NCBI RefSeq assembly: GCF_021538895.1
Contig: NZ_JADDRL010000007.1
Location: forward strand, 62,001 to 126,000
Reading direction: 5' to 3'
Origin: Streptomyces olivochromogenes
Lineage (GTDB): Bacteria > Actinomycetota > Actinomycetes > Streptomycetales > Streptomycetaceae
DNA length: 64,000 nucleotides
In this document: positions 1 to 64,000 of the stretch, one piece after another
Position numbering within the stretch: the first letter of the stretch is position 1
Layout of the letters: the number at the start of each line of letters is the position of its first letter
Notes under the pieces: model-generated
Told to the model about the DNA's origin: nothing
Seen by the model: only the letters and a program-made list of their open reading frames with translations
Databases searched by the model: none
Translations under genes and position numbers: made by a program

Positions 1-900
1 CTGTCGGAGATCGGTGTCGGTCTCCGCCGCAATCTGACGATGACCTTCGCCGTGATCGTCTCCGTCGCCCTGTCCCTGGCCCTTTTCGGCGGCTCGCTCC
101 TGATGAGCGACCAGGTCACCACCATGAAGGGCTACTGGTACGACAAGGTCAACGTCTCGATCTTCCTCTGCAACAAGAGCGACGCCGAGTCGGACCCCAA
201 CTGCGCCAAGGGCGCGGTGACCGAGGACCAGAGGAAGCAGATCAAGGCCGACCTCGGCAAGATGACCGTGGTCGAGAAGGTCACGTACGAGTCCCAGGAC
301 GAGGCCTACAAGCACTACAAGGAGCAGTTCGGCGACTCCCCCCTGGCCAGCTCCCTCACGCCGGACCAGATGCAGGAGTCGTACCGGATCAAGCTCAAGG
401 ACCCGGAGAAGTACCAGGTCATCGCGACCGCCTTCGACGGGCGTGACGGTGTGCAGTCGGTGCAGGACCAGAAGGGCATCCTGGACAACCTCTTCGGGCT
501 GCTCAACGGCATGAACTGGGCCGCCCGGATGGTCATGGCGCTGATGCTGGTCGTCGCGCTCATGCTGATCGTCAACACCGTGCGCGTGTCCGCGTTCAGC
601 CGTCGGCGGGAGACCGGGATCATGCGCCTGGTCGGCGCCTCCGGCTTCTACATCCAGGCGCCGTTCATCGCGGAGGCCGCCGTCGCCGGACTGATCGGCG
701 GCACCGTGGCCTGCGGATTCCTGGTCCTGGCGCGATACTTCATCATCGACCACGGCCTGGCCCTGTCAGAAAAGCTGAACTTGATCAACTTCATCGGCTG
801 GGACGCCGTGTTGACCAAGTTGCCGCTGATTCTTGCCACCAGCCTGCTGATGCCCGCGCTTGCCGCATTCTTCGCGTTGCGCAAGTACCTGAAGGTGTGA
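1..900 (+). CDS. ftsX: Cell division ABC transporter permease FtsX (5' end cut by window)
   Basis: FtsX is the membrane partner of the FtsE ATPase. The pair couples septation to activation of peptidoglycan hydrolases. The reading frame is open from the first base of the window (LSEIGVGLRRNLTM...), so only a few N-terminal codons are missing; the first ATG inside the window, at 40, is probably internal. A first membrane segment (AVIVSVALSLALFGGSLL) is followed by an extracytoplasmic loop with a Cys pair (FLCNKSDAESDPNC). Three further membrane segments carry the FtsX/MacB motif around VRVSAFSRRRETGIMRLVGAS. The protein ends in FALRKYLKV, the usual end. FtsE should lie just upstream, outside the window. 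A strong hairpin follows the stop codon. Confidence 0.95.
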   Translation: MSEIGVGLRRNLTMTFAVIVSVALSLALFGGSLLMSDQVTTMKGYWYDKVNVSIFLCNKSDAESDPNCAKGAVTEDQRKQIKADLGKMTVVEKVTYESQDEAYKHYKEQFGDSPLASSLTPDQMQESYRIKLKDPEKYQVIATAFDGRDGVQSVQDQKGILDNLFGLLNGMNWAARMVMALMLVVALMLIVNTVRVSAFSRRRETGIMRLVGASGFYIQAPFIAEAAVAGLIGGTVACGFLVLARYFIIDHGLALSEKLNLINFIGWDAVLTKLPLILATSLLMPALAAFFALRKYLKV

Positions 901-911
901 CGCATGCCAAG

Positions 912-943
912 AGGGCCGTGCGGTCAACCGACCGTACGGCCCT
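912..943 (+). terminator. Hairpin terminator after ftsX
   Basis: A 13-bp stem (AGGGCCGTGCGGT with ACCGTACGGCCCT, one G-U pair) and a 6-nt loop lie 12 nt after the ftsX stop. Only a short T-poor tail follows, as is common in Streptomyces. It separates ftsEX from the protease gene. Confidence 0.7.
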
Positions 944-967
944 TCGCGTTGTCCTAGACTCACCCGC

Positions 968-2137
968 ATGTCAGGCCGTGACCTGTTCTGTCAGCCCCGC
1001 CGCATGAGCCGCGGGGCCGCCCTGACATTGGTCTTCGCCGGAGTGCTGGTGACCGGCGCCGCGACCGGCGCCTTCCCGGACCCCGGCCACACCGACCGGC
1101 GGGCGGAAGCGGGCGCGGCCCGTGCGGCCAGCCGCCACGACGCCGTCGAGAAGGCCGCCGCCGACGCCGTGGCCGACGGAACGTCCCCCATGGAGGCGGC
1201 CGAGCGCGCCGTCAGCCGCAGCGGGGACCGCTGGGCCGCCGTCTACTCCGAGGGCGAGTACGAGGAGTTCCAGGAGGCCCTCGACGGCGAGTACACCGGC
1301 GTCGGCCTGTGGGCCCGCCGCGAGCGCGACGGCCGTATCCAGGTGACCCGGGTGCAGTCCGGATCGCCCGCGGCCGCCGCCGGGATCCGCAAGGGCGACC
1401 GGCTGCGCGCCGTCGACGGCCGCAGCGTCGACGGGCGCCCGGTCACCGAGGTCGTCTCCTTACTGCGCGGTGACGCCGAGGACGCCCCCGCCGGCACCAC
1501 CGTCCGGCTCGGCCTGGAACGCGGCACGCGCGCGTGGGACGAGACCCTGCGCCGGGCCCGCCTGTCCACCGGCTCCGTCACCGTCAGCAAGCTCCCCGGC
1601 GCGGTCACCGTCATCAAGATCGCCGCCTTCACCAAGGGCTCCGGCGACGTCGTCCGCGCCGCCGTACGGCAGGCCCCGGCCGGCGCCGGGATCATCCTCG
1701 ACCTGCGCGGCAACTCCGGGGGCCTGGTCACCGAGGCCGCCACCACCGCCTCCGCCTTCCTCGACGGCGGCCTGGTCGCCACCTACGACGTCGAGGGCGA
1801 ACAGCGCGCCCTGCACGCCGAGCCCGGCGGCGACATCACCCGGCCCCTGGTCGCGGTCGTCGACGGCGGCACCATGAGCGCGGCCGAGATGCTCACCGGC
1901 GCGCTCCAGGACCGCGGCCGCGCGGTCGTCGTGGGCTCCCGCACCTTCGGCAAGGGCTCCATCCAGATGCCCAGCCGGCTGCCCGACGGCTCCGTCGCCG
2001 AACTGACCGTGGGCCACTACCGCACCCCTTCCGGCCACGGCGTCGACGGCCGGGGCATCACCCCCGACCTGGAGGTCGACCGGGCGGCCATGCAGCGGGC
2101 CGAGACGGTGCTGAGCGGCCTGGGCGACCCGTCGTAG
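968..2137 (+). CDS. S41 family C-terminal processing peptidase, exported
   Basis: This is a 389-aa serine protease of the CtpA/S41 family, predicted to act outside the membrane. Residues 15-37 form a signal or anchor segment. Residues about 107-185 are a PDZ domain that binds substrate C-termini. The catalytic core follows with DLRGNSGG (245-252), the nucleophile Ser304 in GGTMSAAE and the general base Lys329 in RTFGKGS, which is the classic Ser-Lys dyad. The gene sits between ftsX and smpB, an order I recall as conserved in streptomycetes, so a role in envelope protein turnover is inferred. The ATG at 968 is used because it puts the basic N-terminus just before the hydrophobic segment. Confidence 0.9.
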   Translation: MSGRDLFCQPRRMSRGAALTLVFAGVLVTGAATGAFPDPGHTDRRAEAGAARAASRHDAVEKAAADAVADGTSPMEAAERAVSRSGDRWAAVYSEGEYEEFQEALDGEYTGVGLWARRERDGRIQVTRVQSGSPAAAAGIRKGDRLRAVDGRSVDGRPVTEVVSLLRGDAEDAPAGTTVRLGLERGTRAWDETLRRARLSTGSVTVSKLPGAVTVIKIAAFTKGSGDVVRAAVRQAPAGAGIILDLRGNSGGLVTEAATTASAFLDGGLVATYDVEGEQRALHAEPGGDITRPLVAVVDGGTMSAAEMLTGALQDRGRAVVVGSRTFGKGSIQMPSRLPDGSVAELTVGHYRTPSGHGVDGRGITPDLEVDRAAMQRAETVLSGLGDPS

Positions 2138-2200
2138 CGCCGCTCCCGGGTTTATCTGCTTCCCTCGCACCCCGTCCGTAGTGCGAAAATGGACGGCACT

Positions 2201-2755
2201 ATGGCCAAGGGAATGTACGTACCGACAGAGTCCCAGCAGAAGCAGCAGGGGACGGCCGCCAAAGCCAAGGACGGCGAGAAGGGCGGCAAGCGCAAGATCG
2301 TCGCGCAGAACAAGAAGGCGCGGCACGACTACGCGATCATTGACACCTACGAGGCCGGGCTCGTCCTGAGCGGCACCGAGGTGAAGTCGCTGCGTCAGGG
2401 CCGGGCCTCGCTGGTCGACGGCTTCGTGCAGATCGACGGGAACGAGGCGTGGCTGCACAACGCCCACATCCCCGAGTACAGCCAGGGCACCTGGACCAAC
2501 CACTCGGTGCGCCGCAAGCGCAAGCTGCTGCTGCACCGGGAAGAGATCGACAAGCTGGAGGCCAAGGCGCAGGAGACGGGCCACACCATCGTGCCCCTCG
2601 CCCTGTACTTCAAGGACGGCCGGGCCAAGGCCGAGATCGCCCTCGCCCGAGGCAAGAAGGAGTACGACAAGCGGCAGACGCTGCGTGAGCAGCAGGACCG
2701 CCGGGAGTCCGCGCGCGCCATCGCGGCGGCGAAGCGCAAGCAGCGGGGCGCGTAG
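2201..2755 (+). CDS. smpB: SsrA-binding protein SmpB
   Basis: SmpB binds the tRNA-like end of tmRNA and escorts it to stalled ribosomes. The core ([38 protein letters not shown]) and the basic tail ([31 protein letters not shown]) are both present. The start is uncertain. ATGs occur at 2189, 2201 and 2213; 2201 is chosen as a compromise, and 2213 (MYVPTES) matches how I recall other Streptomyces proteins beginning. None has a strong ribosome binding site, so a leaderless or weakly initiated mRNA is possible. The RNA partner ssrA begins about 110 nt downstream. Confidence 0.95.
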
Positions 2756-2781
2756 CCGCGTACGGGTCGCCAGGAATACGC

Positions 2782-2811
2782 TGGCACGGACCTGCGTTGT
2801 TCACGTAGGAT
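2782..2811 (+). promoter_or_regulatory. Probable ssrA promoter
   Basis: TAGGAT at 2806-2811 fits the Streptomyces -10 consensus. TGGCAC about 18 nt upstream is a weak -35. The interval to the mature tmRNA 5' end holds a small hairpin (AGAGGG/CCCTCT, 2828-2845) that would lie in the precursor leader. Confidence 0.4.
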
Positions 2812-2868
2812 GGCCCTGCACTCCACAGAGGGTGCGCGCCCTCTCCGGAGGGATTGAAAAAACAACAT

Positions 2869-3273
2869 GGGGATGATCGGTTTCGACAGCGGCTGTCGAA
2901 GCAGGGGAAGCGTGTCGAGGAAGCGGCCATGATCTCGTAAACCACAGGCCGAAAAAAATAATCGCCACTGTTAAGAGCGATTCTCCCAAGGCGACGCAGT
3001 TCGCCCTCGCTGCCTGATCTAGGTAGTTAGGCGACTGCCCCTTACTCAGGGGAGTGTCAGCCCGGGGCTGTTCCCGACCCGGATCCTGGCATCAGCTAGG
3101 GGACTAAACCTTGATCCCGGTCACGGGGTGAAGAGGGAAATCAAACAGTGACTGGGCCCGTCGGAGACTTGTCCGCGTGATCTCCGGGGCCGAGAAAATC
3201 GAAGCGGACTGCACACGGAGAAGCCCTGATTCCGCACCGTTGGACGCGGGTTCGATTCCCGCCATCTCCACAA
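2869..3273 (+). ncRNA. ssrA: Transfer-messenger RNA (tmRNA)
   Basis: The 5' end GGGGATG pairs with CATCTCC at 3263-3269 to form the tRNA-like acceptor stem, and the T-arm GCGGGTTCGATTCCCGC precedes it. The 5' tRNA-like segment (GGTTTCGACAG) is canonical. The resume codon is GCC at 2964 and the tag reads ATVKSDSPKATQFALAA with TGA at 3015-3017, ending in the ALAA degradation signal. After the discriminator A the genome reads CAA, so the full CCA is not encoded. Its position beside smpB is conserved. A 14-bp terminator stem follows. Confidence 0.95.
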
Positions 3274-3286
3274 TTCCCATGTAACC

Positions 3287-3321
3287 GAGGGCCCGGTGGT
3301 CGTACAGACCACCGGGCCCTC
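3287..3321. terminator. Bidirectional terminator between ssrA and the MFS gene
   Basis: A perfect 14-bp stem (GAGGGCCCGGTGGT / ACCACCGGGCCCTC) with a 7-nt loop lies between the tmRNA 3' end and the stop codon of the convergent MFS gene at 3335. It can serve both. Confidence 0.8.
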
Positions 3322-3334
3322 GGCGTGTGCGCCC

Positions 3335-4609
3335 TCAGCGAGGGCTGCGGACTTCTTGATGGTCTCGAAGGCCTCGACGGCTTCGTTGGCCGGGCTGCTG
3401 TGGCCGGCCCGGCTGCCCTGGCTTGAGCGAACGGAGTTTCTCCGCCGCGGTGTTGATCGCGAAGGACGCGGCCGCCGCCGCGACCGGTACCGCGAAGCCC
3501 GTCGCCGGCGAGGCATGCTCCGCCGTCCACCCGCCGAGCGCCGAACCGCAGGCTATGCCGACGAGCAGACCGGTGACGACGAGGCTCATGCCCTCGTTCA
3601 ACCGGTCCTGCGGTGTCCGGCGCTGCACCAGCGTCATCGCGGTCACCATCGTCGGGGCCGTCGCCATCCCCGCCACGAGCAGCGCCGCCGCCAGCGCCCA
3701 CAGGGAACCGACCGTGCGCGCGGCCAGCAGCGGCAGCGACATCAGCACCGTCATCGCGAGCAGGCACCGGGACAGCCGGGGGTCGGCCGGCTTCAGTGCC
3801 CCGTACAGCAGGCCCGCCGCGCAGGAGCCGGCCGCCTGGAGCGCGAGTACCGCCCCGGCCGCCGAGCGGTGCCCCTGCCCGTCGGCGTAGGCGATCGTGA
3901 CGACCTCCATCGAGCCGAACACCGCGCCGGTGGCGACGTAGCAGGCCAGCAGCGGCGGGATGCCGGGGCTGCGCAGCGGCGACGCGGCCCGGCTGTGTGC
4001 CCGGGGCGGGGGCTCGGTCGCGCGCTGGGCGGTGAACACCAGCATTCCCGCGAGGAGCAGCACCGCCCCAGTCAGGGTCCCCGCCTCCGGGAAGAAGGTC
4101 CCGGTCAGGAAGGACGCCAGGACCGGCCCGAGCATGAAGCACAGCTCGTCGGCGGCCTGCTCGAAGGAGTTCGCGGTGTGCAGGGCGTCCGGGTCGTCCC
4201 GCAGCAGATGGGCCCAGCGGGCGCGGGACAGGCCGCCGATGTTCGGGGTGGACGCGGTGGCGACGTACGCGGCGAACAGGGTCCAGTCGGGGGCGTCGTA
4301 GCGCACGCACAGCAGCAGCGCGAGGCTGGCGAGCACGGCGATGACCGTGGCGGGCACGGCGACCCGGGCCTGCCCGTACCGGTCGACGAGCCGCGCGACC
4401 GCGGGCCCGGCCACCGCCATCGCCGCGAGCCCCGTCGCGGTGACGGCGCCGGCGAGGGCGTACGACCCCCGCGCACCAGCGATCATCACCACCGCGCTCA
4501 CGCCGAACATCCCGATGGGCAGGCGGGCGATCAGATTGCCGACGGTGAACGCGCGGGTGCCGGGGCGGGCGAAGAGGCGTCGGTACGGAGTCATGCGCAG
4601 CTGGGACAT
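3335..4609 (-). CDS. MFS transporter
   Basis: A 424-aa major facilitator protein with about twelve hydrophobic segments spread over residues 15-395. A positively charged loop after the second segment (ARLVDRYGQARV) resembles MFS motif A. The C-terminal tail is rich in Pro, Gln and Arg and is not membrane-like. No substrate can be read from the sequence. It is transcribed divergently from a LysR regulator 84 bp away, the common arrangement for a regulator and its target exporter, so drug or metabolite efflux under LysR control is likely but inferred. Confidence 0.85.
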   Translation of the reverse strand: MSQLRMTPYRRLFARPGTRAFTVGNLIARLPIGMFGVSAVVMIAGARGSYALAGAVTATGLAAMAVAGPAVARLVDRYGQARVAVPATVIAVLASLALLLCVRYDAPDWTLFAAYVATASTPNIGGLSRARWAHLLRDDPDALHTANSFEQAADELCFMLGPVLASFLTGTFFPEAGTLTGAVLLLAGMLVFTAQRATEPPPRAHSRAASPLRSPGIPPLLACYVATGAVFGSMEVVTIAYADGQGHRSAAGAVLALQAAGSCAAGLLYGALKPADPRLSRCLLAMTVLMSLPLLAARTVGSLWALAAALLVAGMATAPTMVTAMTLVQRRTPQDRLNEGMSLVVTGLLVGIACGSALGGWTAEHASPATGFAVPVAAAAASFAINTAAEKLRSLKPGQPGRPQQPGQRSRRGLRDHQEVRSPR

Positions 4610-4693
4610 GGATCCACGGTCGCCCCGAGTGGATCAAGGGGTCCAACACCTTCTCCGTACCGATTCACGCACTCCTGTTGTAAGTTCGCCCGC

Positions 4694-5665
4694 ATGCCTG
4701 CGCCCGCTCACCTCGATCCCCGCCTCCTGCGCGCCTTCGTCACCGTCGCCGAGGAGCTCCACTTCACCCGGGCCGCCGCCCGCATGTACCTCGCCCAGCA
4801 GGCGCTCAGCCGGGACGTGCGGCGGCTGGAGCGGGAGTTGGGCGCCGAGCTGTTCGTCCGCACCACCCGGCAGGTGACGCTGACCGCCGACGGCGAGCGG
4901 CTGCTGCCGCACGCCCGCCGGGTGCTCGACGCGCAGGACGACCTCCTCGCCGCGTTCGGGCAGGCTCGGCCCCTGCTGGTCGACCTCAACTCCCCGGGCC
5001 TGGCCACCGGCCGCCGGGTGCTGTACCGAGCCCGCGAACTCGCCCCCGACTGCGAGCTGATGGCCCGCTACGAGAGCGGTCTGACCGGGGCGGCGGCCGA
5101 GTTGCTCGCGGGCCGCCTCGACGCGTCCTTCGGACGGTTCGCGGGCCTGGCGCCGGCGCTGCGGGCCGGCCTCGCGCACCAGCCCGTCCGGTACGAGCCG
5201 ATGGCCGTCGTCCTGCCCGAGGACCATCCGCTGGCGTCGCTGGAGGCGGTGCCGCTGGCCGCGCTCGCCGGGGAGTCCGTGTACGCCGGCGCCGGGAACC
5301 CGCGCACCCCCGAGTGGACCGACCTGGCCCATCGCCTCTTCGAGGGACGTGGCATACGCGTCGCGTCACCCCTTCCGCTGGCCGTCGGGGGCGAGGAGTT
5401 CGAGCGGATCATGGCGAAGACCCGGAACCCGATCCTCACCGTGGTGGACTTTCCGGCCATGCCGCGGACCGTCCAGCGTCCCCTCGTCGACCCGGTCCCC
5501 TTGTCGCCCGTGTCACTCGTGTGGCGAAAGGGGCTGGTGCATCCCGGATTCGATGCGCTTCGACGGGCAGCTACCGAGATCGCCCTCGCCGAGGGGTGGC
5601 TTGACCGGCCCGCCGAGGGATGGATTCCGGACACCGATGAAAGTGTGATGTCGGTCCACAAATGA
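4694..5665 (+). CDS. LysR-family transcriptional regulator
   Basis: A 323-aa LysR-type regulator. The winged helix-turn-helix is at residues about 5-65 (LLRAFVTVAEELHFTRAAARMYLAQQALSRDVRRLE), followed by the effector-binding domain. The frame is open far upstream, over the MFS gene, but that extension is antisense to a real gene; ATG 4694 puts the helix-turn-helix at the usual place. It is divergent from the MFS gene, whose expression it probably controls from the shared 84-bp gap. Confidence 0.88.
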   Translation: MPAPAHLDPRLLRAFVTVAEELHFTRAAARMYLAQQALSRDVRRLERELGAELFVRTTRQVTLTADGERLLPHARRVLDAQDDLLAAFGQARPLLVDLNSPGLATGRRVLYRARELAPDCELMARYESGLTGAAAELLAGRLDASFGRFAGLAPALRAGLAHQPVRYEPMAVVLPEDHPLASLEAVPLAALAGESVYAGAGNPRTPEWTDLAHRLFEGRGIRVASPLPLAVGGEEFERIMAKTRNPILTVVDFPAMPRTVQRPLVDPVPLSPVSLVWRKGLVHPGFDALRRAATEIALAEGWLDRPAEGWIPDTDESVMSVHK

Positions 5666-5821
5666 GACACGGCGACGGCGCGTCCCTCACGTGCGATACA
5701 TTCTTGGCCCGGGCACGGTGTGGTAAGGGGGGCGCTCGGGCCGGGTGGGGGCCTGGTCCGGTCGACGGGTGCTCGGTGTCGTCAGCGCACCCGGAACGGT
5801 CCCGTGGGGGGATGTGCGCGC

Positions 5822-7024
5822 GTGAAAAAGTGGCGAGAAGACGCCCAACCGGAATGGCCCGATGATCCATCAGGGACCCCGGACATGCCGGTGACGGGTG
5901 GAGACACCCGGGCGGTCCCGGAAACCGGAGGAGCCGGTGCCTTTCGGCCAGGACGGGGTCCTGGGCCGACGGGGGAGGGAGCCCTTCCGGAGACGGAGAT
6001 CCTGGGCTTCGACAGACGCCTTGGCTTCGACGGACCTGTCGGCTCGGCCAGACCTCTTGGCTCGGCCAGACCTTTTGGCTCCGACAGACCTGTGGGCTCC
6101 GACAGACCTCTTGGCTCCGACAGCCGTAACGCCTCCGAGCTGAGACGGTCCGCCACGGTCACCACCCGGCCCATGGGGTCCCTCCGCGATCCCTGGGACG
6201 AACCCGCCGCCAACGGCACCGCCGGCTCGCCGAACCACGACCCGCATGAAGTGACCGTTCAGCTCGACGCCGTGCAGATCGGGGACATACAGCAACTCGG
6301 GGACGTACAGGAGCTCGGGGACGTCCGGCTGAGCCCGGCCGAGGGTGCCGCGCGCCCGGTGGGCCAGGAGGGCTCCGACGGGCCGGTCTTCGTCGACGAG
6401 TCCGGCCGCCGCAGCCGCCGCTTCCGCCGGCTCGGCATGGCCATCGCCGGCGCCTGCGCGGTCTACGCCGTCGTCATCGTCGTCACGGTCCTCTCCGGCA
6501 GCTCCGACGCGCCCTGGCTGCCCGTGCCGGGCCAGAACGAGGACAAGCCCGCGAGCCAGGTCGACAACGCCCCGCTGCCCACCGACTCGGCCCGGCCGTC
6601 CGACAGGGGCAGCGCCTCGCCCGGCGCGAGCCCGGTCCTGAGCGACGGTACGACCCCGTCGGCCGGCTCCGACGCGAGCGCGCCCGGCATCAGCGCCGGC
6701 GCGGTCGACCCGGGAGCCACCACCGAGCCGCGGCCGACGGCCACGAAGACCACCGCCGGAACGGGCGGCAGCGGCATCGGCGGCGGTTCGTCCACGCACC
6801 CCAAGCCCTCCGCGGACCCGACCACCTCGGCCTCGCCCGACCCGAGCGGTCCGGCCGAGGGCTCCATCAGCCCCTCGGAGTCCCCGGCCGGTGACGGCTC
6901 CGGCGCCGGAACAGGTGCGGGCACCGGCTCGGTGGCCGAGGCAGCCGTCCCCCTGACGCCCATCGCCGAGGAGCCGGGCGCCTCCGCCTCCTCCGGCCCC
7001 ATGTCCAGGGAGCACACCCTCTGA
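5822..7024 (+). CDS. matA: MatA, membrane protein of the mat (hyphal aggregation) locus
   Basis: A 400-aa protein read from GTG 5822, preceded by a G-rich ribosome binding site at 5806-5811. Residues 1-200 are disordered and contain seven hexapeptides of the type GSDRPL encoded by an 18-bp tandem repeat, then GDIQQLGDVQELGDV. One membrane helix lies at about 205-225 (GMAIAGACAVYAVVIVVTVL). The outer half is Ser/Thr/Pro-rich and low complexity. The ATG of matB overlaps its stop (TGATG). Place and form fit S. coelicolor SCO2963 (matA), needed with matB for poly-beta-1,6-N-acetylglucosamine and pellet formation; the identity rests on synteny and architecture. Confidence 0.75.
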   Translation: MKKWREDAQPEWPDDPSGTPDMPVTGGDTRAVPETGGAGAFRPGRGPGPTGEGALPETEILGFDRRLGFDGPVGSARPLGSARPFGSDRPVGSDRPLGSDSRNASELRRSATVTTRPMGSLRDPWDEPAANGTAGSPNHDPHEVTVQLDAVQIGDIQQLGDVQELGDVRLSPAEGAARPVGQEGSDGPVFVDESGRRSRRFRRLGMAIAGACAVYAVVIVVTVLSGSSDAPWLPVPGQNEDKPASQVDNAPLPTDSARPSDRGSASPGASPVLSDGTTPSAGSDASAPGISAGAVDPGATTEPRPTATKTTAGTGGSGIGGGSSTHPKPSADPTTSASPDPSGPAEGSISPSESPAGDGSGAGTGAGTGSVAEAAVPLTPIAEEPGASASSGPMSREHTL

Positions 7025-9225
7025 TGGCATCCCGCACCAGCCGTCACGGCTCCGCGCCCGGAGCCCTCGACGGCTCCCCGCGCCGACGCCTGCCCATGCG
7101 CCTGCTGCTGCCGCTGCTCGTCCTCCTCGCCCTGATGGCGATGCTGATGCTGCGCGGCTACGTCCACAGCGAGATCCTCGCCGACCACCGCGTCCGGCCC
7201 GAGGCCTCCGCCGCCAAGGTGCCGGACAAGATCCTGGACGGCGGCCCGGTCATCGACACCCGCAGCGGGCGGACGACCAGCCTGCGCGTCCCCGCGCACC
7301 ACCTCGTCCTCACCTTCGACGACGGCCCCGACCCCACCTGGACCCCGAAGGTCCTGGACGTCCTGAAGAAGCACCACGCGCACGCCGTCTTCTTCGTCAC
7401 CGGCACCATGACCTCCCGCTACCCGGACCTGGTCAAGCGCATGGTGGCCGAGGGCCACGAGGTCGGCCTGCACACCTTCAACCACCCCGACCTCTCCTAC
7501 CAGTCCACCAAGCGCGTCGACTGGGAGCTGTCCCAGAACCAGCTCGCGATCACCGGAGCCGCCGGGATCCGCACCTCCCTCTTCCGGCCCCCGTACTCCT
7601 CCTTCGCCGACGCCATGGACGACAAGTCCTGGCCGGTGACCGAGTACATCGGCACCCGCGGCTACATCACCGTCGTCAACGACACCGACAGCGAGGACTG
7701 GAAGAAGCCCGGCGTCGACGAGATCATCCGCCGCGCCACCCCGCACGGCGGCAAGGGCGCCATCGTCCTGATGCACGACTCCGGCGGCGACCGGCACCAG
7801 ACCGTGCGGGCCCTCGACACCTTCCTGCCGACGCTCCAGCGGCAGGGCTACGAGTTCGACAACCTCACCGAGGCCCTGGACGCGCCCAGCGCGCACACCC
7901 CGGTGACCGGCCTCGACCTGTGGCAGGGCAAGGCGTGGATCTTCCTGGTCCAGGCCTCCGACAACGTCACCGGAGTGCTGGTGGTCGCCCTCGCGGTGAT
8001 CGGGTCCCTGGTCATCGGCCGCTTCGTCCTGATGCTGGTGCTGTCGGCGGCGCACGCCCGCCGGGTGCGGCGGCGCGGCTTCAGCTGGGGCCCGCCGGTC
8101 ACCGAACCGGTCTCGGTCCTCGTGCCCGCGTACAACGAGGCCAAGTGCATCGAGAACACGGTCCGCTCGCTGATGGCGAGCGAGCACCCCATCGAGATCC
8201 TCGTCGTCGACGACGGCTCGACGGACGGCACGGCCCGCGTCGTGGAGGCGATGGGCCTGCCGAACGTACGGGTGGTCCGGCAGCTGAACGCGGGCAAGCC
8301 GGCCGCGCTCAACCGGGGCCTGGCGAACGCCCGTCACGACCTGATCGTGATGATGGACGGCGACACGGTCTTCGAACCCGCCACGGTCGGGGAACTGGTG
8401 CAGCCCTTCGCCGACCCGCGGGTCGGCGCGGTGGCCGGCAACGCCAAGGTCGGCAACCGCGACTCCCTGATCGGCGCCTGGCAGCACATCGAGTACGTGA
8501 TGGGCTTCAACCTCGACCGCCGTATGTACGACCTGCTGCGCTGCATGCCGACGATCCCTGGCGCGGTGGGCGCGTTCCGGCGCTCGGCCCTCGAACGGGT
8601 CGGCGGCATGAGCGACGACACGCTCGCCGAGGACACCGACATCACGATGGCGATGCACCGCGACGGCTGGCGCGTCGTCTACGCCGAGAACGCCCGCGCC
8701 TGGACCGAGGCGCCGGAGACGGTCCAGCAGCTGTGGTCCCAGCGCTACCGCTGGTCGTACGGGACCATGCAGGCGATCTGGAAGCACCGCCGCGCCCTCG
8801 TGGACAAGGGCCCGTCGGGCCGCTTCGGCCGGGTGGGCCTGCCGCTGGTCTCCCTGTTCATGGTGGTGGCCCCGCTGCTGGCCCCCCTGATCGACGTGTT
8901 CCTCCTGTACGGAGTGATCTTCGGTCCCACCCAGAAGACGATCCTGGCCTGGCTGGGCGTCCTGGCGATCCAGGTCGTCTGCGCGGCCTACGCCTTCCGG
9001 CTGGACCGGGAACGCATGACCCACCTCGTCTCGCTGCCCCTGCAGCAGATCCTCTACCGCCAGCTCATGTACGTCGTCCTGCTCCAGTCCTGGATCACGG
9101 CCCTCACCGGCGGCCGCCTGCGCTGGCAGAAACTCCGCCGTACGGGCGTCGTGGAGGCCCCCGGAGGCCTGATCCCGCGCCAGCCGACACGGGCCGGGAG
9201 CGGGGATCGGAGGCCGGTGGGATGA
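7024..9225 (+). CDS. matB: MatB, polysaccharide deacetylase-glycosyltransferase fusion
   Basis: A 733-aa membrane enzyme. After an N-terminal helix (24-45) comes a NodB deacetylase domain: FDDGP at 98-102, metal-binding HTFNH at 150-154 and RPPYS at 188-192. A membrane helix near 325-345 leads into a GT2 glycosyltransferase from about 360 (VSVLVPAYNE, VVDDGSTDGT, EDTDITM near 536, QRYRW near 573), then C-terminal membrane helices. The build fits a processive beta-1,6-GlcNAc synthase fused to its own deacetylase, as reported for MatB (SCO2962). It is translationally coupled to matA and to the acyltransferase gene, which overlaps it by ATGA. Confidence 0.88.
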   Translation: MASRTSRHGSAPGALDGSPRRRLPMRLLLPLLVLLALMAMLMLRGYVHSEILADHRVRPEASAAKVPDKILDGGPVIDTRSGRTTSLRVPAHHLVLTFDDGPDPTWTPKVLDVLKKHHAHAVFFVTGTMTSRYPDLVKRMVAEGHEVGLHTFNHPDLSYQSTKRVDWELSQNQLAITGAAGIRTSLFRPPYSSFADAMDDKSWPVTEYIGTRGYITVVNDTDSEDWKKPGVDEIIRRATPHGGKGAIVLMHDSGGDRHQTVRALDTFLPTLQRQGYEFDNLTEALDAPSAHTPVTGLDLWQGKAWIFLVQASDNVTGVLVVALAVIGSLVIGRFVLMLVLSAAHARRVRRRGFSWGPPVTEPVSVLVPAYNEAKCIENTVRSLMASEHPIEILVVDDGSTDGTARVVEAMGLPNVRVVRQLNAGKPAALNRGLANARHDLIVMMDGDTVFEPATVGELVQPFADPRVGAVAGNAKVGNRDSLIGAWQHIEYVMGFNLDRRMYDLLRCMPTIPGAVGAFRRSALERVGGMSDDTLAEDTDITMAMHRDGWRVVYAENARAWTEAPETVQQLWSQRYRWSYGTMQAIWKHRRALVDKGPSGRFGRVGLPLVSLFMVVAPLLAPLIDVFLLYGVIFGPTQKTILAWLGVLAIQVVCAAYAFRLDRERMTHLVSLPLQQILYRQLMYVVLLQSWITALTGGRLRWQKLRRTGVVEAPGGLIPRQPTRAGSGDRRPVG

Positions 9226-10478
9226 CGGCGCACGGATATCCGACGAGCGCGGCGATCTCGAGGGGCGCGGCGGGTTCTGCGGGCGTGGGGGGCTGGCAGC
9301 CGGAGGTGGCTGCTGCCCCTGTCACGGCCGGCGGGGGATCGGGCCGGGACCGCTACTTGGACCTCCTCCGCTCGACGGCCCTGGTCCGCGTGGTGGTCTA
9401 CCACCTCTTCGGCTGGGCGTGGCTGACGGTCCTCTTCCCCTCCATGGGCGTGATGTTCGCGCTGGCGGGCTCTCTGATGGCGCGTTCCCTGAGCCGCCCC
9501 GCGCTGAGCGTGATCCGCGGCCGGATCCGTCGTCTGCTGCCCCCGCTGTGGGCGTTCAGCGCGGTGGCGCTGGCGCTGATGTTCGCGGGTGGCTGGAACC
9601 CGGTGAAGGACCCGGACAACGGCGGGATCTGGGGCGTACTGAAGCTGATCGACTACGTGATCCCGGTCGGTGCGCCGCCCTTCCCCTGGCACATCGGCTC
9701 GAAGTCGGGCCTGCTGGAGGACACGTGGGCGGTGCAGGCGGCGGGGCCGCTGTGGTACCTGCGCGCGTACCTGTGGTTCGTGATCGCGTCGCCGCTGTTG
9801 CTGTGGGCCTTCCGCAGGGCGCCGTGGCCGACGCTGCTGGCCCCGCTGGGCCTGACGGCGATCGTCGGTACGGGCCTGGTCACCATCCCAGGTGAGACGG
9901 GCAACGCGGTGACGGACTTCGCGGTGTACGGCGGCTGCTGGGTGCTGGGCTTCGCCCACCACGACGGCCTGCTGTCGCGCATTCCCCGCTATGTCGCGGT
10001 CTCCGGTTCGGCGCTGCTCATGGCGTTCGGCCTGTGGTGGGCGTCGGGCCATCTGGGCCCCGACGGCTGGGACCTGAACGACATCCCGCTGGCCCAGGCG
10101 AGCTGGTCCTTCGGTTTCGTGGTCATCCTGTTGCAGTACTCACCGTCGTGGCGGGAGTTGCCGGGCCGCCTGCGTCGCTGGGACAAACTGGTGACCCTCT
10201 CCAACAACCGCGCGGTGACGATCTACCTGTGGCACAACATGCTCATCATGGCCACGGTCCCGATCATCGACCAGGTGTACAACCTGCCCTTCATGCAGAG
10301 CGATCGAGCGGTGGGGGCACTCGACTCCACGTACATGATCTGGATGTTCCTCCTGGTCTGGCCCCTGATCGGCCTGACGATCCTTGCTCTCGGCTGGATC
10401 GAGGACATAGCGGCGAAGCGGAGCCCGCGGCTGTGGCCGAACGGGGTGAGGAGGGGTGGAAGCCGCCGAAAGGCCTGA
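9222..10478 (+). CDS. Membrane acyltransferase (acyltransferase-3 family) of the mat locus
   Basis: A 418-aa multi-spanning O-acyltransferase of the OatA/NodX type. RYLDLLRSTALVRVVVYHLF opens the domain, with the conserved His in VYHLF, and about ten hydrophobic segments follow. ATG 9222 overlaps the matB stop (ATGA), so the three genes are one translationally coupled unit. The natural inference is acylation, for example O-acetylation or succinylation, of the MatB polymer or a precursor; the sequence does not show the acyl donor or acceptor. The gene may be the locus member sometimes called matC. Confidence 0.8.
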   Translation: MTAHGYPTSAAISRGAAGSAGVGGWQPEVAAAPVTAGGGSGRDRYLDLLRSTALVRVVVYHLFGWAWLTVLFPSMGVMFALAGSLMARSLSRPALSVIRGRIRRLLPPLWAFSAVALALMFAGGWNPVKDPDNGGIWGVLKLIDYVIPVGAPPFPWHIGSKSGLLEDTWAVQAAGPLWYLRAYLWFVIASPLLLWAFRRAPWPTLLAPLGLTAIVGTGLVTIPGETGNAVTDFAVYGGCWVLGFAHHDGLLSRIPRYVAVSGSALLMAFGLWWASGHLGPDGWDLNDIPLAQASWSFGFVVILLQYSPSWRELPGRLRRWDKLVTLSNNRAVTIYLWHNMLIMATVPIIDQVYNLPFMQSDRAVGALDSTYMIWMFLLVWPLIGLTILALGWIEDIAAKRSPRLWPNGVRRGGSRRKA

Positions 10479-10617
10479 CACCCGGTCACCGGCACGGGCT
10501 CGACGGAGCACACCCCGGCGCTTTGCACGGGCCAACGCGCTCCCGCCCGGGCCCCGTTGCAATGTCACGGGACGGCAACCAATGCCCGCCTAGCCCCTGC
10601 CAGTTGACTGTTGTCTG

Positions 10618-10647
10618 CCCCGCTATGCCTGATTCGCGATAGCGGGG
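10618..10647. terminator. Hairpin in the gap after the mat locus
   Basis: Perfect 9-bp arms CCCCGCTAT / ATAGCGGGG with a 12-nt spacer, 140 nt past the acyltransferase stop. Either a terminator or an operator; no T-run follows. Most of the rest of this 257-nt gap shows no gene. Confidence 0.4.
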
Positions 10648-10681
10648 TGAGCAATTCGCTCTGGTGCGGCCAGGACGGACC

Positions 10682-10696
10682 CCGATACCGTATCGG
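10682..10696. promoter_or_regulatory. Palindromic operator upstream of the lipoprotein gene
   Basis: CCGATACcGTATCGG is a perfect 7+1+7 palindrome 40 nt before the GTG start at 10736. It overlaps a possible -10 (TACCGT). No regulator is encoded next to it. Confidence 0.45.
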
Positions 10697-10735
10697 CTGC
10701 TTCTCAACCCTCAACAGCCCCACCAGGAGCCCACC

Positions 10736-11398
10736 GTGACCCGCCGCCCCCGCCTGCTCACGACAGCCGCCGCCGGTGCGATGTCCGCACTTCTGCTCGC
10801 TGGTTGCGGCGGGGGTGGGGACGACGACGCGTCCAAGCCGAAGGACAAGATTGCGGGGGCGGACACGGACGACACGGCGTCGCCTTCACCGACGGCTCCG
10901 GATCCATCCACCGCTGACCGCCCGAAGATCGAGATGCCCGCCGACCTGTCCTACACCTTCGACTGGCCCAAGACCGGCAACAAGGACAAGGACGCGGTCC
11001 TGTCGGACAGCGAGCAGTCGATCAAGGCGGTGGACCTGGCGATCCTGAACCAGGATCCGCTGGACAAGGCGTACCGGTTTTACTACGAGGGCGGAGCAGC
11101 AGCCCAGACGCAGCAGTTCATCAAGGCATACGTCAAGGCGAAGGCCCGTACGACGGGCGCTTACCGCTACTACGAGCCGGTGGTGAACATCAGCGGTTCC
11201 GGCAACGCGTCGCTCGTCTACTGCGAGGACCAAGGCAAGGCGTACGACCTCTATCTGGAGACGAAGAAGGTCGACAAGACCCCCGTCACCAAGAACAGCT
11301 ATGTCCTCTACAGCAGCCAGCTGTACAAGAACGACAAGGGTGTCTGGGTGATCCAGAAGCTCATGGCAGTAAGGGGGAATTCCAAGTGCCAGCCCTGA
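10736..11398 (+). CDS. Putative lipoprotein
   Basis: A 220-aa secreted lipoprotein read from GTG 10736, behind AGGAG at a good distance. The signal peptide ends in the lipobox LLAGC with the modified Cys at residue 24, followed by a Gly/Asp/Ser/Thr/Pro linker. The remaining 170 residues have no motif I recognise; the end (KGVWVIQKLMAVRGNSKCQP) reads like a lipoprotein with an NTF2-like fold, but that is a guess. It heads an accessory block with a type VII-like set, and similar lipoproteins often stand beside such sets in Streptomyces. Confidence 0.75.
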   Translation: MTRRPRLLTTAAAGAMSALLLAGCGGGGDDDASKPKDKIAGADTDDTASPSPTAPDPSTADRPKIEMPADLSYTFDWPKTGNKDKDAVLSDSEQSIKAVDLAILNQDPLDKAYRFYYEGGAAAQTQQFIKAYVKAKARTTGAYRYYEPVVNISGSGNASLVYCEDQGKAYDLYLETKKVDKTPVTKNSYVLYSSQLYKNDKGVWVIQKLMAVRGNSKCQP

Positions 11399-11621
11399 GC
11401 ACCGGCCAGAGGAAGATGCCCTGAAGATCGACAGTGGCTGCATGGGCGATCCGTACGCCAAGGACAAGGCCGATGAGACGCCACCCGGTGGAGTGAAATA
11501 CCTGCGCTCGTCCGACGCCGGTTCATGCCCGCTCAAAGCCACGATCACCTGGACGATCCACTGGATCGGCGGCTATGGCAACGGTGACGACCTGCCTGAT
11601 GGCACGTTCGGACCCCTGTAG
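11373..11621 (+). pseudogene. C-terminal remnant of a secreted protein
   Basis: The frame is open from 11373 (just after a TAA) to TAG 11619-11621, with an ATG only at 11442 giving 59 codons and no ribosome binding site. The peptide has paired Cys and a beta-rich end (CPLKATITWTIHWIGGYG...DLPDGTFGPL) like the ends of longer secreted proteins I recall between a lipoprotein and a WXG100 gene. It overlaps the lipoprotein gene in another frame, so a deletion that removed the front of the gene is the simplest reading. Confidence 0.4.
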
Positions 11622-11676
11622 GAAGCGGGTTAGCTTCGTTCCACATCTTCTGGACGGGAGAGTGGGGGAGGCGTAC

Positions 11677-12000
11677 ATGGCCGACCGGCTTGCCGTTGAC
11701 GGCGATGAGCTTGCGCACTTCATGAAGTTGCTGAAGAAGTCCAGTGACTCCTTGAAGGGTCTGCGCAAAGCGCTGGAAGGCGCAACCGTCACGGGGCTCG
11801 GTACCGACGACTTGGACAGCGCCTGCGAGGACTTCCAGGATGACTGGAAGTACGGCACGGAGCAGATCGGCAAGCAGACCGATGACCTCGCAAAGATCAT
11901 CGGACTGAGCAAGGACAGCTACCGAGAAGTCGACAGGGCGCTGGAGGAGGCGTTGAAGCGGTCGCGCGGCGGCAAGGGCAAGGCGCGTGGATCGGAGTGA
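11677..12000 (+). CDS. WXG100-like small protein (type VII-like)
   Basis: A 107-aa, wholly helical, charged protein. ATG 11677 follows GGGGGAG at 7 nt. Its length, helical hairpin pattern and FQDDWKYG in place of WXG suggest an ESX/WXG100-type partner, but the exact motif is degenerate. The next gene starts inside its stop codon (GTGA) and encodes the long partner, so they are co-translated. Confidence 0.6.
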   Translation: MADRLAVDGDELAHFMKLLKKSSDSLKGLRKALEGATVTGLGTDDLDSACEDFQDDWKYGTEQIGKQTDDLAKIIGLSKDSYREVDRALEEALKRSRGGKGKARGSE

Positions 12001-13343
12001 CCTACACACCCGGAATCGAGCAGTCGGGCGCTGCGCCTGATCCACAGTCGCGCGCGGACTTTGACAAGCCACAGGGACTCAAGTCAGCGCCTCGTATTCC
12101 CAACCCCGACCATCCTCACTTGGGATTCAATCCGGTGCCGGGTGACGTCGAAACAGTCCGCGACCTCCACAAGAAGCTTGCTGCCTGCGCCAAGGTGCTG
12201 GAGGAGACGCACGGCCTGGTAACCAAACTGATGGACGGCAGCTATTGGAAGGGAGACGCTGCTGTCGCCTTTCGCGAGCAGTTGGACGGGGGCCCTCTGC
12301 CGTTGAATCTGAAGAATGCGGCGCGTTCCATCCGCAAGGTGGCCAAACAACTGGACGGCTGGGAGGGTGAACTCGACGACTTCCAGCGTCGGGCCAAACG
12401 TCTGGATGACGATGCCAAGGATGCGCGTGCAGCGCTGGACGCGGCGAAGGGCCATGCCGTCAAAGCTGAGAACGACCCAGCCCTCCATAAGAAGGGTGTC
12501 GGCCATGACGACGCGCAGACGACACTGACTCATGCGAACACGGCAGTGGACAACGCCCAGGCCGATCTTGACAGGATCATCGGCAAGGCGAAGAAGCTTG
12601 CTGAGGAGCATGAGGATAAGGCGCAGCAGCGAGCTCGCAAGATCCGTGATGCTACGCAGAAGTTGACGCCGCATGAGCCCGGCTGGTTGGAGGACCTCGG
12701 AGAGTGGATTACCGAGAACCTGCCCGACATCCTCAGCTTCGCGGCGGGGGTCATCGGACTGGTGGCGCTGTTCGTGGTTTCAGGTGGCACGGCGGCGGCT
12801 GTCCTGCTCCTGGCCGCGGCCGCACTGAGCGCGGGAGCGCTCACGATGAGGCTTTCTGATCCCGAGGTCCGATCCTCACTGGTGGATGGTCTATTCCATG
12901 GCGAACTCGACTCCGATTTCTGGGGGAACCTGGTGGGTGTCGGAGGAGATGTCCTCGGATCCCTTCCCGGCGTTGGCGCAATTGGGATGGGTATCCGGGA
13001 GACGGTGACCTCGGCCAGAGCAGGTGAAGAAGTGTTGTCGCTCGGTCAGAAAGTGGCCACTCTCGGTTCGAAGACCATGAGTGAAGCTCGGGCTATTTCC
13101 AATCTGGACAACAAGGCACTGGATCTCGTTGTGCGTGGGGCGAGGGATCCCGTAAAGGCCGGCCGAGTGGTGGAGATTTCATCGGCCTCGCTAGGTGTTA
13201 CGACGGCAGGGTATGGACTCGTGTCCGGTGCGGTGGACGCGATCGACAATGATGATGTAAAGGGCAGCTCCGCCGGAGTTGACGGCGTTCGATCGATTAT
13301 CGATATCGGTGGGATTTTCGACCTTGCGGGCCATGTGTTCTAA
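11997..13343 (+). CDS. Putative type VII-secreted protein, LXG/WXG-like N-terminus
   Basis: A 448-aa protein from GTG 11997, overlapping the previous stop. Residues about 40-220 are helical with coiled-coil potential and include SYWKGDAAVAFREQL, a WXG-like turn between helices. A strongly hydrophobic stretch follows (ILSFAAGVIGLVALFVVS...AAVLLLAAAALSAGAL), then a 130-residue tail ending IDIGGIFDLAGHVF. The tail matches no toxin domain I know. This is the usual layout of a type VII substrate with a variable C-terminus. No ESX secretion ATPase is in the window, so export would use a system elsewhere. Confidence 0.6.
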   Translation: MTYTPGIEQSGAAPDPQSRADFDKPQGLKSAPRIPNPDHPHLGFNPVPGDVETVRDLHKKLAACAKVLEETHGLVTKLMDGSYWKGDAAVAFREQLDGGPLPLNLKNAARSIRKVAKQLDGWEGELDDFQRRAKRLDDDAKDARAALDAAKGHAVKAENDPALHKKGVGHDDAQTTLTHANTAVDNAQADLDRIIGKAKKLAEEHEDKAQQRARKIRDATQKLTPHEPGWLEDLGEWITENLPDILSFAAGVIGLVALFVVSGGTAAAVLLLAAAALSAGALTMRLSDPEVRSSLVDGLFHGELDSDFWGNLVGVGGDVLGSLPGVGAIGMGIRETVTSARAGEEVLSLGQKVATLGSKTMSEARAISNLDNKALDLVVRGARDPVKAGRVVEISSASLGVTTAGYGLVSGAVDAIDNDDVKGSSAGVDGVRSIIDIGGIFDLAGHVF

Positions 13344-13366
13344 GTTTGGGTGGTGAGAGAGACTGT

Positions 13367-14032
13367 ATGAACCCGGCAGACTGTATCGTGGCGTGGGATC
13401 ACTCACCCACGCGTCAGGCGTGGGTCAGGCACGTTGTGATGAACCTGGTCGGTCTCCTGGGGTGGATTGCCCTTTGGGTCGGCTCTCTGGCTGCCCTTGT
13501 ACGATTCATGAGTCCGGGATTCACCGTCCTCTTTGTTCCACTTCTGATTTATGCGTTTTATCGAGCTTTGATTCAAGCCTTTTCGGTCCCACTGGCTCTG
13601 CGTGCGGGGCGCATTTTGCGTGAGTATCCATGGGTGATTTTCGAGAGTGCCTCATATGGGTTGAGTAAGCGCGCTGAGGTCGTTGGCAGGCAGTGCGGGT
13701 GGTTTGAATTTCCTAACCCTGCCCGCTCCGAGCAGCGATTGGTGATGGTCTTCCCAGATCACCGGCAGGTTGGATGGTGGCATCGACGTATGGCGCCACG
13801 GGCGAATGCCGACTTGAAAGCACAGATTGGCACAGTGTGGTTTGCGGGTGACCCCCGTCTCGTCGGTCTTATTGCGGCGCCCACTGCCAGCGGTGTCGCG
13901 CCGCGCCGGATGCGCATTCTCCACCAGCAGATGGGGTCAGCAGGCGGGCCCCGGACCCTCGCTGACTGGGGAGTGACCGCGGACGACATCGAACGGGGGC
14001 GACGCGTCGGCATCCGTCCCGATGCCCGCTGA
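13367..14032 (+). CDS. Hypothetical membrane protein of the type VII-like cluster
   Basis: A 221-aa protein; ATG 13367 follows GGTGAGAGAG and is preferred to an upstream in-frame TTG. Two adjacent hydrophobic segments lie near residues 27-75 (HVVMNLVGLLGWIALWVGSLAALV and FTVLFVPLLIYAFYRALI). The remainder is cytosolic and basic. The codons use A and T in third positions more than the flanking core genes. It may be an immunity or accessory protein for the preceding gene; this rests only on adjacency. Confidence 0.6.
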   Translation: MNPADCIVAWDHSPTRQAWVRHVVMNLVGLLGWIALWVGSLAALVRFMSPGFTVLFVPLLIYAFYRALIQAFSVPLALRAGRILREYPWVIFESASYGLSKRAEVVGRQCGWFEFPNPARSEQRLVMVFPDHRQVGWWHRRMAPRANADLKAQIGTVWFAGDPRLVGLIAAPTASGVAPRRMRILHQQMGSAGGPRTLADWGVTADDIERGRRVGIRPDAR

Positions 14033-14714
14033 TCTGCAATTTGGAAACGGACTCATGACGTTGACTCCCTTCGTCCTGGACGACTCTGTCAGGGATCCGC
14101 ATGCCAGTATCTGGTTCGCCGTTCCTGCAAGTTTCATTGAGTTGCCCCTGGGTGCGTTTCTTGCCGCCCCTGACTCAATCGAAGCCGATGCCCTGCGTGA
14201 CGCGCTCGCACCGATGGTGCAGGCGGTGCCGTATGGTGTCGCGCGCCAGCAATTCATCGGGCAACTCGCCAATGCTCAACAACTACTCTTGGCCTTGAAC
14301 GAGGTTGACGCTGTCCATTGCTCTCTCGGGCTGCACCGAGACGATGCTGAGGCGGGGGACGGGCGGACGTTGTTCTCCATGCTCACCGTCTCTTGGCGGC
14401 AGATCGCCTGGTCCCCGCGAGCCATGAGCGCGGTACGCGCTGTGGCGTCCGGCGAAAGGCACGTGCACATCGAGTACTTGGACTTGCCCTCCGGGCCAGC
14501 AACGATCAGTGAGACAGTCCGCACGCCGGCCGCTGGATCCGACGTTCCGCAAGATCCCTTGCTCCAGGTGCATGCCTACCTTCCGCATCCCGATGGCAAG
14601 CGCATGGCGATCCTTATGCTGAATACGACCGCTACGCATCGGCGAGAGCAGTACCGCAATATCCTCCGGCAGATCGCAGAGATGGTTAGCTTCGAAAATC
14701 CACTGGCTGGATAG
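14022..14714 (+). CDS. Hypothetical protein, last gene of the type VII-like cluster
   Basis: A 230-aa soluble protein whose ATG lies 11 nt inside the previous gene, so the two are coupled. No motif is recognised. It has alternating strands and helices and ends with a conserved-looking segment on TTATHRREQYRNILRQIAEMVSFENPLAG. Similar last genes accompany putative type VII-secreted proteins in streptomycetes, which suggests a dedicated chaperone or immunity role; this is inferred from order only. Confidence 0.55.
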   Translation: MPADLQFGNGLMTLTPFVLDDSVRDPHASIWFAVPASFIELPLGAFLAAPDSIEADALRDALAPMVQAVPYGVARQQFIGQLANAQQLLLALNEVDAVHCSLGLHRDDAEAGDGRTLFSMLTVSWRQIAWSPRAMSAVRAVASGERHVHIEYLDLPSGPATISETVRTPAAGSDVPQDPLLQVHAYLPHPDGKRMAILMLNTTATHRREQYRNILRQIAEMVSFENPLAG

Positions 14715-14775
14715 GAGAATCGATCGGGTGGATTGGGTGGTGTGGGCTACGTTCGGGGCGGGGCGCTTGCAGTGG

Positions 14776-15411
14776 TTACTCGTCGAACCAAGCCACCAAG
14801 CGGACGCTCTCGGACCCATGGATGGTGGCGAGGGTTTTCATGACCGTCCATACCGGTTGCCAGGGGCCGTCTTTGGGGACTGCGTCTTGGCGGCGGTCTC
14901 GTTCCGCTCGGTAGAGGGTGGTGCCTGATTGCCACTCGGTGCCTTCGGGGTGGAGGTCGGCTATGTCGGTGGGGCCCAGTGTCAGGGTGTTGATGCCGGT
15001 GGCTCGGGCGAAGGCTCTGGTCCAGATCGAGGGGTGGATCAGGTGCAGGGTGCCGTCCTCGTGGCGGCGGTACTGGGCTATGCGGGTCGTGCGGGGGACG
15101 GCCGGTTCGGTCCAGTCGATGGACTCGACCTCCGGCCAGTCGAGCCATGTGGTGCCGAACGCCGCATCGCCCCATGACTCCAGTTCGGTGCGGATCGTTT
15201 GCGATGTGTCGGGTGGGAGGCCGCGATTCGCCGCGATCGGGCGCCAGAGACCGCTGAAGTCCCGGACGCCGAAGAGGCAGGCGAAGGCTTCGTAGTCCCT
15301 CGGCATTCCCAGCATCGACAGGGTGATGGCCGGCTGCCACGCCGTTTCTCCCGGTTCCAGGTCCGAGCCCCACGTGCGGCACTCGATCCAGCCGTGGATG
15401 TCTGTTCCCAT
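14776..15411 (-). CDS. Conserved hypothetical protein starting MGTDIHGWIE
   Basis: A 211-aa protein on the minus strand, convergent with the type VII-like cluster. The opening MGTDIHGWIE resembles the MGxDIH start of a family seen in phages and actinobacteria with unknown function. It is rich in Trp (WDWPEVESIDWTEP and others). The sequence shows no signal peptide or membrane segment. Nothing in the neighbourhood indicates a role. Confidence 0.6.
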   Translation of the reverse strand: MGTDIHGWIECRTWGSDLEPGETAWQPAITLSMLGMPRDYEAFACLFGVRDFSGLWRPIAANRGLPPDTSQTIRTELESWGDAAFGTTWLDWPEVESIDWTEPAVPRTTRIAQYRRHEDGTLHLIHPSIWTRAFARATGINTLTLGPTDIADLHPEGTEWQSGTTLYRAERDRRQDAVPKDGPWQPVWTVMKTLATIHGSESVRLVAWFDE

Positions 15412-15577
15412 GCGGGCATTCTGGCGGGCGTGGCTTGCTCAAAGCTCTGCCAAGGTTGCGTCAATCGGTGTCCCCCTTTGGACGTGGCGCCTCTTGGTCG
15501 TGGAACACTGCCCGAGTTGCGTAAGTGAACAGCGTGAAGTCGTGGGGTGGAGCGGCAGTGGGAGCGGGGGCCGTGCG

Positions 15578-16450
15578 GTGAGTAAGCGACAAGTGCGGAA
15601 GATGCTGCAGTTGATGGCCGGCGGGGGGCCCGTCGAGCTCACCCATTCAATGGGGTCTGTGAAGAAGCTCGCCCGACTCGCCTTCATCGCCCAGCAGTTC
15701 GGGTACGAGTACGCCGACGCGGGGTACAGCGGGTCGCGCAACAACGTGCTGAAGATGGTCGTCGTGCCCGATCACAGCCCGCAGGCCCAGGCGCGTGCCG
15801 CGCAGAACCGGGCGCAGTATCCCAACGCCGGGGACGGGGTCTCCCTGCCGCCCGTCGTGCCCGACGCGCTCGAACTCCTCAAGGCCCGCATCCAGTTCGA
15901 CCTCACCGGCAAGAACGCCGAGAAGCGGGTCCTGTACGGCGCCGGCGGTATCACCGTCGGCCTGCTGCTCTACACCGTCCGGAAGGGCGGCGGTGCCTTC
16001 GACTTCGCCGTCGCCGGGGGCGCTTGGGTCATCTTCATGAGCATCATGGGGATCGGGGTCCTGGTGACTCGGCGTCGCAATGCCAAGTTCGCCGGACGGC
16101 TTCAGGCCGCCGGCTTCGTTCCGGTGACCGATGCCAGTGGGCGGGTGCGTTATCTGCCCCATCTGCCTCACCCGGCTCAGCTATCTCGCCCGGCTCAGCT
16201 GTCTCATCCGCCTTATCAGCAACCTCAGCAACCTCAGCAGCCCCATCCACCTCATCAGTCTCATGTGCCCATGCCGCATCCGGGCCAGGTGCCCGGGCAG
16301 CAGCAGGGGTGGCCGGCGGGGCCGTATGGCAGTGGTCCGTATGGCGATCCTTCGTACGGCGGCTCCGGGCCCTACGGCAGTGGGCCGTACGGCGGTGGGT
16401 CGTACGGGGGTGGGCCCTACGGCGGTGGTTACGGGCAAGCTCAGCCCTAG
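15578..16450 (+). CDS. Hypothetical membrane protein with Pro/Gln and Gly/Tyr low-complexity tail
   Basis: A 290-aa protein from GTG 15578 (MSKRQVRKMLQLM). Residues 1-105 are soluble; two adjacent hydrophobic segments lie around 125-170 (VLYGAGGITVGLLLYTV, FDFAVAGGAWVIFMSIMGIGVLV). The tail is extreme in composition: HPAQLSRPAQLSHPP, then PQQPQQP, then PYGSGPYGGGSYGGGPYGGG. The stop codon is the TAG inside the first unit of a downstream CCCTAG repeat array. Such tails can phase-separate or stick to surfaces, but no function is known. Confidence 0.65.
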   Translation: MSKRQVRKMLQLMAGGGPVELTHSMGSVKKLARLAFIAQQFGYEYADAGYSGSRNNVLKMVVVPDHSPQAQARAAQNRAQYPNAGDGVSLPPVVPDALELLKARIQFDLTGKNAEKRVLYGAGGITVGLLLYTVRKGGGAFDFAVAGGAWVIFMSIMGIGVLVTRRRNAKFAGRLQAAGFVPVTDASGRVRYLPHLPHPAQLSRPAQLSHPPYQQPQQPQQPHPPHQSHVPMPHPGQVPGQQQGWPAGPYGSGPYGDPSYGGSGPYGSGPYGGGSYGGGPYGGGYGQAQP

Positions 16451-16483
16451 CCCTAGCCCTAGCCCTAGCCCTAGCCCTAGCCC
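16445..16483. repeat. CCCTAG hexanucleotide array (about 6.5 copies)
   Basis: Six perfect CCCTAG units and a final CCC directly follow the preceding coding sequence. The first unit supplies the TAG stop and each further unit repeats an in-frame TAG. CTAG is normally rare in such genomes. Confidence 0.95.
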
Positions 16484-16662
16484 AACGTCTTCGCGCGCGG
16501 AATCGGCCTCACCGTCGGCCCCCCGGCCGAGTGAGAGCAACGTTCCCTTCCGGTCACTCACAGGCACAGTCAGGAAACGCGCCCTCCCTACCTTCGGGAC
16601 TCATCACCGCTCATCGCCCCGAACCACCCGAGCGCCAGAGCACCCTGAACCGTGGAGGCGTC

Positions 16663-18045
16663 ATGACAGCCCCGAGTACTGCCCCCGCCCGGAGCGGCCG
16701 GTCAGGCCGCTGGATCGAGCACTGGGATCCCGAGGACGAGGCGTTCTGGAGGGCGTCCGGGGAGAAGGTCGCCCGCCGTAACCTCCTCTTCTCCGTCCTC
16801 TCCGAGCACATCGGGTTCTCGATCTGGACCATGTGGTCCGTGCTCGTCCTCTTCATGGGGCCGGAGTACGGGCTGACGCCGGCCGACAAGTTCCTGCTGA
16901 CGTCGATGGTCACGCTGGTCGGCGCCGTCGTCCGCGTCCCGTACACCTTCGCCGTCGCGGTCTTCGGCGGGCGGAACTGGACGATCGTCTCGGCCGCGCT
17001 GCTCCTCGTGCCGACCGTCGCCGCGTACACCGTGATGGAGCCGGGGACGTCCTTCGGCACCTTCCTCCTCGTCGGGCTGCTCGCGGGGATCGGCGGCGGC
17101 AACTTCGCCTCCTCCATGACCAACATCAACGCCTTCTTCCCGCTGCGGAAGAAGGGGTGGGCGCTCGGGATGAACGCCGGCGGCGGCAACATCGGCGTGC
17201 CCGTCATCCAGCTGGTCGCCCTCGCGATCATCGGGGCGAGCGGCGGGCCGCGCCTGCTGCTCGGGATCTACGTCCCGCTGATCGTGGTCGCCGCCGTCCT
17301 CGCCGCCCTCTTCATGGACAACCTCGCGTCCGTGAAGAACGACACCGGCGCGGCCAAGGACGCCGCGAAGGACGCCCACACCTGGATCATGTCCTTCCTC
17401 TACATCGGGACGTTCGGGTCGTTCATCGGATACAGCTTCGCCTTCGGGCAAGTGCTGACCAACCAGTTCGGGCGGACCCCGCTGCAGGCCGCGTACCTCA
17501 CCTTCATCGGCCCGCTGCTGGGCTCGCTCATCCGGCCCGTCGGCGGCCTGCTCGCCGACCGGTACGGCGGCGCGCGGATCACCCTGTACAACTACCTCGG
17601 CATGGCGGCCGCGACCGCCGTCCTCATCTTCGCCAGCATGGAGAAGTCGCTGCCGCTGTTCGTCTCGGTCTTCGTCGTCCTGTTCGTGCTCAGCGGGCTC
17701 GGCAACGGGTCGACGTACAAGATGATCCCCGGCATCTTCCAGGCGAAGGCACTGGCCAAGGGGCTTGAAGGAGAGGAGGCCGCGCGCTACGGGCGGCGCC
17801 TGTCCGGGGCCTCCATGGGGCTCATCGGGGCCGTCGGAGCGCTCGGCGGCGTCGGTATCAACCTCGCCTTCCGGCAGTCCTTCCTCTCCTACGGCACCGG
17901 CACCGGGGCGTTCGTCGCCTTCCTGGCCTTCTACGGCGTCTGCTTCGCGGTCACCTGGGCCGTATACCTTCGCCGCCCGGCCGTACAGGCTCGGACCGAG
18001 ACTGCCTCCGAGGCGAAGCCGCAGCTCAGCTACGCCGAGGTGTGA
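16663..18045 (+). CDS. narK: NarK-type nitrate/nitrite transporter
   Basis: A 460-aa MFS protein of the nitrate/nitrite porter family with twelve hydrophobic segments. The family signature is clear: GGGNFASSMTNINAFFP followed by KGWALGMNAGGGNIG, a Gly-rich nitrate signature on TM5, with a second one (SGLGNGSTYKMIP) in the C-terminal half. ATG 16663 follows GGAGG. The frame is open upstream but that is the repeat-rich tail of the previous gene. nnaR follows directly, in keeping with a role in nitrate assimilation or export. Confidence 0.9.
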   Translation: MTAPSTAPARSGRSGRWIEHWDPEDEAFWRASGEKVARRNLLFSVLSEHIGFSIWTMWSVLVLFMGPEYGLTPADKFLLTSMVTLVGAVVRVPYTFAVAVFGGRNWTIVSAALLLVPTVAAYTVMEPGTSFGTFLLVGLLAGIGGGNFASSMTNINAFFPLRKKGWALGMNAGGGNIGVPVIQLVALAIIGASGGPRLLLGIYVPLIVVAAVLAALFMDNLASVKNDTGAAKDAAKDAHTWIMSFLYIGTFGSFIGYSFAFGQVLTNQFGRTPLQAAYLTFIGPLLGSLIRPVGGLLADRYGGARITLYNYLGMAAATAVLIFASMEKSLPLFVSVFVVLFVLSGLGNGSTYKMIPGIFQAKALAKGLEGEEAARYGRRLSGASMGLIGAVGALGGVGINLAFRQSFLSYGTGTGAFVAFLAFYGVCFAVTWAVYLRRPAVQARTETASEAKPQLSYAEV

Positions 18046-18046
18046 C

Positions 18047-18084
18047 GTAACACCGGTGACATCAAGTCGAACCGAGCCTGTCAC
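18047..18084 (+). promoter_or_regulatory. GlnR-box-like site upstream of nnaR
   Basis: Four pentamers with exact 11-bp spacing: GTAAC-n6-GACAT-n6-GAACC-n6-GTCAC. The S. coelicolor GlnR box is gTnAc-n6-GaAAc repeated. The first pentamer fits perfectly and the others partly. It lies about 80-115 nt before the nnaR start. GlnR control of nnaR has been reported in S. coelicolor. Confidence 0.5.
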
Positions 18085-18162
18085 GCGCCGTTGACAGGCT
18101 CGTTCGTCATCCAGGTGGCACATCCGCAGCCAGGACGCCGACTCGACCGCGGGACGACAGCC

Positions 18163-19314
18163 ATGTACGACGAAGACCAGTCAACGGAACACGGACCCCT
18201 CGCAGGGTTCACCGTGGGCGTGACGGCCGCGCGCCGGGCCGACGAACTGGGCGTGCTGCTCCAGCGGCGGGGTGCCGTCGTCCTGCACGCGCCCGCCCTG
18301 CGCATCGTGCCGCTCGCCGACGACGGCGAACTCCTCGCCGCCACCAAGGAGATCATCGACCAGGCCCCGGACGTCGTGGTCGCCACCACCGCCATCGGCT
18401 TCCGCGGCTGGATCGAGGCCGCGGACGGCTGGGGGTTCGGCGAGCAGCTGCTCAGGCGGCTGCGCGGGGTGGAGCTGCTGGCGCGCGGGCCCAAGGTCAA
18501 GGGAGCGGTCCGGGCCGCCGGGCTCACGGAGGAGTGGTCGCCGTCGAGCGAGTCCATGGCGGAGGTGCTCGACCGGCTCCTGGAGGAGGGGATCGACGGG
18601 CGCCGCATCGCCGTACAGCTGCACGGCGAGCCGCTGCCCGGGTTCGTGGAGGCGCTGCGGGCCGGGGGAGCGGAGGTGGTGCTGGTGCCCGTCTACCGGT
18701 GGATGCCGCCCGAGGACATCGGCCCCGTCGACCGGCTGCTGGACGCGACCGTCTCGCGCGGACTGGACGCGCTCACCTTCACCAGCGCACCGGCCGCCGC
18801 GTCCCTTCTCTCCCGGGCCGAGGAGCGGGGGCTGCTGGGAGAGCTGCTGGTCGCCCTCCAGCACGATGTGCTGCCGGCCTGCGTCGGGCCGGTCACCGCG
18901 CTGCCGCTGCAGGCGCGGGGCGTCGACACGGTGCAGCCCGAGCGGTTCCGGCTCGGGCCGCTCGTCCAGCTGCTGTGCAAGGAACTGCCGGGACGGACTC
19001 GGGTGTTGCCGATCGCCGGGCACCGGGTGGAGATCCGGGGCCATGCGGTGCTGGTGGACGGTGCCCTGAAGCCGGTGCCGCCGGCCGGGATGTCCCTGCT
19101 GCGGGCGCTGTCGCGGCGGCCGGGGTGGGTGGTGGCCCGGTCCGAGCTGCTGCGGGCGTTGCCGGGGGCGGGGCGGGACGAGCACGCGGTGGAGACGGCG
19201 ATGGCTCGGCTGCGTACCGCGCTTGGGGCTCCGCGGCTGATCCAGACGGTGGTCAAGCGGGGGTACCGGTTGGCTCTGGATCCGGCGGCGGACGCGAAGT
19301 ATTCCGACGCGTGA
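18163..19314 (+). CDS. nnaR: NnaR-type regulator: uroporphyrinogen-III synthase domain plus winged helix
   Basis: A 383-aa two-domain protein. Residues about 15-265 form a HemD-like domain (GFTVGVTAARRADELGVLLQRRGAVV ... LTFTSAPAAASLL). Residues about 285-375 form an OmpR-type DNA-binding winged helix (GMSLLRALSRRPGWVVARSELL ... ETAMARLRTALG ... VVKRGYRL). This is the architecture of NnaR (SCO2958), a GlnR target that regulates nitrate and nitrite assimilation. The position next to narK supports it. Whether the HemD half still makes uroporphyrinogen III, or only senses a ligand, cannot be decided here. Start ATG 18163; the frame is open further upstream through the GlnR-like site. Confidence 0.85.
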   Translation: MYDEDQSTEHGPLAGFTVGVTAARRADELGVLLQRRGAVVLHAPALRIVPLADDGELLAATKEIIDQAPDVVVATTAIGFRGWIEAADGWGFGEQLLRRLRGVELLARGPKVKGAVRAAGLTEEWSPSSESMAEVLDRLLEEGIDGRRIAVQLHGEPLPGFVEALRAGGAEVVLVPVYRWMPPEDIGPVDRLLDATVSRGLDALTFTSAPAAASLLSRAEERGLLGELLVALQHDVLPACVGPVTALPLQARGVDTVQPERFRLGPLVQLLCKELPGRTRVLPIAGHRVEIRGHAVLVDGALKPVPPAGMSLLRALSRRPGWVVARSELLRALPGAGRDEHAVETAMARLRTALGAPRLIQTVVKRGYRLALDPAADAKYSDA

Positions 19315-19395
19315 TCAGGCACCCGGTACTGGTGTGACCGTCCCTGGGGGCTGCCGCCCCCAGACCCCCGCTTCGGTCTGAACGGCCTCGTCCTC

Positions 19396-19434
19396 AATCT
19401 CCCCCAAGCTCTACGAGCAGGGGGTACCCCCAGA
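19396..19434. repeat. Streptomyces-type intergenic palindrome
   Basis: CTCCCCCAAGCT ... AGCAGGGGGTACCCCCAG has the form of the short GC-rich palindromic repeats scattered between Streptomyces genes. It lies in the 200-nt convergent gap after nnaR; no gene is seen in that gap. Confidence 0.5.
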
Positions 19435-19513
19435 CGGGCTGATGATGTGGGCCGGTGCCGAGGAGTGGCCGCACTGGAGCAGCGGCACAGCCTCGGCCTG
19501 AGCGGCCCCGTCC

Positions 19514-20077
19514 TCACGCGCCGGACAGACTGACGGTGCCGGCCGCCGCCGAGTCGCGGCCGTACAGGACCAGCGCCCTGCCCAAGCACCCCAGCGCCAC
19601 CGTCGACAGCACCGCCCGTGCGACGTTCCAGGCCACCCACGTGTTCTCGAAGTGGTCGCGCACCGCGGCCGGGTCGGCGATCTTCGCCGGGTTCCCCGCG
19701 TCGGCCAGGTCGTTGTTGAGCGGGATGTTGAAGGCGATCGTGATCAGGAAGACCAGGACGTACGCCGCGAGTGCCGCCCACACCCAGCGGCCGCCCGCCG
19801 TGCCGCGCAGCTGCCACGCCGACACCGCCGTCAGCAGCAGCGCGCCCATGAAGCTGAGGAAGAACACCGGGTTCTGGATCACGTCGTTGATGTTCTGCAT
19901 GGCCTCGATGAAGACCCGGTCCCCGCTGCGGTGCAGGGCGGGCATCACCGCGCAGGCGAAGATGTAGAAGACCCCGGCGATCAGGCCCATGGCCACCGTG
20001 GCCGCGCCCAGTACCGGACCCGCGGTCGTCCGGCGTCCCGTCGTGCTGTTCCGTGTCAGTGTCATGTCCTTCGTCAT
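19514..20077 (-). CDS. DUF1772 family membrane protein
   Basis: A 187-aa integral membrane protein with four hydrophobic segments (VLGAATVAMGLIAGVFYIFA, FFLSFMGALLLTAVSAW, WVWAALAAYVLVFLITIAFNIPLN, and a C-terminal one). The NxPLN-type motif (FNIPLNNDLADAG) followed by W before the last helix is typical of DUF1772, distant relatives of anthrone oxygenases. The start is the ATG at 20077 (MTKDMTLTRN); a much longer frame exists upstream but overlaps the promoter of the divergent CGNR gene. Function unknown. Confidence 0.75.
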   Translation of the reverse strand: MTKDMTLTRNSTTGRRTTAGPVLGAATVAMGLIAGVFYIFACAVMPALHRSGDRVFIEAMQNINDVIQNPVFFLSFMGALLLTAVSAWQLRGTAGGRWVWAALAAYVLVFLITIAFNIPLNNDLADAGNPAKIADPAAVRDHFENTWVAWNVARAVLSTVALGCLGRALVLYGRDSAAAGTVSLSGA

Positions 20078-20243
20078 GTCTCCAGTCAACCGACGTGATC
20101 GCGTCCTGGACATGGCCGAGGCGCGCACCCGCATACGTGTGCGTCCACGCCGGTACGAGGGGTTCCGGAGGCGGGTGCGGGCAGGCACTGTGAGAGAGGG
20201 AAACGGTTCCTGACCCGGGTGACCCCTAGGCGGTGACAGGCAC

Positions 20244-20837
20244 ATGGCACTGGGTACGGCCACGGCCCCCTACGAGCTGCGGTTCGACGCCGGGCGGATC
20301 TGCCTGGACCTCCTCACGACGACCCATCCGGAGGAACGGCTGGACTCGGTCGAGCCGTTGCGTGCCTGGATCGTGGGCTCCGGTCTGGTCCCGGCGGGCA
20401 CCCCGCTGGCGCACGCCGACGCGTCCTGGCTCGTGGCCTTCCGCGAATTGCGGGGGCAGATCGGACAGTTGGTGCACAACGAGCTCGCGGCGGACGGGCG
20501 GTCGTACGACCTCGCGCTCGCCCGCGTCAACGAGATCGCCCGCACCGCGCCGCCGGCCCCGCGTGCCGTGCGCGGCGACGACGGCACGCTCGTACGTGAG
20601 TTGGACGGTCCGCCGGAGTGCGCGGCGCTGCTCGGGGCCGTCGCCCGGGACACCGTCGAGCTGCTCACCGACCCGGTGACCTGGGCGGCCGTGCGGGAGT
20701 GCGAAGGGGACAACTGCCCCATCGTGTACCTGGACACGTCCCGGGGGCGCCGGCGGCGCTGGTGCTCCAGTGAGGTCTGCGGCAACCGCGAACGGGTGGC
20801 TCGTCATCGGCGGCGGGCGGCTCTCGCGCGGGCGTGA
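20244..20837 (+). CDS. CGNR zinc-finger regulator with ABATE-type N-terminal domain
   Basis: A 197-aa predicted transcription factor. The N-terminal two thirds (YELRFDAGRICLDLLTTT...) is the stress-related domain of this family. The C-terminal zinc finger reads CxxxxC ... WCSSEVCGNRERVARHRRR and contains the diagnostic CGNR. It is divergent from the DUF1772 gene 166 bp away, which is the likely target. Confidence 0.88.
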   Translation: MALGTATAPYELRFDAGRICLDLLTTTHPEERLDSVEPLRAWIVGSGLVPAGTPLAHADASWLVAFRELRGQIGQLVHNELAADGRSYDLALARVNEIARTAPPAPRAVRGDDGTLVRELDGPPECAALLGAVARDTVELLTDPVTWAAVRECEGDNCPIVYLDTSRGRRRRWCSSEVCGNRERVARHRRRAALARA

Positions 20838-21251
20838 GCCGATGGTCCGGCACGGCCGTGGACGCGAACCGGGACCCCGACCGGGACCCCGGCCGAGTGC
20901 CGGAACGGAACCCGGAAAGGGAACGAAACAGAGTCCGAAATAGGGCCTGAAAGAGGACCCGACCCGGAATCACCAAGTGTCCGGTACACCACTTCTGAGG
21001 CGGGATCACCGATTCGGTCGCGGAGTGATTTCCGCAACACCGCGTTTGCCTTCCGAGTGGCCCGGTCACCTGCGGCGCTCCGGCCAATGTGTCGGAAATG
21101 TAAAGATCACGCGGGAGGAATGTGCATCCATGTCCCTCTCGTCATGCCACCTCCAAGAAATCTGTCGCGTCACTTTGAACGCATCGCACCCCCTGTCCGT
21201 ACCCGTGGGCGAGCGACCGACTGGGGGAACCCCCGGACACCGGAGGTAGGC
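20838..21251 (+). other. 413-nt gap before sigU with degenerate repeats and a possible leader ORF
   Basis: The first 130 nt are an imperfect tandem of GGGACCCCG/CGGAACCCGG-like units. GGGAGGAA at 21113-21120 stands 9 nt before ATG 21130, which opens a 39-codon frame (MSLSSCHLQEICRV...) ending at TAG 21247-21249, two bases before the sigU GTG. That frame could be a translated leader coupling into sigU. Alternatively ATG 21120 would extend SigU itself by 44 residues. No other gene is seen. Confidence 0.35.
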
Positions 21252-21827
21252 GTGCGCAAGGATGCGGCCGTGGCCAATGAACGTGGATCGAGGGCCCGAC
21301 ATCGCATGTCCCAGCCCTCGGAACCTGACGAGGAGCTGATGCGTGCTCTGTATCGAGAGCATGCCGGACCTCTCCTTGCGTATGTCCTCAGGCTGGTCGC
21401 CGGAGATCGGCAGCGAGCAGAGGACGTCGTGCAGGAGACGCTCATCCGTGCCTGGAAGAACGCCGGCCAGCTCAATCGAGCGACCGGTTCGGTACGCCCC
21501 TGGCTGGTGACGGTCGCACGACGCATCGTCATCGACGGCCACCGCAGCCGGCAGGCCCGGCCGCAGGAGGTCGATCCGTCGCCGCTGGAGGTCATCCCCG
21601 CGGAGGACGAGATCGACAAGGCGCTGTGGCTGATGACGCTGTCGGACGCGCTCGACGACCTGACCCCGGCCCACCGGGAGGTGCTCGTCGAGACCTACTT
21701 CAAGGGGCGTACCGTCAATGAGGCGGCCGAAACGCTGGGTATACCCAGCGGCACCGTGCGCTCACGGGTGTTCTACGCCCTGCGGTCGATGAAGCTGGCA
21801 CTGGAGGAGCGGGGGGTGACGGCGTGA
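21252..21827 (+). CDS. sigU: ECF sigma factor, sigma U
   Basis: A 191-aa extracytoplasmic-function sigma factor. Region 2 covers ELMRALYREHAGPLLAYVLRLVAGD...AEDVVQETLIRAWK and region 4 covers LTPAHREVLVETYFKGRTVNEAAETLGIPSGTVRSRVFYALRSM. GTG 21252 follows GGAGG at a suitable distance. The sequence and the coupled anti-sigma gene match S. coelicolor SCO2954 (sigU), whose overactivity blocks aerial growth and alters secreted proteins. The stop overlaps the next start by one base. Confidence 0.92.
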   Translation: MRKDAAVANERGSRARHRMSQPSEPDEELMRALYREHAGPLLAYVLRLVAGDRQRAEDVVQETLIRAWKNAGQLNRATGSVRPWLVTVARRIVIDGHRSRQARPQEVDPSPLEVIPAEDEIDKALWLMTLSDALDDLTPAHREVLVETYFKGRTVNEAAETLGIPSGTVRSRVFYALRSMKLALEERGVTA

Positions 21828-22657
21828 TGAGTGGATACGGGGGACACGGCGGATTCAGCGCGGGAGGTCCGGGTATGTCTGGACCCATGAGCCCCAGGCA
21901 GGGATCTCCGGTGCCCAACGAGCACGAGACCGTCGGCGCCTACGCCCTCGGCCTTCTCGACGATGCCGAGGCAACCGCTTTCGAGGCTCACCTCGCCGGC
22001 TGCGAATGGTGCGCCCAGCAGCTCGACGAGCTCGCCGGGATGGAGCCCATGCTCGCCGCGCTGGCGGACCTGCCGGGTACCGGCAGCACGCCCGCGATAG
22101 GCGAGTCGCTCTCCGCGAAGCCCTCTCCGCGACTCGCGGAGAAGCTGGTGGTCGAGGTCTCGGAGCGCCGCGCGGTCAAGCGGCGTCACACGCTGTTCAT
22201 GCTCGCGGCGTCGGCCGCGCTGATCGTCGGCGGCCCGCTGGCCGTCCTCGCGGCGAGCGGCGGCTCGGACAGCGGCAACAACAACATGGCGATGGGGCCC
22301 GCCCAGACGGCGTTCCAGACCATGGCCGACAAGAAGACGGCCACGGATCCGGCGACCCACGTCACCGCGACCGTCGCCGTCGAGAAGAAGGAGTGGGGCA
22401 CCCACGCGGTCCTCCAGCTCAAGAACGTCACCGGCCCGAAGAAGTGCTCGCTCATCGCCGTGGGCAAGAACGGCGAGCGCGAGACGGTCACCTCCTGGTC
22501 CGTCCCGAACTGGGGCTACGGCATCGAGAACGCCAAGACGGAAGAGGCCAAGAAGCCGCTCTACGTCCACGGCGGTGCCGCCTTCAACCCGGGCGACATC
22601 GATCACTTCGAGGTGATGACCTTCGACGGCAAGAAGCTGGTCGACGTCGGCGCGTAA
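21827..22657 (+). CDS. rsuA: Anti-sigma factor RsuA (zinc-binding, membrane anchored)
   Basis: A 276-aa type I anti-sigma factor. The N-terminal ZAS motif is H33 with H55-xxx-C59-xx-C62 (EAHLAGCEWC). A membrane helix lies at about 122-145 (TLFMLAASAALIVGGPLAVLAA), leaving a Lys-rich extracytoplasmic domain that ends FEVMTFDGKKLVDVGA and probably senses or is cleaved. ATG 21827 is coupled to sigU; a GTG one codon earlier is also possible. It should hold sigma U at the membrane until a signal releases it. Confidence 0.9.
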   Translation: MSGYGGHGGFSAGGPGMSGPMSPRQGSPVPNEHETVGAYALGLLDDAEATAFEAHLAGCEWCAQQLDELAGMEPMLAALADLPGTGSTPAIGESLSAKPSPRLAEKLVVEVSERRAVKRRHTLFMLAASAALIVGGPLAVLAASGGSDSGNNNMAMGPAQTAFQTMADKKTATDPATHVTATVAVEKKEWGTHAVLQLKNVTGPKKCSLIAVGKNGERETVTSWSVPNWGYGIENAKTEEAKKPLYVHGGAAFNPGDIDHFEVMTFDGKKLVDVGA

Positions 22658-22676
22658 CGCCGACACATAGCTTCCG

Positions 22677-22730
22677 CGGGCCCCCTTCGCGTACGGTTGA
22701 CGGCTGCCCAGCACGTCAGAAGGGGGCCCG
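22677..22730 (+). promoter_or_regulatory. Inverted repeat spanning the start of the helicase gene
   Basis: Perfect 12-bp arms CGGGCCCCCTTC (22677-22688) and GAAGGGGGCCCG (22719-22730), 30 nt apart. The right arm contains the ribosome binding site and touches the GTG start at 22731. A promoter-like TACGGT lies between the arms at 22692-22697. Depending on where transcription starts this is an operator or an RNA structure hiding the ribosome binding site. Confidence 0.55.
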
Positions 22731-25139
22731 GTGGCCGCTCAGGCTCAGCAATCCGCGGTCGGCTCGGTTCAGGATTCCGTCCGGGACCGAGAGATCAGCG
22801 TCGAACAGGAACACCTCGACCGGGTGTACCGGCGCCTTGAGGAGAAGATCCACGAGGCCGAGTTCCTCATGAACGACGCGGCCAAGCGCGGCCAGGTCGG
22901 CACGCCCGGCGCGCTGGCCGAGCGGGACGCCCAGGTGTTCCGGGCGGGCATCCACCTGAACCGGCTGAACAACGAGTTCGAGGACTTCCTGTTCGGGCGG
23001 ATCGACCTGCTGCTCGGCAAGGACGGGAAGAAGGGGCCCGACGGCGCGTACACCGCCGTGGAGCCGGCCGAGGGCGCGGTGCGCCCCGACAACACCGCCG
23101 ACATCGCGGAGACCCTGCACATCGGGCGGATCGGGGTCCTCGACCAGGACTACTCCCCGCTGGTCATCGACTGGCGGGCGCCGGCCGCCGCGCCCTTCTA
23201 CCGCTCCACCCCGGTCGACCCGGGCCGGGTCGTACGGCGCCGGGTCATCCGTTCCAAGGGGCGCCGCGTCCTCGGCGTCGAGGACGACCTGATGCGCCCC
23301 GAGCTCAAGGCCACCCTGCACGGCGACGAGCTGCCCGTCATCGGTGACGGCGCCCTGATGGCCGCCCTCGGCCAGGCCCGCGGCCACACCATGCGGGACA
23401 TCGTCGCCTCCATCCAGGCCGAGCAGGACCTGGTCATCCGCGCCCCCGCCGCCTCCGTGACGTACGTCGAGGGCGGACCGGGCACCGGGAAGACGGCCGT
23501 CGCGCTGCACCGGGCCGCCTACCTCCTCTACCAGGACCGGCGCCGGTACGCGGGCGGCATCCTGATCGTCTCGCCGACCCCGCTGCTGGTGGCGTACACC
23601 GAGGGCGTGCTGCCGTCCCTGGGCGAGGAGGGCCAGGTCGCCATCCGCGCGATCGGCTCGCTCGTCGACGGCGCCGAGGCCACGCTGTACGACTCCCCGT
23701 CGGTGGCCCGCGCCAAGGGGTCGTACCGGATGCTGAAGGTGCTCCGCAAGGCGGCCCGGGGCGCACTGGAACTGGGACCGGGCGGCGTGGGCCCCGGCGT
23801 GAACGGCGCCCGGGCCGCCGCCGGGCAGCTCGCGTTCGGGGATGAGGGCGGCGAAAGCGGAGGCGGCGCCGGACCGGAACGTGTCCAGGCCGGGCCGCCC
23901 ACCCGGCTCCGGGTCGTCGCCTTCGGGCGCCGGCTCGAACTGGAGGCGAACGAACTGGAACGTATCCGCCGCAACACCCTGGGCGGCACCGCTCCCGTCA
24001 ACCTGCTCCGCCCGCGCGCCCGCAAGCTGCTCCTGGACGCCCTGTGGGAGCGGTCCGGCGCGGCCGGCCGGCACAGCGATCCGGAGCTCGCGGCCGAGCT
24101 GCGCTCCTCCTTCGACGAGGACATCACCACGGAGGACAGCTTCCTCGCGTTCCTCGACGGCTGGTGGCCCGAGCTGACGCCGAAGGCGGTCCTGGCGGCC
24201 ATGGCGGACGAGCGGCGCCTGGGCCGCTGGGCCCGGCGGATCCTCAACCCCGGCGAGGTGCGCAAGGTGGCCCGCTCCCTGAAGCGGGACGGCCTCTCGG
24301 TGCACGACATCGCCATGCTCGACGAGCTCCAGGCCGTCCTCGGCACCCCGGCCCGCCCGCGCAAGAAGCGCGACCTGGACCCGCTCGACCAGCTCTCCGG
24401 CCTGGACGAGCTGATGCCCGTGCGCGAGGAGTCGCAGCGCGAGCGGGCCGAGCGGCTCGCGCAGGAGCGCGTCGAGTACGCGCACGTCATCGTCGACGAG
24501 GCGCAGGACCTCACGCCGATGCAGTGGCGCATGGTCGGCCGCCGCGGCCGGCACGCCACCTGGACCATCGTCGGGGACCCGGCGCAGTCCTCCTGGTCCG
24601 ACCCGGACGAGGCGGCCGAGGCCCGTGACGAGGCCCTGGGCACCCGCCCGCGGCGCCGCTTCCGGCTCACCGTGAACTACCGCAACCCGGCCGAGATCGC
24701 CGAGCTCGCCGCGAAGGTGCTGGCCCTCGCCATGCCCGGCTCCGAGTCGCCGTCCGCCGTTCGGTCCACCGGGGTCGAGCCGCGTTTCGGCGTCGTACGG
24801 GAGTCGCTGGAGAAGACCGTGCGCGCGGCGGCCGAGCGGCTCCTGGACCAGGTCGACGGCACGGTCGGCGTGGTCGTCGCGATGCACCGGCGCGCGGAGG
24901 CCGCGCGCTGGCTGGGCGGGCTCGGCGACCGGGTGGTGGCGCTCGGCAGTCTGGAGGCCAAGGGCCTGGAGTACGACGCCACGGTGGTCGTCTCGCCCGC
25001 GGAGATCGCCGACGAGTCACCGGCCGGCCTGCGCGTGCTGTACGTCGCTCTCACCCGGGCGACCCAGCAGCTGACGGTGATCTCGACGGACCGGGACGAG
25101 CCGGACCCGGCCGGGATTCCGGACCTCCTGCGGGACTGA
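22731..25139 (+). CDS. HelD/HelR-like ATPase (UvrD-like helicase fold)
   Basis: An 802-aa superfamily I ATPase of the HelD family, which binds RNA polymerase and clears stalled complexes; actinobacterial HelR members can displace rifampicin. The N-terminal coiled coil (EQEHLDRVYRRLEEKIHEAEFLMNDAA) is the arm that enters RNA polymerase. Walker A GGPGTGKT is at 248-255 and the Walker B region IVDEAQD has D589 and E590; VNYRNPAEI and the late VALTRATQQL motif complete the helicase core. I do not see the rifampicin-associated element GGGGCTTGCGGCAAG-type palindrome upstream, so this may not be the rifampicin-inducible paralogue. Confidence 0.85.
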   Translation: MAAQAQQSAVGSVQDSVRDREISVEQEHLDRVYRRLEEKIHEAEFLMNDAAKRGQVGTPGALAERDAQVFRAGIHLNRLNNEFEDFLFGRIDLLLGKDGKKGPDGAYTAVEPAEGAVRPDNTADIAETLHIGRIGVLDQDYSPLVIDWRAPAAAPFYRSTPVDPGRVVRRRVIRSKGRRVLGVEDDLMRPELKATLHGDELPVIGDGALMAALGQARGHTMRDIVASIQAEQDLVIRAPAASVTYVEGGPGTGKTAVALHRAAYLLYQDRRRYAGGILIVSPTPLLVAYTEGVLPSLGEEGQVAIRAIGSLVDGAEATLYDSPSVARAKGSYRMLKVLRKAARGALELGPGGVGPGVNGARAAAGQLAFGDEGGESGGGAGPERVQAGPPTRLRVVAFGRRLELEANELERIRRNTLGGTAPVNLLRPRARKLLLDALWERSGAAGRHSDPELAAELRSSFDEDITTEDSFLAFLDGWWPELTPKAVLAAMADERRLGRWARRILNPGEVRKVARSLKRDGLSVHDIAMLDELQAVLGTPARPRKKRDLDPLDQLSGLDELMPVREESQRERAERLAQERVEYAHVIVDEAQDLTPMQWRMVGRRGRHATWTIVGDPAQSSWSDPDEAAEARDEALGTRPRRRFRLTVNYRNPAEIAELAAKVLALAMPGSESPSAVRSTGVEPRFGVVRESLEKTVRAAAERLLDQVDGTVGVVVAMHRRAEAARWLGGLGDRVVALGSLEAKGLEYDATVVVSPAEIADESPAGLRVLYVALTRATQQLTVISTDRDEPDPAGIPDLLRD

Positions 25140-25194
25140 CCGGGGGACGGAATCCTGTGAACCTTCCGGACGGGAATGGCCGTGCCGGATCCGT

Positions 25195-25345
25195 TTGTTA
25201 GCCTGGGTACGGCACCGGCTCGATCCAAGCCCCCGGGCCCAACCTTCGTCGCTACGAGCGACCACTTGCCGCGAGGCGAGCATGGCGGGTCGGTGTCATG
25301 AACGTACGAGAGGCCCACGTCACATCGTGACGTGGGCCTCTTTCA
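25195..25345 (+). ncRNA. Candidate small RNA between the helicase and malic enzyme genes
   Basis: A -10-like TTAGCCT at 25199-25205 precedes about 140 nt without a credible frame, with GC-rich local pairing (for example TCGTCGCTACGAGCGA). It ends in a terminator: 14-bp stem GAGGCCCACGTCAC / GTGACGTGGGCCTC (25310-25340), 3-nt loop, then CTTTCATT. I recall, unverified, that a small RNA named scr2952 was reported in this gap in S. coelicolor. Confidence 0.5.
25310..25345 (+). terminator. Strong terminator of the candidate small RNA
   Basis: A perfect 14-bp stem with a 3-nt loop followed by CTTTCATT. It lies too far from the helicase stop (170 nt) to be only that gene's terminator. Confidence 0.8.
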
Positions 25346-25504
25346 TTGACCGTTCCGCTCTCGTATGGTGGAAGTCTCTTTCCGAAATCGGATCGGTCCG
25401 TGAACAAAACGTCCGCAACCCCATGCGGCTAACGCCTACTCGGGGGTAGGTGCGACGATCGGACGGCACAATTCGCGACACGGTGAAAGCAGAGGAAGTC
25501 GGCC

Positions 25505-26920
25505 ATGGCAACGGCGCCCAGCGTCTCCTACTCGATGACCATCCGGCTGGAGGTGCCCGCGAGCGGAACCGCCGTCTCGCAGCTCACCACCGCCGTGGAG
25601 TCCTCCGGAGGCTCGGTGACCGGCCTCGACGTCACCGCGTCCGGCCACGAGAAGCTGCGCATCGACGTCACCATCGCGGCCACCTCGACCGGGCACGCCG
25701 ACGAGATCGTCGAGAAGCTCCGCGGCATCGAGGGCGTCACCCTCGGCAAGGTCTCGGACCGTACGTTCCTCATGCACCTCGGTGGCAAGATCGAGATGCA
25801 GTCCAAGCACCCCATCCGCAACCGTGACGACCTGTCCATGGTCTACACGCCGGGTGTGGCCCGCGTCTGCATGGCGATCGCCGAGAACCCCGAGGACGCC
25901 CGCCGCCTGACGATCAAGCGCAATTCCGTTGCGGTCGTGACGGACGGTTCCGCGGTGCTGGGCCTCGGCAACATCGGCCCGAAGGCCGCGCTGCCGGTCA
26001 TGGAGGGCAAGGCGGCCCTCTTCAAGCGCTTCGCCGGTATCGACGCCTGGCCGCTGTGCCTGGACACCCAGGACACCGACGCGATCGTCGAGATCGTCAA
26101 GGCGATCGCCCCCGGCTTCGCCGGCATCAACCTGGAGGACATCTCCGCGCCGCGCTGCTTCGAGATCGAGGCGCGGCTGCGCGAGGCCCTCGACATCCCC
26201 GTCTTCCACGACGACCAGCACGGCACCGCGATCGTCGTCCTCGCCGCCCTGACCAACGCACTTCGCGTCACCGGCAAGGCCATCGAGAACATCCGGGTCG
26301 TCATGTCCGGCGCCGGCGCGGCCGGTACGGCCATCCTCAAGCTGCTGATCGCCGCGGGCGTGAAGAACGCGGTCGTCGCCGACATCCAGGGCGTCGTGCA
26401 CTCCGGCCGCGGCGACCTGGTGGACGCGGCGCCGGACTCGGCGCTGCGCTGGATCGCCGACAACACCAACCCCGAGGGCCTGACCGGCACCCTGAAGGAG
26501 GCGGTGCACGGCGCCGACGTCTTCATCGGCGTCTCCGCCCCGAACGTGCTCGACGGCGACGACGTGGCCGCCATGGCCGAGGATGCGATCGTGTTCGCGC
26601 TCGCGAACCCGGACCCCGAGGTGGACCCGGCAATCGCCCGTCAGACGGCCGCAGTTGTGGCCACCGGCCGTTCCGACTTCCCCAACCAGATCAACAACGT
26701 GCTGGTCTTCCCGGGTGTCTTCCGCGGCCTGCTGGACGCCCAGTCCCGCACGGTCAACACCGAGATGATGCTCGCGGCCGCGAAGGCCCTCGCGGACGTG
26801 GTGACCGAGGACGAGCTGAACCCGAACTACATCATTCCGAGCGTCTTCAACGACAAGGTCGCGGGCGCGGTGGCGGGTGCGGTGCGGGAGGCCGCGAAGG
26901 CGGTCGCCGCGCAGTCGTGA
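25505..26920 (+). CDS. NAD(P)-dependent malic enzyme with N-terminal ACT domain
   Basis: A 471-aa oxidoreductase that decarboxylates malate to pyruvate. Residues 1-80 form an ACT regulatory domain (SYSMTIRLEVPASGTAVSQL...). The malic enzyme core follows: SMVYTPGVARVC, the substrate and metal residues in INLEDISAPRCFEIE and FHDDQHGTAIV, and the dinucleotide-binding SGAGAAGTAI at about 266-275. The cofactor preference cannot be fixed from sequence. It corresponds by synteny to SCO2951. ATG 25505 begins MATAPSVSYS; the long 365-nt upstream gap holds the small RNA and the promoter. Confidence 0.92.
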   Translation: MATAPSVSYSMTIRLEVPASGTAVSQLTTAVESSGGSVTGLDVTASGHEKLRIDVTIAATSTGHADEIVEKLRGIEGVTLGKVSDRTFLMHLGGKIEMQSKHPIRNRDDLSMVYTPGVARVCMAIAENPEDARRLTIKRNSVAVVTDGSAVLGLGNIGPKAALPVMEGKAALFKRFAGIDAWPLCLDTQDTDAIVEIVKAIAPGFAGINLEDISAPRCFEIEARLREALDIPVFHDDQHGTAIVVLAALTNALRVTGKAIENIRVVMSGAGAAGTAILKLLIAAGVKNAVVADIQGVVHSGRGDLVDAAPDSALRWIADNTNPEGLTGTLKEAVHGADVFIGVSAPNVLDGDDVAAMAEDAIVFALANPDPEVDPAIARQTAAVVATGRSDFPNQINNVLVFPGVFRGLLDAQSRTVNTEMMLAAAKALADVVTEDELNPNYIIPSVFNDKVAGAVAGAVREAAKAVAAQS

Positions 26921-27013
26921 CCACGGCGTACCGTTGATGTGCGGGGGCTGTGAGGATCACCACGGCGGCCCCCGCCCCGGCGCGTCGCGGAACCCCCTGG
27001 CGTCGGGCGCCCT

Positions 27014-27056
27014 CTAGGGTGACGGCCGAGCAGGCGCTTTTCGTGTGACTCCCTAG
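27014..27056 (+). promoter_or_regulatory. Two TAGGGT promoter-like elements upstream of hup
   Basis: CTAGGGTG occurs near 27015 and again near 27052, each fitting a TAgggT -10 hexamer. Tandem promoters would suit the high expression of HU. The leader to the ATG at 27209 is about 150 nt and shows no gene. Confidence 0.35.
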
Positions 27057-27208
27057 GGTGTTCTCACGACTCCTACGGGTGCCGGATTGGCTTTCCCGCC
27101 GCAGGTAGGGGCAGGATGCGTCCCTGGGCGCGAGCGCATCGGCTTCGCTGTGCCGCGGCTTCGCCGCGTGGCACGCCCCAACAGCAAGAAGAACACGGGA
27201 GTAACAAC

Positions 27209-27490
27209 ATGAATCGCAGTGAGCTGGTGGCCGCGCTGGCCGACCGCGCCGAGGTGACCCGTAAGGACGCCGACGCCGTGCTGGCCGCGTTCGCCGAGGT
27301 CGTCGGCGACATCGTCTCCAAGGGCGACGAGAAGGTCACCATCCCCGGCTTCCTGACCTTCGAGCGCACCCACCGTGCCGCTCGCACCGCGCGCAACCCG
27401 CAGACCGGTGAGCCCATCAACATCCCGGCCGGCTACAGCGTGAAGGTCTCCGCGGGCTCCAAGCTCAAGGAAGCCGCCAAGGGCAAGTGA
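27209..27490 (+). CDS. hup: Nucleoid protein HU (HupA type)
   Basis: A 93-aa HU protein. MNRSELVAALADRAEVTRKDADAVLAAF is the dimerisation half; GFLTFERTHRAARTARNPQTGEPINIPA is the DNA-bending arm with its conserved RNPQTG. It lacks the long Lys/Ala tail of the second Streptomyces HU, so it is the vegetative HupA type (SCO2950). ATG 27209 follows GGGAG. A 16-bp terminator stem comes directly after. Confidence 0.95.
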   Translation: MNRSELVAALADRAEVTRKDADAVLAAFAEVVGDIVSKGDEKVTIPGFLTFERTHRAARTARNPQTGEPINIPAGYSVKVSAGSKLKEAAKGK

Positions 27491-27539
27491 CCTTGTCGTC
27501 CGTGCATCACGGGACGGTGTACGGCACGTAAGAACGCCG

Positions 27540-27575
27540 ATGGGGCGGCACCCGGACTTCCGGGTGCCGCCCCAT
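27540..27575. terminator. Terminator between hup and murA
   Basis: A perfect 16-bp stem (ATGGGGCGGCACCCGG / CCGGGTGCCGCCCCAT) with a 4-nt loop in the convergent gap. It can serve both genes. Confidence 0.85.
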
Positions 27576-27610
27576 CGCTGTACGTACCGCCGGCGGGGAG
27601 TCCCCGACCG

Positions 27611-28951
27611 TCAGCCGAGTGCCTTGCCCGGCAGTTCGACCTTGGCGCCCAGCTCCATGAGCTTGTCCATGAAGTTCTCGTAGCCGCGGTTGATGAGGTC
27701 GATGCCGTGGACACGGGACGTGCCCTGGGCGGCGAGTGCGGCGATGAGGTAGGAGAAGCCGCCGCGCAGGTCGGGGATGACCAGGTCGGCGCCCTGCAGC
27801 TTGGTGGGGCCGGAGACGACCGCGGAGTGCAGGAAGTTGCGCTGGCCGAAGCGGCAGTCGGAGCCGCCGAGGCACTCGCGGTACAGCTGGATGTGGGCAC
27901 CCATCTGGTTCAGCGCGGAGGTGAAGCCCAGCCGGGACTCGTAGACCGTCTCGTGGATGATGGACAGTCCGGTCGCCTGGGTGAGGGCGACCACCAGCGG
28001 CTGCTGCCAGTCGGTCTGGAAGCCGGGGTGCACGTCCGTCTCCAGCGCGATGGACTTCAACTGACCACCGGGGTGCCAGAAGCGGATGCCCTCGTCGTCG
28101 ATCTCGAAGGCACCGCCCACCTTCCGGTAGGTGTTCAGGAACGTCATCATCGAGCGCTGCTGGGCGCCGCGGACGTAGATGTTGCCCTCGGTCGCCAGCG
28201 CCGCCGACGCCCAGGACGCGGCCTCCAGCCGGTCCGACAGGGCGCGGTGGGTGTAGCCGCCGAGGCTCTCCACACCGGTGATGCGGATCGTCCGGTCGGT
28301 GTCCATCGCGATGATCGCGCCCATCTTCTGCAGAACGCAGATCAGGTCCTCGATCTCCGGCTCGACGGCCGCGTTGGACAACTCCGTGACGCCCTCGGCC
28401 ATTACGGCCGTCAGCAGCACCTGCTCGGTCGCGCCGACGGACGGGTAGGGCAGCCGGATCTTCGTGCCGCGCAGACCCTTCGGCGCCTCCAGGTACTGGC
28501 CGTCGGCCCGCTTCTCGATCGTGGCGCCGAACTGCCGCAGCACGTCGAAGTGGAAGTCGATCGGACGGCCGCCGATGTCGCAGCCACCGAGGCCCGGGAT
28601 GAACGCGTGCCCGAGGCGGTGCAGCAGCGGACCGCAGAACAGGATCGGGATACGGCTCGAACCCGCGTGCGCATCGATGTCAGCGACGTTCGCGCTCTCC
28701 ACATGGGTCGGATCGAGCACCAGCTCACCGGGCTCGTCACCGGGACGTACGGTCACCCCGTGCAGCTGCAGCAGACCGCGTACGACACGAACGTCACGGA
28801 TGTCCGGAACGTTGCGCAGTCGACTCGGCGCACTGCCCAGCAGGGCGGCGACCATGGCCTTGGGCACGAGGTTCTTCGCACCGCGGACACGGATTTCGCC
28901 CTCCAGCGGGGTTCCGCCGTGGACAAGCAGGACATCGTCGTTGACGGTCAT
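27611..28951 (-). CDS. murA: UDP-N-acetylglucosamine 1-carboxyvinyltransferase
   Basis: A 446-aa MurA, which transfers enolpyruvate to UDP-GlcNAc in the first committed step of peptidoglycan synthesis. The start ALLLVHGGTPLEGEIRVRGAKN-type substrate loop is present (GGTPLEGEIRVRGAKNLV). The catalytic Cys is Cys124 in GGCDIGGRPID, the fosfomycin target; it is Cys, not the Asp found in fosfomycin-resistant forms. The C-terminal DLRGGFSYLIAALAAQG is conserved. It is transcribed convergently with hup, as in other streptomycetes (SCO2949). Confidence 0.95.
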   Translation of the reverse strand: MTVNDDVLLVHGGTPLEGEIRVRGAKNLVPKAMVAALLGSAPSRLRNVPDIRDVRVVRGLLQLHGVTVRPGDEPGELVLDPTHVESANVADIDAHAGSSRIPILFCGPLLHRLGHAFIPGLGGCDIGGRPIDFHFDVLRQFGATIEKRADGQYLEAPKGLRGTKIRLPYPSVGATEQVLLTAVMAEGVTELSNAAVEPEIEDLICVLQKMGAIIAMDTDRTIRITGVESLGGYTHRALSDRLEAASWASAALATEGNIYVRGAQQRSMMTFLNTYRKVGGAFEIDDEGIRFWHPGGQLKSIALETDVHPGFQTDWQQPLVVALTQATGLSIIHETVYESRLGFTSALNQMGAHIQLYRECLGGSDCRFGQRNFLHSAVVSGPTKLQGADLVIPDLRGGFSYLIAALAAQGTSRVHGIDLINRGYENFMDKLMELGAKVELPGKALG

Positions 28952-29204
28952 GAATCTCGCGTTCCGTGGAGTTGGGCAGGGGCCGGAGAGACAGGGTAAT
29001 CGCCGACCGCCCCCCTCCAGTAAGCCCTGGTACCACTCAGCTACGTCATAGCTGTGTCACAACACGAACCGTTTCCCCTCGGGCACGTGCGGTCACCGGC
29101 CCGGGGCGTGCGCGTGGGGGCGCATCGGTGCGCCCTGAGCTGCATTCACTCCCGTACCCGCATTGGCTCCCCACATGGGGGGAAGATGCGGGATCATGTC
29201 TGGC

Positions 29205-29777
29205 ATGACCGAGGTGTCCTCGCTCACAGGGCGGCTGCTCGTGGCTACGCCCGCCCTGGCGGACCCGAACTTCGACCGTGCGGTGGTGCTCCTTCTCGAC
29301 CACGACGAGGAGGGCTCCCTCGGTGTCGTCCTCAATCGTCCGACCCCGGTGGACGTGAGCGACATCCTGGAGGGCTGGGCGGCTCTCACCGGTGAGCCCG
29401 GTGTCGTCTTCCAGGGCGGTCCGGTGTCGCTGGACTCGGCACTCGGTGTCGCGGTCATCCCCGGCGGCGCCTCCGGCGACCGCACCCCGCTCGGCTGGCG
29501 CCGGGTGCACGGAGCGATCGGCCTGGTCGATCTGGAGGCCCCGCCCGAGCTGCTCGCCTCGGCCCTCGGCTCCTTGCGAATCTTCGCCGGATACGCCGGC
29601 TGGGGCCCCGGTCAGCTGGAGGACGAGCTGGTGGAGGGCGCCTGGTACGTGGTGGAGTCCGAGCCGGGCGACGTGTCCTCCCCGGCGCCGGAGCGGCTGT
29701 GGCGCGAGGTGCTGCGCCGGCAGCGCAGCGAGCTGGCGATGGTGGCCACCTATCCGGACGACCCGACACTCAACTGA
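29205..29777 (+). CDS. YqgE/AlgH family protein (UPF0301)
   Basis: A 190-aa protein of the YqgE/AlgH family. LTGRLLVATPALADPNFDRAVVLLLDHDEEGSLGVVLNRP is the family signature, and GGPVS and the AGWGPGQLEDEL block follow. The biochemical role is unknown. ATG 29205 (MTEVSSL) is preferred to ATG 29196, which adds only three residues. The gene lies upstream of the DUF3039 gene in the same direction, matching SCO2948-SCO2947. Confidence 0.9.
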   Translation: MTEVSSLTGRLLVATPALADPNFDRAVVLLLDHDEEGSLGVVLNRPTPVDVSDILEGWAALTGEPGVVFQGGPVSLDSALGVAVIPGGASGDRTPLGWRRVHGAIGLVDLEAPPELLASALGSLRIFAGYAGWGPGQLEDELVEGAWYVVESEPGDVSSPAPERLWREVLRRQRSELAMVATYPDDPTLN

Positions 29778-29792
29778 TGTCCCGGGGCTTCA

Positions 29793-29798
29793 GTACCC
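29793..29798 (+). promoter_or_regulatory. -10 element giving a probable leaderless DUF3039 mRNA
   Basis: TACCCT ends about 8 nt before ATG 29807 and no ribosome binding site is present, which fits a leaderless transcript starting at the ATG. Confidence 0.45.
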
Positions 29799-29806
29799 TT
29801 GGCGGC

Positions 29807-30085
29807 ATGAGCACTCTTGAGCCCGAGCGCGGGACTGGTACGGGGACCCTCGTAGAGCCGACGCCACAGGTGTCCCACGGCGACGGCGACCACGAGCGCT
29901 TCGCCCACTATGTCCAGAAGGACAAGATCATGGCGAGCGCCCTCGACGGCACCCCCGTCGTGGCGCTGTGCGGCAAGGTGTGGGTGCCGGGTCGTGACCC
30001 GAAGAAGTACCCCGTGTGCCCCATGTGCAAGGAGATCTACGAGTCCATGGGCAGCGGCGACGAGGGCGGCGACGACAAGAAGTAA
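29807..30085 (+). CDS. DUF3039 domain protein (small zinc-binding)
   Basis: A 92-aa protein. The core reads GDGDHERFAHYVQKDKIMASALDGTPVVALCGKVWVPGRDPKKYPVCPMCKEIYE, where the Cys of LCGK and CPMC probably bind a metal. The family is actinobacterial and conserved but uncharacterised. A good terminator follows. Confidence 0.88.
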   Translation: MSTLEPERGTGTGTLVEPTPQVSHGDGDHERFAHYVQKDKIMASALDGTPVVALCGKVWVPGRDPKKYPVCPMCKEIYESMGSGDEGGDDKK

Positions 30086-30111
30086 CCGGTCCCTCTCCGG
30101 CTGAGACTCGC

Positions 30112-30150
30112 AGGGCCCCCGGCACGCTTCGGCGTGCTCCGGGGGCCTTT
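30112..30150 (+). terminator. Terminator after the DUF3039 gene
   Basis: GGGCCCCCGGCACGC pairs with GCGTGCTCCGGGGGCC (one bulged base) across a TTCG tetraloop and is followed by TTTG. Confidence 0.85.
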
Positions 30151-30192
30151 GTCATGGTGTGGCGTTGCGTGGAGTGCGTCCGCCGGTCACAG

Positions 30193-30208
30193 AGTGGTCG
30201 AGACCTCT
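30193..30208. promoter_or_regulatory. Probable DasR-responsive element (dre)
   Basis: AGTGGTCGAGACCTCT matches the dre consensus A(G/C)TGGTCTAGACCACT at 14 of 16 positions. DasR is the GntR regulator of GlcNAc and chitin metabolism. The genes downstream are a sugar ABC transporter remnant and a hexosaminidase, both expected DasR targets. Confidence 0.7.
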
Positions 30209-30302
30209 TGTCGGCATGTTCATGTTGTCCCTAGCCTCTGTGTGTTGTGCAGAGTGAAACTGCTGTTGCGCATGTTGCAATGACCTCCAGGAGGGGCACT
30301 CC

Positions 30303-30618
30303 ATGAAACGGGCAGCAGTAATTCGGCCGTTACTTCTCCCGTGGCTTTCTCTTGGCGGGCAAAGTGGTGATCGCCTCGACGCTGATCGCGTTTCTCGCCG
30401 CGGCCGTCGTGACCGCCGCGCCGGGATTCCGCTTCCGCCTCCGGTTCCGTTTCCGGACCGCGCACGAACTCGCTGCTCTTCCAAGTCCTTCATCATCGGC
30501 GGCACTTCGCGGTCGACCGACCCAGCCGATGGCCCTGCTGGTCTTCTGCAAGCTCATCTTCTTCGTGCTCGTCCAGCGACGACCGGTGTCGGGACTGGGT
30601 GCGGCGGTAAAGGACTGA
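30303..30618 (+). pseudogene. Remnant of a sugar ABC transporter operon (start of binding protein, end of permease)
   Basis: AGGAGGGG at 30290-30297 stands perfectly before ATG 30303 (MKRAAVIRP...), like the start of a sugar-binding lipoprotein, but that frame turns into Arg/Pro-rich nonsense. Another frame (30322-30618) has a hydrophobic segment LLAGKVVIASTLIAFLAAAVV and ends MALLVFCKLIFFVLVQRRPVSGLGAAVKD. That end closely resembles the C-terminus of CUT1 permeases (FFxLQRRFVSGLTAGAVKG). The stop lies 4 nt before the hexosaminidase ATG. I recall a three-gene sugar ABC transporter here in S. coelicolor (SCO2944-2946); a large internal deletion would leave exactly this. Confidence 0.5.
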
Positions 30619-30622
30619 CGTG

Positions 30623-32242
30623 ATGGATCTGATTCCGGCGCCGCGCGCCGTCGAGGGCCCGATGCGCTGTGGCTTCCTGTTCGACCGGGACACCACCCTG
30701 TGGGCCGCCCCGGGCACGGACACCACGGAACGCTGGCTGCGCTCCACCCTCGGCGCGGCCCTCGGCCTGCCGCTGCGGCCGGGTCCGCGGGACGCCTCCA
30801 ACTCCGTACAACTGCAGCTGGACGACGCGCTGGAGCCGGAGGCCTACCGGCTCGACGCCGTCGCCACCTGGGGCGTGCGGATCCGCGGCGGCGACCCGGC
30901 CGGGGTCTTCTGGGGCGCCCAGACCCTGCGCCAACTGCTCGGCCCCGAGGCCTTCCGACGCGCCCCCGTACGATCCGGCATCACCCACGGAATCGCCCAC
31001 CAGAGCATCGAGGACGGTCCCCGATTCCGCTGGCGCGGTCTCCTGCTCGACGTCTCCCGGCACTTCATGCCCAAGGACGGAGTCCTGCGCTACCTGGACC
31101 TGATGGCCGCGCACAAACTCAATGTCTTCCACTTCCACCTGACGGACGACCAGGGCTGGCGGATCGAGATCGCACGCCACCCGAGGCTGACCGAGACCGG
31201 CTCCTGGCGGACGCGCACGAAATTCGGCCACCGGGCCTCGCCGTTGTGGGAGGAGAAGCCGCACGGGGGCTACTACACCCAGGACGACATCCGCGAGATC
31301 GTCGCCTATGCCGCCGAGCGGCATATCACCGTGGTCCCCGAAATCGACGTACCGGGCCACTCGCAGGCCGCCATCGCCGCGTATCCGGAACTCGGCAACA
31401 CCGACGTCATCGACACCACCGCCCTCTCCGTCCTGGACGACTGGGGGATCTCCACGAACGTACTCGCCCCCACTGACAACACCCTGCGCTTCTACGAGGG
31501 GGTGTTCGAGGAAGTCCTCGACCTGTTCCCCTCGGAGTTCATTCACGTGGGCGGCGACGAATGCCCCAAGGACCAGTGGAGGCGGTCGCCCGCCGCGCAG
31601 GCGCGCATCAAGGAACTAGGGCTCGCGGACGAGGACGAGTTGCAGTCCTGGTTCATCGGTCACTTCGCGAAGTGGCTGTCCGCGCGCGGGCGCAGACTCA
31701 TCGGCTGGGACGAGATCCTCGAAGGTGGCCTCCCCGACGGCACGGCCGTGTCGTCCTGGCGCGGCTACCAGGGCGGGATCGCGGCCGCGCGGGCCGGACA
31801 CGACGTCGTCATGTGCCCCCAGCAGCAGGTGTATCTGGACTACCGGCAGGCCGCGGGCGACGACGAACCCGTCCCCATCGGGTACGTCCGCACCCTGGAG
31901 GATGTCTACCGCTTCGAGCCGGTTCCACCGGAACTGCACGAACCGGGAATCCGCCATGTGCTGGGCACCCAGGCGAACCTGTGGACCGAGGTGATGGAGG
32001 ACCACGCACGCGTGGACTACCAGGCGTTCCCCCGGCTCGCCGCCTTCGCCGAGGTGGCCTGGAGCGCCCTGCCCGCCCCCGCGGAACGGGACTTCGCGGA
32101 TTTCGAACGCCGCATGGCCGCCCACTACGGGCGACTCGACGCCCTGGGGGTCGCCTACCGGCGGCCCGCCGGCCCGCGCCCCTGGCAGCGGCGCCCCGGT
32201 GTGCTCGGGCGTCCCATCGAGGGGCTGCCTCCGAACACGTAA
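30623..32242 (+). CDS. Beta-N-acetylhexosaminidase, GH20
   Basis: A 539-aa family 20 glycosidase that removes terminal GlcNAc from chitin oligomers or wall fragments. The N-terminal GH20b-like domain is followed by the barrel: FRWRGLLLDVSRHFMPKDGVLRYLDLMAAHKLNVFHFHLTDDQGWR, then the catalytic pair D312-E313 in HVGGDECPK, and WDEILEGG. There is no signal peptide, so the enzyme is probably intracellular and acts on imported oligosaccharides. It is the last gene of the damaged operon that starts at the dre site, and matches SCO2943. Confidence 0.92.
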   Translation: MDLIPAPRAVEGPMRCGFLFDRDTTLWAAPGTDTTERWLRSTLGAALGLPLRPGPRDASNSVQLQLDDALEPEAYRLDAVATWGVRIRGGDPAGVFWGAQTLRQLLGPEAFRRAPVRSGITHGIAHQSIEDGPRFRWRGLLLDVSRHFMPKDGVLRYLDLMAAHKLNVFHFHLTDDQGWRIEIARHPRLTETGSWRTRTKFGHRASPLWEEKPHGGYYTQDDIREIVAYAAERHITVVPEIDVPGHSQAAIAAYPELGNTDVIDTTALSVLDDWGISTNVLAPTDNTLRFYEGVFEEVLDLFPSEFIHVGGDECPKDQWRRSPAAQARIKELGLADEDELQSWFIGHFAKWLSARGRRLIGWDEILEGGLPDGTAVSSWRGYQGGIAAARAGHDVVMCPQQQVYLDYRQAAGDDEPVPIGYVRTLEDVYRFEPVPPELHEPGIRHVLGTQANLWTEVMEDHARVDYQAFPRLAAFAEVAWSALPAPAERDFADFERRMAAHYGRLDALGVAYRRPAGPRPWQRRPGVLGRPIEGLPPNT

Positions 32243-32409
32243 TGGAAAAAGACCTCAAGGGTCACCGAAGAGTGTCAATCGCCATGCTCCGGTGATGATG
32301 GGCGAAATCGGACCATCTCCCTGATGAGGTGGGCGAATGCCTCCTAGCGGACCCCCGCGTTCGAGTGTTGCGATGATGTGCCAGAGTTGCCACGTCCGCC
32401 CTGTCAGCA

Positions 32410-32420
32410 CGTACCGTACG
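32410..32420. promoter_or_regulatory. Palindrome upstream of the molybdenum hydroxylase operon
   Basis: CGTACCGTACG is a perfect 5+1+5 palindrome 47 nt before the first start, inside a larger GTTGCC...GGCAAC frame. It is a candidate operator. The rest of the 220-nt gap after the hexosaminidase shows no gene. Confidence 0.3.
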
Positions 32421-32466
32421 GCAACACAGGTGGGACCAGGTGGGGCAGCGGGAAGGGGCAGCCGGT

Positions 32467-33360
32467 TTGACCACGCACGCACCGCAGGCGGCGCAGGCCG
32501 TCACGCTGCCCACGACTCTGGACGAGGCCGTGGCGGCGCTCACCGCCATGCCCGCCGCCGTTCCCGTCGCGGGCGGCACCGATCTCATGGCCGCCGTCAA
32601 CTCCGGACAGCTCAGGCCCGCCGCCCTGGTGGGTCTCGGGCGGATCAGCGAGATCCGCGGCTGGCAGTACCAGGACGGCCACGCGCTGCTCGGCGCCGGC
32701 CTCACGCACGCCCGCATGGGCCGCCCCGACTTCGCGGCCCTGATCCCGGCGCTCGCCGCCGCCGCGCGCGCCGCGGGCCCGCCGCACATCCGCAACGCGG
32801 GCACCCTGGGCGGCAACATCGCCTCCGCCGCGCCCACCGGCGACGCGCTCCCGGTGCTGGCCGCCCTGGAGGCGGCGCTGATCATCGCCGGCCCGGGCGG
32901 TACGGGCCGGGAGATCCCGGTGTCGCACCTGCTGGCGGGCGTGGAGATGCTGCGCGCCGGCGAACTCATCGGCTACGTGCGCGTGCCGCTGCTGCACGCT
33001 CCGCAGGTCTTCCTGAAGGCGACCGGCCGGACCGGGCCGGGCCGTGCGGTCGCCTCCGTGGCCCTCGTCCTCGATCCCGCCCGGCGCGGAGTGCGGTGCG
33101 CCGTCGGCGCCATAGCGCCCATGCCGCTCAGGCCCCTGGAGGCCGAGCAGTGGGTCGCCCAGCTCATCGACTGGGACAACGACCGGGCGATCGTCCCCGA
33201 GGCGCTGAACGCCTTCGGGGAGTACGTCGCCTCGGCCTGCATCCCCGACCCGGCCCCGGAGCAGGACGGATCCGTGCCGGCGCTTCCGCCCGCCGTACTG
33301 CACCTGCGGCGCACCGTCGCCGCGCTGGCCCGACGAGCACTGGGGAGGGCGCTGTCGTGA
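32467..33360 (+). CDS. Molybdenum hydroxylase FAD-binding subunit (CoxM/XdhB type)
   Basis: A 297-aa FAD subunit. TTG 32467 follows GGAAGGGG at 8 nt; a GTG at 32440 would add nine residues. FAD-binding motifs are AAVPVAGGTDLMAAVNSG and, further on, IRNAGTLGGNIASAAPTGDALP, the characteristic TxGGN loop. Electrons pass from the molybdenum subunit through the iron-sulfur subunit to this flavin. The stop overlaps the next GTG, making a coupled operon of three subunits in the order M-S-L. Confidence 0.9.
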   Translation: MTTHAPQAAQAVTLPTTLDEAVAALTAMPAAVPVAGGTDLMAAVNSGQLRPAALVGLGRISEIRGWQYQDGHALLGAGLTHARMGRPDFAALIPALAAAARAAGPPHIRNAGTLGGNIASAAPTGDALPVLAALEAALIIAGPGGTGREIPVSHLLAGVEMLRAGELIGYVRVPLLHAPQVFLKATGRTGPGRAVASVALVLDPARRGVRCAVGAIAPMPLRPLEAEQWVAQLIDWDNDRAIVPEALNAFGEYVASACIPDPAPEQDGSVPALPPAVLHLRRTVAALARRALGRALS

Positions 33361-35327
33361 CCGACGACCAGCACGGGGACGGCACGTCGCGGGGGCGCTG
33401 GGATCCGCTGCCCCAGGGCGACTACGACGACGGCGCCACCGCCTTCGTGAAGCTTCCGGAGGGCGGCATCGACGCCCTCCTGGCCGCCGACAGCCCGCTC
33501 GCCGCGCCCGGCCACGGGTACGTGCCGCCGCAGATAACGGTGGCTCCCGCCACGAACGCCGGGACCGATCCGGCGGCCACGGGCACCTGGACCATGCCGG
33601 CCGACGGCACCCAGTGGCCCGACCCGAACGCCGTGCCCCAGGACGCGGGCGCGGACGACCGGTTCACGTACCACCCCGCCGCCACCCAGCAGTGGACCTT
33701 CGAGGAGCCCCCGCCCGCGCCGGCGCCCGCCCCCGGCCACGACGTGACCGGCCAGTGGTCCATCCCCGTCGCGGGCGGCGACCTTCCGGACGAATCGGGC
33801 GAGTTCACCACGTCCTCGCTGGTCGAGCAGTGGGGCGGCACCCCGCCGGCCACCCTCCCCGGCGGCGCGTCCGCGCCCTGGGCGACCGAGCCGGCGGACC
33901 GGTCCTGGGACCACCGGCAGACGGGTCCGGGGACCGAGTCCGAAGCGCCGGCGGGACACCCGCGCGCGGGCGGACAGCCGGCGGACACACGGCCGGGCGA
34001 GGCCCGGACCCAGGAACACGCGCCCGCATCGGGCGCCGACCGCCCCGGCACCGGCGCCCCGTTCGCGGGCGGCTACCCGGAACCGCCGACCGACGGCGAC
34101 ACCGGGACGCTCTCCGGGCACGCCACCGGGACGATGCCCGGGCACGACACCGGCACCTCGGCCGGGCAGGGCCACGACACGTTCGCCGGGCGGAGCCACG
34201 ACACGCTGGGCGGCCGGGGTTCCGAGACGCTGGGCGGCCAGCGGCACGACACGCCGGCCGCGCAGAGCCACGACACCTTGGCCGGACGCGGTTCCGACAC
34301 GCTGGGCGGCCGGGGTTCCGACACCCTCGCCGGGCGGAGTCACGACACGCCGGCCGGGCAGAGCCACGACACTCTGGCGGGGCAGGGTCACGACACCCTG
34401 ACCGGGCGGAGCTCCGACACCTTGGCCGGACGCGGAGCCGGCGTCGTCGCCGGGCACCCCGTGCACGAGGCGGACGCGGCGCGCGAGCCGGCCGAAGACG
34501 CCGAGTCGGGCGAGGCGTTCGCGGCGAGGGAGGCCGACGCCGCCCGCGGGGCCGAGGAGGCCTCTGAGGGGCCCTCTGGGCGCCCCGTGGACCCCGATGC
34601 CACCCCGGATGCCGAACTCGCCCCGGAGGCCGGGGAAACGGCTGCGACGGACGCCGAGTCCGACGACGCGGCGGGCTCCGTCCCGCCGCACGACGACCAC
34701 CCCCTCGCCGCCTACGTCCTGCGCGTCAACGGCGTCGAGCGCCCCGTCTCCGACGCCTGGATCGGCGAGTCCCTGCTGTACGTGCTGCGCGAGCGGCTCG
34801 GACTCGCCGGCGCCAAGGACGGCTGCTCGCAGGGCGAGTGCGGGGCGTGCAACGTCCAGGTGGACGGGCGGCTCGTCGCCTCCTGCCTGGTGCCCGCGGT
34901 CACCGCGGCCGGCAGCGAGGTCCGTACGGTCGAGGGACTCGCCGTCGACGGACAGTCCTCGGACGTGCAGCGGGCGCTCGCCAAGTGCGGCGCGGTGCAG
35001 TGCGGGTTCTGCGTGCCGGGCATGGCGATGACCGTGCACGACCTCCTGGAGGGCAACCCGGCGCCGACCGAACTGGAGGCCCGCCAGGCCCTGTGCGGCA
35101 ACCTGTGCCGCTGCTCCGGCTACCGGGGCGTCCTGGACGCGGTCCAGGAGGTCGTCGCCGAACGCGAGGCGTCCGCCGCGGCGGACGCCGAGACGGACGC
35201 CGACGGGGCACGCATCCCGCACCAGGCAGGTCCCGGAGCCGGCGGCGTCAACCCCTCGGCGTTCGAGGCACACGGCTCACCCGTCGCGCACGACCGGCAC
35301 TACGGCCAGGACGGAGGCCAGGCGTGA
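33357..35327 (+). CDS. [2Fe-2S] subunit of the molybdenum hydroxylase with a very long repetitive N-terminal extension
   Basis: A 656-aa protein from GTG 33357. Only residues about 449-610 are the CoxS-type subunit, normally about 160 aa: plant-type cluster CSQGECGAC...C and the proximal cluster CGFC ... CGNLCRCSGY. Residues 1-440 are acidic, Pro/Thr-rich and disordered. They include eleven near-perfect octapeptides of the SHDTLAGR type (34170-34433), and several WTMP/WSIP-like short motifs (GTWTMP, QQWTF, GQWSIP). The frame is continuous, the codon use is host-like, and start and stop overlap the neighbours, so the extension is a real part of the gene. Confidence 0.88.
   Translation: MTDDQHGDGTSRGRWDPLPQGDYDDGATAFVKLPEGGIDALLAADSPLAAPGHGYVPPQITVAPATNAGTDPAATGTWTMPADGTQWPDPNAVPQDAGADDRFTYHPAATQQWTFEEPPPAPAPAPGHDVTGQWSIPVAGGDLPDESGEFTTSSLVEQWGGTPPATLPGGASAPWATEPADRSWDHRQTGPGTESEAPAGHPRAGGQPADTRPGEARTQEHAPASGADRPGTGAPFAGGYPEPPTDGDTGTLSGHATGTMPGHDTGTSAGQGHDTFAGRSHDTLGGRGSETLGGQRHDTPAAQSHDTLAGRGSDTLGGRGSDTLAGRSHDTPAGQSHDTLAGQGHDTLTGRSSDTLAGRGAGVVAGHPVHEADAAREPAEDAESGEAFAAREADAARGAEEASEGPSGRPVDPDATPDAELAPEAGETAATDAESDDAAGSVPPHDDHPLAAYVLRVNGVERPVSDAWIGESLLYVLRERLGLAGAKDGCSQGECGACNVQVDGRLVASCLVPAVTAAGSEVRTVEGLAVDGQSSDVQRALAKCGAVQCGFCVPGMAMTVHDLLEGNPAPTELEARQALCGNLCRCSGYRGVLDAVQEVVAEREASAAADAETDADGARIPHQAGPGAGGVNPSAFEAHGSPVAHDRHYGQDGGQA
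34170..34433 (+). repeat. 24-bp coding tandem repeat (11 units)
   Basis: Eleven 24-bp units encode octapeptides such as GHDTFAGR, SHDTLGGR, GSDTLAGR and SHDTPAGQ. The units are in frame and of equal length, so copy number can change without frameshift. Confidence 0.95.
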
Positions 35328-37624
35328 GCAACGACGCCGCCACCGCGGACGCCCCCGACGCCCCCGAGGGCCCGCCGCACGGCCTCGGCTCCTCCCTGCC
35401 GCCGGCCGACGCCCGCGCCAAGACCGAGGGCACGTTCCCGTACGCGGCCGACCTGTGGGCCGAGGGCCTGCTGTGGGCGGCCGTCCTGCGCTCCCCGCAC
35501 CCGCATGCGCGCATCGTGTCCATCGACACCTCCCACGCGCGCGAGATGCCGGGCGTACGGGCCGTCGTGACCCACGAGGACGTGCCCGGCACCCCGCGCC
35601 ACGGCCGGGGCACCCCCGACCGCCCGGTGTTCGCCTCCGAGGTCGTGCGCCACCACGGCGAGCCCATCGCCGCCGTCGCCGCCGACCACCCGGACACCGC
35701 GCGGATGGCCGCCGCGGCCGTCATCGTCGAGTACGAGGTGCTCGACCCGGTGACCGACCCGGAGCAGGCCTTCGAGGCCGAACCGCTGCACCCCGACGGC
35801 AACCTGATCCGGCACATCCCGCTGCACCACGGCGACCCGGAGGCGGCCGCCGAGATCGTCGTCGAGGGCCTGTACCGCATCGGCCGCCAAGACCCCGCCC
35901 CCATAGGGGCCGAGGCGGGCCTCGCCGTGCCCCGCCCCGACGGCGGCGTCGAGCTGTACCTGGCCTCCACCGACCCGCACGCCGACCGCAACTCGGCCGC
36001 CGCGTGCTACGGCCTGTCGCCTGAACGGGTGAAGATCGTGGTCACCGGTGTGCCCGGCGCCACCGCCGACCGCGAGGACCAGGGCTTCCAGATCCCGCTC
36101 GGCCTGCTGGCCCTGAAAACCGGCTGCCCGGTGAAGCTGACGGCGACCCGCGAGGAGTCCTTCCTCGGTCACGTCCACCGCCACCCGACCCTCCTGCGCT
36201 ACCGCCACCACGCCGACGCCGAGGGCAAGCTGGTCAAGGTCGAGGCGCAGATCCTGCTGGACGCCGGCGCCTACGCCGACACCTCCGGCGAGGCCCTGGC
36301 CGCCGCCGTCTCCTTCGCCTGCGGTCCGTACGTCGTCCCGAACGCCTTCATCGAGGGCTGGGCCGTCCGCACCAACAACCCGCCCTCCGGCCATGTGCGC
36401 GGGGAGGGTGCCATGCAGGTGTGCGCCGCCTACGAGGCGCAGATGGACAAGCTCGCCAAGAAGGTCGGCCTGGACCCGGCCGAGCTGCGGCTGCGCAACG
36501 TCCTCGCGACCGGCGACGTCCTGCCCATCGGCCAGACGGTGACCTGCCCGGCCCCCGTCGCCGAACTCCTCCAGGCGGTACGGGACTTCCCGCTCCCGCA
36601 GCTTCCCAAGGACACCCCCGAGGACGAGTGGCTGCTGCCCGGCGGCCCCGAGGGCGCGGGCGAGCCGGGCGCGGTGCGCCGGGGCGTCGGCTACGGCCTG
36701 GGCATGGTGCACATGCTCGGCGCGGAGGGCGCCGACGAGGTCTCGACGGCGACGGTGAAGGTCCACGACGGCGTGGCCACCGTCCTGTGCGCGGCCGTGG
36801 AGAGCGGCCAGGGCTTCACCACGCTCGCCCGGCAGATCGTCCAGGACACGCTGGGCATCGACGAGGTGCACGTGGCGCCGGTCGACACCGACCAGCCCCC
36901 GGCGGGCGCGGGCTGCCGCGGCCGTCACACCTGGGTGTCCGGTGGTGCGGTGGAGCGGGCGGCGAAGATGGTCCGCACGCAGCTCCTGCAGCCCCTGGCG
37001 CACAAGTTCGGCATGTCCACCGAACTGCTGCAGATCACCGACGGCAAGATCACCTCGTACGACGGCGTGCTGTCGACCACCGTCACCGAGGCGCTGGACG
37101 GCAAGGAGCTGTGGGCCACCGCGCAGTGCCGCCCGCACCCCACCGAGCCGCTCAACGCCGACGGCCAGGGCGACGCCTTCGTCGGCCTCGCCTTCTGCGC
37201 GATCCGCGCGGTGGTGGACGTCGACATCGAGCTCGGCTCCGTGCGCGTCGTGGAGCTGGCCGTCGCCCAGGACGTGGGCCGGATCCTCAACCCGACGCAG
37301 CTCGCCGCGCGCATCGAGGCGGGCGTCACCCAGGGCGTCGGCATCGCGCTCACCGAGAATCTGCGCACCCCGCGCGGCCTGATCCGCCACCCCGACCTCA
37401 CGGGCTACGCCCTCCCGACGGCCCTGGACGCCCCGGACATCCGGATCGTCAGGCTGATCGAGGAGCGGGACGTGGTCGCCCCCTTCGGCGCGAAGTCGGT
37501 CAGCGCGGTCCCGGTCGTGACCTCCCCGGCGGCCATCGCCTCCGCCGTGCGCGCCGCGACGGGCCGCCCGGTGAACCGCCTGCCGATCCGCCCGCAGGCG
37601 GCGGTGGTGACGACCGGCCAGTGA
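35324..37624 (+). CDS. Molybdopterin-binding subunit of a xanthine dehydrogenase-type enzyme, catalytic Glu absent
   Basis: A 766-aa large subunit (CoxL/XdhC fold) from GTG 35324, coupled to the iron-sulfur gene. The N-terminal domain (DARAKTEGTFPYAADLWAEGLLWAAVLRSPHPHARI) and molybdopterin-contacting segments (HVRGEGAMQ; GRHTWVSGGAVERA) are present. The active-site loop that normally reads GxKGVGE reads GAKSVSA at 722-728, so the Glu that activates the Mo-OH group is replaced by Ala728. The substrate is unknown. Either a divergent chemistry or a lost activity is possible; the intact operon argues against decay. Confidence 0.87.
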   Translation: MSNDAATADAPDAPEGPPHGLGSSLPPADARAKTEGTFPYAADLWAEGLLWAAVLRSPHPHARIVSIDTSHAREMPGVRAVVTHEDVPGTPRHGRGTPDRPVFASEVVRHHGEPIAAVAADHPDTARMAAAAVIVEYEVLDPVTDPEQAFEAEPLHPDGNLIRHIPLHHGDPEAAAEIVVEGLYRIGRQDPAPIGAEAGLAVPRPDGGVELYLASTDPHADRNSAAACYGLSPERVKIVVTGVPGATADREDQGFQIPLGLLALKTGCPVKLTATREESFLGHVHRHPTLLRYRHHADAEGKLVKVEAQILLDAGAYADTSGEALAAAVSFACGPYVVPNAFIEGWAVRTNNPPSGHVRGEGAMQVCAAYEAQMDKLAKKVGLDPAELRLRNVLATGDVLPIGQTVTCPAPVAELLQAVRDFPLPQLPKDTPEDEWLLPGGPEGAGEPGAVRRGVGYGLGMVHMLGAEGADEVSTATVKVHDGVATVLCAAVESGQGFTTLARQIVQDTLGIDEVHVAPVDTDQPPAGAGCRGRHTWVSGGAVERAAKMVRTQLLQPLAHKFGMSTELLQITDGKITSYDGVLSTTVTEALDGKELWATAQCRPHPTEPLNADGQGDAFVGLAFCAIRAVVDVDIELGSVRVVELAVAQDVGRILNPTQLAARIEAGVTQGVGIALTENLRTPRGLIRHPDLTGYALPTALDAPDIRIVRLIEERDVVAPFGAKSVSAVPVVTSPAAIASAVRAATGRPVNRLPIRPQAAVVTTGQ

Positions 37625-37760
37625 GCCCCCGCGGGCGATCGCGGGAGCCCCCCGTGTCCGGCGGCGCGTCCGGTGGCGTGTTCGTGCGGGTCACCCTGGG
37701 GCGGAACGGATGGGCGTCACCCGGCGTCTTGTGCCGAGGGCCCGTTGTCAGTGGTGCGGC

Positions 37761-37766
37761 GTAGTG
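37761..37766 (+). promoter_or_regulatory. -10 element upstream of the SUKH gene
   Basis: TAGTGT at 37761-37766 lies about 110 nt before ATG 37875, in the 250-nt gap after the hydroxylase operon, which shows no other gene. Confidence 0.3.
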
Positions 37767-37874
37767 TTCTGGTCAGTGGGGGACGGCCGCTTCCGACGGG
37801 AGGCCGGACGCCGGCCGTGACGTGCCCCGCCGGGGACTGTGCACGACGAGGTACGACCGAAATCGGGGGGAGCG

Positions 37875-39032
37875 ATGAGCACGACCGACGCCGGTGTCGC
37901 GGCGATCACCCTGACCGAGGACCAACTCGGTCTGTACGTCACACACGCGCCGACGCGCGACCTGCTCACGGGTCCCGGACTGCCCGGCAGCAGCGGCCTG
38001 TTGACCTTCGAGCCGCTGCGCACGGCGGGCCTGCGCACCCTCGCGGACGCGACGGACGGCCCCTCACGGCTGGCGGAGGAGCTGCGCGACCGGCTGGTGA
38101 TAGGGGAACTGGTCGGCCCGGCGGGCATGCTGCGCGAGGCGGTCCTGCTCGACGGCGGCACGGGCGAGATCAGCACCGCGCACCTCTTCGCCCCGGACCC
38201 GCTGCCTCTCGCGTCGTCCCTGGCGACCCTGCTGCGCTTCGCGGCGGTCACGGAGGAGCTGGCCGGTCTGCGCGGCCGTTTCGCCTCCTTCGCCGGGCAG
38301 TACGGCCCGAAGGTGGCGAGCGAGGTGTCCCGCCGGCTCCTCGCCCTCTTCGAGGAGGACGCCGACGGTCGGGTGCCGCCCTACTGGAAGGCGGCCGCGC
38401 TGATCCGCCCCCTCGCCCTGGCCGCGGGCCCCGGCGGGGACTTCGGCCTGACCCTGGACGTCCCGGCCCGCCTCCTGGACCAGGAGTTCGGACAGGGCCG
38501 GGTGGCCCGCTTCGAGGACGTCGACTTCCCGGCCACGCTCACCCACGAGCCGACCCGCCGCTTCCTGCGCGAGACCGGCCTGCCCGAGGACGCGGTCCTC
38601 TTCCGGCTGGACACGGACGTCCCCCTGCCGACCCTGACGGAGTACTACGAGGACGAGCGAGCCGGCGAATACCCCCTGGACGCCCTCCCGGCCCACGCCG
38701 ACCACCTCATACGCCTCGGATACCTGGTCGAGGACAACAGCCTGGTGGTCGACGGCAGGACCGGCGCCGTCCTGAACTTCAGCGAGCCCGAGGCGAGCCT
38801 GAACCCCCTCAACACGGACGTCTCCACGCTCGCGTACACGCTCTGGCTCCTGCACCACGAGCGCACGATCGACGCCCACCTGGGCCATGAGCTGACCACC
38901 GAGGCCTACGCCCAGCTGGCCGCCACGATGCTCCACACCCTGGTGGCCGTCGACCCCACCGCCGCGACGACGGACGCCGCGTGCCACTACTGGACGGAGA
39001 CCTTCCAGGACGAGGCGGGCGGCGTCCTGTGA
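37875..39032 (+). CDS. SUKH-4-type immunity-family protein, probably two domains
   Basis: A 385-aa protein; ATG 37875 follows GGGGGGAG. Two similar halves are visible: LPGSSGLLTFEPLRTAGLRTL...VIGELVGPAGMLREAVLLDGGTGEIS and LTHEPTRRFLRETGLPEDAVLF...HLIRLGYLVEDNSLVVDGRTGAVLNF. Each is a beta-rich SUKH pattern with the typical dG-tG-x turn. SUKH proteins often neutralise toxin domains of contact-dependent or type VII systems, yet no toxin gene is adjacent, so an orphan immunity or a housekeeping use is equally possible. Confidence 0.7.
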   Translation: MSTTDAGVAAITLTEDQLGLYVTHAPTRDLLTGPGLPGSSGLLTFEPLRTAGLRTLADATDGPSRLAEELRDRLVIGELVGPAGMLREAVLLDGGTGEISTAHLFAPDPLPLASSLATLLRFAAVTEELAGLRGRFASFAGQYGPKVASEVSRRLLALFEEDADGRVPPYWKAAALIRPLALAAGPGGDFGLTLDVPARLLDQEFGQGRVARFEDVDFPATLTHEPTRRFLRETGLPEDAVLFRLDTDVPLPTLTEYYEDERAGEYPLDALPAHADHLIRLGYLVEDNSLVVDGRTGAVLNFSEPEASLNPLNTDVSTLAYTLWLLHHERTIDAHLGHELTTEAYAQLAATMLHTLVAVDPTAATTDAACHYWTETFQDEAGGVL

Positions 39033-39397
39033 CCGTCGGTCGCGTCGTCCGCCCGTAGCGGGCACCCGGTACCGACCCGCGCACCGAGCTCGTCCCGCAG
39101 GGCGGCGAGTTCGGCCATCCGCTCGTCGATCACCCGGATCTTGTCCTCGAACAGTGCCGACAGCGCCGTGGCGGAGTCCGGCGCGTCCCGCAGTTCCGCA
39201 CCGTGCCGGGCGATCTCGGCCAGCGAGAAGCCGAGGGCCTGGGCGGTGCGGACGTACAGCAGCCAGGGCACCGTTTCCGGCGGAAAGTCGCGGTAGCCGT
39301 TGGCCAGCCGCCGCCCCTCGACGAGGCCCACCTTCTCGTAGAAGCGAAGGGTGTCCCTGGTCATCCCGGTCTGCTCGGCCAGCTCACCGATACGCAT
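38987..39397 (-). CDS. MerR-family transcriptional regulator
   Basis: A 136-aa MerR regulator. The winged helix (MRIGELAEQTGMTRDTLRFYEKVGLVEGRRLANGYRDF) is followed by a dimerisation helix with DELGARVGTGC; a single Cys near residue 115 could take part in sensing. It overlaps the end of the SUKH gene by 46 nt on the opposite strand. A MerR-type promoter with a 19-bp spacer stands in front of the divergent membrane-protein gene, its likely target. Confidence 0.9.
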   Translation of the reverse strand: MRIGELAEQTGMTRDTLRFYEKVGLVEGRRLANGYRDFPPETVPWLLYVRTAQALGFSLAEIARHGAELRDAPDSATALSALFEDKIRVIDERMAELAALRDELGARVGTGCPLRADDATDGHRTPPASSWKVSVQ

Positions 39398-39419
39398 GAT
39401 CCCCCGTCGGATCGTGGGC

Positions 39420-39450
39420 TTGACCTTGGACAGTACTCCAGTGTTTAGCG
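39420..39450 (+). promoter_or_regulatory. MerR-type promoter with 19-bp spacer
   Basis: TTGACC (39420-39425), then 19 nt containing TTGGAcagtacTCCAG, then TTAGCG (39445-39450). The overlong spacer with an inverted repeat between the hexamers is the hallmark of MerR activation. The GTG of the target is at 39460, so its mRNA is probably leaderless. Confidence 0.5.
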
Positions 39451-39459
39451 TCGGGCGTC

Positions 39460-39894
39460 GTGAACCGACTCCTTTCGCCTTCCCGTCCCGCCTACCTCCG
39501 CCTCGTCCGGGCCAGCGCCTGGTACGACCTGGTCGTCACCGCCGGTTTCGCGACACCGTGGACCTACGCGCTGCTGCACGACGCCCTCTCCTCCCTGGGC
39601 GAGGCCACCGGCCTGGGCACCCTGCCCGCCCTCGACCCGATGCAGACCCTCTACGCGAACCTGATGGGCTCGGTCGTGGTGATCTGGTCCCTCCTGCGGA
39701 TCACCCGCCCCCTCCCCGTCCACGGCCTCTACGACGGCGCCGCCCGCACCCTCTTCGCCCTGTGGCAGGCCTACGCCCTGACCACCCAGGGCCTCCCCGC
39801 CCTCCTGTGGCCCTTCTTCGCACTGGAGACAGCCTTCGGGGCCGCCCAACTCGTCCCGTGGTTGCGTCAGAGGGACTGGAGCAGTGCTGTGTAG
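39460..39894 (+). CDS. Small integral membrane protein, probable MerR target
   Basis: A 144-aa protein from GTG 39460 with four hydrophobic segments (LVVTAGFATPWTYALLHDAL, YANLMGSVVVIWSLL, TLFALWQAYALTTQGLPALLWPFF, and part of the C-terminus). It is not one of the known drug exporters. Its frame overlaps the end of the convergent ABC ATPase gene by 28 nt. Control by the MerR protein is inferred from the intervening promoter. Confidence 0.75.
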   Translation: MNRLLSPSRPAYLRLVRASAWYDLVVTAGFATPWTYALLHDALSSLGEATGLGTLPALDPMQTLYANLMGSVVVIWSLLRITRPLPVHGLYDGAARTLFALWQAYALTTQGLPALLWPFFALETAFGAAQLVPWLRQRDWSSAV

Positions 39895-40598
39895 GCTCCT
39901 TCCGCGCTCCTGCCCTCGGCCGTTCCCGCGGGGGTGTGGGACAGGAACTCGGCGGTCGTGCCGCTGAGCACCAGCCGTCCGGACGCCAGGATCGACACGT
40001 GGTCCGCCTCCTTGGCGAGATCGGCCACGTCGTGGGTGGACATCAGGACGCTCACGTCCTGTTTCAGGCTCGCCAGCAGGTCCCGGAAGACGCGGCGCTG
40101 ACGCGGGTCCATGCCCGCCGTCGGCTCGTCCAGGAGCAGTACGCGCGCCTCGTGCACGAGGGCACAGGCCACGCCGACCCTGCGCAGTTGCCCTCCGGAG
40201 AGCCGGTCCGTCCTTTCCCTCGCGTTTCTGCCCATCTCCACACGGGCCAACGCCCGGGGTGCTTCGTCCCAGGCGGTGCGCCGGTTCATCCCCTTCAGCC
40301 ACCCCGCGTAGGCGACGTACTCCCGCACGGTGAGTGAGGGCAGCGGGGTGATCGTCTGTGGCATCCAGGCCACCGCACGGCGGTAGTCCTTGGACCGCGC
40401 GGAGATGCCGTCGAGCGTCACCGTCCCCTTTCGGGGGGAGGTGACCCCCGCGGCGAGCTTCAGCAGGGTCGACTTTCCGGCGCCGTTGGGCCCGAGCAGG
40501 ATCGTCAGTCCGCCCGGCAGCCGGTAGTCGAAGTCCGAGAGCACGGGACGCCGACGGCGGCCGTACCCATAGCTGCAGGATTCCAGTACGACGGTCAT
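39867..40598 (-). CDS. ABC transporter ATP-binding protein
   Basis: A 243-aa ABC ATPase; ATG 40598 follows GGAGG at 5 nt. Walker A GPNGAGKST, the signature LSGGQLRRVGVA and Walker B VLLLDEP with TAGMDP are all present, then the H-loop STHD. It is the fourth and last gene of a minus-strand operon and overlaps the stop of the membrane-protein gene by four bases (ATGA). The partner membrane proteins have no classical permease signature, so export of the small secreted protein, or bacitracin-type self-protection, are both possible. Confidence 0.9.
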   Translation of the reverse strand: MTVVLESCSYGYGRRRRPVLSDFDYRLPGGLTILLGPNGAGKSTLLKLAAGVTSPRKGTVTLDGISARSKDYRRAVAWMPQTITPLPSLTVREYVAYAGWLKGMNRRTAWDEAPRALARVEMGRNARERTDRLSGGQLRRVGVACALVHEARVLLLDEPTAGMDPRQRRVFRDLLASLKQDVSVLMSTHDVADLAKEADHVSILASGRLVLSGTTAEFLSHTPAGTAEGRSAEGAYTALLQSL

Positions 40599-41182
40599 GC
40601 GGACCTCCGAGCGAAGATGAGATGTGCGCCGATCCCGGCGGCGAGCATCAGTGCGGCGCCGGCGGTGGCGTACCAGGTGTGGGCCGGTTCGAGCAGCACG
40701 GTCCACGGATACGGATCGTTCGGGCGGCGCAGACCGAACATGACCACCAACAGCGGCCACACCGCCGGCATCAGCACGGCGGAGCTGCCGAAGAGGGCGC
40801 CGCACAGCAGGGTGAGTCCCACCAGGAAAGCGGTGTTGCGGCCCAGGGACTCGGCGGCACGGGAACCGGTCGCGGCTGCCACGGCGGAACCCACCGGGGA
40901 GGTGAGCGCGACGACGCCGAGCGCGAGCAGAGCGTCGTACCCCCGCACCCACCGGGTTCCCGAGTCCTCCGCCGAGCCGAACCGTGATCCGAGGCAGTTG
41001 AACAGGATCGCCGCCGGTACGAGCGGCACGAAGATCATGGCCTGCACCCCTTCCGAGGTGCCCAGCGATATCGACGGCAGGTGAACCGGGCCGTCCTGGA
41101 CGACGGCGGCCAGCAGGAGGAACAACAGGAGTCCGGCCGGCAGGTGAGTGTGCACCCGCCGCGCCTTGAGCCACCAGGTCAT
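40595..41182 (-). CDS. Membrane protein, ABC operon (probable permease)
   Basis: A 195-aa protein with about five hydrophobic segments (HLPAGLLLFLLLAAVV, AMIFVPLVPAAILFNCLG, ALLALGVVALTSPVGSAVAA, TAFLVGLTLLCGALFGSSAVLMPAVWPLLVVMFG, and YATAGAALMLAAGIGAHLIF). ATG 41182 overlaps the previous stop (ATGA) and the stop overlaps the ATPase ATG. It is likely a membrane subunit of the transporter. No homologous family was recognised. Confidence 0.75.
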   Translation of the reverse strand: MTWWLKARRVHTHLPAGLLLFLLLAAVVQDGPVHLPSISLGTSEGVQAMIFVPLVPAAILFNCLGSRFGSAEDSGTRWVRGYDALLALGVVALTSPVGSAVAAATGSRAAESLGRNTAFLVGLTLLCGALFGSSAVLMPAVWPLLVVMFGLRRPNDPYPWTVLLEPAHTWYATAGAALMLAAGIGAHLIFARRSA

Positions 41183-42456
41183 GACGTCCGCTCGCACGCG
41201 GAGGCGACGGTGCGCCGGAACCAGTTCGTCTGGTCCGCGACGTCCAGGTCGAGAACCTTGCCCACCCGCGCGCGCAGCAGCTCCCGCTTCCGCGCGGTGA
41301 AGTCGGGTTCGGTGGACAGGCGCCGGAGGTAGACATCGCCCTGGCCGACCTTCATGGACACCCAGTAGTAGACGAGGCGGGCGGGCTCCGTCGCGGGCGG
41401 CGCACACTCGAAGCGAACCGCCGCGCGGGCGACCTGGTAGGGCGTCGTACCCGCCGCGTGGCTCTCGCCGAGCGGGAAGTGCCAGTCGGTGGTCGTGGAC
41501 GGCGCCGGGTACCGCACCGCGGCGAGCGTGTCCGTCAACGTGGCGGGGTGGGCGTCGATACCCGCTTTCCGGAGCTTTCGCAGGGCGGCCGTCACCTCTT
41601 CGCGCAAGGCGGGGAGTTCTGCGGCGTAGGCCGAGGGGGTGCAGATGCGCGGGCTGCCGTTCGTGCAGGACATCGATCCGTGACCCGTGCTCCGGGGCCC
41701 GATGTAGCTCCAGTCCTTGACGATGGCGTACCCGCCGCCGAAGCACGCCAGCGCCAGCGCCCCGGCGAGGGCGGCGCGCAACCACGGCCGGGGTATCCCC
41801 GACCAGAGCAGGGCCACCGCCGCGGCGGCGCCGACGCCCACGAGCAGGGGTGCCGCGATGGCCGGCGCGGTCGGCAGTTCGCCGAACAGCAGCCTGCCCG
41901 GGTAGAGGCTGGTGAGATGCCGGGGCCAGGCGACGGTGAGTCCTGTGGACCAGCCCAGGGCCAGGAAGTCGAGGACCGCGATCACCGGAACCGCCGCGAT
42001 GTGCCGGATCGCGACTCCCCAGCCGAACCCGATCACCGCATGGGCCGCGCAGAGCAGCATGGCGAACACCACGAGTCCGGCTCCCGGCACATCCAGCGGG
42101 GTTCCCGTCTGGATCAGCCCGCACAGGACGGGAAGGAGCAGGACCAGCCAGGCCAGCGCGACCACAGGGACGAGGCTGTGCGCGGCGATGGCGTAGCGGG
42201 AGCGCACGGCGCCCCATTGCCAGACGTCCGCGTTGCCGAGCTTGCGTGCCTCCCAGGCACCCAGCGCCGCGGCGACCGCGTAGGCCACGGGTATCAGGTT
42301 GCGCAGCACCGCGTCGACGACGGTGGGCGCGTAGTCGATCGGATCGAGCCGCAGGTCGGATGTGATGTCCGTGAAGTAATAGGCGAGCACGAGCAGCAGG
42401 ACGACGGGTGACACCCACAGCGCGCTGCTGGACCGGATTCGGGCGAGCGGTTTCAA
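41179..42456 (-). CDS. DUF7224-like membrane protein, ABC operon
   Basis: A 425-aa protein if started at TTG 42456, behind GAGGAA at 6 nt; an in-frame ATG at 42504 would add sixteen Pro-rich residues. The first 270 residues hold about eight hydrophobic segments. The last 150 residues are outside the hydrophobic core and start with a Cys pair (MSCTNGSPRICTPSAYAAEL), then a helical region. I recall this form as a DUF7224-type domain, function unknown. It is translationally coupled to the smaller membrane protein. Confidence 0.7.
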   Translation of the reverse strand: MKPLARIRSSSALWVSPVVLLLVLAYYFTDITSDLRLDPIDYAPTVVDAVLRNLIPVAYAVAAALGAWEARKLGNADVWQWGAVRSRYAIAAHSLVPVVALAWLVLLLPVLCGLIQTGTPLDVPGAGLVVFAMLLCAAHAVIGFGWGVAIRHIAAVPVIAVLDFLALGWSTGLTVAWPRHLTSLYPGRLLFGELPTAPAIAAPLLVGVGAAAAVALLWSGIPRPWLRAALAGALALACFGGGYAIVKDWSYIGPRSTGHGSMSCTNGSPRICTPSAYAAELPALREEVTAALRKLRKAGIDAHPATLTDTLAAVRYPAPSTTTDWHFPLGESHAAGTTPYQVARAAVRFECAPPATEPARLVYYWVSMKVGQGDVYLRRLSTEPDFTARKRELLRARVGKVLDLDVADQTNWFRRTVASACERTS

Positions 42457-42532
42457 GGGGTTCCTCGTGGGGCTCGGGACGGGCTGAGGCGCGGCGTGCC
42501 CCACGGGGCAGCGCCGCGCCTCGGACCGAAGG

Positions 42533-42970
42533 TCAGCTGTCGGCCTTGGTGGTGTCGACGTAGACCGACTTCACGTTGAGGAGGCAGCAGCTCCCGCCCT
42601 GACCGACCTTGGAGGTCTCGAAGTAGAAGTCCGGCTCGGTGGGCAGCCCGGTCCACTCACCGTTGCTCGTGTAGGAGGCGCCGTTGAAGCAGTTGGTGAA
42701 GGTCTTGGAGCCGTAGTAGTCGTTGGACGACAGCGCGTCGTAGTCCCACAGCTGGACGACGACCTGCTTCGTGGTGGCGTACTGAGCCGTGCACCCGGTG
42801 AACTGGACCTGGCTGTAGCTCTCGTCGGCCCAGGTGCGGGAGGTGTCGCCGTCCGTCCAAGAGTTGATGTAGCTCGACCAGTTGGCCCAGGCGCCCGGCG
42901 CCGCGGCAAGAACGGCGGCGGCGGCCAGGCCGGCCACGGTGGAGACGCGCTTGATTGATGTGCCCGACAT
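42533..42970 (-). CDS. Small secreted protein heading the ABC operon
   Basis: A 145-aa preprotein. ATG 42970 follows GGGGAA; the signal peptide (SIKRVSTVAGLAAAAVLAAAPGAWA) ends with AxA before NWSSY. The mature part of about 115 residues is rich in Tyr, Ser, Asp and Trp and has Cys at several places, including a CC pair (GQGGSCCLLNVKSVYVD), suggesting disulfides. No enzyme motif is seen. A good promoter (43036-43065) precedes it and the DUF7224 gene starts about 75 nt after its stop. Confidence 0.78.
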   Translation of the reverse strand: MSGTSIKRVSTVAGLAAAAVLAAAPGAWANWSSYINSWTDGDTSRTWADESYSQVQFTGCTAQYATTKQVVVQLWDYDALSSNDYYGSKTFTNCFNGASYTSNGEWTGLPTEPDFYFETSKVGQGGSCCLLNVKSVYVDTTKADS

Positions 42971-43035
42971 ACGGGTTCCCCAGTCCTCCACCCGGCGCCA
43001 TGCTTTCCATGATCACTTCCGGGTGGATCGGCGGG

Positions 43036-43065
43036 AACCTACTGTTTAAATGATCTTTACGTCAA
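43036..43065 (-). promoter_or_regulatory. Promoter of the secreted protein-ABC operon
   Basis: On the minus strand TTGACG (43065-43060), 18 nt, TAGGTT (43041-43036). This is near the vegetative consensus, in a locally AT-rich stretch. The start would give a leader of about 60 nt. Confidence 0.6.
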
Positions 43066-43162
43066 CTTTCAGCCAGCGTGGCTTGTTGTTTGGCTACCGT
43101 TTGCCGTGATGAGGGGGTGTTGATCACGGTGGGGCTCGGCTCTGCCCCCCCCACCGGACGCC

Positions 43163-43777
43163 TCCGTCACGCGCGGCGATCACCGGGTCGCCTCCACCGG
43201 TGACGTGTACCGGGAGCACTTCGTGCTCAACAGTGCCCGCACGGGCGGCTCCTGGACCGACACGAAGATCTTCACCGGCTGGAAGACCCGCACCCGGATC
43301 ATCGCGCCGGGCGACGTCACCGGCGACTACCTGCCCGACCTCCTGTCGGTGGACTCCGGCGGGACCATGTGGATCTACCCCGGCAAGGGCAACGGCACCT
43401 TCGGCGCCCGCTTCTCCGTGCGCACCGGCTGGAACCAGTACAACTCCGTGCGCGGTCACGGCGATTTCACCGGTGACGGCAGGGCCGACCTGCTCGCCCG
43501 CCAGGCCGGCACCGGCGACCTGTACCTGTACAAGGGCACCGGCAAGACCGGCTCCGCGGCCTTCTCCTCCCGGATCAAGGTGCGCAGCGCCTGGACCGGC
43601 TACAACGCCTTCGACGCGGTCGGCGACATCAGCGGCGACGGCATCGCCGACTTCCTGGCCCGCACCCCCGGCGGCACGCTCTACCTCTACAAGGGCACCG
43701 CCAAGGCCACCAGCGAGATCTTCGCCCCGCGGGTATCGGTCGGCAACGGCTTCCAGTACTACGACATCTGGGGCTGA
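43163..43777 (+). pseudogene. C-terminal fragment of a secreted FG-GAP/VCBS repeat protein
   Basis: The frame is open from before 43163 (TRGDHRVASTGDVYREHF) to TGA 43777, with a first start codon only at GTG 43205. It encodes three FG-GAP-type blades with calcium-loop motifs: PGDVTGDYLPDLLSVDSGG, HGDFTGDGRADLLARQAGTGDLYLYKG and VGDISGDGIADFLARTPGGTLYLYKG. Full proteins have a signal peptide, often an enzyme or peptidase domain, and more blades; here the front is missing and no ribosome binding site is present. It lies 40 nt from the first tRNA-Cys att copy, so integration or deletion events at that site may have cut it. Confidence 0.6.
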
Positions 43778-43817
43778 GAACCACAGGTGAGCGAGGCATT
43801 TTGCCTGCTCGGAGTAG

Positions 43818-43861
43818 TGGAGGCCGTGGCGGGAATCGAACCCGCGTAACCCGCTTTGCAG
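43818..43861 (-). repeat. att copy 1: 3' end of tRNA-Cys (44 nt)
   Basis: On the minus strand it reads the anticodon loop CTGCAAA (GCA, Cys), stem GCGGG, variable TTAC, T-arm GCGGGTTCGATTCCCGC, acceptor CACGGCC and TCCA. The 5' half of a tRNA is absent, so this is not a working gene but an attachment-site copy. It is identical to 46416-46459. Confidence 0.85.
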
Positions 43862-44243
43862 TCTACTCACGCAGCCAGGGACTCGTACCGAGTCTGACCA
43901 GGCTCGCCCCCTCGGTCAAGCGGCTCAGATGAGGTGAGGTGACTTACCCAACAGCGGGCACTGACGGCCGTACGGGAGACTCCGGCAACGAGGTATATTT
44001 GGACACGTTGTTCGGGCCGCTCCGAGAGCGGTAGCCCCATCTGGTCCGTGACATACAGCGGGCAGGGCTCTTCAAGTCGAACGTGACAAAGGAAATGAGA
44101 CAGAGACAGGAAATGACCATGGAAGGCCAGAGGTTTGGCCGGACGCGGTATGTCTCTGTGCATGCCCGAGCCGGTCGGTAATACCCGGTTCGAGCAACCC
44201 GCACGGACCGGTCCCATCGAGTAGTTGGGAAGCCGGAGACGGG

Positions 44244-44393
44244 ATGAAGAAGCTGTTCAAGATCCTTGGCGTGGTGAGCGCTGTCTTGCTGGGGATCGCT
44301 ATCGTGGCTCACGATCTGAGCACGGCGACAACTCTGACGCTTAACTCCTTCGCTGAGATTCGCGACGCATGGAGGCAGTTCAGCACCGAGTAG
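44244..44393 (+). CDS. Small membrane peptide, 49 aa
   Basis: GGAG stands 6 nt before ATG 44244. The peptide MKKLFKILGVVSAVLLGIAI continues with a Thr-rich segment and ends RDAWRQFSTE. A charged start and one hydrophobic helix suggest a membrane-inserted micropeptide. An 18-bp hairpin terminator follows 60 nt later. Function unknown; it could be an exclusion or immunity peptide of the element. Confidence 0.55.
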   Translation: MKKLFKILGVVSAVLLGIAIVAHDLSTATTLTLNSFAEIRDAWRQFSTE

Positions 44394-44453
44394 CCGACTC
44401 TGGGAGCCGTGTCTCTGTAGAGATCGTTCACGCGCTACCCGACACCAGAACGT

Positions 44454-44515
44454 GCAAGAAGCCTCGCTGCGACCTGGAACGCCCCGATGGCGGTCCGCGT
44501 AGCGGGGCTTCTTGC
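44454..44515. terminator. Bidirectional terminator between the small membrane gene and the GntR gene
   Basis: An 18-bp stem (GCAAGAAGCCTCGCTGCG / CGTAGCGGGGCTTCTTGC, two G-U pairs) with a 26-nt loop between convergent genes. Confidence 0.7.
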
Positions 44516-44531
44516 TGGGCAGAGAAGCACG

Positions 44532-44759
44532 TCAGCTCTTGGAGACGAACGACCCTTGCCCGAGCACGGTGTAGAGCCTGCCCTCTTCCCTGAGAGCCGC
44601 TACGGCTTTCTGGACGGTCGACGGAGCTACGTCCAGCTCGGTAGCAAGCTCCACCACGGCAGGGAATCGCTCCCCAGGGGCGTATGTACCTGAGTCCAGC
44701 CGTCGGCGTAGCTCAGCAGCAACCTGAGGCCATACGGGCTTGCTGCGGTCAAGATCCAT
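44532..44759 (-). CDS. Short GntR-family regulator (DNA-binding domain only)
   Basis: A 75-aa protein from ATG 44759. It consists almost only of the GntR winged helix: MDLDRSKPVWPQVAAELRRRLDSGTYAPGERFPAVVELATELDVAPSTVQKAVAALREEGRLYTVLGQGSFV. There is no effector domain. Such short GntR proteins usually repress transfer and excision functions of actinomycete elements (KorSA type). It is divergent from the 101-aa gene, with a palindrome between them. Confidence 0.85.
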   Translation of the reverse strand: MDLDRSKPVWPQVAAELRRRLDSGTYAPGERFPAVVELATELDVAPSTVQKAVAALREEGRLYTVLGQGSFVSKS

Positions 44760-44779
44760 ACAACCGAGCATCCGTGAGT

Positions 44780-44820
44780 ACGCGCATTCACGCGACCGCG
44801 TATACGCGTATGCGCGTATC
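44780..44820. promoter_or_regulatory. Operator cluster between the GntR gene and its divergent neighbour
   Basis: CGCGTATACGCG (44797-44808) is a perfect 12-bp palindrome. It is flanked by related half-sites: ACGCGCATTCACGCG before it and TATGCGCGTAT after it. It is the obvious binding site for the adjacent short GntR repressor. Confidence 0.55.
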
Positions 44821-44889
44821 CTCGGCCGAGGAAGGACCCCCGCGACAGGGCGAACTGTCCGGGGGCGTGACCGACTGCTAGGAGTCGAT

Positions 44890-45195
44890 ATGGCAGAGCG
44901 TAGCGTCGTACGGCTGTTGCCCTGGAGCGGACCAGAGGGGAAGCGGGCACACCTGATCACTGACGGAAGCCCAACCATGCTGTCTCTGCTGGCAGACAGG
45001 ATCGAGAGCCAGCAGATCGAAACGGCAACCGTCATCGTGGAGTTGGCACGACCCATGGTCGGAGAGGAAGCCAAGCTGACGGCAGATGAGCTGAGGTGGA
45101 TTGCCAGCCGTCTCATCGAGAGCCTGACGGACGTACTGCACATCGCTGAGAGCCGGGGGCAGAGGATTCCCGACTACGAGGAGAGCGGGGAGTAG
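44890..45195 (+). CDS. Hypothetical 101-aa protein beside the GntR regulator
   Basis: ATG 44890 follows GGAG at 6 nt. The protein (MAERSVVRLLPWSGPEGKRAHLITDGSPTMLSLLADRIE...) is soluble and helical and ends ESRGQRIPDYEESGE. I recall similar proteins paired with short GntR regulators in Streptomyces genomes, function unknown. A terminator hairpin stands just behind. Confidence 0.7.
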   Translation: MAERSVVRLLPWSGPEGKRAHLITDGSPTMLSLLADRIESQQIETATVIVELARPMVGEEAKLTADELRWIASRLIESLTDVLHIAESRGQRIPDYEESGE

Positions 45196-45211
45196 CAGTC
45201 ATCCCTCAGGA

Positions 45212-45246
45212 AGCCCCTGGATACCTCTGTACGGCGTCCAGGGGCT
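45212..45246 (+). terminator. Terminator after the 101-aa gene
   Basis: AGCCCCTGGA pairs perfectly with TCCAGGGGCT across a 15-nt loop, followed by CTCTCT. Confidence 0.7.
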
Positions 45247-45317
45247 CTCTCGTATCCGTTCCTCTGTTATCCCTCAAGTCAGGGTCCAACGGGCTTGCTA
45301 CTGGGGATCCTTGGTCC

Positions 45318-45905
45318 ATGTCGCTTCCAGTTATCGCGATCATCATTGCGTCCGTCAGTGCGGTGTTCACCGGGTCCAACATGGTCATCTCTGCGTTGAC
45401 CTACCGTCGCGTAAGGCCACGAGTCGAAGTCGACTCCAGGTGGGGACTGCTAGGAGACTTTGAACGCCCCAGGAAGGGCAAGAACACTTTCGGTTTCCGT
45501 CTGCACGTCAAGAATCTCAGCCCCACAGCCGCCAAGGTGGAGAGCGTCTACGTGGTGGGCTGGATGCCGCTGCGTTATCCACTCAAGAAGATGTTTCGCA
45601 AACCTTGGCCAAAGAGGCGCGTTCCGGTCCGCCAAGAGATCAAAATCCCCCGCGTTGGGGCTACACGCCCCGCCAAGGCGCCGAACATGGAGCTTCCAGC
45701 CTTTGGCGGATTGAACTGGGAGATTCCGTATGACTTCGAAACCACTTCACCTCCCCCTGGCTGGGGCTCAGTGACGGTCGTAGTGCGGCTGACTAACGGT
45801 GAAGAGGTACATGGGAAGCGGATCTCTCGCAGCGCGCTGGGCGACCAGATCAACAGGATCAACGGCTACTACCCGGAACTCGGGCTGTCATCTCCATCCG
45901 TGTGA
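45318..45905 (+). CDS. Hypothetical membrane-anchored protein, element 1
   Basis: A 195-aa protein. One N-terminal helix (LPVIAIIIASVSAVFTGSNMVISALTY) is followed by a basic cytosolic domain with alternating strands (VEVDSRWGLLGD ... FGFRLHVKNLSPTAAKVESVYVVGWM ... GSVTVVVRLTNGEEVHGKRIS), compatible with an immunoglobulin-like fold. The function is unknown. Position in the cargo of a defunct element makes an exclusion or defence role conceivable, without direct evidence. Confidence 0.6.
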   Translation: MSLPVIAIIIASVSAVFTGSNMVISALTYRRVRPRVEVDSRWGLLGDFERPRKGKNTFGFRLHVKNLSPTAAKVESVYVVGWMPLRYPLKKMFRKPWPKRRVPVRQEIKIPRVGATRPAKAPNMELPAFGGLNWEIPYDFETTSPPPGWGSVTVVVRLTNGEEVHGKRISRSALGDQINRINGYYPELGLSSPSV

Positions 45906-46006
45906 CGGGTGGTTCTTTTTCCGTAAGCGGAATCACTCCATCTCGTTTGTCAGTGCCTCATGGGACAGTCATGGCTCAAGCAATCGACGTCCCATGAGGA
46001 GGAAGC

Positions 46007-46216
46007 ATTGACAAGCCAGCACGTAAGAGGGCCGACAAGCTGAAAGCAGGGGATCACCTGAAGCTCTGGAACGGTAAGACCGTGGAAGTGCTCTCGATAG
46101 AGTCAGCAACCAACCAGGTGGGGGGGAAGTGTCTGATCCTGAGTCTGTACAAGATGCCTAAGATGGTTGTGAAGACATGGCGGATTGTGGAAATGCATTA
46201 TCCAGCCCCCCAGTGA
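46007..46216 (+). CDS. Small protein with an apparent ATT start codon
   Basis: A strong GGAGGA at 45998-46003 stands 3-4 nt before ATT 46007. From there the frame IDKPARKRADKLKAGDHLKLWNGKTVEVLSIE runs 69 codons to TGA 46216. An in-frame TGA at 45995-45997 closes the frame upstream, and the nearest ATG (45994) is in another frame and stops after five codons. The peptide is basic and beta-rich (GDHLKLWNGKTVEVLSIES, GGKCLILSLYKMPKMVVKTWRIVE), like small SH3-type folds. ATT starts are known for infC; a mutated ATG is the alternative. Confidence 0.5.
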   Translation: MDKPARKRADKLKAGDHLKLWNGKTVEVLSIESATNQVGGKCLILSLYKMPKMVVKTWRIVEMHYPAPQ

Positions 46217-46371
46217 CCCCGAGCCGGCCGACCCCGGAGAATGGCCCGCAAAGGCGCCTGTGTGCCCCCCTGAGCGCCTATCTGCTGCGCCTGGTCCCGA
46301 GTTGCCAGAGGAGCAATCGGAGGCTCTCAGGGAGGCATAGAGCTTCCAGCCCTATAGGGGATAATAAAGAG

Positions 46372-46399
46372 TTCCCTTATGGTTAATTCCGTAAGGGAA
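46372..46399. terminator. AT-rich hairpin before att copy 2
   Basis: TTCCCTTA / TAAGGGAA, perfect 8-bp arms with a 12-nt loop, 17 nt before the second att copy. Its low GC stands out. Confidence 0.4.
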
Positions 46400-46415
46400 A
46401 GGTCAGAGACTGTTT

Positions 46416-46459
46416 TGGAGGCCGTGGCGGGAATCGAACCCGCGTAACCCGCTTTGCAG
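46416..46459 (-). repeat. att copy 2: 3' end of tRNA-Cys (44 nt)
   Basis: It is identical over 44 nt to 43818-43861 and again lacks the tRNA 5' half. It is continued by block A of a 150-bp duplication that recurs behind att copy 3. Confidence 0.85.
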
Positions 46460-46597
46460 GTTTGTCCGGGCTCGTCAGGGCATGATCCGGACTCGTTCAC
46501 CGGCGTTCAGCCCCGTACGGACGGCGTGGTCGCAGGGCAGGGTGAACGGCTCAGGACGGCCGTGTACGGCGATGAACGAGACGGAAACTGAGACGGG
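46449..46597. repeat. Duplicated element-end block A
   Basis: From CCGCTTTGCAGG to AACTGAGACGGG this block aligns with 47353-47502 with scattered differences. Shared runs include AGGTTTGTCCGGG, GTTCAG, and ATGAACGAGACGGAAACTGAGACGGG split by few changes. It is probably the region next to attP in two related elements. Confidence 0.75.
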
Positions 46598-47352
46598 AGC
46601 CCCGCACTCTGATGGCCGAGTTGCCATGACAATGTCCGGCCAAGATCAGCTGCCGAGTAGCTCCCGAGCAACTTTGGCGAAGTTGTTAACCGCCCGCGTT
46701 GCAACACTCCTAGCGTCCTTCGCCTGCACCAACGCCTCCTCCTTGGCCTTGTCCTCAAGGCCGGGCTTGAGGTAATCCTGCCTCGCGTTACGGAAGTCCT
46801 GTACCGCCCGCCTGGCCTCCTCTGATGCCTTGATCACTTCGCGCGGACCCTCCACTGCCACCAAGCTCTGGGAGTACAACACCTCGTAGAGTGATGATCG
46901 TGTCTCGGACCGGTACCTGTTCCAGGGGTCCCCATCCACCCCCCATTGGCTGTCGTCCTCTGGGTCAGTCACGATCCTGTTGAGTGCCTTCAGGCACGCT
47001 GTCAGGAAGCTTGCGTACGCCTCCCTACGTGTCTTACGCACGTCTAGCTTTGCTTTGGCGTGACGGTCCTTCTCGGCCTCTTCAGCAGCGTGCTTGAGGT
47101 TGCGCTTAGCAACGGAGCTGGTGATCAGTGCAGCCAGGGCCGCTGCCAGCAGGGTGGCCACAGCGGTGATCAGCGAGACGGTGATCAGCGTGGCCGGGGA
47201 AACTCCACTCTTCATCGATCCCCCGAGTTGTGATTGAGCTTGGGGATCAGCTTGGCGACCTCCCGTCCGACGCGGTGACGAATTGAAGAAGTTGAGAGGT
47301 ATGCAAGCTCTCCCAGAGGCTGACAGGAGTGGTCAAACTGGGTGGTGCGCAG
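46460..47352. mobile_element. Remnant integrative element 2
   Basis: It lies between att copy 2 and the partial att copy 3. Apart from the duplicated end block it carries one gene, a membrane-anchored coiled-coil protein. No recombination or transfer genes remain. Confidence 0.5.
46646..47215 (-). CDS. Membrane-anchored coiled-coil protein, element 2
   Basis: A 189-aa protein. One N-terminal helix (LITVSLITAVATLLAAALAALI) leads into a long charged coiled coil (KRNLKHAAEEAEKDRHAKAKLDVRKTRREAYASFL) and further helices with SEEARRAVQDFRNARQDYL. No enzyme motif is present. It is the only gene of its remnant element and lies next to the att site, as the OLD nuclease does in the next element, so it may be cargo for exclusion or defence. 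Confidence 0.65.
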   Translation of the reverse strand: MKSGVSPATLITVSLITAVATLLAAALAALITSSVAKRNLKHAAEEAEKDRHAKAKLDVRKTRREAYASFLTACLKALNRIVTDPEDDSQWGVDGDPWNRYRSETRSSLYEVLYSQSLVAVEGPREVIKASEEARRAVQDFRNARQDYLKPGLEDKAKEEALVQAKDARSVATRAVNNFAKVARELLGS

Positions 47353-47502
47353 CCGCTTTGCAGGTTTGTCCGGGTTGGTCAGAGCATGGTCCGGACGTGT
47401 TCGTGTGCGTTCAGTCCCGTACTGACGCTGCGTCCGGTGTTGCACAGCGAACGGTCCTGGACGGCCTCGTACGGTCATGAACGAGACGGAAACTGAGACG
47501 GG
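47353..47502. repeat. Duplicated element-end block B with partial att copy 3
   Basis: It starts with 11 nt of the tRNA-Cys att sequence and aligns with block A (46449-46597). The tRNA T-arm and acceptor parts are missing to its left, so this junction is damaged or the crossover core is only this short stretch. Confidence 0.7.
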
Positions 47503-47536
47503 TGCGGCCTCACTTGAGGCCGCACCCGTCTCAGTT
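47491..47536. terminator. 22-bp perfect hairpin at the AICE left end
   Basis: The arms 47491-47512 and 47515-47536 pair without mismatch across a 2-nt loop (left arm begins AACTGAGACGGG). It is the strongest stem in the window. In the excised circle it would lie just behind int and attP, suited to stop int transcription, and in the chromosome it insulates the cargo gene. Confidence 0.8.
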
Positions 47537-47728
47537 CACCGTGGTCAACGGGGCGGAGGGGCGAGCTCCCTTCCTGCCTCAGGCACTGGCGCGTAGCCGC
47601 GGTGGGCATGAGCGTCGCCAGCGGGTTCTCGGATGAAGTTCACAGTCCTCACCACCACAGACGTCGATCTGTACCACCATGGTCTACAAGCTGACCGCAC
47701 CTCCGTATTCTCTTCCGGGAGTGAGAAC

Positions 47729-49516
47729 ATGAGTGAGATATCCGGTATTGAGATCCGGGGTTTTCGAAGCTTTTACGCCGAACCGCAGCGGATTTTTCCG
47801 CTGGGCAAGATGACTGTGATTGCCGGACCAAACAATAGCGGCAAGAGTAACATCTTCAGGTTCGCAGAAAAATTCATCTCCCCGCTATCTGGAGGAGGGA
47901 CATCAATTTCAGACCTATCCCCTCTCGATGTTCCGATTCTTCCCGAGGGGACGGAAGTGCCTCCGTTTGGCTTCGGGGTTGCTCTGGCGAGTGATGACCC
48001 GTTGGATCACTTGGAAAGTGTATTTCAATATCGTGCACGTCTTGGCATCGCGACTCAAGAAGCCTTGGAAATCCTCGTTAGGCATCCGGCTCTATACAGC
48101 GAGGAGGATAAGGCTTTTTGGTTCCGATTTGAGCGAGGTTTGCCCAATGGGGCGCCCGTCCTTAGTCGCGATTCCCTACAGGCGGCGTTTGTAGATCTGA
48201 GAGGGAGGGAACGGGAGCTTGCCGACGCCGCTGGCAAGCTCACGGGCGTTTCCTCAGGCCTGGAAGAGAATATTCAAGGCATCGTGCAACGCCTTCCTCA
48301 ATCATTGATTTACCCGACGGTGGTCATGATCCCGGCTTTCCGGGAGATCGTGTCCGATGGCAGTCCAGAACCCAATCTGACTCGTTTGGATGGAAGAGGT
48401 CTGCCCGGCTTTTTGCACGCACTGCACTCGCCTTCAGCCGAGCGTTATCGCGAGGATTCGAAGAAGTTTCAAAGGATCAATAAGTTCCTTCAGAGTGTGC
48501 TTGAGGAAGACGATGCACAGATCGCGATTCCTTACAACAGTACGACGGTCCACGTGAGCGTCGGGGGTCGAGTTCTCCCTATCGAGAGTCTTGGGGCAGG
48601 GGTTTCGCAAGTTGTGATGCTCGCCGCAGCCTCGACTTGGCATTCAGGCGCCCTTGTCTGTATTGAAGAGCCCGAAGTTCATCTACATCCCATTCTCCTC
48701 CGCAAGCTTGCCCGCTATCTGATGGAAGAGACGGATAATCTGTACCTATTGAGCACGCACTCGACGAGCCTAATGGACAATCCTCAGGTGACGGTCGTTG
48801 AAATATCCCACACGTACGAGCATGGTACGAAAATAAGAACGGCGGTAACCGAAGATAACCGTGCCCGCATCTCTCAAAGTTTGGGATATCGTGCATCGGA
48901 CATCCTGCAATCCAACTTCATAGTTTGGGTTGAGGGGCCTTCGGATCGAATTTACATAAACCATTGGATCCGCGTCACAGACCCGTCGTTGACGGAGGGG
49001 ATTCACTACAGTGTGATGTTTTATGGGGGGAAGCTGCTTTCTCACCTTAGTGGTGGGGAGTGGCTTGCGCCGGCGGGTGCAGTGCAAGACTTCATCCTGC
49101 TGCTCAAGATAAACAGAAATATGGCGATCGTTATCGACTCTGACCTTAAGTCCGCGGAGGGGGTTCTCAGGGAAACGAAAGTTAGGATCGTGAAAGAATT
49201 TTCCGAACATGGAGGTTTCGCATGGGTCACTGCTGGGCGAGAGATTGAGAACTATGTGCCCGTGGAAAAATTCAATTCGGCAGCACAAAGGGTGCATGCG
49301 TCCGCAAGTCCAGTCAAACCAAGGGATATATTTGGTGACATGTTCACTGGCGTGAAGCGACGAAAGGGTGAGACTCCTGGCGTTACGGCGCCGGATAAGG
49401 TAGAGATTGCTCGTGCCGCGATAAATGGATCGGATGCGGTGTGGGATGTGTTGGATCTAGCCGACCGTGTATCAAGCCTCGTTGAATTGATTCGGGCAGC
49501 GAACCATCTGAAGTAA
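47729..49516 (+). CDS. OLD-family ATPase-TOPRIM nuclease (putative anti-phage cargo)
   Basis: A 595-aa protein from ATG 47729, behind GGGAG. N-terminal ABC-type ATPase: Walker A GPNNSGKS at 33-40, Walker B IEEPEVHLHP at 312-321. The C-terminal TOPRIM has E402 and D406 in VEGPSD and the metal pair D470-x-D472 in VIDSD, then GREIENYVP. This is the overcoming-lysogenization-defect architecture, used by P2 Old, by GajA of Gabija and by retron-linked nucleases. No UvrD-like GajB or reverse transcriptase is adjacent, so it resembles stand-alone class 1 OLD. Codons are clearly less GC-rich than in its neighbours, indicating recent transfer. Confidence 0.82.
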   Translation: MSEISGIEIRGFRSFYAEPQRIFPLGKMTVIAGPNNSGKSNIFRFAEKFISPLSGGGTSISDLSPLDVPILPEGTEVPPFGFGVALASDDPLDHLESVFQYRARLGIATQEALEILVRHPALYSEEDKAFWFRFERGLPNGAPVLSRDSLQAAFVDLRGRERELADAAGKLTGVSSGLEENIQGIVQRLPQSLIYPTVVMIPAFREIVSDGSPEPNLTRLDGRGLPGFLHALHSPSAERYREDSKKFQRINKFLQSVLEEDDAQIAIPYNSTTVHVSVGGRVLPIESLGAGVSQVVMLAAASTWHSGALVCIEEPEVHLHPILLRKLARYLMEETDNLYLLSTHSTSLMDNPQVTVVEISHTYEHGTKIRTAVTEDNRARISQSLGYRASDILQSNFIVWVEGPSDRIYINHWIRVTDPSLTEGIHYSVMFYGGKLLSHLSGGEWLAPAGAVQDFILLLKINRNMAIVIDSDLKSAEGVLRETKVRIVKEFSEHGGFAWVTAGREIENYVPVEKFNSAAQRVHASASPVKPRDIFGDMFTGVKRRKGETPGVTAPDKVEIARAAINGSDAVWDVLDLADRVSSLVELIRAANHLK

Positions 49517-49687
49517 GGCAAGGTCCTCCATGTCGAGGTCTTGCGGGCGGCCTGTGACGGCAGGGCAGAGAGACCGGTCCCGCGCCCTTCCTACCTGTGG
49601 GCTAATGAGGCGGATGGCGAACTTGTGCATGGCGCCACGCACTGCTCTCCGGAGCAGCCGACATGCGACCCTTGAGGACGACGACAG

Positions 49688-50170
49688 GTGAGCAGAGAGG
49701 GAGTACGAGTGCCGCAACAGGCCAGTCCTCGGGGGACCTTCCTGAAGATCGCGGATGCAGTGAGGGCGCGGATCGAGGCAGACCCGAGCATGACGGTGCT
49801 TCCGTCTGCCACCGACCTCATGAGCGACTACAAGATCTCGCGGGGGGTCGCTCTCCGCGCGTTCGAAGTTCTCCACAAAGACGGCATCGCTGAACCGGTG
49901 CCGGGTGGCCGTTGGCGTGTCGTGCGGGCAGGCGAGTGGACTGACCGGCGCCCACTGGAAGAGCGCATCGCGGAAATCATCGCGGATGAAGGCATGGAAG
50001 TCGGGGCAGCGTTTCCTAGTGCTTCCGTTCTGGCTGACCGGTTCGGAGTCTCACGCCCCACCGTGACCAAGGCTCTCGACAAATTGGAGGCCGCTGGCAT
50101 GCTCGCGAGTGGAGGGCAGGGCAAGGTGCGGACCGTCCGCGCCGTGCCGAATCGAGAGGAGCGTTCGTAG
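49688..50170 (+). CDS. GntR-type regulator with two winged helices in tandem
   Basis: A 160-aa protein. Residues 18-80 (GTFLKIADAVRARIEADPSMTVLPSATDLMSDYKISRGVALRAFEVLHKDGIAEPVPGGRWRVV) and residues 88-150 (PLEERIAEIIADEGMEVGAAFPSASVLADRFGVSRPTVTKALDKLEAAGMLASGGQGKVRTV) are both GntR DNA-binding domains. There is no effector domain. GTG 49688 or GTG 49709 may be the start; both have a plausible ribosome binding site. By position it is the KorSA-like repressor of the element; the 25-bp inverted repeat in the operon promoter at 52131 is a plausible target. The 170-nt gap before it shows no gene. Confidence 0.8.
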   Translation: MSREGVRVPQQASPRGTFLKIADAVRARIEADPSMTVLPSATDLMSDYKISRGVALRAFEVLHKDGIAEPVPGGRWRVVRAGEWTDRRPLEERIAEIIADEGMEVGAAFPSASVLADRFGVSRPTVTKALDKLEAAGMLASGGQGKVRTVRAVPNREERS

Positions 50171-50171
50171 C

Positions 50172-50738
50172 TTGTCGGAACTGATGGAGTGGGCGTACCA
50201 CCTGGCCGAGTCCCTGCTGGCTGAGCCGCTGCCGCGTCGCTGGAAGCACTGCCTCGGGGTGGCTGAGAGGGCGCGCACCATTGCCTTTGTCCTCGGGGAC
50301 GATGCCGAGTTGCTGGAAGCTGCGGCCGTACTGCACGACATCGGTTACGCGCCCGACCTTGCGAAGACCGGATTCCATCCGCTTGACGGTGCCCGGTACT
50401 TGCGGGACGTCGCCAATGCTGACGAACGGGTGGTGCAGCTGGTGGCGCATCACTCCTGCGCGTGGATGGAAGCCGAAGCGCGAGGTCTGCGCGAGGAGCT
50501 TGAGGGCGAGTTCCCACGCGAGAGTACGCACCTGAACGACGCGCTCTGCTACTGCGACATGAACACCACACCAGATGGCACACCGACGAATCCCGTGGAC
50601 CGAGTCAACGAGATTGCCGGGCGGTACGGGCCGGAGAGCCTCATCGGTACGTTCATCCGTCGCGCTGAACCGGAGATTCTGGCGAGCACGGCGCGCGTAC
50701 TCGAACGGGTCGCTGCCACCAAGCGTCAGCCGATGTAG
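50172..50738 (+). CDS. HD-domain phosphohydrolase-like protein
   Basis: A 188-aa HD-superfamily protein; TTG 50172 follows GAGGAG, and ATG 50184 is the alternative. RRWKHCLGVAERARTIAFVLGDDAELLEAAAVLHDIGYAPDL carries the first His and the HD pair; VVQLVAHHSCAW carries the next His pair. The fold suggests a metal-dependent phosphodiesterase or nucleotidase. It follows the double GntR gene closely and its end overlaps the convergent Nudix gene by 13 nt. I recall HD genes in this place in other actinomycete elements. Confidence 0.82.
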   Translation: MSELMEWAYHLAESLLAEPLPRRWKHCLGVAERARTIAFVLGDDAELLEAAAVLHDIGYAPDLAKTGFHPLDGARYLRDVANADERVVQLVAHHSCAWMEAEARGLREELEGEFPRESTHLNDALCYCDMNTTPDGTPTNPVDRVNEIAGRYGPESLIGTFIRRAEPEILASTARVLERVAATKRQPM

Positions 50739-51199
50739 GGAGTCGGACGGGTCTGGTCCATCGCGTGCTCGATGCGAAGACGCATGGTGGGGTGGACGTC
50801 GAGCTCCGCTAGGTCCGCTGGATCAACCCAGCGCACTTGCGTTGTCTCGTTGCTCGTCCGCAGGTCACCGCCCACCGGCCGGGCACGAAAGCAGATGCTG
50901 AACTGTTGGCGTACCTCGCCGTCGTCGTACTGCATGACGTGCCCCGGGTCTGTGTAGATCCCGGACATGTCGACGACTTCAGCCTTGATGCCGGTCTCTT
51001 CCCAGACCTCGCGGACCACCGTGTCGCTGATGGACTCGCCCACGTCATGGCCGCCACCCGGAAGTGCCCAGCGTCCATTGTCGGATCGCTGAATCATGAG
51101 CACCTGCCTTGCGTCGTTCTGTACGAACGCGACGACCGACGGCACGACTGAGTTGGCCGGCGGGGCGTCCGGGTCGTGCAAGTAGTCGATACGTCCCAT
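50726..51199 (-). CDS. Nudix hydrolase, possible Pif-like immunity protein
   Basis: A 157-aa Nudix protein from ATG 51199 behind GGGAG. The Nudix box is complete: GGGHDVGESISDTVVREVWEETGIK (G-x5-E-x7-REUXEEXGU). The substrate may be a nucleoside diphosphate derivative. In pSAM2 the protein Pif has a Nudix motif and blocks transfer into cells already carrying the element, so a transfer-immunity role is plausible. It is co-transcribed with the XRE gene, whose stop is 2 nt before its start. Confidence 0.85.
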   Translation of the reverse strand: MGRIDYLHDPDAPPANSVVPSVVAFVQNDARQVLMIQRSDNGRWALPGGGHDVGESISDTVVREVWEETGIKAEVVDMSGIYTDPGHVMQYDDGEVRQQFSICFRARPVGGDLRTSNETTQVRWVDPADLAELDVHPTMRLRIEHAMDQTRPTPYIG

Positions 51200-51201
51200 A
51201 C

Positions 51202-51960
51202 TCAAGCTCCCGTGATGTCGTGTTCGGTTACTGGCCTGGCGCCTTCCCAGGTCTGCTGAACGCTATTGGCAAAGGTGTCGAACAGACTGCCTCCGGGGAG
51301 TTGACGCAGGTGGAGCACGGGCGCCATGTAGGCGCCAATGCCGTAGACATGCGTGTTGGCCAACATCTCGTCATCGGCGCGGTAGATCGAGTTGTAGAGC
51401 ACCGTGTCGTGCAGGCGGAAGGTAATCTCAGGGTGACTGGTGAACAGCGGGCGGTAGTTGACCAGCGCATTACGGATCTTGCCGTCCATGATGCGATGTC
51501 CTTCGTCGATGCCGCGTCGGATGACGGCCTCGCACTCCGGATCGCCCATGAGCACCCGGATGCGGACGCCGCTCTTGGACTTCTCCTTCAAGGTCGAGAA
51601 GAAGAGAGGGTCCTCCGCCAGGTAGATACCGGCATACACAAGGATGTCGATGCACTCGGTGGCGCGTTCGCACATCTCCCGCCAGAGGGTGAACGGCACG
51701 ACGTGTCGATGGGGGTAGACGGCCTGGATCTCGGCCTTGCTCAGGTCGGCTGCTGAGTCCTGTGTTCGGGAGTCGTCCCACAGCGTTGTCACGTCGATGT
51801 TGAGCGCTGCTGCCGTTGCGTACTGGTGGCGTCGGTACGGCACCTTGCCCTGCGTGATCCAGCGCTCCACGGTCTTCGGGTTGACCTTGATCTCGTCCGC
51901 GAGGCTCTGGGCGGTCATGCCGCGGGCTAGCAGGGCCGACCGTAACCGCTCGTTGGGCAT
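51202..51960 (-). CDS. XRE-type regulator with PLDc/DUF5919-like C-terminal domain
   Basis: A 252-aa protein from ATG 51960, behind GAGGGGG; an upstream ATG at 51981 is also in frame. The helix-turn-helix is at residues 4-60 (RLRSALLARGMTAQSLADEIKVNPKTVERWITQGKVPYRRHQYATAAAL). The remainder (ECIDILVYAGIYLAEDPLFFSTLKEKSKSGVRIRVLMGDPECEAV ... HGTLY-type VLYNSIYRADDEMLANTHVYG) resembles the DUF5919 or phospholipase D-like sensor domain. It is transcribed away from the transfer operon and probably tunes element activation. Confidence 0.8.
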   Translation of the reverse strand: MPNERLRSALLARGMTAQSLADEIKVNPKTVERWITQGKVPYRRHQYATAAALNIDVTTLWDDSRTQDSAADLSKAEIQAVYPHRHVVPFTLWREMCERATECIDILVYAGIYLAEDPLFFSTLKEKSKSGVRIRVLMGDPECEAVIRRGIDEGHRIMDGKIRNALVNYRPLFTSHPEITFRLHDTVLYNSIYRADDEMLANTHVYGIGAYMAPVLHLRQLPGGSLFDTFANSVQQTWEGARPVTEHDITGA

Positions 51961-52115
51961 CTGTACCCCCTCGTGGGACATCTAGGGAGCTCTTGACGGT
52001 AGTCAGCTGAGCCGGAGCTGTCCAGGTAGGGGGTAACCAACTCCCCTGAGCTGCAGCGATTCTGATGGTGCGCCAAGAAGTCCCGGTGCAAAACCAAGAG
52101 GATCCGGCCGTGTTC

Positions 52116-52155
52116 TTGACGGCCCCCTATGCAGTACCTGTAAAACAGGTACTGC
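52116..52155 (+). promoter_or_regulatory. Promoter and operator of the transfer operon
   Basis: TTGACG at 52116-52121 is a consensus-like -35. The -10 region falls inside a perfect inverted repeat GCAGTACCTGT-aaa-ACAGGTACTGC (52131-52155), so a bound repressor would block RNA polymerase. The double GntR or the XRE protein is the candidate. The 290 nt that follow to the first gene show only a dubious short GTG frame at 52223. Confidence 0.7.
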
Positions 52156-52448
52156 AACGCCCGGAGGAAAGCCCGCGGGGGCGAGTACCAAGGCAGCGTC
52201 CGTTGGTTGAGAACTCAATAGCGTGCCTATCGAGGATCCACCGCCTGTCCTCAGCCCCAAGAAGGCGGCCCGCGCGGAGAAAGGCCCGCGCACTCTTCGA
52301 TCCCTCCGCAGCGTCTTGACGTGCGCTGCGGCCGGTTGCCTCCCCTGCCCGTCTGGCTGTTTCGGTCGTACGGGCGGGGTGTGGGGAGCCGCGAGCCGGC
52401 GTCGGCCGGCCCGGGTCCGTCACCCACGACGACACGTCAGGAGTTCGG

Positions 52449-52604
52449 ATGTTCGGCGAGAAGACGCAGCAGGCGCCCGACCTGACCAGCCCGGAGAACT
52501 TCGAGAAGGGCGAGGCGGTCTACGACCGGATCGTGTCCGGCGAGTGCAAGGACGCCCGCGCGGAGCTGCACGCCGCGTACGGCACGAAGCCCCAGCGCGG
52601 CTGA
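52449..52604 (+). CDS. Small conserved AICE protein, 51 aa
   Basis: AGGAG stands 7 nt before ATG 52449. The protein (MFGEKTQQAPDLTSPENFEKG...CKDARAELHAAYGTKPQRG) is acidic to neutral and helical. It is the first gene behind the regulated promoter and has host-like codons. Function unknown. Confidence 0.6.
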   Translation: MFGEKTQQAPDLTSPENFEKGEAVYDRIVSGECKDARAELHAAYGTKPQRG

Positions 52605-52628
52605 CCCCACCTACCCACTACGGCGCGC

Positions 52629-52654
52629 GGCACCCGGGCGGCCACCCGGGTGCC
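52629..52654 (+). terminator. Hairpin between the first small gene and the DUF6284-like gene
   Basis: GGCACCCGGG / CCCGGGTGCC, perfect 10-bp stem, 6-nt loop. It may attenuate or process the operon mRNA. Confidence 0.6.
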
Positions 52655-52693
52655 GCTGTTTGGGCCGTTCACCTCTGGAAGGAACCACGACCC

Positions 52694-52963
52694 ATGAATC
52701 CCATCGTCACTGTTCAGGACGCTGTTACCGCGTTCGAGCCCTGGATGGAGCCGACCAACGCGGAGCTGGACGCGATCGAGTCGGAGATGCCGCTGATCCT
52801 GGCGGACGTCGAACTGATCGACGCGCAGATCATGACCCTGGACCGCACGCCGAGCGAGCTGGACGCCCGCCGGATCCGCCGCGCTCTGGCCCGGGTCCTG
52901 GCCGAGCGCACGAGGCTCGTCAACCGCGCCACCGCTCGCATCGCGCCGGGGGGTGCCGCGTGA
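52694..52963 (+). CDS. DUF6284-like small protein
   Basis: An 89-aa helical protein from ATG 52694: PTNAELDAIESEMPLILADVELIDAQIMTLDRTPSELDARRIRRALARVLAERTRLVN. The pattern matches small element proteins that I recall as DUF6284, function unknown. Its stop is overlapped by the GTG of the next gene, starting a chain of coupled genes that runs to 55829. Confidence 0.65.
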   Translation: MNPIVTVQDAVTAFEPWMEPTNAELDAIESEMPLILADVELIDAQIMTLDRTPSELDARRIRRALARVLAERTRLVNRATARIAPGGAA

Positions 52964-53409
52964 GCACCGCCACCGAGCAAAGCCTTACGGCTGCGCACGC
53001 CGAAGTGAAGGCGGAGATCGCACGGACGGACGGTAAGACCAGTTTTCTGTTGGCGTTCGTCGGCGCGGTTCTCGCCGGTGCCTGGAGTGTCGGTCACGGT
53101 ATGACGCTCACCCGGCCCGCACTGGTCGTTGGCGTGGCCGGCATGGGGTTGCTGCTGGCGGCGGCCGGTCTACTGCTGCGCTCGGTTCGCCCGAACCTGG
53201 GCGGGGGGCGCGGCTTCCCGCTGTGGGCCACCCTGACCCCCGAGCAGGTCACCGAGGCTCTTTCCCAGGACCTGGCCGCCGATATTGCCGGGCTGTCCCG
53301 GCTGGCGGTCGGCAAGTTCACCTGCCTGCGCCGCGCGGTTGACCTCACTCTCACCGGTGGCGCCCTGCTGGTCCTGGCCGCCCTGCTGACCTTCGGGGGT
53401 GCGGCGTGA
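52960..53409 (+). CDS. PycTM-like membrane protein (Pycsar effector family)
   Basis: A 149-aa protein from GTG 52960. A polar helix (LTAAHAEVKAEIARTDGKTSFLLAFVGAVLAGAWS) leads directly into TM1; TM2 covers ALVVGVAGMGLLLAAAGLLL; a cytosolic segment (FPLWATLTPEQVTEALSQDLAADIAGLSRLAVGKFTCLRRAVDLTL) precedes the last helix. This matches the PycTM/DUF5706 pattern of Pycsar effectors, in which a cyclic nucleotide activates membrane disruption. Here it is embedded in the transfer operon, with no PycC-type uridylate or cytidylate cyclase, but three genes upstream of a GGDEF cyclase. Confidence 0.68.
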   Translation: MSTATEQSLTAAHAEVKAEIARTDGKTSFLLAFVGAVLAGAWSVGHGMTLTRPALVVGVAGMGLLLAAAGLLLRSVRPNLGGGRGFPLWATLTPEQVTEALSQDLAADIAGLSRLAVGKFTCLRRAVDLTLTGGALLVLAALLTFGGAA

Positions 53410-53672
53410 GCCCGGACACTCGCGAGTTCCTGGCCGCGGTTCGGGAGGCCATCGACATTCCCACTCCGGCCACCATCGGCGATCGTGAGGCGTTCATGCG
53501 CCTGCTGGAAGACCGTGTGCTGGACGCGGTCGTCGCCCTGAACGGCGCCTTGGGCGAGCCGTCGGCCTCCGACTGGGGGCTTGGCTGGCACACCGAGTAC
53601 CTGCGTAAGCAGCTCGCGACGAAGCCGCCGACCACCTACCGCCACCACGGTGCGGATGGGGGTGCGGCATGA
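53406..53672 (+). CDS. Hypothetical 88-aa protein, AICE operon
   Basis: GTG 53406 overlaps the previous stop and its own stop is overlapped by the next ATG. The protein (MSPDTREFLAAVREAIDIPTPATIGDREAFMRLLEDRVLDAVVALNGALG...) is soluble and helical, ending in a His-containing tail (YRHHGADGGAA). No family recognised. Tight coupling on both sides supports expression. Confidence 0.6.
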   Translation: MSPDTREFLAAVREAIDIPTPATIGDREAFMRLLEDRVLDAVVALNGALGEPSASDWGLGWHTEYLRKQLATKPPTTYRHHGADGGAA

Positions 53673-54871
53673 AGGCCCGGATCAAGCTGCCTGCCGGTGC
53701 GAAGACCGTGTTGCCTGCTGTCGCGATGACGGCGGTGTCGATGGTCCTGACGCTGGCCGTGGTCGTGATGTGGCTCGGCCCGTCGATTCACGAAGGTGTC
53801 GCGCTGGTCGTCGGTCTTGGGATTGACGGGGGCTGGCTGGCCACTCTGGCCTATGAACGCCGTCTCGCCGCGCAGGGGGACCACAGCAACGTGGTGACCG
53901 GCGTCGGCTGGTGCTTCGGTCTCATCGCGGCCGGCGTCCTGGTGGCCCACGCGCTGCTCACCGCCGACGGCTCCGCCGCCGCGTGGCTGGCCGTGGCCTG
54001 GCTGCCCATCGCGGCGAAGGCACTGTGGCTGGTCCACGGGCTGTGGGAGCGCACCGCGCTCACCCCGGACGCGTTAGACGAGATCCGGGGTATCCAGCAG
54101 GAGGCCCGCGACCAGGCGGCCGTGGACCGCGCCCGGCTCCGGGCCACGGCAGGCACGGAGGTCACCCGGCTGACCGCGGTGACCGGTGCCGGGGCCAACG
54201 TCGCCCGCGTCCAGGCCAAGACCGCCAAGACCCTCTCCAAGGCATGGTCGAAGCTGGAGACGGCTCAGGCCAGTGAGGACACCGGCAGGGCGTTGGCCAG
54301 CGCGGCGTGCCGCACCGTGCCCGGTGTCACGCCCCGCTGGGAGCTCCCGGTCTGGGGCCCCACCGAGCCGGTCACAACACCCTCGATCGACCCACCCGAC
54401 GTCGACTCCGCGAATACGGAGGAACCAGAGCAGACTCAGACGATTCGGTCGACGGCTGACCTGCCGGAATCGACCCCGGTCACGGTCACGCTGACCCGGC
54501 TGCCGGTGCCCGATCCGGTCCCGGCCGACGCGGGCAAGTCGAGTCTCGTGCTCAAGCCGGTCCCGGCCCTCACTGCCCCGATCGGATCGACCCCGTCGGG
54601 GTCGATCGAGCAGCGGTCGGTGGCGGCTGACTCGGCCCGCCCGGCGGTCCGGGCGACGTACCGAGTGCCGGAGTCGGCGAAGACCCCGCGTGTGAAACGC
54701 ACCCCGGAACAACTCCTCGACGAGGCCCGGACCCTGACGGCCAACTGGCCCCAGATCCACATCACCGGGGAGCGGATCCGCAAGGAACTGCACGTCTCCC
54801 CGGTCAACGCCCGCATGCTGCGTGATGCACTGCTCGCCGAGCGCACCGCTGGCGCGGAGGTGAAGGCATGA
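53669..54871 (+). CDS. Spd-like membrane protein with long cytosolic tail
   Basis: A 400-aa protein. The first 125 residues hold four hydrophobic segments (KTVLPAVAMTAVSMVLTLAVVVMW, GVALVVGLGIDGGWLATLAY, VVTGVGWCFGLIAAGVLVAHALL and AWLAVAWLPIAAKALWLVHGLW). A charged coiled-coil-like stretch follows, then a Pro/Thr-rich linker and a C-terminal winged-helix-like segment (EQLLDEARTLTANWPQIHITGERIRKELHVSPVNARMLRDALLAER). Proteins of this shape occur in the spread (spd) region of conjugative actinomycete elements and probably help DNA move across septa. Coupled to both neighbours. Confidence 0.7.
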   Translation: MKARIKLPAGAKTVLPAVAMTAVSMVLTLAVVVMWLGPSIHEGVALVVGLGIDGGWLATLAYERRLAAQGDHSNVVTGVGWCFGLIAAGVLVAHALLTADGSAAAWLAVAWLPIAAKALWLVHGLWERTALTPDALDEIRGIQQEARDQAAVDRARLRATAGTEVTRLTAVTGAGANVARVQAKTAKTLSKAWSKLETAQASEDTGRALASAACRTVPGVTPRWELPVWGPTEPVTTPSIDPPDVDSANTEEPEQTQTIRSTADLPESTPVTVTLTRLPVPDPVPADAGKSSLVLKPVPALTAPIGSTPSGSIEQRSVAADSARPAVRATYRVPESAKTPRVKRTPEQLLDEARTLTANWPQIHITGERIRKELHVSPVNARMLRDALLAERTAGAEVKA

Positions 54872-55485
54872 GCGCCCTCACCCTCGCGGCCGCCGCGGGA
54901 GCTCCCGTCGTGGCGTGGGGCGTCCACGCGGCATGGATGGTCCGCCGGCTTCACACCGCCCGGCGGGACCCATTGACCGGACTGTGGACGCGTGATGCCT
55001 TCACCCGCCGGGCTAGGCGCCTGCTGCGCAACCGCCGCACCGTCGTCGTCCTGGCCGACGTGGACCGTTTCAAGCAGGTCAACGACACCCACGGGCACGC
55101 CGCCGGTGACGCCCTGCTCGCGGCCACCGCCGCGCGCCTCACCCACGGGGTCGGCCCCGGCGCCGTAGTCGGGCGGCTGGGCGGCGACGAGTTCGCCGCC
55201 GTGTTCGTCGACCGCGACGGCACCGTGCAAGAACGCCTCGACACACTCGCCCGGGTCCTGGCCCGCCCCCTCGACACGGCACCGCAGGTGCGCACCACGG
55301 TGTCGCTGGGCTGGGTCTGCCAGGGCGACCACCTGAGCGATGACCTGTCGGGACTGCTGCGGCGGGCCGATGAGGCCATGTACGCGGCGAAGGCTGGCCC
55401 CTCGCGTGTGCGCCGGGCCCGGCTGGGCTGGCTGCTGACGGGCATCACCGGCATGCGGCCCGGCCGCCGCCGCAGCGTCGCATGA
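54868..55485 (+). CDS. GGDEF-domain diguanylate cyclase
   Basis: A 205-aa protein from ATG 54868 (ATGA overlap). After one N-terminal hydrophobic segment comes a full GGDEF domain: DPLTGLWTRDAF, the metal and substrate motif ADVDRFKQVNDTHGHAAGDALL, and GGDEF at residues 105-109. No RxxD inhibitory site is seen before the GGDEF motif. All residues needed for c-di-GMP synthesis are present. In Streptomyces c-di-GMP holds BldD on development genes, so the element could delay sporulation of its host or feed the PycTM-like protein upstream; both are inference. Confidence 0.88.
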   Translation: MSALTLAAAAGAPVVAWGVHAAWMVRRLHTARRDPLTGLWTRDAFTRRARRLLRNRRTVVVLADVDRFKQVNDTHGHAAGDALLAATAARLTHGVGPGAVVGRLGGDEFAAVFVDRDGTVQERLDTLARVLARPLDTAPQVRTTVSLGWVCQGDHLSDDLSGLLRRADEAMYAAKAGPSRVRRARLGWLLTGITGMRPGRRRSVA

Positions 55486-55829
55486 GCAGCCTGCCGGTCT
55501 ACCGCTGGCGCATGGCTCCGGACGGATACGCCACCTACCGGCAGCTCCGGGCGCGTGGTCTGCGGCCCGGCGGTCAGGGCGTGGCCGCGCAGCTCGAACG
55601 GCCACGCCGGCGCCGTGGGCCGCTGGTCGCCTACCTCTACCGCATCGACGACGCCAAGCCCGTGCGGCCGATGACCCCTGCCAAGTGGGCGGCTCTGGCC
55701 AAGGCCAACGCCGCCCGCCGCCACTGCCCCAAGTGCCGCCGCGATGCGGGCTACGTCATCCCCCCGACGCTCGGCACCTGCGCACCCTGCGCCTTCCCTG
55801 AACCCTCCGAGTCCCTGAGGAGTGCCTGA
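55482..55829 (+). CDS. RRQRL-motif zinc-binding protein
   Basis: A 115-aa protein from ATG 55482 (ATGA overlap). YATYRQLRARGLRPGGQGVAAQL carries the RRQRL-like helix, and CPKCRRDAGYVIPPTLGTCAPC is a four-Cys zinc site. I recall the family as restricted to actinomycete mobile elements, role unknown. It ends the chain of overlapping genes and lies 3 nt before the next ATG. Confidence 0.75.
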   Translation: MSSLPVYRWRMAPDGYATYRQLRARGLRPGGQGVAAQLERPRRRRGPLVAYLYRIDDAKPVRPMTPAKWAALAKANAARRHCPKCRRDAGYVIPPTLGTCAPCAFPEPSESLRSA

Positions 55830-55831
55830 CC

Positions 55832-56149
55832 ATGGGCAAGCCCGACACCCGCCGCCTGGACAAGACGATCCAGCAGAACGAACGCAAGTTGAAGGCCGTC
55901 CGCAATCGCGAGATGTGGCCGCTGGACGGACGCGAACGCCGCGCGATCCTGCGGGCCGCCGCCGGCGGCTCGTACAAGACCCTCCGGGGCCGCAGCACCG
56001 ACCGCGCCGACCGGCGCCTTGAGTCCGCGTGGCTGTCCGCCGAGACGCGGCTGATCGCGGAGATCACCGCCCTGCAGACCGAGCGGCAACGGGTCGTGCG
56101 CGAGGTCGCTACCGCCAAGGCTGCCAAGAAGTCCTCGGGGTGGTGGTGA
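55832..56149 (+). CDS. Hypothetical coiled-coil protein, AICE operon
   Basis: A 105-aa basic, helical protein (TRRLDKTIQQNERKLKAVRNREMWPLDGRERRAILRAAAGG...ETRLIAEITALQTERQRVVREVATAKAAKKSSGWW). The two ends look like coiled coils and the middle may bind nucleic acid. The SGWW end recurs as SSWW in the next small protein, suggesting a duplicated terminal motif. The stop is overlapped by the next GTG. Confidence 0.6.
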   Translation: MGKPDTRRLDKTIQQNERKLKAVRNREMWPLDGRERRAILRAAAGGSYKTLRGRSTDRADRRLESAWLSAETRLIAEITALQTERQRVVREVATAKAAKKSSGWW

Positions 56150-56322
56150 GCATGGCGGGGAGGGACACGCCGCCTGGCGAGTGCCCGCAGTGCTGGCAGC
56201 ACGCCCACGACCGGCGCGCACACCGCAGCCTCGGTCCGCGGGAGGACTGCCCGCAGTGCGTGGACCACATGGTCAACGGCCACCCCTACCTCGTGCCCAA
56301 GAAGAAGTCGAGCTGGTGGTGA
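56146..56322 (+). CDS. Small double CxxC zinc-ribbon protein
   Basis: A 58-aa protein from GTG 56146 (GTGA overlap). Two CPQC motifs about 30 residues apart (GECPQCWQHAHDRRAHRSLG and EDCPQCVDHM) predict one zinc ribbon. It ends KKKSSWW. Function unknown. A further 27-codon frame overlaps its stop (GTG 56319) but is too short to support. Confidence 0.6.
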   Translation: MSMAGRDTPPGECPQCWQHAHDRRAHRSLGPREDCPQCVDHMVNGHPYLVPKKKSSWW

Positions 56323-56408
56323 GCGTGGACCGCTGTTGCCCCGCCGCGCCCTGCAGCCCGCCCCGGCCCGCAAGCGCCAGGAACAGCAAGGGCAGCACGT
56401 AGCAACGC

Positions 56409-56452
56409 CCCGGGGGCGGTCGTCCCGGCCAAGGAAACAGGCCGCCCCCGGG
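56409..56452 (+). terminator. Hairpin upstream of traB
   Basis: CCCGGGGGCGG / CCGCCCCCGGG, perfect 11-bp arms with a 22-nt loop, 38 nt before the traB start. It separates the small-gene operon from the transfer gene. Confidence 0.65.
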
Positions 56453-56489
56453 CCACCCACCACCCGTTGAGCAGCAGGGAGTTCTCAGC

Positions 56490-58571
56490 ATGACGGAAAG
56501 CACGACAGGCCCGCACCTGCGGCCCGTGCCCGACACCGGCCCCGACGACGACGCCCCGGCAGCCCCCGTCCCGGTCGACAACCCCACGTTGCCGGACCCG
56601 AAGGTGACCATCGAGAAGCGCAAACCGGTCCTTGCCGGATGGCTCACCAACCGGCGGGACTTCCTCGCCACCGCCCGCCACGCGGGCGCGAACGTCGGCT
56701 ACGCCGCCCTGTATCACGGGGTGCGGATCCCGGTGTACGCCGGACGCCTCGCCCTCATGTCCCCCCGCGGCGCATGCCGGTTCGTGGCGACGACGAACCG
56801 ATGGGTGTGGGACCGCGAGGCCGCACCGCTACGGGAGTTCGCGGTCCGCACCGAGGACGTCGAGGAGTACATGCGCCTGGCCCGGCTCCGCGCCGGCCGC
56901 ATCCGCCTGCGCGGCCTGGTCACCCTCGTTGCGGCCGTGTTCGGTCTGGGCTTTGCCCTGTACCTGTACGTGCTGGCCCCCGCCTACCTGTACGCGTTCG
57001 CCGCCGGCGGCGTGCTGCTCCTCGGAATCGGTGGGCAGCAGCCCGACGCCCCGGTGGTCGGGCCGGCGGTGCTGAAGACCGAGGTCCAGAAGCTGACCGG
57101 CTCGATCGTCCTGCGCGGCCTGGACTCGATCGGGAACGCGAAGATCACGGCCGCGATCAAGAAGGGCGGGGACATGAACGGGCTGCGGTTCGTCTCGGAG
57201 ATCGTCCGTGACGGGCCCGGCTACCGCGCCGACCTGGACCTGCCCTACGGCGTCACGCCCGAGGACATCATGGACGCACGCAAGCCGCTCGCCTCCGGCC
57301 TGCGCCGCAAGGTCGGCTGTGTGTGGCCCTCGCCCGACCCCGACCAGCACGAAGGACGTCTGGTGCTGTGGGTCGGCGACCGGCCCATGAACGAGACGAC
57401 GAAACCCGCGTGGCCGCTGCTGAAGGACGGCAGCGTGGACCTGTTCAAGCCCGTCGTCTTCGGCAACGACCAGCGCATGCGCTGGGTCGAGGTGACGCTG
57501 ATGTTCGTCTCGATCGTCATCGCCTCGGTGCCCCGCATGGGCAAGACCTTCCTCATGCGGCTGCTGCTGCTCATCGCCGCCCTCGACCCCCGGTCCCAGA
57601 TCTACGCGTTCGACTTCAAAGGCACCGGCGACTTCGGCGCCCTGGAACCGATCTGCCACCGCTACCGCGCCGGCGACGACGAAGACGACATCGAATACGT
57701 CGTGCAGTCGCTGAGGGAACTGCGCGAAGAACTGCGCCGCCGCGCGAAGGTCATCAAGTCCCTTCCCCGCACCCGGTGCCCGCAGTCGAAGGTCACGCCC
57801 GAACTCGCCAACGACAAGAGCCTCGGACTGCACCCGATCGTGGTGGCATCGGACGAGTGCCAAGTGCCCTTCGAGCACGACAAGTACGGCGCGGAAGTCG
57901 AAGAGATCTGCACCGACATCACCAAGCGCGGGCCCGCCCTCGGCATCATCGGCATCTTCGGCACCCAGCGCCCCGACGCGAAGTCCCTGCCCCCGGGCAT
58001 CAGCGCCAACGCCGTGCTCCGGTTCTGCCTGAAGGTCATGGGCCACACCGCCAACGACATGGTCCTGGGCACCGGCGCCTACAAGGCAGGCATCCGCGCC
58101 ACGATGTTCTCCCGCTCAGACCGGGGAATCTGCTGGATGGCCGGTGAGGGCGACGACGCCCGCATCGTCGCCTCCGCGTTCGTCGACGCGGTCGACGCCG
58201 AACGCGTCGTCCTCCGTGCACGCAAGATGCGCGAGGAGTACGGCAACATCACCGGCCACGCCATCGGCAACGGCCCGGAAACCGCCGGGACCGGATCCGA
58301 CATCCTCGCCGACGTCCTCGACGTCATCGCCGCCGACGAGAAGGCCGTGTGGTGCGAGCGGATCGCCGCCCGGCTCACCGCCGCCCACCCCGACACCTAC
58401 GCCGGATGGACCGGCGAGAACGTCACCACCGCCCTCAAGCCCTGGGGCATCAAGACAGGGCAGGTCTGGGGCACCACCGACGACGGCGAGGGCGCCAACC
58501 GGCGCGGCATCAAGCGCTCCGACATCACCGCCGCGATTACACGGCGTAACGCCGACCGGGCCGCCGCCTAG
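56490..58571 (+). CDS. TraB-type FtsK/SpoIIIE DNA translocase
   Basis: A 693-aa conjugative DNA pump. Two adjacent membrane helices lie at about 150-185 (LVTLVAAVFGLGFALYLYVLAPAYLYAFAAGGVLLLGIGG). The motor has a Walker A variant VPRMGKTFLMR and Walker B HPIVVASDECQ, then GTQRPDAKSLPPGISANAVLRFCLKV as in FtsK-like proteins. The C-terminus (WCERIAARLTAAHPDTYAGWTGENVTTAL...GIKRSDITAAI) is a winged-helix-like DNA recognition domain. Such TraB proteins alone move double-stranded DNA between hyphae by binding repeats at clt; a repeat-rich candidate follows the gene. Confidence 0.9.
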   Translation: MTESTTGPHLRPVPDTGPDDDAPAAPVPVDNPTLPDPKVTIEKRKPVLAGWLTNRRDFLATARHAGANVGYAALYHGVRIPVYAGRLALMSPRGACRFVATTNRWVWDREAAPLREFAVRTEDVEEYMRLARLRAGRIRLRGLVTLVAAVFGLGFALYLYVLAPAYLYAFAAGGVLLLGIGGQQPDAPVVGPAVLKTEVQKLTGSIVLRGLDSIGNAKITAAIKKGGDMNGLRFVSEIVRDGPGYRADLDLPYGVTPEDIMDARKPLASGLRRKVGCVWPSPDPDQHEGRLVLWVGDRPMNETTKPAWPLLKDGSVDLFKPVVFGNDQRMRWVEVTLMFVSIVIASVPRMGKTFLMRLLLLIAALDPRSQIYAFDFKGTGDFGALEPICHRYRAGDDEDDIEYVVQSLRELREELRRRAKVIKSLPRTRCPQSKVTPELANDKSLGLHPIVVASDECQVPFEHDKYGAEVEEICTDITKRGPALGIIGIFGTQRPDAKSLPPGISANAVLRFCLKVMGHTANDMVLGTGAYKAGIRATMFSRSDRGICWMAGEGDDARIVASAFVDAVDAERVVLRARKMREEYGNITGHAIGNGPETAGTGSDILADVLDVIAADEKAVWCERIAARLTAAHPDTYAGWTGENVTTALKPWGIKTGQVWGTTDDGEGANRRGIKRSDITAAITRRNADRAAA

Positions 58572-58681
58572 GCCCAGCAGCGGTGCTAGACCTAGCAGCC
58601 GCCATCGCTAGGTCTAGCACTCCCACTAGCACCCCGCACGGCCGCTGATCAGCCAACTAGCGTCTAGCGGCCCACCTGCGG
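58566..58681. other. CTAG-rich cluster with inverted repeat: candidate clt (transfer locus)
   Basis: Eight CTAG tetramers occur in about 110 nt directly after the traB stop, a tetramer normally rare in such DNA. Two of each form the arms of a perfect 14-bp inverted repeat, GTGCTAGACCTAGC (58583-58596) and GCTAGGTCTAGCAC (58607-58620); others read CACTAGCACC and AACTAGCGTCTAGCGG. TraB proteins recognise short repeats in clt, often close to the gene, so this is a good candidate. A terminator function of the stem is the alternative. Confidence 0.5.
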
Positions 58682-58721
58682 AAACACCCCGAAACCGCCC
58701 TTGGAAGGGATGTGAGCCCCG

Positions 58722-58991
58722 GTGGCTCTCGCTAGCCTCGCCCTCCTGCTACTCCTCGCCGGTTACGCAGTGTTATGTGCGATCTGGCCTTTCGCCCGGT
58801 GCCGGAAGTGCTCCGGCACCGGCATCCGGCAGGCCCGTCGCACCGTCGAACTGTGCCGCCGCTGCCACGGGCGCCGGTATCGGCTCCGCATCGGCCGCCG
58901 CCTGCTCAACACCGGACGCGACATCCACCGCGCCGGCACCCGACACCCCCACCGCCACGACTCCGGCGGGGAGTTCACCCCATGGCCGTGA
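58722..58991 (+). CDS. Small membrane protein with zinc-ribbon-like Cys pairs
   Basis: An 89-aa protein from GTG 58722. One N-terminal helix (ALASLALLLLLAGYAVLCAIW) is followed by CRKCSGTG and CRRCHGRRY, a DnaJ-type Cys pair pattern, then a His/Arg-rich tail. Such genes occur after traB in actinomycete elements. Function unknown. Confidence 0.65.
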   Translation: MALASLALLLLLAGYAVLCAIWPFARCRKCSGTGIRQARRTVELCRRCHGRRYRLRIGRRLLNTGRDIHRAGTRHPHRHDSGGEFTPWP

Positions 58992-59170
58992 CCGTCTCAC
59001 TCGTCTTCCTCTTCGGCCTCGTCCTGTTCTTCCTGCTGCGCTCCCACAGCCTCAGCGCCGGAGCCGCGTTCACCGCCGTGATGTTCGGGTTCTTCCTCGC
59101 CTCCACCGGCGCCGCCGGACCCATCAACGACATGGCCACCGCCATCGTCCACGCCATCCCCAACCCGTAA
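58982..59170 (+). CDS. Small two-helix membrane protein (Spd-like)
   Basis: A 62-aa protein from ATG 58982, overlapping the previous gene by 10 nt. Two hydrophobic segments (VTVSLVFLFGLVLFFLLRS and AGAAFTAVMFGFFLASTGA) are joined by a short loop; the tail is ATAIVHAIPNP. Small membrane proteins of this kind belong to the spread functions of pSAM2-like elements. Confidence 0.65.
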   Translation: MAVTVSLVFLFGLVLFFLLRSHSLSAGAAFTAVMFGFFLASTGAAGPINDMATAIVHAIPNP

Positions 59171-59244
59171 CCGGCCTCAGCAATCCCGCTCGGGCACCAA
59201 GGGGTGCCCGAGCCTGGCTCACCCACCCCCGGAAGGGGTTCTGC

Positions 59245-59721
59245 ATGCAGCCCAACAATGCTTCCACCACGGCGGCCGCGGGCGCCGGACTGAGCGAGGC
59301 TCAGGCCGAGGCTGAGGCTCGCCGGATCATCGCCGACGCCTACCGGCCCACCGCCTATCGCGACGACACCCCGGTGCCCGCCCACGGCGACACCCCGCCC
59401 GTGGTCCAGCCCGGACGGCCCCCGATGAGCCAGGGCGCCACGGATGCCAGCGTGCTCATGCTCGCGGGCGGCGCCGCCACCGCCATGGTCGGTGGCACGG
59501 CGGCCGCGCTCATGTACGTGTCCCAGTTCGCCGACCCGGTCGTGTGCGGCCTTGCGTTCGGCGCCCCCACCGCCCTCGTGCTCGCGCTCGCCCGGCTCGC
59601 CAAGCGCGCGAAGCCCGCCCCGGACGTCCACCACCACTACCAGGGACCCGTCCACCAGGACCGGCGCACCGTCCACAGCCGAACCACCGGGGTGTGGGCC
59701 AAGACCAACAACCAGCACTGA
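59245..59721 (+). CDS. DUF6251-like membrane protein
   Basis: A 158-aa protein; GGAAGGGG precedes ATG 59245. Residues 1-65 are Ala/Pro-rich and polar. Two hydrophobic segments follow (ASVLMLAGGAATAMVGGTAAALMYV and PVVCGLAFGAPTALVLALARL). The tail has HHHYQGPVHQ and WAKTNNQH. I recall this shape as DUF6251 in conjugative elements, function unknown. Confidence 0.62.
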   Translation: MQPNNASTTAAAGAGLSEAQAEAEARRIIADAYRPTAYRDDTPVPAHGDTPPVVQPGRPPMSQGATDASVLMLAGGAATAMVGGTAAALMYVSQFADPVVCGLAFGAPTALVLALARLAKRAKPAPDVHHHYQGPVHQDRRTVHSRTTGVWAKTNNQH

Positions 59722-59724
59722 CGC

Positions 59725-59769
59725 CAAGGGCGGCCCCCGCCTCACGCCAATGAATCGGGGCCGCCCTTG
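59725..59769 (+). terminator. Terminator between the transfer and replication modules
   Basis: CAAGGGCGGCCCC / GGGGCCGCCCTTG, perfect 13-bp arms with a 19-nt loop, just after the DUF6251-like gene. Confidence 0.75.
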
Positions 59770-59808
59770 CCCAACCGTCCTCAACAGACCTGTTGGAGGT
59801 CTCCCAGC

Positions 59809-60537
59809 ATGACCCAATCCACCGACATTCGGCGAGATGGCCACCGGCCGTTACTGCTGGATCTGTTCTCGTGCGCCGGCGGCGCGGCGATGGGATACCT
59901 GCGCGCCGGTTTCCGCGTGCACGGCTGTGACATCGCCGACCGGTCCAACTACCCGTTCCCGTACCACCGGGGCGACGCCTTGGAGCACCTTGCCCACCTG
60001 ATGACCACGGGGGAGATCGAGCGGTACGCGTTCGTGCACGCCTCGCCGCCCTGCCAGGCCAAGTGCACCCTGAGCATCGGCACCAACCAGGCCAAGGGCT
60101 GGGGCGGAACGCACGTCGACCTGGTCGCCCCCACACGGGAGTTGCTCGACAGGACGGGCCTGCCGTATGTCATCGAGCAGCCCAACGGCCGTGCCGAGAT
60201 CCGCAAGGACCTCTGGCTGTGCGGCGAGATGTACGGGCTCGGCGTCCTCCGGCACCGCAACTTCGAGTTGGGGGGCTGGACCGCTCCGCAACCCGTCCAC
60301 CCGCGCCATCGGGGGCGGGTGCGTGGCTACCGCCACGGCGAGTACCACGAGGGGCCCTACGTCGCTCCGTACGGCAACGGCGGCGGCAAGCCGACCGTCC
60401 CGGAGCTGCAAGCGGCCATGGGCATCACGTGGACGAACGTGCGCGAGGAGCTGACTGAGGCCATCCCACCCGCCTACACCGAGTACATCGGTCGCGCCTT
60501 TCGTGTCTCCCGCGCCGGGCTGGGGGTGGCGGCATGA
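59809..60537 (+). CDS. Small C5-cytosine DNA methyltransferase-like protein
   Basis: A 242-aa protein from ATG 59809, behind GGAGGT. Motif I is LLDLFSCAGGAAMGYLRAGF, the catalytic loop is ASPPCQ with the nucleophilic Cys, motif VI reads YVIEQPNGR rather than the usual ENV, and motif X reads AIPPAYTEYIGRAF. The target recognition region is very short compared with usual 5-methylcytosine enzymes. It stands alone without a restriction gene, so protecting element DNA during transfer is the likely use. Its stop overlaps the PrimPol ATG. Confidence 0.78.
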   Translation: MTQSTDIRRDGHRPLLLDLFSCAGGAAMGYLRAGFRVHGCDIADRSNYPFPYHRGDALEHLAHLMTTGEIERYAFVHASPPCQAKCTLSIGTNQAKGWGGTHVDLVAPTRELLDRTGLPYVIEQPNGRAEIRKDLWLCGEMYGLGVLRHRNFELGGWTAPQPVHPRHRGRVRGYRHGEYHEGPYVAPYGNGGGKPTVPELQAAMGITWTNVREELTEAIPPAYTEYIGRAFRVSRAGLGVAA

Positions 60538-61373
60538 TCGAGCACCAGAACACCGCCCTCGACCTGGCCGCCTCCCAGATTCCGGTCCTGCCGCTGCGGG
60601 TGGGCAAGGTGCCGTTCGGCAACTGCCGCAGGTGCGCCGACAACGCATGCGGCGGCAGGCCCAACATGAAAACCCCCGGGCCCTGCACCTGCGTTGGCCC
60701 GTGCCACGCCTGGGCCGCCGCCACCACCGACCCGACCGTCATCCGCTCCGGCATCTGGCGCCACGCGTGGGTGCGGGCGACTGCGGTCGCCTACCACCCC
60801 GGCGGGGCGGGGCTGACGGTCGTGGACCTCGACGACGCCGACGCGGTCACGTGGGCACGCGAGAACCTGCCCGCCACACGAACCGTGCCCACCAACCGTG
60901 GAGAGCACTGGATCTACCTGGGGTCGATGCGGTCCGTCAACGCAGTACGGCCCGGCGTGGACATCAAGTCCCGCATGGCCTACGCCCGTTGGCTCGGATG
61001 GGGGACCGGCACCATGGCGGCGCTGCCGGACGTCGTGCGCGCGCTGACCGTGAAGGTACCCGCCACTGTCCGGCCGGCGCCGCAGGCCCTCACCGTGTCC
61101 GCACGGGCCGGTGGCGGGGAGTGCCGTCACCGCACGCCCGCCTACCTGGACCGTGGCATCGCGATGGCAGAGCAGCGCATCACCGCGGCCTCCACCGCCG
61201 TGCACGCCACGGTCTACCGCACCTTCCTCGCCGTGCTATCGACGCATGGCCGGTGCGGCTGCCTCACCGACGCCCACGTGGCCCGGCTGTTCACCGCCGC
61301 CCAGTCCAAGGGCGAATCCGCCCGGCATTGCACCGATGCGTGGATCAACGCCCGCACCGCACTGGGGATGTAG
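60534..61373 (+). CDS. PrimPol-type primase/polymerase (element replication)
   Basis: A 279-aa archaeo-eukaryotic primase-like protein, N-terminal bifunctional primase/polymerase family. A Cys-rich insert near the start (NCRRCADNACGGRPNMKTPGPCTC) suggests a zinc site; the catalytic Asp pair is in LTVVDLDDADAV, and TNRGEHWIY and DIKSR follow as later motifs. The C-terminal 80 residues are helical. With the helicase downstream it forms a RepPP-type initiator, one of the alternatives to RepSA in AICEs. ATGA overlap with the methyltransferase gene. Confidence 0.85.
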   Translation: MIEHQNTALDLAASQIPVLPLRVGKVPFGNCRRCADNACGGRPNMKTPGPCTCVGPCHAWAAATTDPTVIRSGIWRHAWVRATAVAYHPGGAGLTVVDLDDADAVTWARENLPATRTVPTNRGEHWIYLGSMRSVNAVRPGVDIKSRMAYARWLGWGTGTMAALPDVVRALTVKVPATVRPAPQALTVSARAGGGECRHRTPAYLDRGIAMAEQRITAASTAVHATVYRTFLAVLSTHGRCGCLTDAHVARLFTAAQSKGESARHCTDAWINARTALGM

Positions 61374-61375
61374 CC

Positions 61376-62851
61376 ATGCCCGAGGACGAGAAGACTCCGG
61401 CCCGCCAGATCATCACCGACTACGCACAAGCGCACTTCCGGTACTTCCGCACCATCGACGGCACCGTCTACGCGCAGAAGAACGGCCACCCCGTCGCCCG
61501 GCCCATCCGCTCCCAGGGCACGACCGGGAGCCACCGTCAGGAACTCATGGTCGGCCTCTTCAAAGACGGCATCGGCGTGTTCAACGGCACGGCACTCAAG
61601 GAGGCGTTGGACTTGATCGAAGCACTCGCCCTGACCGAAGGCGTACAGCCCACCCACATCCGCGTGGCGCCCGGGTTCGACGGAGCGACGTGGCTGGACC
61701 TGGGCCGCGACGACGGCCAGTGCGTCCGCATCCACCCCACCGGCTGGGACATCCTCACCCCCAACCCGAAGGAAGTCTGCTGGCGGCGCACCCAGCTCAC
61801 CGGCGAACTGCCGCTGCCGGCCAAGGACACCGAGGGCAAGGGCATCGACCTCCTGCTCCGCCTGTGCAACTTCGCCAATGCCGAGACCGAGTGCCTGGCC
61901 CTCGCCTGGCTCATCGGCTGCCTGGAACCGTCCGTCCCCGTCCCTGCACCGTTCCTCACCGGGCCGCAGGGGGCGGGCAAGTCCACCGGCGGCCGGATGC
62001 TGGTGCGCATCATCGAAGGGATGAGTGGCGACCTGCGTCGGGCCCCGAAGGACGAGGAGAACATGATCACGGCCGTCGCCGCGGGATGGGTCACCGCCCT
62101 GGACAACCTCTCCCACCTGCCCCCGGACCTGTCCGACCTCATGTGCTGCATCGTCACCGGCGCCGAGAGCATCAAACGCGCGCTCTTCACCGACGGCGAC
62201 GTCGTCCGCTCCCGCTACCGGCGCCCCATGCTCCTGACCGGAATCGACGTCGGCGTCATCCGCCCCGACCTCGCCGAACGCCTCCTCCCGCTCCGCCTCG
62301 TCCGCCCCCGGGTACGGCGCACCGAGGCAGAGCTGTGGACGGAGTACGCGGAAATCCTGCCGGTGGTCCTCGGCTCCCTCCTGGACCTGACAGTGAAGGT
62401 GCGGGCCGCCGAGGCGGACACCCCCACCGACCTGCGGATGGCCGACTTCGCCCACCTGTGCGCGCAGCTCGACGCGGCAACCGGCTTCGGCGCACTCAAG
62501 GCCTACCGGGCCAGCCTCGACGACCTCAACGACGACGTCATCGAAGGCGACCTCCTGGCACAAACAGTCCTGCAGCACGCCGCCACGCTCGACCCAGGCA
62601 CGGAAGTCCGCATGACGTCATCGGAGTGGCTGCACTGCCTCACCAGCCTCTACAGCGGCGAGGACTGCCGCCCCCTGCCCAAGGGCTGGCCCACCACCGG
62701 CAAGGTGCTCTCCGACCGGCTCAAGCGGCTACAGCCCACCCTCGCCGCACGCGGCGTCCTCATCGACTGGGGCCGCACCAGCGCCGCCCGCTACATCGAA
62801 ATGACCCGCCCCCCGCTCCCGCCCCCACACCAGCAGGAAGAGGCGTTCTGA
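61376..62851 (+). CDS. Replicative helicase-like ATPase (D5/SF3 type)
   Basis: A 491-aa protein from ATG 61376, two nt after the PrimPol stop. A 180-residue N-terminal region precedes the motor: Walker A GPQGAGKST near residue 198, then VTALDNLSHLPPDLSD as Walker B and sensor region, and a later ITGIDV-like RPMLLTGIDVGVI. The pattern fits superfamily 3/D5 helicases paired with PrimPol in plasmids and phages. The C-terminus (MTSSEWLHCLTSLYSGEDCRPLPKGWPTTGKVLSDRLKRLQPTLAARG) is a winged-helix-like domain that may bind the origin. Confidence 0.82.
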   Translation: MPEDEKTPARQIITDYAQAHFRYFRTIDGTVYAQKNGHPVARPIRSQGTTGSHRQELMVGLFKDGIGVFNGTALKEALDLIEALALTEGVQPTHIRVAPGFDGATWLDLGRDDGQCVRIHPTGWDILTPNPKEVCWRRTQLTGELPLPAKDTEGKGIDLLLRLCNFANAETECLALAWLIGCLEPSVPVPAPFLTGPQGAGKSTGGRMLVRIIEGMSGDLRRAPKDEENMITAVAAGWVTALDNLSHLPPDLSDLMCCIVTGAESIKRALFTDGDVVRSRYRRPMLLTGIDVGVIRPDLAERLLPLRLVRPRVRRTEAELWTEYAEILPVVLGSLLDLTVKVRAAEADTPTDLRMADFAHLCAQLDAATGFGALKAYRASLDDLNDDVIEGDLLAQTVLQHAATLDPGTEVRMTSSEWLHCLTSLYSGEDCRPLPKGWPTTGKVLSDRLKRLQPTLAARGVLIDWGRTSAARYIEMTRPPLPPPHQQEEAF

Positions 62852-62879
62852 CCCGCGCCACCCGGCACCGCACCGAACA

Positions 62880-62918
62880 AGCAAGAGGAGCACCCCGGCC
62901 TGGCGTGCTCCTCTTGCT
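62880..62918 (+). terminator. Terminator after the replication genes
   Basis: AGCAAGAGGAGCAC / GTGCTCCTCTTGCT, perfect 14-bp stem with an 11-nt loop, 28 nt after the helicase stop. Confidence 0.85.
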
Positions 62919-63034
62919 GTTCCGGCGGCAGCGCCGCCGCTGCACAAGGCGCGCCGCGAAGCGGCTCCTTCTTCACGCCCTGAGCCGCACCACCACAGAC
63001 ACCACCCCTTGTCTTTCCTAAGAGAAGAGACGCT

Positions 63035-63240
63035 GCGTCACCCACGTCACCAGCCACACCAAACCGGTCCCTGACCAGCGGCAACAGCCATGACGCAGAC
63101 GGCTAAACCTGCGTCATCCCGCGTCACCCGCGTCACGGGTGACAGAGCCCCGCCCCGCCCCGTGACACGCCCCGAGCTGCCCGCGTCACCGCATAACCAC
63201 AGGTCAGAGCCTCAAATGACGTGCCTGACGCGATGACGCA
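63035..63240. other. GCGTCA/TGACGC repeat region: candidate replication origin or xis control region
   Basis: In the 396-nt gap between the helicase and xis, GCGTCA or its complement TGACGC occurs about nine times (around 63035, 63091, 63111, 63121, 63130, 63183, 63226, 63234), some as back-to-back pairs. Repeated short motifs between rep and xis suit an iteron-type origin. The rest of the gap shows no gene. Confidence 0.5.
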
Positions 63241-63315
63241 GAAATCCGCACCTCGGACAGGCGCGCTACCTCCACATGGCCCCCAACACTCCTTCGGTCC
63301 CTGGGAGATCTCTGC

Positions 63316-63531
63316 ATGGACAAGCCCTGCGTCGACGAACTCGACAACACCCTTGTGCTCCTCACCGTCGAGGAAGCCGCCCGCCGCCTCCGCATCGGCC
63401 GAACCACCTGCTACCAGCTCATCCGCCTGGGGGAGCTGGAATCCATCCCGGTCGGCAGTCTCCGACGCATCCCCGCCGATGCACCCGCCGAATACGTCGC
63501 TCGCCGCCGCGCCCAGCAGCGCGCCGCCTGA
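63316..63531 (+). CDS. xis: Excisionase (Xis), helix-turn-helix
   Basis: A 71-aa protein. LLTVEEAARRLRIGRTTCYQLIRLGELESIPVGSLRRIPADAPAEYVARR is a MerR-like excisionase helix-turn-helix with the usual wing. It lies directly upstream of int and overlaps nothing else. Xis bends att DNA and drives excision together with Int. Confidence 0.92.
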   Translation: MDKPCVDELDNTLVLLTVEEAARRLRIGRTTCYQLIRLGELESIPVGSLRRIPADAPAEYVARRRAQQRAA

Positions 63532-63541
63532 AATCGCCTTC

Positions 63542-63577
63542 CCGGAGCGCCGCCCCTACGTGGGGGCGGCGCTCCGG
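63542..63577 (+). terminator. Hairpin between xis and int
   Basis: CCGGAGCGCCGCCCC / GGGGCGGCGCTCCGG, perfect 15-bp stem with a 6-nt loop, 11 nt after the xis stop and 29 nt before the int start. It would lower int expression relative to xis. Confidence 0.8.
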
Positions 63578-63605
63578 CTCTCTCCGCACCTCAGAAGGAG
63601 CCCGC

Positions 63606-64000
63606 GTGGCAGAGGAAAAGAAGCGCACCCGACAGCCGAACGGCCGCAGCTCGATCTACTTCGGCAAGGACGGTAAGTGGCACGGCCGTGTCACCGTGGG
63701 CATCCGCGACGACGGCACGCCGGACCGCCGTCACGTCGAACGCAAAACCCGTGCTGAAGTGACCGCCGCCGTGCGCGAGCTGGAGAAACAGCGCGACGCC
63801 AAGACCGTGAAGAAGCCCGGCCGGGCGTGGACAGTCAACACATGGCTGACGCACTGGATCGAGAACGTCGCGCCCCTCGCCGTCAACGACAACACGATGG
63901 TCGGGTACGGCGTTGCGGTCCGGAAGCACCTCATCCCCGGCTTGGGCGCCCACCGTCTCGACAGGCTCAAGCCCGAGCACATCGAGGCGTTCTACGCCAA
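63606..64000 (+). CDS. int: Tyrosine recombinase integrase (3' end cut by window)
   Basis: The frame starts at GTG 63606 behind AGAAGGAG and runs to the window end (131 codons). MAEEKKRTRQPNGRSSIYFGKDGKWHGRVTVGIRDDGTPDRRHVERKTRAEV is the arm-binding domain of pSAM2-type integrases; WTVNTWLTHWIENVAPLAVNDNTMVGYGVAVRKHLIPGLGAHRLDRLKPEHIEAFYA is the SAM-like core-binding domain. The catalytic domain is outside the window. The target is inferred to be the 3' end of tRNA-Cys(GCA). Confidence 0.93.
   Translation, partial: MAEEKKRTRQPNGRSSIYFGKDGKWHGRVTVGIRDDGTPDRRHVERKTRAEVTAAVRELEKQRDAKTVKKPGRAWTVNTWLTHWIENVAPLAVNDNTMVGYGVAVRKHLIPGLGAHRLDRLKPEHIEAFYA

Follow-up and report, generated by a model that had tools for sequence, protein, structure and literature searches.

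The three-gene locus described here, which lies within a 64,000-nucleotide stretch of Streptomyces olivochromogenes DNA (the whole of it hereafter "the window"), probably (we would put it at about 0.6) encodes a complex of the Streptomycetaceae of PucD-type xanthine dehydrogenase descent, in which the molybdenum (Mo) pocket has been rebuilt and no longer hydroxylates, and an arm of Trp-containing motifs docks partner proteins. Broadly speaking, the evidence comes from three directions: an intact electron-transfer portion, a Mo subunit whose active site is consistently altered, and a long extension of the iron-sulfur (Fe-S) subunit that carries conserved motifs (Table 1).

Table 1. Features of the three-gene locus, in window positions.
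Feature	Position	Strand	Basis
FAD-binding subunit gene	32440..33360	+	Pfam FAD_binding_5, 9.1e-40
N-terminally extended [2Fe-2S] subunit gene, opening with a GTG in a 4-nt overlap	33357..35327	+	
Conserved block of tail motifs (residues 1-190)	33357..33926	+	motif counts, dN/dS 0.30
Variable Ala/Pro/Glu/Gly-rich linker, residues 191-447, including the octapeptide array	33927..34697	+	dN/dS 0.72
Octapeptide array: 11 units (272-359) preceded by 3 degenerate ones (248-271)	34098..34433	+	
Two-cluster [2Fe-2S] domain, residues 449-600	34701..35156	+	Pfam
Mo-subunit gene, active-site-altered PucD-like protein, 766 aa	35324..37624	+	TIGR03196, AF2, 1fiq_C match
Thr216-Asp217 replacing canonical Gln-Trp	35969..35974	+	T 127/127, D 126/127
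VPGATADRED (243-252) replacing VGGAFG[AG]RED	36050..36079	+	alignments
VRGEG (358-362) replacing MRGFG, Arg359 kept, Phe to Glu361	36395..36409	+	E361 127/127
Ala728 replacing the catalytic glutamate (GVGE to SVSA)	37505..37507	+	alignments to solved structures

The three genes are tightly packed, and the preliminary description was right that the Fe-S gene is coupled to both partner subunits: its GTG start and the stop of the FAD gene (33358-33360) overlap as GTGA, seven bases downstream of a ribosome-binding-like GGGGAGGG, and its own stop (35325-35327) shares a 4-nt overlap with the GTG start of the Mo gene. An in-frame TTG at 32467 is possibly an alternative start of the FAD gene. The Fe-S subunit is 656 residues long, with a tail (residues 1-448, against the roughly 440 extra residues claimed earlier) followed by Pfam Fer2 (470-505) and Fer2_2 (524-597). 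Its eight ligand cysteines (490, 495, 498, 510, 549, 552, 584 and 586) are kept in 134/134 loci, the canonical loci L102 and L103 having been excluded beforehand, and AGGTD-type and TLGGN motifs are among the variants listed for the FAD subunit across the covered loci (AGATD in seven rows). The sequence thus shows intact FAD motifs and two intact [2Fe-2S] ligand sets, and the xanthine oxidase family domains are all represented (both ligand sets, FAD_binding_5, MoCoBD_1/2, the hammerhead and the fold). The earlier label "CoxS-type" was loose: among NCBIfam models the subunit scores best with XdhC of xanthine dehydrogenase and with those for related iron-sulfur subunits, with pucE in fifth place, and none of them reaches its cut-off.

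The Mo subunit scores 658.2 bits against TIGR03196 (pucD; cut-off 783.65), lower than its own-genome paralogue (765.4), G295 (781.2) and L308 (824.5), of which L308 alone passes. A sub-cut-off score is in itself no mark of loss, because the paralogue, whose glutamate is intact, also falls short. The predicted fold is kept despite the rebuilt pocket, with an AF2 model of pLDDT 85.8 and pTM 0.88 that matches bovine xanthine oxidase 1fiq_C at Z 40.6. Cluster cysteines, FAD motifs and predicted fold are under purifying selection, and dN/dS is similarly low for the Fe-S core (0.11) and the Mo subunit (0.12).

To describe the pocket, we used 127 altered Mo rows, i.e., the window plus three fetches (80 named, 19 other-genus and 27 same-genus) in which a species may count twice and seven rows fall short of position 728. 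At this position, that of the catalytic glutamate (Glu1261 in the bovine enzyme, Glu869 in the D. gigas numbering), altered rows carry Ala (119) or Ser (1) in all 120 covered cases, against Glu in 13/13 covered canonical relatives, in 5/5 own-genome paralogue matches and in the basal G295 row; the g119/g122 rows carry Asp (5/5). The Gln-Trp pair (QW in 15/15 canonical rows) is replaced, the GGxFG cofactor loop is lost (P244 in 127/127 altered rows, G in 15/15 canonical ones), and Glu361 stands where canonical rows have Phe (15/15). Glu251 and Arg359, presumably the counterparts of the bovine substrate-side Glu802 and Arg880, are kept in 126/127 and 125/127 altered rows. Altogether, 78 sites are fixed differently between the altered and canonical groups, and most of the new pocket residues are, to judge from the alignments, as fixed as the former ones. 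Other members of the family are reported to need this glutamate: Glu1261 is given as the base in xanthine oxidoreductase (PMC3624778), mouse AOX1 E1265Q was inactive (PMC2671166), and an alanine exchange at the corresponding residue of an enzyme called ALO is described as fully inactivating (PMC3624778). The "working complex" of the preliminary description stands as a coupled unit, but a working molybdenum hydroxylase is doubtful because the catalytic glutamate is missing from its Mo subunit.

The best-surviving alternative, which we nevertheless regard as unlikely, is an active molybdenum hydroxylase that acts on a new substrate with a relocated base (Asp217, Asp249 or Glu361), its tail serving as an accessory docking arm. 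The retention of Glu251 and Arg359, the near-invariance of the new acids and the intact electron-transfer parts all speak for it, and these acids could substitute for the lost glutamate; the constancy of Glu in canonical relatives and paralogue matches, the missing GGxFG loop and the inactive mutants just cited speak against it. Under the non-hydroxylating reading, the combined changes (Glu to Ala, Gln to Thr, GGAFG to PGATA, plus the acids Asp217, Asp249 and Glu361) would put base-catalysed Mo hydroxylation beyond the reach of the complex, which may instead be a redox-active or ligand-binding module, whether a pseudoenzyme or a protein with a new function.

Turning to the extension, a coupled overlapping start together with 198-825 extra residues was found in 85/93 same-genus loci, the window's own included, which bears out genus-wide the claim that the extension belongs to the three-gene unit. 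The eight loci not counted as coupled comprise five with no FAD gene located in the stretch (L018, L024, L036, L063 and L080), two whose frame is interrupted upstream (L082 and L097) and one that starts elsewhere with a tail of 592 (L095). The tail looks like real coding sequence, because the GC share of third codon positions reaches 0.96 in residues 1-190 and 0.92 in the repeats, the start is kept among orthologues, and dN/dS in the motif block is 0.30. An internal start near residue 445, which would leave the tail hardly made, is accordingly very improbable given the conserved overlapping start with its ribosome-binding-like site and the protein-level selection on the tail.

The extension consists of ordered, Trp-centred short motifs near its free end (in order, RWDPLPQGDYD..ATAFVKLP, PLAAPGHGYVPP, ATGTWTMP, QWPDP, TQQWTF, TGQWSIPVAGGDLPDESGEF, LVEQWGG and PPATLPGGASAPWAT) and then a fast-evolving linker (dN/dS 0.72, median aligned fraction 0.60). 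The three aromatic motifs first described (TWTMP, QQWTF and QWSIP) are all there. Among named Streptomyces (80 loci, 78 with a core hit, 69 with a coupled start), both a TG[QEH]W-type and an acidic-[ST]GE[FY] motif occur in 68/69 tails, and only 8 of 549 Trp lie more than 60 residues past the last [ST]GE[FY], though that part makes up 12330 of 28063 residues. The tail motifs also exceed a shuffle control (221 vs. 20.3); this comparison, like the motif counts themselves, was made over homologous and hence not independent sequences. In a class-level sample, the motif block (E 1e-5) was matched in 23/28 own-genus genomes, unmatched in the other 5/28, and matched in 0/268 genomes outside the genus. 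The aromatic motifs are thus conserved, consistent with a docking or multivalent-binding role.

The octapeptides fared differently. The count of eleven SHDTLAGR-type units was correct (residues 272-359, from GHDTFAGR to SSDTLAGR, of the form x[HS][DE]T[LPF][AGT][GA][RQ]; 24-nt period and 11.2 copies by Tandem Repeats Finder), but such units were found in 0/69 named Streptomyces tails and 0/106 others, so that within the tails sampled they are unique to the window genome, and we rejected these His/Asp/Thr repeats as a functional element. They are located in the fast-evolving linker. 

Similarity searches with the tail returned little: no Pfam match up to E 10, and in the PDB two weak matches over the repeats, to chains named Tako8 (E 0.017 and 0.019). 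A tail shared with other proteins of the same genome was rejected, as the motif-block profile matched itself alone up to E 10 (150/153 candidates scored), and at the DNA level the pattern of the GQWSIPVA stretch, allowing one mismatch, hit its own site and one other (reversed control pattern, 1). Low pLDDT over the tail is poor evidence of disorder, because AF2 models the Fe-S subunit weakly in the first half of its folded domain as well. 

Within the preferred, non-hydroxylating reading, the tail would be a disordered arm, tethered to the complex, that binds at least one partner multivalently through repeated aromatic motifs ([TA][GQA]xW[ST][IFVM]P and DESGEF..QWGG), the linker setting the reach of the arm only. 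It is tempting to go further and propose that the arm couples the redox or ligand state of a possibly ligand-sensing Mo pocket, itself connected with the intact Fe-S and FAD centres, to a scaffold or protein shell, an extension of the model that we hold only tentatively. No operon-encoded partner was seen: the conserved neighbours are upstream housekeeping-type genes, and the window genes downstream of the operon were found in 1/20 related loci.

A more specific proposal, improbable in our estimation, is that the tail is a cargo-loading domain through which a Family 2B encapsulin shell takes up the complex. In Family 2 systems, loading by disordered termini is shown for cysteine desulfurase cargos and proposed for terpene cyclases and polyprenyl transferases (PMC8346489); like the window tail, these termini are long and predicted disordered, some with short conserved motifs, on an enzyme of normal fold. 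Family 2B shell genes are above the curated cut-off in 59/61 same-genus genomes, our own included (these counts cover hits above the cut-off only, weaker ones occurring in 9/14 unrelated control genomes), and the two shell-less genomes, G008 and G050, are the two of the 61 with no Fe-S or Mo ortholog found, the Mo subunit having been sought directly in 3 of 61. However, both assemblies are drafts in many pieces (740 and 1770 contigs, with completeness of 98 and 82%), and this co-absence may therefore reflect chance or incompleteness. The tail also has motifs different from those of the known cargos (GPTGLGT, the terpene-cyclase motif, is in 0/128 Fe-S proteins), a scan of 14 proteins from the operon and its neighbourhood recognised no shell family, and no literature was found joining Streptomyces, encapsulin and xanthine dehydrogenase.

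Slightly less probable again is that the extension is inert, an entropic spacer or solubility tag of which bulk alone matters. The wide length range and fast-evolving linker would suit this, as would the C-terminal placement of the extension in some genera: 16/40 other-genus loci (g120, g121, g128 and g131) have a short N-tail of 12-81 residues and a C-terminal extension of 141-209 residues with different motifs. Against it stand the conserved motif block, with its two motifs in nearly every named tail, and the scarcity of Trp in the linker-side part.

The complex was matched in 288/295 same-genus genomes, 284 of them with E-values no higher than 6e-81 and four (G017, G119, G130 and G224) only near 1e-60. 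Absence from the remaining seven was rejected, since five of them carry the Mo subunit at 84-93%, one partially; G008 and G050 may be the only genomes among the 295 that lack the complex. At the family level, all 121 genomes had a match, 113 of them clear by E-value; the other eight (G670, G673, G686, G688, G696, G698, G700 and G704; 1e-48 to 4e-51) are not clear, because a canonical paralogue also reaches these values. Five of these are of the Asp type (G670, G673, G688, G698 and G704), G686 is canonical (L313), and the stretch taken from G696 (L314) contained no match to the Mo subunit. In the tree, G295 and the Streptomycetaceae rows form a clade (100/100) within which the 34 Ala-type rows are grouped (100/100), and the canonical rows L324 and L325 fall nearer this altered clade, with weak support (84/46) and long branches. 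The tail does not strictly go together with the loss of Glu: G295, which is extended at its N-terminus, retains the residue, and the two g122 loci have lost it with only 15 extra N-terminal and 25-26 extra C-terminal residues.

Compared to PucD-type xanthine dehydrogenase (TIGR03196, with TIGR03198 and TIGR03199 for the other subunits), the window complex shares the predicted fold, the eight cluster cysteines and the FAD motifs, but has no catalytic Glu, active-site Gln or GGxFG, and adds a long tail. The own-genome paralogue with an intact active site is 42-44% identical to the window Mo subunit, and its Fe-S gene likewise lies closely behind a FAD gene. From gene order and numbering, we take the window complex to be SCO2940-2942 of S. 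coelicolor; the XdhABC genes of that species are SCO1132-1134, a distinct locus. XdhABC, under XdhR, is the annotated xanthine dehydrogenase of Streptomyces (PMC6627660), and SCO2940 is listed as "xanthine dehydrogenase, putative" among genes with measured protein (PMC3770449). In the literature searched, which mostly excludes subscription journals, that table entry is the only one for SCO2940, there is none for SCO2941-SCO2943, and titles and abstract openings gave nothing on the complex or its tail. Pseudoenzymes in general, as presented in PMC10211241, resemble the Mo subunit in keeping a fold while losing a catalytic residue, and the term molybdenum hydroxylase is absent from the pseudoenzyme papers found.

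The best model matches of such subunits are to xanthine dehydrogenase, and their likely S. coelicolor counterpart is entered as a putative one. Should the complex be unable to hydroxylate, models of purine catabolism that include it would be in error, and an antibiotic-producing family would have a conserved complex with an unassigned role. G295 (a basal relative, with Glu and an extension), the Asp rows and the Ala clade give a stepwise series in which to follow how a metalloenzyme gives up catalysis and takes on another role. If the tentative coupling model is true, the complex would be, within the literature searched, the first pseudo-molybdenum-hydroxylase with a dedicated docking arm.

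The main interest of this operon is the neighbouring Mo subunit and the genus-wide motifs of the Fe-S subunit tail, rather than the octapeptides of that tail. When aligned to solved structures, Ala728 of the Mo subunit falls on the glutamate of both D. gigas aldehyde oxidoreductase (GVGELP vs. SVSAVP) and 4-hydroxybenzoyl-CoA reductase (ASEG vs. VSAV), and its VPGATAD on the GGGFG-type loop. Published work describes Glu1261 as the base in the bovine enzyme (reviewed in PMC3624778), an alanine exchange of the corresponding Glu in an enzyme termed ALO as completely inactivating (PMC3624778), and mouse AOX1 E1265Q as inactive on the aldehydes and purines tested (PMC2671166); these mutants show the residue to be essential in other members. 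The catalytic Glu is replaced by Ala in 80 of 80 Mo orthologues from named Streptomyces.

Mo subunits without the usual active-site residues (“altered”, 127 rows) were compared to those retaining them (“canonical”, 15 rows). Position 728 was Ala in 119 altered rows and Ser in one (seven rows uncovered), vs. Glu in all 13 canonical rows covered. Every altered row had Thr216, Pro244 and Glu361, where all canonical rows had Gln, Gly and Phe, and 126 of 127 had Asp217 and Asp249 (canonical: Trp, and Ala or Gly, 15/15 each). Conversely, R250 (127), E251 (126), D252 (127) and R359 (125) were retained in the altered rows, and fixed positions overall comprised 78 with differing and 239 with identical residues between the two sets. 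Glu was kept in 5/5 Mo paralogue matches from the same genome. The genome also carries a separate PucD-type cluster (G000:C268:10902-13837; loci L007, L176) in which the active-site residues are intact and the Fe-S gene, lacking a coupled tail, comes closely after a FAD gene. Contigs C146, C1 and C271 hold more distant molybdenum hydroxylases.

The complex is not decaying. In 134 of 134 loci the set of eight cluster cysteines is complete, and the listed variants of the covered loci retain the FAD motifs. The predicted Mo subunit model, which dips in confidence at residues 245-248 (overall pLDDT 85.8, pTM 0.88), matches xanthine oxidase chains with Z of about 40 across ~700 residues, and median dN/dS against 50 orthologues is 0.12.

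The three subunit genes are joined by a 4-base overlap at each junction, and their closest named relatives are from Streptomyces, with S. filipinensis nearest in the tree, which makes Streptomyces the probable own genus (g1) and Streptomycetaceae the probable family (f1). In the Fe-S protein, Fer2 and Fer2_2 (Pfam) at residues 470-597 are preceded by 448 extra residues, which confirms the N-terminal extension reported in the preliminary description. We read this extension as protein, since GC at codon position 3 is near the core value (0.967) in residues 1-190 (0.958), the repeats (0.922) and residues 367-447 (0.901). We attribute the open shifted frame within this gene to high GC and do not count it as a gene. 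Of 20 related loci, a single one was found to have the two downstream genes.

Features of the operon and its surroundings (window coordinates)
Feature	Position	Strand	Remark
FAD subunit gene	32440-33360	+	
Fe-S subunit gene	33357-35327	+	656 residues
Open frame in Fe-S coding region	34700-35327		shifted one base
Mo subunit gene	35324-37624	+	
SUKH-4 immunity-type protein	37839-39029		Pfam 1e-55; directly downstream of operon
MerR regulator	38987-39397	opposite	downstream of operon

Of 295 same-genus genomes, 288 gave an Fe-S core match at E <= 1e-50, and five of the other seven hold the Mo subunit at 84-93% identity, which leaves G008 and G050 as the only ones that may be without the operon. 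In 85 of 93 same-genus loci (the window's own among them), the extension begins at a codon that overlaps the FAD stop and is 198-825 residues long; among named Streptomyces, where the overlapping start was measurable in 69 of 80 loci, the extension spans 275-768 residues (median 383). The octapeptide array (11 good SHDTLAGR-type units at residues 272-359, preceded by three degenerate ones) has no counterpart in these 69 named tails or in 106 others. The earlier proposal of clustering or docking through periodic tail motifs is partly supported: the tail is genus-wide and its conserved motifs would fit docking, but the octapeptides were absent outside the window's own tail among those compared. 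In a close relative (L009), the C-terminal end of the Fe-S subunit bears a tandem QSYGGQD-type heptad array, so novel repeats emerge in the C-terminal as well as the N-terminal part of the protein.

Tail residues 1 to ~190 hold ordered tryptophan-centred motifs (RWDPLPQGDYDDGATAFVKLP, PLAAPGHGYVPP, ATGTWTMP, QWPDP, TQQWTF, VTGQWSIPVAGGDLPDESGEFTTSSLVEQWGG, PPATLPGGASAPWAT). A TG[QEH]W-type motif is found in 68/69 named, 79/86 same-genus and 5/20 other-genus N-terminal tails, an acidic-[ST]GE[FY] motif in 68/69, 74/86 and 13/20, and ATLPGGxAPW in 59/69, 68/86 and 0/20, respectively; eight Trp are counted in 60/69 named and 62/86 same-genus tails. Median dN/dS against 51 orthologues was 0.30 for this motif block, 0.72 for the linker (residues 191-447, median 60% aligned) and 0.11 for the Fe-S core. 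AlphaFold2 confidence was low over most of the tail, with slight rises at 21-40 and 161-180, in a model that was also weak over the N-terminal half of the folded domain. A search of the class sample for the motif block matched 23 of the 28 genomes of the own genus and none outside it, although the 20 N-terminal tails from other genera of the family included related words (WxPxPxG in 14, APGxGY in 10, W[ST][IV]P-type in 15).

Among 40 loci that represent 16 further genera of this family, the Fe-S start overlaps in 39 (including L150, a canonical paralogue), and 20 have an N-terminal extension >100 residues. Another 16 (L135, L136, L143, L146, L151, L153-L155, L162-L166, L170, L172 and L173, from genera g120, g121, g128 and g131) combine an N-terminus of 12-81 residues with 141-209 extra C-terminal residues holding other repeated words (e.g., TPAHGT in g131), and two from genus g122 lack a long extension at either end (15 N-terminal, 25-26 C-terminal residues). 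None of the 40 has long extensions at both ends; some same-genus proteins with long N-terminal tails also have a C-terminal end >100 residues (L009). In the tree, G295, a genome that belongs to another family within the order, is basal to the Streptomycetaceae rows in a clade with 100/100 support; it keeps Glu, already has Thr for Gln, and has an extension of about 470-485 residues starting 22-64 nt past the FAD stop. Rows from g119 and g122 follow, with Asp and GGS[SG]G, then the remaining rows (100/100) with Ala or Ser and PGATA-type loops. Because basal G295 has both extension and Glu, an extension may predate Glu loss, provided that the one in G295 is homologous to the rest; in g122, Glu is lost without an extension. 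Scores against the PucD model (TIGR03196, curated cut-off 783.65) were 824.5 for locus L308, 781.2 for G295, 765.4 for the own canonical paralogue, 661.7 for locus L181, 658.2 for the window and 562.9 for g122.

From the gene order before the operon (malic enzyme, HU, murA-type, AlgH, DUF3039, GH20) and the S. coelicolor gene numbering, we take SCO2940 to be the probable counterpart of the Mo subunit in that species. In PMC3770449, SCO2940 is listed as ‘xanthine dehydrogenase, putative’, among nine genes flagged solely by a joint protein and mRNA test of growth vs. stationary phase, in a data set limited to genes with protein values.

It is possible that the partner of the complex is a Family 2B encapsulin shell: such genes scored above cut-off in 59 of 61 same-genus genomes, and the two lacking them, G008 and G050, are precisely those in which no Fe-S or Mo orthologue was found (by our arithmetic, two random picks of 61 would hit the same pair with a chance of 1 in 1830). 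However, each of these genomes is a fragmented draft, and the cargo motif known from terpene cyclases is missing from the Fe-S proteins checked. Overall, the operon most likely encodes a complex with electron transfer and a ligand pocket, devoid of base-catalysed hydroxylation, and with the tail as a docking arm. Such a complex would retain electron transfer between FAD and the Fe-S clusters, the former Mo site would serve as the ligand pocket, and the tail would dock a putative partner through its repeated Trp motifs.
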